12,614 nt of DNA from NCBI GenBank assembly GCA_026692885.1, contig JAPLNJ010000210.1, forward strand, positions 1 to 12,614, written 5' to 3'. Within the stretch, counting starts at the first letter, position 1. Every line of letters begins with the position of its first letter. A model generated the notes under the pieces. It was not told where the DNA came from. It did no database searches and worked only from the letters and a program-made list of their open reading frames with translations. The DNA is from Planctomycetota bacterium. Lineage in GTDB: Bacteria; Planctomycetota; Planctomycetia; Pirellulales; Pirellulaceae. Made by a program: the position numbers and the translations under genes. This document shows positions 1 through 12,614 of this stretch, in pieces.

Positions 1-810
1 TTCCAGCCGGGCGAGCGGCGTGGCTGCGTCGGGTGCCACGAGACGCGTGAGGAAGTCGCCGCCGCGCCGGCCTTCGGGCTGGCCATGGCGCGCGAGCCGT
101 CCGTACCGCTGCCGCCGCCGTGGGGCGATCGGGCGATCAGCTTCTTGCGCGACGTGCAGCCGGTGTTCGACCAACATTGCGTCAGCTGCCACAGCGGCCT
201 GAAACCCGCCGCCAAGCTGGATTTCTCCGGCGGCCTGACCACGCGTCATAACCGCGCCTACGACACAATCCTGGCGAACAAGTTGATTTCGCAATCGAAT
301 GTCGGCGAGGACGCCCGGATCACGCTGCCGCTGGTGTTTGGCTCGCACAAGAGCAAGCTGGTCCAGATCCTGCGCGACGGGGCGTGCAGTCAGCGTGCCC
401 GACTTTCGCCGGAGGATTGGCTGCGGCTGGTGACCTGGATCGACGCCAACGGTCCGTACCACGACGGCTTCATCAATAAACGGCTGTCGGCATTGCCCTA
501 CGACCTGCCGACCGACGGCGAACTTGCCCAGCAGATTGCCGCCGTGCACGCCAAACGCTGCGCCGGCTGTCACTCACCCGGTGACGTTTCGCGTCTGGAT
601 TGGATCGACCTGCGCAATCCGGGGCAGAGTCGCTTCCTGACGGCACCGTTGTCCAAGACCGCCTCGGGGACGGGCCAATGTTTGCCGCCGGTCTACCAGG
701 ATCAGCAGGATCCGGACTACCAAGCCCTGCTGCAGGTCATCGAATCCGCCGCCAAGAAAGCCTGGGCCTTGCCGCGGCGCGACCTGAAAGGGCTCAGCCC
801 AGCCAAGTAG
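1..810 (+). CDS. Multiheme c-type cytochrome-like protein, hydrazine-synthase-alpha-related (5' truncated by window)
   Basis: The reading frame is open from base 1, so the N-terminus lies outside the window; the last 269 codons are present. Three CXXCH heme-attachment motifs are visible: CVGCH (25-39), CVSCH (178-192) and CAGCH (559-573). The stretch 'FLRDVQPVFDQHCVSCH' is a form common in planctomycete proteins with c-type heme domains, and spacing and tail resemble the HzsA-related proteins of non-anammox planctomycetes. By family knowledge it would be exported and carry covalent hemes, probably for electron transfer or redox chemistry outside the cytoplasm; the substrate is unknown. It ends at TAG 808-810. 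No partner gene follows on this strand, so it is probably the last gene of its transcript. The heme-protein call is secure; the HzsA-related label is less so. Confidence 0.85.
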   Translation, partial: FQPGERRGCVGCHETREEVAAAPAFGLAMAREPSVPLPPPWGDRAISFLRDVQPVFDQHCVSCHSGLKPAAKLDFSGGLTTRHNRAYDTILANKLISQSNVGEDARITLPLVFGSHKSKLVQILRDGACSQRARLSPEDWLRLVTWIDANGPYHDGFINKRLSALPYDLPTDGELAQQIAAVHAKRCAGCHSPGDVSRLDWIDLRNPGQSRFLTAPLSKTASGTGQCLPPVYQDQQDPDYQALLQVIESAAKKAWALPRRDLKGLSPAK

Positions 811-1188
811 CGAAGTCGGCTCCTGGCGTCGACGGCGATAACACGACGCCGGGCAGATCATCACTCGGCGCGATCCTGCCGGAGGCGTGCCTGATATCGG
901 TCGGGTCTGCCCCAGCCGATTCTTGATGCTCATAGGCCCAATCGTTTCCGCAAATTTCGCCGGACGATTCGGAGGGTTTGCATGGCCGAACGAGCCTAAA
1001 CGGCGGTGGCGGCCATCCCTGGATAACGGAACTTGACCGCGTAGTCCTGGGTGCATTTCAGCTTTTGTAAGTTTCGGCGAGGGCTTTGGGTGGCATGGGC
1101 GAGGCGGGAAATCACGGCCGGGGCCTTGATTGCAGGGTTGCGAACTGCTGTCAGTGCTGGCAACGGTCCGGGTGGCTGGCGGCTGAGC
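811..1188. other. Gene-free stretch
   Basis: I see no convincing coding frame, RNA gene or hairpin with a T-tract on either strand between the heme-protein gene and the zinc-ribbon remnant. The frames that are open here show no domain motif and are mostly shadows of the flanking genes. Confidence 0.5.
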
Positions 1189-1515
1189 CTAAGCGAAGCC
1201 CCAGTTCCCCCTGCTGCTAGCAGTTGGCAATCTTACGATCAAGGCCGTGGGGTTGCCAATCCTGCCCGCTTCACGCCGCCGACAACGACTTCGGCGTTCG
1301 GCCTCGGCATGTTGCTTTCGCTTCTCCGCTAGGCGTCGCGCCCGAGATTGGCGTTTAGCTGCCTGCCAGCGGCGTAGCAACCGGAGGCATTCTGGCTTCT
1401 GGCAGTAGAGTTGGTTCCACGCCCGTGGTCGAAACACGCGACCACAGCCTTTCCGGTGACAAGTCCGCGGCGGAAATCGACGGGTACTAGGCGAGGGCGT
1501 AGTGGGAGCGATAAG
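1189..1515 (-). pseudogene. Small zinc-ribbon-like protein frame, probable remnant
   Basis: The minus frame is open from just after a TAG at 1516-1518 to a stop at 1189. It encodes a Cys-rich start, 'TCHRKGCGRVF' (Cys codons 1459-1461 and 1444-1446), then 'YCQKPEC' (Cys 1402-1404 and 1387-1389), and then a long Arg/Lys/Glu-rich helix. This C-x4-C...C-x4-C arrangement with a basic helical tail resembles small zinc-ribbon proteins seen in planctomycetes that are often near mobile DNA. There is no ATG in the frame ahead of the cysteines. The first usable start, GTG at 1437, would drop the first Cys pair. I infer a decayed or 5'-lost gene. No function is known to me; nucleic-acid binding is only a guess from the fold type and basic tail. 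Confidence 0.45.
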
Positions 1516-1555
1516 CTATTCTTGTCCCGTGGGAGCTGGTACTCTCATTGGGGCC

Positions 1556-1592
1556 GCCCGAGGGACTGGCCTTTAGTCCCTCGGGCATTTTT
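1556..1592 (+). terminator. Strong Rho-independent terminator
   Basis: A perfect 12-bp stem (GCCCGAGGGACT at 1556-1567, complement at 1575-1586) closes a 7-base loop and is followed by A and five T (1588-1592). The T-tract makes it a plus-strand terminator; the minus direction lacks one. No intact plus-strand gene lies within 700 bp upstream, so its transcript is unclear. It may serve a small RNA, a lost gene, or read-through from the heme-protein gene. Confidence 0.8.
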
Positions 1593-1767
1593 CTGTTGTC
1601 CAACTCGCTTCCTGCGGTGGTCCCGCGGTCCCTTTCACCGGGACCGTTGGTATCAGTATACCCAGCACGCCCCTGGTCAGCCTGCGGCAAGGCTGCGCTC
1701 ACCACCTCGGCACATCCGTCACCCTGCTCAACACCACCGGTCCAACGTACCGTTCAGGGATTAGATT

Positions 1768-2274
1768 GTGGCTGGCTTTCTCACCACTGGCCTCCCGGTT
1801 GTCGTGTGCGGCATGCCGGAGGCCGAGCACGTGCTGAGCGTCGAGCACACCGAACGCCGCTTCAAGCAGCGGCTGACATTGCGCTGCTTCACGTGGCGCA
1901 CGCCACAAGGTCAGCGGGAGTTTTGTGGCATGCTGAAGAAGCTCGACGAGACGCTTCCGCTGGCCGAAACATCCAGCCTGGCGAACGCCGACTTGGCTGG
2001 CCGGTTCTATCTGGCCAGCCGCGGCGTGCCGGACTACTTGATGACGCTCGTTCGCGGTGCGGCGACCGAAGCGGTCCAGCGCGGCAACGAACAGATCGAG
2101 ATGGAAGACTTGTCGCGAATCTTCGAGCGTTGTCTCGCGCAACAGCACATGCTGGCACCAAGACTCGTTGCTACATGTCACAGCGGGGCAGGTCTGGCGA
2201 AGGTTCATTTCGGCGAGGGAAGAGAGGAAACCAGGGCATGCCGCCGACTCGGCCGCCTTTCCAAAGCGGGGTAA
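1768..2274 (+). pseudogene. tniB: C-terminal fragment of a TniB/TnsC-like transposition ATPase
   Basis: The frame follows a TAG at 1762-1764 and begins at GTG 1768, without a ribosome site. Its sequence 'GLPVVVCGMPEAEHVL', followed by 'ERRFKQRLTL', an 'LKKLDETLPL' block and 'GVPDYLMTLVRGAATEA', follows the order of the C-terminal half of TniB, the AAA+ regulator of Tn5053/Tn402-type transposition, just after the Walker B strand. Walker A and B are absent, and I could not find them in other frames upstream, so the 5' part is lost. Family-like sequence fades near codon 130; the remaining codons run into the convergent 3' end of the HD-PRTase gene. No tniA or tniQ is seen. It is a relic of a Tni-type element and cannot be an active ATPase. 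Confidence 0.7.
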
Positions 2275-4831
2275 GGGTTCCCGTGGGCGTGTTGTAGGCT
2301 AGTACGAGGAGTTGTTCCAGGCCTCCGTAGCCGAGCGCGTACTCGGCGCACCGCTCCGGCGTCCACTTGTCGGGCTGTTCTTCCCCTCGTGTTGTGCGCA
2401 GCAGATGTGTTCCAATCGCGGCAAGGAATTCTCGCAATTCGTTGGCCACCACATGGTCCAGGATTTCGTCTAGCGGCTTAGGGGCGGGCGAGACGGTAGT
2501 CACCGCGGAAACGTCCGAGCCCAGCCCAACTTCCTGGGTCAATTGCCGGAGGCTTTGCAGGCCGACAGTGGTGGCGCGGAGAAACCGAAATCGCGGCTTC
2601 CGATTCCTGAGCGTTTCCCGCTGTTGCTCGTTCAGTTCGTCGGCCAGGTCTTCATCGAGATCTTTGGGCTGACCAAACCAAGTCTGGATGATCGTTCGGC
2701 CCTGCTTCCCCGAGAGCAGGCAGTCGTCGAAAAAAGTGATCGGGCCACCTTGCGTTAGCGCCTGATCGAGAGTCACGGGTCTAGGCTGGCCAACATGATC
2801 GGCCAAAAAGTAACTCAGATGGGCCGCGCTCTTGTGAAGCTCTTTCGACAATGGGACGCATACGCCGCCGCCCGGCATCGCCTCGTAAATGGCAGCAGCG
2901 AACTGCTTTCCAAGTTCCGTACGATCAAGGAAGACCAACTTCTCCAGCACCCGGAGCATCGGCTCCACCAGTTTTTCCGGGAATTGATCCAGAAATGCCC
3001 GGATGCGCTCAGCATTGACGAGGATCGCGGTCCCAATGTTGTAGTGGGCGAAGCGGTTGGTGAGTTGCTCGATACGCAATACGCCCTCCGGCGTTTGTGG
3101 AAGGTACGATCTAGGCCGAATGAACCGGCAATCGTTGAACAGATCCGCTGTCGCCGCCTCAGCCAGCCGTTTGAGCCTTTCCACTCGTTGCCAGTCGATT
3201 TTTGCGTGATCTGCGGCAAGGCGCCCGAGCCCGAGACCGAACGCCGTTGCGATCAGCATCTCCGTGGCGAGAAAGACCAACTCACGCCCTCTTTGATCCG
3301 TCCCACCGACATAGATGTAGGAAATGGCGCGCGGATTATGAGCGAAAGCCGCGGCGTCGGCTGGGAACGATTCGCGTCGCAGGATGCTGCCATCCGGGCG
3401 CTCGATCAACAGATCCACTTCCGGCAGCTCAAACGGATCCGGCGGAGTATCCACCCAGATGTCACAGGGGGCCAGCGTGCTGCGAGTCAAGCCAGCTAGT
3501 TGGGACGCTCTTTGGTGAAGGTCGTGTTCAAGTTCTGAGCGCCGGCGCGGATCTGCAATCGCGCGTTCCAGGTTCGCCCACTCCTCGCGGGTTTCCTCCG
3601 GTACATCGGGACGCCCGTCCTCTCCGGCCGGCGCCGTATCCAGAAGGAAACCATAAGACAGCGCGAACGCTCGTCTGGGCAACTGCCGCAAGTTCAGCAT
3701 CGCAAGGTACGCGTGGTTTTCTTGCGGATGCTGGCTGACGGCGTACGGCGAAAAAAGACGATCATCCTCCGCCAGCAATTCGGCGGGATGTCGCTTCATG
3801 TTGGCCAGCATTCGCATTACGAGACGCTCCGCCGCCAGCGTCTTGTGATGGTGATAAACACGTTCGAACAACATCCCACGCGACAACGCCAAATCATGGG
3901 CGTGACGGAGTCCCGCCAAATCGGTACCGAGGACACGAGCAATCCCTGGCTCGGAGAAAATCCTCCGCAACGGATCAGGGCACCGCTTGGGATCGATGGA
4001 CAAGCAGCGCAGCTTGAACAGCAGCCGTTCAAGGTCCACGGCGAGCGGTACACCCGTGCAGAAGGCATCGCGAAACATGTAGTCCAGCTTGTCGGCATCG
4101 ATGATGTTCGTGATCAACTGTGCCAGAAATGCGCGTGCCAGCGAGGGTGGTCTACCCACAATTGAGAGCACAGCTTCCGCGATCTGGTCCTTCGAGAAGC
4201 CGGCGCCGGACGGTCCAAGGAGTGTCTGGAAACCGGGTGTCAATGCAAGGGCCAACGACAGGCATTCGGACAATCTCGGCATCCTTGCGGGGAGAGTGTT
4301 GGCGACCTCTTCTTTGAGTCGGTTGATGTCGCGTACTAGCTGCCCGTCGGTGCACTCGCGTTCCGTGTAGTACCGTTCGGCCACGTGGGAAAACGGCATG
4401 TGTCCCACATCGTGCAGCAGCGCTGCTAACCGCACGGTGGTTCGGTTGGCGAGCAGTTCCGCTTGTGACTCGGAGCGGGCAGCGATGGCGACAAGCATCC
4501 GCTCAGCTTGGTGCATCGCTCCTAGCGTATGTTCGTAGCGGCAATAGCCGGCCGTAGGGAATGTCAAGTAAGTCACACCCAGCTGTCGCACGAACCGCAG
4601 CCGTTGCAGCGGCGGGCTGTCCAGAACCAACATCTCCGGCGCCGTGAGATCGATCATGCCCCACACGGCATCCTTGACCGCCTTGGCCGATGGTTTCACT
4701 TGCTGGGCTTCCCGCGCAGCCAGATATTCAGTGATCGACCTGCCGATAAGTCCCTCGATGCGACCAACGAGGTCACCGAAGATGGCTTGCCGTTGAAGAT
4801 TTTCGACGACCTCAACCGCGTCCATTGTCAT
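2171..4831 (-). CDS. SAMHD1-like HD dNTPase fused to a phosphoribosyltransferase-like domain
   Basis: An 886-residue cytoplasmic protein with no signal peptide or membrane segment. Residues 70-345 form an HD phosphohydrolase domain: H101 in 'RYEHTLG', H140-D141 in 'LLHDVGH', and 'IDADKLDYMFRDAF' (D247, K248, Y251, D255), which parallels the metal and dNTP-binding 'IDVDKWDYFARD' of SAMHD1. Residues 600-875 look like a PRTase domain of the PRTase-CE type found in conflict systems: a helical lead-in ('FLDQFPEKL'), the PRPP loop 'ITFFDDCLLSGKQG' (D702-D703, S707-G708), and the C-terminal signature 'NTPTGTLTPLW' with 'PLFPRR'. Residues 350-600 match nothing I know. ATG 4831 follows the stop of the small gene by 12 bp, so the two are probably co-transcribed; an ATG two codons later is also possible. 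Predicted to hydrolyse dNTPs or a related nucleotide. Coupling to the PRTase and a defence role are inference. Confidence 0.85.
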   Translation of the reverse strand: MTMDAVEVVENLQRQAIFGDLVGRIEGLIGRSITEYLAAREAQQVKPSAKAVKDAVWGMIDLTAPEMLVLDSPPLQRLRFVRQLGVTYLTFPTAGYCRYEHTLGAMHQAERMLVAIAARSESQAELLANRTTVRLAALLHDVGHMPFSHVAERYYTERECTDGQLVRDINRLKEEVANTLPARMPRLSECLSLALALTPGFQTLLGPSGAGFSKDQIAEAVLSIVGRPPSLARAFLAQLITNIIDADKLDYMFRDAFCTGVPLAVDLERLLFKLRCLSIDPKRCPDPLRRIFSEPGIARVLGTDLAGLRHAHDLALSRGMLFERVYHHHKTLAAERLVMRMLANMKRHPAELLAEDDRLFSPYAVSQHPQENHAYLAMLNLRQLPRRAFALSYGFLLDTAPAGEDGRPDVPEETREEWANLERAIADPRRRSELEHDLHQRASQLAGLTRSTLAPCDIWVDTPPDPFELPEVDLLIERPDGSILRRESFPADAAAFAHNPRAISYIYVGGTDQRGRELVFLATEMLIATAFGLGLGRLAADHAKIDWQRVERLKRLAEAATADLFNDCRFIRPRSYLPQTPEGVLRIEQLTNRFAHYNIGTAILVNAERIRAFLDQFPEKLVEPMLRVLEKLVFLDRTELGKQFAAAIYEAMPGGGVCVPLSKELHKSAAHLSYFLADHVGQPRPVTLDQALTQGGPITFFDDCLLSGKQGRTIIQTWFGQPKDLDEDLADELNEQQRETLRNRKPRFRFLRATTVGLQSLRQLTQEVGLGSDVSAVTTVSPAPKPLDEILDHVVANELREFLAAIGTHLLRTTRGEEQPDKWTPERCAEYALGYGGLEQLLVLAYNTPTGTLTPLWKGGRVGGMPWFPLFPRRNEPSPDLPRCDM

Positions 4832-4843
4832 GGGGCAGCGCGC

Positions 4844-5239
4844 CTACCAAGCGGTTTTCAAGGCGGGAATCCCGTGTCCGAGATAGGCATTGGCCAGCCG
4901 GACGAAAAGCTCGCGTTGCTCTGGCGAAAAAGTCGCCAAAATCCGCTCCGCGCGCGACTCCGAGATGTCCAGATTAACCCCTGGATAGAAGGGATTCTGC
5001 GCACCGAGGAGCCCCCGCTGGAGACGCAACAAGGCGTCGTCCAACTCCCGATATCTTCCCGTGAACGGACTGGGAATGAACGTGCTCGGTACGCATGGGA
5101 ACTCCGCGGCGCATTCGCCGAGGAGCTCAACCACCTGCCGGAAACGATCATGGTGAAGGTCGTTCCGGGTGTCGATGAACTTGATTCCCTGCAGGCGCAG
5201 GGCAGCCAGAAGCCCCCTGAATAAGTCATCTCGATTCAT
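4844..5239 (-). CDS. Small conserved-looking protein of unknown function, partner of the HD-PRTase gene
   Basis: A 131-residue soluble protein, not recognised. ATG 5239 has a weak AGGA about 8 bases upstream. The N-terminal third is helical and charged ('MNRDDLFRGLLAALRLQGI'); the middle holds 'PSTFIPSPFTGRYRELD' and 'LLGAQNPFYPGVNLDI'; the C-terminus is again helical ('SPEQRELFVRLANAYLG'). There are no Cys pairs, no membrane segment and no nuclease or ATPase motif. It ends 12 bp before the HD-PRTase start, which suggests translational coupling and a shared role such as substrate specificity, activity control or immunity. G+C and codon use are like the neighbours, and the frame is clean, so I regard it as a real gene. 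Confidence 0.75.
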   Translation of the reverse strand: MNRDDLFRGLLAALRLQGIKFIDTRNDLHHDRFRQVVELLGECAAEFPCVPSTFIPSPFTGRYRELDDALLRLQRGLLGAQNPFYPGVNLDISESRAERILATFSPEQRELFVRLANAYLGHGIPALKTAW

Positions 5240-5268
5240 GCGTCATCCTGTCGCAGAGAGTTGAACCT

Positions 5269-5317
5269 ATTTCCCAAAATACACTGCACCAAACCAAAAA
5301 CTCACCACATTTCCCAA
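5269..5317 (-). repeat. Paired direct repeat TTGGGAAAT in the leader of the small gene
   Basis: The minus-strand 9-mer TTGGGAAAT occurs at 5309-5317 and again at 5269-5277, exactly 40 bp (about four helical turns) apart, in an A/T-rich 133-bp gap between the MerR-like gene and the small gene. The phase on the helix and the A/T-rich setting suit a binding site or a second promoter region, but two copies of a 9-mer are weak evidence. Confidence 0.35.
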
Positions 5318-5372
5318 CTAGCCAATTTTCTCTGAAACTCGCCGTCCACCAAGAACGCTTCGGTTCCGCGCA

Positions 5373-5843
5373 CTACGCAATTCTCTGCGACTTCCTGGCG
5401 GGCCGTCCCCTTGGTCTTACCCGTCCGTCCATACGGACGATCTGTTCGCGCACTTCCCGATCTACGTCCCCAGCCGCCGCCACGCTGAATACGAGTTGAC
5501 CGTTCGCCAACAAATCCTCAAGTACCGCCGGATCCCCTGTATGCCGATGAAGGGATCTGCCATCGGTAACAAGAACACCCCCAAGAAGAGGATCAGCGCC
5601 GTTTGCGTCCCGAAGCTTGCTCAATCCCTTCCGGATCTTTTGCAGGCTCAGACCGTTGTCGCGAAGGCGTTTTACGACTGACAGTCGCAGCAAGTCCTCG
5701 TATGAGTACCTGCGTTCCGATCCCTTGCCAGCGGCAGGTCTTACGCTTGGCGAGACGATTCCGCAAGCATCCCAGTGGGCAAGACACCGCTGAGATACGC
5801 CGACGATCTTCCTGGCCGCTGCTGCAGAGTAGTCCGTAGCCAT
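5373..5843 (-). CDS. MerR-family-like transcriptional regulator
   Basis: A 156-residue DNA-binding protein. Residues 3-30 form the MerR helix-turn-helix ('YSAAAARKIVGVSQRCLAHW'), residues 43-54 the wing ('SERRYSYEDLLRL'), and residues 55-80 the helix pair with 'VVKRLRDNGLSLQKI'. The C-terminal part ('LVTDGRSLHRHTGDPAVLEDLL', then 'GQLVFSVAA') is of the small type found in MerR-like regulators without metal-binding Cys, and the tail is Arg-rich. I chose ATG 5843 over the ATG at 5861 because the homology begins at 'MATDYS' and the upstream codons lie within the probable promoter. It heads the cassette with the small gene and HD-PRTase, 133 bp ahead of the former, and probably represses the operon and itself through the inverted repeat over its start. 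The effector, if any, is unknown. Confidence 0.85.
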   Translation of the reverse strand: MATDYSAAAARKIVGVSQRCLAHWDACGIVSPSVRPAAGKGSERRYSYEDLLRLSVVKRLRDNGLSLQKIRKGLSKLRDANGADPLLGGVLVTDGRSLHRHTGDPAVLEDLLANGQLVFSVAAAGDVDREVREQIVRMDGRVRPRGRPARKSQRIA

Positions 5844-5844
5844 A

Positions 5845-5880
5845 AAGCACAAGTAAAACATTCTTGTACTTATTTTTCAA
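5845..5880 (-). promoter_or_regulatory. Promoter with overlapping inverted-repeat operator; likely leaderless start
   Basis: On the minus strand, TTGAAA (5880-5875), a 17-bp spacer and TTTACT (5857-5852) form a sigma70-like promoter whose start would fall near 5845, two bases from the ATG at 5843. No room remains for a Shine-Dalgarno site, so a leaderless mRNA is likely. Over it lies a 9-9-9 inverted repeat, AAGTACAAG (5871-5863) and CTTGTGCTT (5853-5845) on that strand, 8 of 9 positions complementary. One arm is in the spacer and the other covers the end of the -10 and the start site, as expected for an autoregulatory MerR-type operator. Promoter strength and the regulator-operator match are inferred. 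Confidence 0.55.
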
Positions 5881-6186
5881 GACCCCGTGCCAAAAAACGC
5901 TGGTGCCTTGTGCTCACGAGCACGACCGGGTGGGAGGACTCGCCAAGTGGTTGCAGTCACCATCCTTTCCATATCGGCACTTGGCTGGTGAATCCGATCA
6001 CCAAAACCGTTCAGAGGCGAAGCCGAATCGGCCCACACGATTCACTCGGTGACCCGTACCGTTGGCTCTTGATCTAGGCCCGGCAGTTGGTGACCGATCC
6101 GCGTGACGAAAACTGCCGCTACGCGGTCAATCCCCAGCACGTCATCGCGTTTTCGACTTGGCCCGGCCACGGATGTGAGGAAAACT
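5881..6186. other. Gene-free stretch between the two cassettes
   Basis: This 306-bp stretch lies between the promoter of the MerR-like gene and the 3' end of the kinase gene. Short open frames exist on both strands but show no motif, and there is no hairpin with a T-tract to end the kinase transcript. A perfect 6-bp inverted repeat with a 2-base loop at 5910-5923 is the only structure I noticed. Confidence 0.45.
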
Positions 6187-8247
6187 TCAGTTGTCTTTGT
6201 CCCAGTCGGCTCTCGGCATGTGACGCTCGGCTTTCTTGAAGTCCGCAACCGCGCGATAACGCTCACCGATGTGAGTGTAGGCTAGCCCGCGGTTGTTGTA
6301 CGCCTCACCGAAGTACGGCTTAAATCGGACAGCTTCGGTATAGTCCGTTATCGCCTGGTGAAAGTCTTGCTTGCGGAGATGCACGTCGCCGCGATTCTTG
6401 TACGCCTCAGCGATCTCTGACCTAAACACCTCCGCGTAGTATGGCTTCAGTCGGATGGCTTCCGTGTAGTCCGCGATCGCACGATCGAAATCACCACTGT
6501 GGCGATGCATGTCGCCGCGGTTCTTGTACGTCTCGGCCGCGTCTGATGTCGATGACGAGACTGGGTCCCGGGTCGACGTCCCGGCCGTGTCCCGTCTCGA
6601 TGGCTCGGCCGAATCCAGTATAGATGGCCCGGCTAAGTCTGGTGCCGATGACCGAACTGGGTCCCGGGTCGACCGTCCGGCCGTGTCCCGTCTCGATGGC
6701 CCGGCCGAATCTTGCATCGACGGCTTGACTGAGTCGGGTGTCGCTCGCCCAACTGAGTCGGGTGCCGACGGACCGGCTGAATCTGGCCTCGACCGGCCGG
6801 CTGAGTCTGGTGGCGACGGCGAGGCGAAGCGTGGCGCTAACGGGATAGCTTTCGTCAAGGGTTCGATAGGACGTTCGTACTCCTCCTTTCGCTGGATTGC
6901 CTCGTCGCGGCTGCGATACGCCGTGACGTCGTCTGGCTTCAGCCGGATGGCTTCGCTGTACTCCACGATAGCTCGGTCGTAGTCTACTTTCAGTCGATAG
7001 GCCTCGCCGCGATTGTAGGAAGCCTTTGCAGCGTCTCTGGGCGTGAGCGTCCAAGAAAGCACTCCTATGAGAATCCCTAGCGAGACGCCACCGACCATCA
7101 CTGGGAGCCAAGGCTTTTTGGGCACCCTCGCAGGGGCGATCGGCTGCCCGACGATCTCCTCCGCTGACTCCAACTGACTGGGCACTGTCCTTCCAGGCGA
7201 TGTTACCAATGAGCTTGAATCGGTAGGAGCACGGGCAGACACGTCGAAGGTGCTACGTGGTCGCGCTCTACCGTGTAGCAGCGCATCGACTTCTCGCTCC
7301 TGGCCCCGTTCAAGGCGGGGCGAGCGTCCGTCGCCCAAGAGATCCCAGACCTGCGGCTCTCGTCCAAGGGGACCCTGGCTTGCCAGAACCAGTTGCCCCA
7401 CAAGCGAGTGAACGGACACGTCATTGGCGTTCCAAAGCTCCCGTAGAAGTTGCGAATTGCCAGGATCCTCAAAATCCTCCTTGGAGAACAATAAATTCTC
7501 CCCGTTATCGTGCCGCCCCCACAGCTCCCTGCCGCCAATGACGAGACACTTCAACGCGGTACAGATCAGAAGATTAGGGAACCGATCGACCTCGATGTTG
7601 TAAATGCCGCGTTTCAGTCGATCGGGATGTTGATAGTGTTCGTGCCCGTTCTCTCCCGACGGTACTTCCGCCAATTCTGGAACCCACATGCCGTCGTAGT
7701 CGACCAGCTTCAACTCTACTACGTCCGGCGTATTACCGGACTGCACAAGTAACACGTTCCCGTGGTACAGGTCACCGTGTGCCACCTTGGCAGCACGGAC
7801 TGTGCGGGCCAGCTCGACCCAATGCTCTAAAAGGGCTTCCAGGGTCTCCGGCCGACCAAGGTGTTCCCTGACAAATTGGTTGAGAGGTTTCCCCTTGATC
7901 CAACGCATCTTGAGGATCGGAAACCATTCCCCCCGTAGCGTTTTGACTCCTTCGGCATGATAAGAACAGTCGACGGTGTTGCGTATCCTTGCCATGACCA
8001 GGCGCTTGCAGATGCTGTGATACCGCTCCTCACGTCGAGGGACGTCCCGTGTGAAACACTTCACCGCCCACTTCTGTGCGTTGGGACATTCAAACTCGAA
8101 TACTGCGCCAAATCCGCCCGACACGGGAAGGAGAGGTACTCCGAGCGCATTCTTTACCACTTGCCCTGCGGTCAGATCGGGGTCCAGAAAGGAAATGTCG
8201 GGAAACTGCACTGCATCGCAGTATTCAGCCGGTGCGGGCCAAGACAT
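6187..8247 (-). CDS. Membrane-anchored Ser/Thr protein kinase-like protein with TPRs and octapeptide repeats
   Basis: A 686-residue protein, taking ATG 8247 ('MSWPAPAEY', where homology starts) over the TTG at 8268. Residues 1-300 are a kinase domain of the planctomycete YegI-like type: Gly loop 'SGGFGAVFEFE' (43-53), 'WAVKCF' with K63, catalytic 'HGDLYHGN' (157-164, with Gly in place of the usual Arg of HRD), and 'LVDYDG' (D183) replacing DFG. Residues 380-400 are one hydrophobic segment, with basic residues before it, which predicts a cytoplasmic kinase and an external C-terminus. After it come a TPR (405-440), twelve octapeptide repeats (476-571) and further TPRs (572-677, 'GDFDRAIADYTEAIRLKP' type). 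It is the last gene of the vWA-PP2C-kinase cassette. It probably phosphorylates proteins opposed by the PP2C; substrates are unknown. Confidence 0.88.
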   Translation of the reverse strand: MSWPAPAEYCDAVQFPDISFLDPDLTAGQVVKNALGVPLLPVSGGFGAVFEFECPNAQKWAVKCFTRDVPRREERYHSICKRLVMARIRNTVDCSYHAEGVKTLRGEWFPILKMRWIKGKPLNQFVREHLGRPETLEALLEHWVELARTVRAAKVAHGDLYHGNVLLVQSGNTPDVVELKLVDYDGMWVPELAEVPSGENGHEHYQHPDRLKRGIYNIEVDRFPNLLICTALKCLVIGGRELWGRHDNGENLLFSKEDFEDPGNSQLLRELWNANDVSVHSLVGQLVLASQGPLGREPQVWDLLGDGRSPRLERGQEREVDALLHGRARPRSTFDVSARAPTDSSSLVTSPGRTVPSQLESAEEIVGQPIAPARVPKKPWLPVMVGGVSLGILIGVLSWTLTPRDAAKASYNRGEAYRLKVDYDRAIVEYSEAIRLKPDDVTAYRSRDEAIQRKEEYERPIEPLTKAIPLAPRFASPSPPDSAGRSRPDSAGPSAPDSVGRATPDSVKPSMQDSAGPSRRDTAGRSTRDPVRSSAPDLAGPSILDSAEPSRRDTAGTSTRDPVSSSTSDAAETYKNRGDMHRHSGDFDRAIADYTEAIRLKPYYAEVFRSEIAEAYKNRGDVHLRKQDFHQAITDYTEAVRFKPYFGEAYNNRGLAYTHIGERYRAVADFKKAERHMPRADWDKDN
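6535..6822 (-). repeat. 24-bp tandem coding repeat (12 octapeptide units) with a 96-bp higher-order copy
   Basis: Inside the kinase gene, twelve in-frame 24-bp units encode variants of G-P/R-S-x-x-D-S-A, for example GRSRPDSA, GPSAPDSV and GPSRRDTA. Units 6-7 and 10-11 are nearly identical in DNA (6656-6713 and 6560-6617, 96 bp apart), evidence of a recent block duplication on top of an older tandem array. The product is a flexible Ser/Asp/Pro/Arg linker between TPRs, on the predicted non-cytoplasmic side. Confidence 0.85.
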
Positions 8248-8396
8248 TAGCGTAATCTTTAATCCCAAACAGCGCTACTCTGAGCACATGGAGGCCGGAT
8301 GCAACATGCGGCGTCGAAAACATCGGGAGTTGTCTTCGAATGTGGACGGTCTTGTGTTGCTTACTATGCGATTGAACGCCCGAGAGCGTCATAGCC

Positions 8397-9131
8397 TCAA
8401 ACCTCGACCGCGAGCAGGGTAACATCATCATTTCGAATCGCCCCCTGAATGCGAATTTCTCGTATCCAAGCCTGGAACTGATCATCCGCTACGGATGCAG
8501 TTAGCAGGCCGTAGAGCGTCCCCCACGGATTCGTCCCCGCTTCAAACCCTCGCAAGAACCACTGCGCCAATGCGTCGGTCATTAACAAGAACCAATCGCC
8601 CTCTTGCCAATCTCCTGCGATGCAATTCTTCTTCGTCCGCATGACGTCGATCTCACAAAAACGTGAGCCCAGGAGCCCCGGACAAACGGTGAAGTCGGCG
8701 GAATGCTTCACCGGGAATTTCTCTCGCAACTGGCCCTGACGAAGTTGGAATACGCAGCAGTCGCCGACCGCGACAGCGTGCCAGCGGCGATGCGCGATCA
8801 CGAGTCCTAGGAAGGTGGCGAAAGCGCCTTCCTCGAATTTTGGTATGGCATAGTACTCAAGATGCCTACTCCCAATATCACTCAACCACTGGCCTTGGAG
8901 TGGCGGTAGCCATTTCGTCCACCTTGATGCCCACGGGACCGGGATTCGTATGAACTCGTGCACCAACAGTTGCGCCCATGCGGCGGCAAACGAACTCTGA
9001 GATGCACCATCGGCTATCGCAAACCGGCTACGTTTGATGTCAACTGCGCAGGCGTCTTCGAATTCGTCGTCGGTATTGCCTCGCTTCGCTACCCGAAAAC
9101 ATCGTGTTCGCTTCCCTGTGCCGTCCAACAT
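8397..9131 (-). CDS. PP2C-like protein phosphatase
   Basis: A 244-residue protein with the PP2C metal-binding acids in order: 'EFEDACAVD' (E26-D27), 'RFAIADGASQSS' (D41-G42), 'GAFATFLGL' (102-110), 'AVAVGDCCVF' (D124), 'LLMTDALAQWF' (D186) and 'RNDDVTLLAV' (D235-D236). The fold is compact, with no membrane segment. I prefer ATG 9131 because family-like sequence begins at 'FRVAKRGN'; a TTG at 9197 would add 22 residues with no recognisable content. It is 126 bp after the vWA gene and 149 bp before the kinase gene on the same strand. Expected role: removal of phosphate from Ser/Thr of proteins phosphorylated by the neighbouring kinase, or of the kinase itself. Equivalent to YegK of E. coli by position and family. 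Confidence 0.87.
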   Translation of the reverse strand: MLDGTGKRTRCFRVAKRGNTDDEFEDACAVDIKRSRFAIADGASQSSFAAAWAQLLVHEFIRIPVPWASRWTKWLPPLQGQWLSDIGSRHLEYYAIPKFEEGAFATFLGLVIAHRRWHAVAVGDCCVFQLRQGQLREKFPVKHSADFTVCPGLLGSRFCEIDVMRTKKNCIAGDWQEGDWFLLMTDALAQWFLRGFEAGTNPWGTLYGLLTASVADDQFQAWIREIRIQGAIRNDDVTLLAVEV

Positions 9132-9257
9132 GCTGCGCCCAATCCCAAATGGCCCGTGTCCATTCAGACGGCGCGTATTCGATATACTCGCCGCCAACCT
9201 CTGTCAGAAATCTCGTGAATTGCACGGCGGGGCACACCGGGGCTTGCACAGTACCCC

Positions 9258-10361
9258 CTACCGCAGGTTTCGGTGGCGGCGCGTCCCCAAGTCCAGGAAC
9301 TTGTACACGACTACCAAGTCCGCGTTAAAGACCAAACCGCGCGTGTCGTCGGTTACGTTATAGCCTTCAAGACGCGCAAACTGCTGCATGGGCGGCGGCA
9401 GCCTGCTCGACATGCGGAACAACAACTGGGCGTTCTCCGTGGGCAATTCCTCCTCACTCATAGGGAATTCAATCGGTGGACTGGTGTGGGACGAGATATG
9501 AGCGTTGAACAACACAACGTTGCCGTTTGTCGAAGTGAGTGCCCTGAGTGCCTCCGCATGGGGCTCGGGAGCCCCGTCGGTTTGTCCGCCGTCGGTCAGA
9601 TTGATAACGATCGGGGGATAGCATGCCGGCTGGTTTTCGATAAAGTCCTGGACCGTTCGTTTCGCGAGAGCAAGTGCTTCGCACATCGGTGTCGTACCGG
9701 CAGCTTCAGGTTTGATCCAAATGGGGCTATCTACGTTCTTTGTTACTGACTTGCCACCCCCGATAGCGATTTCCATTGGGCGTTTTTCCATCCCGATCGG
9801 CGCGGCAGCAATCTCGCTAACACGCACCAGTGTCCGCCCCACTAACTTGCCACCCCATGCACTGTCAACGCGGCTGCCGTAACCGATCACGCCAACGTGA
9901 AAATAATCGAGAATGCCCTCGGATCCGTTGCACACGATGACCAAGTTGTAAAGTTGGCGGTTGATCGCGATGGCCAGGGCGTCAGACTTCTTCTGCCCCG
10001 ACTGCCCACCGAAGGGTTCGTCCATGGACTCGGATTGGTCAACCAGGAACAGAAGGCACGAGGGCCTGTCCCGGCAGATTTCTGCCGTGTACGGAAACAG
10101 ATCGGGAACCATTCTCGCCTCGCGCCAATCGCCCTGTTCGCGTCGGCGAACGTGGGTGATGAGACGCACCTCGCCCTCCATCACCCTACGTTTCAAATCG
10201 GCGAATGTCAGCGGTCCTTTGAGGGGTGGGCCACCCTCCCAGTAAAACCACTCGGATGGACCCGGCACCGGGACCGTTGGGGCGACCGGTTGGCGTCCTT
10301 TCGGATCCGATACCCACGCGGGCCGCACTGGTTGCTGATCTGAGCGTCCGGTTTCAGTCAT
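9258..10361 (-). CDS. GYF-domain plus von Willebrand factor A (TerY/YegL-like) protein
   Basis: A 367-residue cytoplasmic protein. Residues 37-90 form a GYF_2-like domain ('EWFYWEGGPPLKGPLTFADL') which by family binds proline-rich peptides. Residues 101-300 form a vWA domain with a complete MIDAS: 'LVDQSES' (D108, S110, S112), 'GTTPMCEAL' (T223/T224) and 'NLTDGGQTDG' (D257). The C-terminus 'VYKFLDLGTRRHRNLR' is of a type seen at the end of TerY-like proteins. ATG 10361 is chosen over earlier in-frame ATGs because GGAGGT sits 4 bases before it. First gene of the triad with PP2C and kinase, so probably a metal-dependent scaffold that brings these two to a target. The role in stress or defence is known only for relatives. 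Confidence 0.9.
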   Translation of the reverse strand: MTETGRSDQQPVRPAWVSDPKGRQPVAPTVPVPGPSEWFYWEGGPPLKGPLTFADLKRRVMEGEVRLITHVRRREQGDWREARMVPDLFPYTAEICRDRPSCLLFLVDQSESMDEPFGGQSGQKKSDALAIAINRQLYNLVIVCNGSEGILDYFHVGVIGYGSRVDSAWGGKLVGRTLVRVSEIAAAPIGMEKRPMEIAIGGGKSVTKNVDSPIWIKPEAAGTTPMCEALALAKRTVQDFIENQPACYPPIVINLTDGGQTDGAPEPHAEALRALTSTNGNVVLFNAHISSHTSPPIEFPMSEEELPTENAQLLFRMSSRLPPPMQQFARLEGYNVTDDTRGLVFNADLVVVYKFLDLGTRRHRNLR

Positions 10362-10365
10362 ACCC

Positions 10366-10371
10366 ACCTCC
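10366..10371 (-). promoter_or_regulatory. Shine-Dalgarno site that fixes the vWA gene start
   Basis: GGAGGT on the minus strand, 4 bases before ATG 10361. The earlier in-frame ATGs at 10379, 10391 and 10418 have no such site, so the shorter protein is the likely product. Confidence 0.75.
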
Positions 10372-10430
10372 AACGTCATGGCTACAAGCATGGTAACAAA
10401 CTGGCGCCCACTACTCAACCATGCCCGGAA

Positions 10431-10772
10431 GAGAAGGATGCGGTCGTTGGATTTGGTCGTCGGGCGTTACCCGAACAGGGCCACTGTTCCGCTTCGCCGC
10501 CCAGGGTTCCCGCCGTTCTCGCGCCACAAATCCTGCCGGCCATCACCGCCTCGCTCGACCTGCCGGTCGGCCCCGAGGGGCTGATCGACTCGGTAAGCGT
10601 CAAGTTCGAGCGGTTTGTGATGGACCAGATTCGCGCCGGCGAGCAGGTCTGCGCCACGGCCAAGCAGCAATTGAGCGACTGCGAACAGCAGTTTCAGAAA
10701 GCGGCCCAGCGAGCCGCCGAGCGCCGGGCCAAGAGCGCCCAGCCGCACTTGGAGCAAGCCCGGCGTTCCTGA
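10431..10772 (+). pseudogene. Plus-strand coding fragment of unknown family, cut at the TolC junction
   Basis: A plus frame ends at TGA 10770-10772 and reads as genuine coding sequence over about 90 codons: 'ILPAITASLDLPVGPEGLID', 'VKFERFVMDQIRAGEQV', then a helical, Gln/Ala/Arg-rich tail ending 'HLEQARRS'. G+C at third positions is high. There is no ATG with a ribosome site ahead of it; the nearest internal ATG lies within the helix. The frame cannot be bounded on the left, as it runs open into the vWA gene's shadow; 10431 is approximate. It stops within a few bases of where TolC homology begins on the opposite strand, so I infer a rearrangement joining two broken genes. I do not recognise the family. 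Confidence 0.35.
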
Positions 10773-11383
10773 CCAATGTTCAGCAACTGTTCCTGCAGTT
10801 CCACGGCTCGGCGAGCTACGAGCAACTCGTAGTACGCTGTCCGGACGTCGTTTAACACGCGCTGTTCCTGTGCCTGTGCAGCCCATTCGGCTTGCACGAT
10901 CTCCTGGTCGATCGTCGCCCGGTTGAGCTGCAGTTTCTTCGCCGTGATGATGCGCTGCCCGACGTAAGCTCCTTGCTGGCCGCCGTAGCCGGTGTTGCCG
11001 ATCTCGGAACCCATGTATCCAATGCTGGGATTCGGGTAGAGTCCACCCTGGACGTACCGGCCTTGGGCCGCACTGACCTGCGCGCGACTCTGTGCAAGTG
11101 TGGGATTGTTGCCCAGGGCCAGTGCCTCCAAGTCGACCAACGTCCGCGGTCGTCCCGGTCCGTCGGACTCGACGGGGATCGCGATGGTGGATGGGGCATC
11201 GGTGGTGTTCGCCGACTCGCTAGGGCCCGGCTGCTGCCGCGCAGATACCGGCCGCACCAGTTTGACGACCGACCTCGTACCGTCAACCGGTTCCTCGGCT
11301 CGGGCGGGTCCTGCAACGAGGAAGACGATCGCGACTGCGGATAGTAGCCACGCGCGAGTGACGGTGTGAAGCCTAGCGTTCAT
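10694..11383 (-). pseudogene. TolC/CzcC-type outer-membrane efflux protein, C-terminally truncated
   Basis: ATG 11383 opens a classic export signal (basic N-region, 'AWLLSAVAIVFLVAGPARA', cleavage after Ala29), whereas the longer GTG start at 11443 would bury it. After a Pro/Ser-rich linker, residues 80-206 match the first repeat of the outer-membrane efflux family ('LALGNNPTLAQSRAQVSAAQGRY', shown here in part; 'LYPNPSIGYMGSEIG'; 'RTAYYELLVARRAVELQEQLL'). Homology stops at 'NIGQE' (base 10766); the last 23 residues are out of family and end at 10694. About half of a normal 450-residue protein is missing, so the beta-barrel channel cannot form. The intact form would be the outer-membrane part of a heavy-metal RND pump, which fits the His-rich gene upstream. 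Confidence 0.8.
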
Positions 11384-11559
11384 GATTTGCCCCCAACTGC
11401 TGACGATGATTCGTGCACGAGAACCGAGGCGTAATTCCTCCACGAACCTTCATGCCAGCTGCACGCCGGAACGCTCGTGCCGAGCACGATCGCACAGGGG
11501 AGGCGATGAGGTTGCCCACGGCGCACGTCCGCCGTCGCTATGCGCAGGTCGAACGAAGG
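11384..11559. promoter_or_regulatory. Leader region of the efflux gene
   Basis: A 176-bp gap between the His-rich gene and the efflux gene on the minus strand. A run of five G about 8 bases before ATG 11383 could act as a weak ribosome site. No clear promoter or hairpin was found. Confidence 0.3.
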
Positions 11560-11922
11560 CTACCTCTGAATTCGGTTCTGTTCCGGGCCCCAAGCCAATG
11601 CACCCACGGTCGTCGGACAGCCCATTGGGGCTGCCACCAGTGCCAGACCGTCGTCATCCGATGCGGGCTGTTGGTTACTGTCCCCCGGATTCGTCACCGG
11701 TGAACAGGCTATCGATCCGAACCTTCCCAGGAAAATGTGTCCGTGCACGTCGGCAGCATCAAGTGACATGCCACGGAAATGGTCGCGGTCGGAGGTTCCC
11801 GGCGTTCGCTCGTCTGCGGCCGGATGCGGGTGGATGTGGCTGTGTGTTGCCTTGGCGTGCCGGTGAGCTTCCCTGCCGTTTGCATGTGCATGCGTCACCA
11901 AGACCGGCGGCAGCACAGCCAC
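11560..11922 (-). CDS. His-rich putative metal-binding protein of an efflux operon
   Basis: The frame encodes a hydrophobic start ('VAVLPPVLVTHAHA') and then a His cluster ('HAHANGREAHRHAKATHSH' and 'IHPHP', ten His in about 26 residues), followed by an unremarkable C-terminal half. Small His-rich secreted proteins of this kind occur next to CzcC/CusC-type efflux genes in planctomycetes, where a role in binding Zn, Cu or Co outside the cytoplasm is plausible. The start is uncertain: the frame is open back to a TAA near 11985 but has no ATG, only GTG codons around 11922. An ATG further upstream is in another frame, so a 5' frameshift is possible. The gene may be as decayed as the truncated efflux gene that follows it. 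Confidence 0.5.
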   Translation of the reverse strand: MAVLPPVLVTHAHANGREAHRHAKATHSHIHPHPAADERTPGTSDRDHFRGMSLDAADVHGHIFLGRFGSIACSPVTNPGDSNQQPASDDDGLALVAAPMGCPTTVGALAWGPEQNRIQR

Positions 11923-12135
11923 AACCAGCTGGCCAAGACCTGGCCTCCGACGTAAAGAAGCGACCGGCGTCTCATAACGTTACTGCACTTACTGGGGGCG
12001 TCCTCTGGATGCGGCTAGCACTGCCGGTAATGAGAAGAAACGGCACGGCAATTCGCTGCGCCATGTTTAGGGACGAAGTATTCTATCGGCCTGTAAAGAA
12101 GCACCCATGAGTCGTCCTTGCCGGTTGTAGTGATT
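11923..12135 (-). other. Region with an open minus frame of unknown meaning
   Basis: Between the His-rich gene and the HEPN remnant, a minus frame from about 12165 to TAG 12015-12017 reads 'GGNTVFAEITTTGKDDSWVLL' in part, without a start codon. It begins inside the HEPN remnant, in a different frame, just where HEPN homology ends. It may be the far side of the deletion that cut the HEPN gene, or chance. Nothing else is seen here. Confidence 0.25.
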
Positions 12136-12270
12136 TCAGCGAAGACGGTGTTGCCTCCAGTGGAAGCACCCCAAGTCCGGCAACGGATGCTTGCGGCGCC
12201 GCTGCAACGCCACGGCGCCTTGGTAGTCGGCTTCCGCCTTGGAGACCCATTCAGCAGTGAGCCGTTTCAT
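12136..12270 (-). pseudogene. HEPN-domain toxin remnant (44 codons)
   Basis: ATG 12270 overlaps the 3' end of the nucleotidyltransferase gene by 20 bases, the usual arrangement of MNT/HEPN pairs. The product 'MKRLTAEWVSKAEADYQGAV', then 'LQRRRKHPLPDLGCFHW', is the start of a HEPN domain (first helix 'WVSKAEADY'; 'CFHW' at the start of the second helix). It then leaves the family and stops at 12136. A full HEPN protein is about 130 residues, and the catalytic R-x4-6-H motif lies in the missing part, so no RNase activity is expected. Too short to be picked by usual gene callers. Confidence 0.7.
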
Positions 12271-12481
12271 ACAGGACTTTATCCTCTTCCAGGATTTGGC
12301 GAAGGAAGAAATCCCCCAGCTTCAATCGCCGCTGGAGTGTTTCCGGCGTATGCACGACGAGGTCGAGGCCGAAGGGGCAGTCGATCGCCTGCCGGATGAG
12401 CAGGGACTGTTCGCCAGGGCGATCGGTGCGCATGACGACCAACAGATCCACGTCGCTTTCGGGCCGGGGGCGACCGCGCAA
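12251..12481 (-). pseudogene. Minimal nucleotidyltransferase (MNT) antitoxin, 5' damaged
   Basis: The frame reads 'GRPRPESDVDLLVVM' (D-x-D metal-binding pair), then 'LDLVVHTPETLQRR' and 'GDFFLRQILEEDKVLYE', the standard order of small MNT proteins that pair with HEPN toxins. The G-S-x-x-x-R-G loop expected just before 'RPRPESD' is absent in this frame. Here the frame starts at TTG 12481; upstream it stays open but does not resemble the family. A neighbouring frame holds 'GYNFAR' in the right place, so a 2-base deletion near 12478 may have broken the gene. Normal MNT proteins AMPylate the HEPN partner; this one lacks part of its active site. It overlaps the HEPN remnant. Confidence 0.65.
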
Positions 12482-12614
12482 AGTTGTATCCCAGAGAGTC
12501 CTTGCAATGGTGAGATCTGGTCCGGCTTTTGTTCCAGCTTGGCATGTCTGGTCCCCATCCGGGCTTGCCCCGGTGGAATTGGGTTTCGACCACTACGTCG
12601 GCAGACGCTAGCCG
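12482..12614. other. Window edge, no feature resolved
   Basis: All three minus frames are open over part of this stretch. It may hold the lost N-terminus of the nucleotidyltransferase, but no frame matches the family clearly. Confidence 0.3.

Follow-up and report, generated by a model that had tools for sequence, protein, structure and literature searches.

A bacterial SAMHD1 relative with a second enzyme and a small partner forms what looks like an undescribed mobile antivirus system with a swappable attack part

A planctomycetal contig (JAPLNJ010000210.1) carries a relative of SAMHD1 that is fused to a second enzyme and encoded with a small partner protein. Together these look like an undescribed mobile antivirus system with an interchangeable attack part. 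Across related loci in unrelated bacteria, the constant part is the SAMHD1-type HD core and the small protein, which a MerR-like gene often accompanies; the C-terminal part of the HD protein is variable. Our data support a conserved, patchily distributed HD-small protein cassette with an exchangeable C-terminal effector. We give somewhat better than an even chance to the cassette being a mobile anti-phage (conflict) system. Among human restriction factors, SAMHD1 holds a central place; if our reading is true, a prokaryotic family that joins its complete catalytic core to a dedicated small protein and to exchangeable effectors would tie SAMHD1-type enzymes to phage defense, and the cassette would be a simple model for the switching on and off of SAMHD1-type cores. 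It would also help show what PRTase effectors do in retrons and DprA pairs.

Organization of the cassette

Here, “window” refers to the whole stretch of 12,614 nucleotides that was analyzed. As proposed in a preliminary description of this DNA, three minus-strand open reading frames (ORFs) lie between 2171 and 5861 (Table 1), with the small gene and the HD gene separated by 12 nt. The 162-aa protein passes the Pfam MerR_1 cutoff (47.8 bits versus 21.6), and the true start of its gene may be an inner ATG at about 5843. The cassette had also been credited with its own promoter and operator, which we could not substantiate. Scans of 4800 to 6200 yielded nothing above chance: the single sigma-70-like site (0.4 expected) falls inside the small gene, and the dyads near the MerR start were chance-like only. 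The gap between the MerR-like and small genes (5240 to 5372) contains a 9-nt direct repeat at 5269 and 5309, and an inverted repeat sought there was not found. The window had no known RNA or tRNA and no Rfam match. Domain and defense profiles were scanned against 10 of its 73 ORFs.

Table 1. Features of the cassette and the adjoining triad (window coordinates)
Feature	Positions	Strand	Basis
HD-PRTase fusion, 886 aa	2171..4831	-	ORF, Pfam HD + PRTase-CE, structure model
SAMHD1-type catalytic core, residues 47-572 of fusion	3116..4693	-	
PRTase-CE domain, residues 610-873, loop D702 D703 .. S707 G708. Q710	2213..3004	-	Pfam, column counts
Small partner protein, 131 aa	4844..5239	-	ORF, alignment, gene order, structure model
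MerR-like regulator, 162 aa as called	5373..5861	-	Pfam MerR_1
TerY-P triad: TPR-repeat kinase, PP2C phosphatase, TerY-type vWA with GYF_2 domain	6187-10418	-	Adjoins cassette, 325 bases away

A complete SAMHD1-type core fused to PRTase-CE

Profile comparison of the 886-aa protein confirmed both predicted domains above their Pfam cutoffs: HD (PF01966) at 35.1 bits against a cutoff of 22 and PRTase-CE (PF24390) at 69.2 bits against 27, with profile positions 1 to 253 of 253 covered. The structure model (mean pLDDT, 94.2) has the SAMHD1-type catalytic-core fold with the HD metal site. SAMHD1 numbers were derived by structural alignment, in which model residue 47 pairs with chain residue 113 (an offset of 66). 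At the metal- and dNTP-site positions 101, 140, 141, 247, 144, 149, 152, 248, 251, 255, and 318, between 73 and 76 of the 78 aligned rows have the expected residue, and the rows that depart from it are mostly gaps. This bears out the earlier claim that the metal and dNTP residues are in place, with three departures from SAMHD1: 322 (H370 in SAMHD1) is F or Y in 68/78 rows, 53 (N119) is K in 57/78, and 152 (D218) is E. The equivalents of D137, Q142, and R145, the guanine-binding allosteric site of SAMHD1, are retained in 72, 73, and 72 of the 78 rows, respectively.

Recurrence of the HD-small protein pair

Relatives came from a species-genome collection (16 loci), viral contigs (30 loci), 41 plasmid records, and 11 phage records. 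From these matches, we chose 23 loci with the cassette type of HD protein. The gene order of some was seen first, which means that the choice was not blind; this applies most of all to L014 and L020, which are short forms. HD is joined to PRTase-CE in the window, L001 to L006, L009, L010 (where the two parts are in different frames), L011, L013, and the viral contig L018. It is joined to another C terminus in L007, L008, L017, L019, and L047 to L049 and is short or cut in L012, L014, L020, and L051. By their record titles, these loci belong to Actinomycetota, Planctomycetota, Pseudomonadota, Myxococcota, Acidobacteriota, and Chloroflexota, a Desulfosarcina plasmid, and viral contigs. L002 is labeled a Bifidobacterium breve MAG, but the loose order of its genes and its base composition cast doubt on that name.

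The small gene lies directly upstream of the HD gene in 22 of the 23 chosen loci; in the exception, L002, it is downstream on the other strand (12993-13403). Among 79 other HD loci whose upstream sequence extends for 900 bases or more, only L078 has it, a further Planctomycetota genome in which the HD gene is split. A MerR-like gene was found within 1.5 kb upstream in 10/23 loci versus 1/79 other HD loci. The profile used was built from 5 of those 10, and two of the other 5 match weakly (3e-4 and 5e-4). Of the trio predicted to recur in unrelated genomes, the HD-small protein pair does recur there, and the MerR-like gene is present at only those 10 of the 23 loci. By eye, L005, L008, and L009 have another, divergent regulator-like gene, which in L008 gave subthreshold MraZ and AbrB matches. 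In L010, the MerR-like gene (8443-9147, minus strand) is divergent from the cassette and also has a DUF433 domain. HD genes of Klebsiella, Vibrio, Sinorhizobium pB, and Thermomicrobium were set aside since, judged by annotated gene order, their upstream neighbors are other genes.

Distances between HD cores tracked those between small proteins (r = 0.906 for 31 pairs, with 0/5000 permutations as high), a correlation to which shared descent contributes. The 31 pairs comprise the 23 loci plus 8 pairs joined by source contigs of equal size. By equal contig size, 9/77 HD clusters, including that of the window, pair with a small-protein cluster, compared to 0.5 expected on shifting one table; the remaining 68/77 have no partner among the small-protein matches listed.

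The full fusion is rare. With the two best candidates per genome scored, each sample yielded it from the seed genome alone (1/392 Planctomycetota and 1/396 Actinomycetota), and the small gene was likewise confined to seed genomes (2/235, 1/251, and 1/398 sampled genomes). HD matches of any kind occurred in 179/392 Planctomycetota and 66/396 Actinomycetota genomes. This frequency, and the origin of both domains in nucleotide-acting families, would suit an ordinary enzyme of nucleotide metabolism in which base salvage is coupled to the breakdown of dNTPs. We find that explanation very improbable, as it fits poorly with a fusion limited to the seed genomes of these samples, with a nuclease-like domain in place of the PRTase in a related group, and with a copy inside a phage tail block (the last two are described below).

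An exchangeable C terminus

In seven loci, the alignment spans a protein of ~800 aa that ends GGETDL...VxENK...QARRY. With the end of the L008 protein as query, 48 proteins were returned, which have the HD core in 48/48 cases and match the PRTase profile in 0/48; the new C-terminal profile matched 0/77 PRTase-group relatives. A loose D-x(n)-(E/Q/D)NK motif is present in 48/48 proteins, a stricter pattern in 26/48, and Q..RY in 47/48. In these motifs, the alternative C terminus resembles a PD-(D/E)xK nuclease. Pfam gave no match to this part in L008 or L047, one Shedu-annotated protein did not match it, and the best PDB match by sequence (E = 0.0097, a designed helical protein) was taken as chance. 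PRTase-CE therefore does not define the cassette, given that a related group carries a nuclease-like domain there instead. The PRTase and nuclease-like sets are groups by alignment and profile rather than clades. On a Burkholderia plasmid (L050, 7062-8909, plus strand), PRTase-CE (residues 336 to 612) ends a 615-aa protein without HD.

A constant HD core with an exchangeable C terminus is also what one would see if the core were a nucleotide sensor or gate, with (d)GTP or dNTP binding driving assembly and all harm coming from the C-terminal enzyme. Conservation of the presumed allosteric residues agrees with this. We nevertheless regard it as rather unlikely: the catalytic and metal residues are equally conserved, and the short forms L014 and L020, which have no C-terminal effector, keep the small partner.

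The small partner protein

The preliminary description called the small protein unknown, and indeed it had no match in Pfam, PADLOC, or NCBIfam at an E value of 0.1. In an alignment of 104 rows, P83 is invariant and N82 is present in 90% or more. Searching the PDB by sequence gave a best E value of 0.34, i.e., chance. The best fold match of its structure model (pLDDT, 86.2) is chain B of PDB 7yk3, from the DarTG toxin-antitoxin complex, at 9% identity and with a score typical of common arrangements. We take this chain to be a DarG domain; unlike in DarTG, a DarT-like partner is absent beside the small protein.

This fold match, the tight two-gene order with the small protein first, and the carriage of some members on mobile DNA raise the idea of a toxin-antitoxin pair that mainly serves its own maintenance, with the HD fusion as toxin, the small protein as antitoxin, and the MerR-like protein as repressor. 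Such a pair seems to us quite improbable, given that large two-enzyme proteins and effector exchange suit defense better; moreover, toxin-antitoxin and defense roles can coincide.

Because YwgA-like genes adjoin other SAMHD1-like HD genes, we considered whether the small protein is a YwgA relative; profile comparison did not support this (hhalign probabilities of 0.4% and 1.8%), and we keep it as a lead only. A YwgA-like gene often stands beside SAMHD1-like HD genes that do not have the small gene, as in L015, L016, L021, L022, L023, L024, L036, L041, L055, L074, L084, and L091, of which 11 were identified by motif and L015 by eye, and L022 and L023 are an identical pair. These 12 loci likewise place a smallish protein beside the HD gene, and although profile comparison gave no sign of homology to our small protein (probability under 2%), the YwgA-like protein is a possible parallel partner of SAMHD1-like HD proteins.

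Relation to known systems and a proposed mechanism

In the open-licence literature searched, we found neither the term “PRTase-CE” nor the combination of genes in the cassette; work that named such conflict effectors may already mention an HD-PRTase. SAMHD1 and bacterial SAMHD1-like dNTPases such as PDB 2o6i (EF1143) are the nearest enzymes to the predicted core, which here is fused to PRTase-CE and has a dedicated small protein encoded with it.

Clover uses an HD dGTPase, CloA, that is restrained by its partner CloB in phage defense (PMC12265719). The cassette similarly has a predicted HD nucleotide hydrolase and a co-encoded partner, which may act as a restraint. Unlike CloB, which is described there as a Pol-beta-type nucleotidyltransferase (PMC12265719), the cassette's partner has 131 aa and no family match. 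The PADLOC dGTPase model matched the HD protein of the window weakly (8e-4 over 30 residues), and a CloB-type nucleotidyltransferase is not encoded with HD-PRTase, the adjacent gene being that of the small protein.

PRTases are described as probable retron effectors, and a DprA-PRTase pair is protective, in one study (PMC9122126). For type III-A retrons, another adds a winged-helix protein to the probable PRTase effector (PMC12548924). The cassette shares with these systems (PMC12548924, PMC9122126) a PRTase as probable effector, and PADLOC PRTase_III-A models matched at 4.9e-7 (window) and 1.2e-21 (L009). What sets the cassette apart from retrons and the DprA pair is the joining of its PRTase to a SAMHD1 core. 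The 10 window ORFs scanned included no reverse transcriptase and no DprA, and the reverse transcriptase and noncoding RNA of a type III-A retron are not seen beside the PRTase, the window having no Rfam match. The DefensePredictor paper names a PRTase among validated systems, which may overlap with the cassette (PMC13092281).

For the favored anti-phage reading, we infer the defense function, the order of events, and the role of the small protein as inhibitor. The small protein would bind the HD protein and keep it off. A phage-driven change in the (d)NTP pool, sensed through the allosteric and catalytic sites of SAMHD1 that are conserved here, would release the HD protein, whose core would then hydrolyze dNTPs. 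A toxic step would be added by the C-terminal effector, either a nuclease or a PRTase-CE that uses PRPP or a nucleotide, and the MerR-like protein would limit expression. This scheme is plausible because an HD dGTPase is restrained by its partner in Clover (PMC12265719) and PRTases are probable effectors (PMC12548924, PMC9122126). A bolder possibility, which we put forward tentatively, is that the cassettes form a modular immune family of prokaryotes. A dedicated winged-helix inhibitor would hold the complete SAMHD1 core, which would read the nucleotide pool and fire whichever effector is fused to it, PRTase-CE or nuclease, these being exchangeable. SAMHD1 would then be a sensor and platform and not only a dNTP hydrolase.

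Mobility and genomic neighborhood

No match over 80% or more of HD-PRTase was found in the 41 plasmid records or the 11 phage records (0/41 and 0/11), so the case for mobility of this form comes from a single viral contig and from its patchy distribution. On that contig (L018), the pair lies between tail tape-measure and minor tail genes on the opposite strand. The short form on viral contig L020 is beside an integrase. The small-protein alignment is too variable to serve as a query for further viral relatives, and scans with four single HD proteins returned only contigs already known.

A defense neighborhood had been predicted, and the places that we inspected agree with it (TerY-P, type I restriction, TIR, ptuA/ptuB, and SMODS). 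In the window, the cassette is flanked by a TPR kinase gene and a short AAA-lid-like ORF. The kinase, PP2C, and vWA genes matched PADLOC models at 2.8e-61, 7.3e-32, and 1.4e-76 and together make up a TerY-P triad. Elsewhere, L013 lies between hsdR and hsdS/hsdM of type I restriction, L005 is beside hsdR, L011 is beside a ThsB-like TIR gene, and L001 is near an HNH effector-like gene. Of the neighboring ORFs scanned in the HD-PRTase group, 6/10 match defense models and 4/10 do not; because ORFs were picked by eye, these neighbor findings are no test of enrichment. In the nuclease-like group, the copy on Rhizobium plasmid pRheCIAT894c adjoins ptuB (6.8e-31) and ptuA (4.3e-109), with Tle1-like and SMODS genes further on, and the Desulfosarcina plasmid has annotated nucleotidyltransferase, ThiF, and Mov34 genes nearby.

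Two further ORFs in the window deserve mention. By eye, the 168-aa ORF at 1768-2274 (plus strand) looks like the end of a TniB/TnsC-like transposition ATPase, with a weak AAA_lid_3 match below the cutoff (E = 0.017), and is possibly a transposon remnant beside the cassette. About 6 kb beyond the MerR-like gene, a short nucleotidyltransferase-like ORF (12251-12481, minus strand), a fragment by appearance, has subthreshold matches to HalB and MntA.
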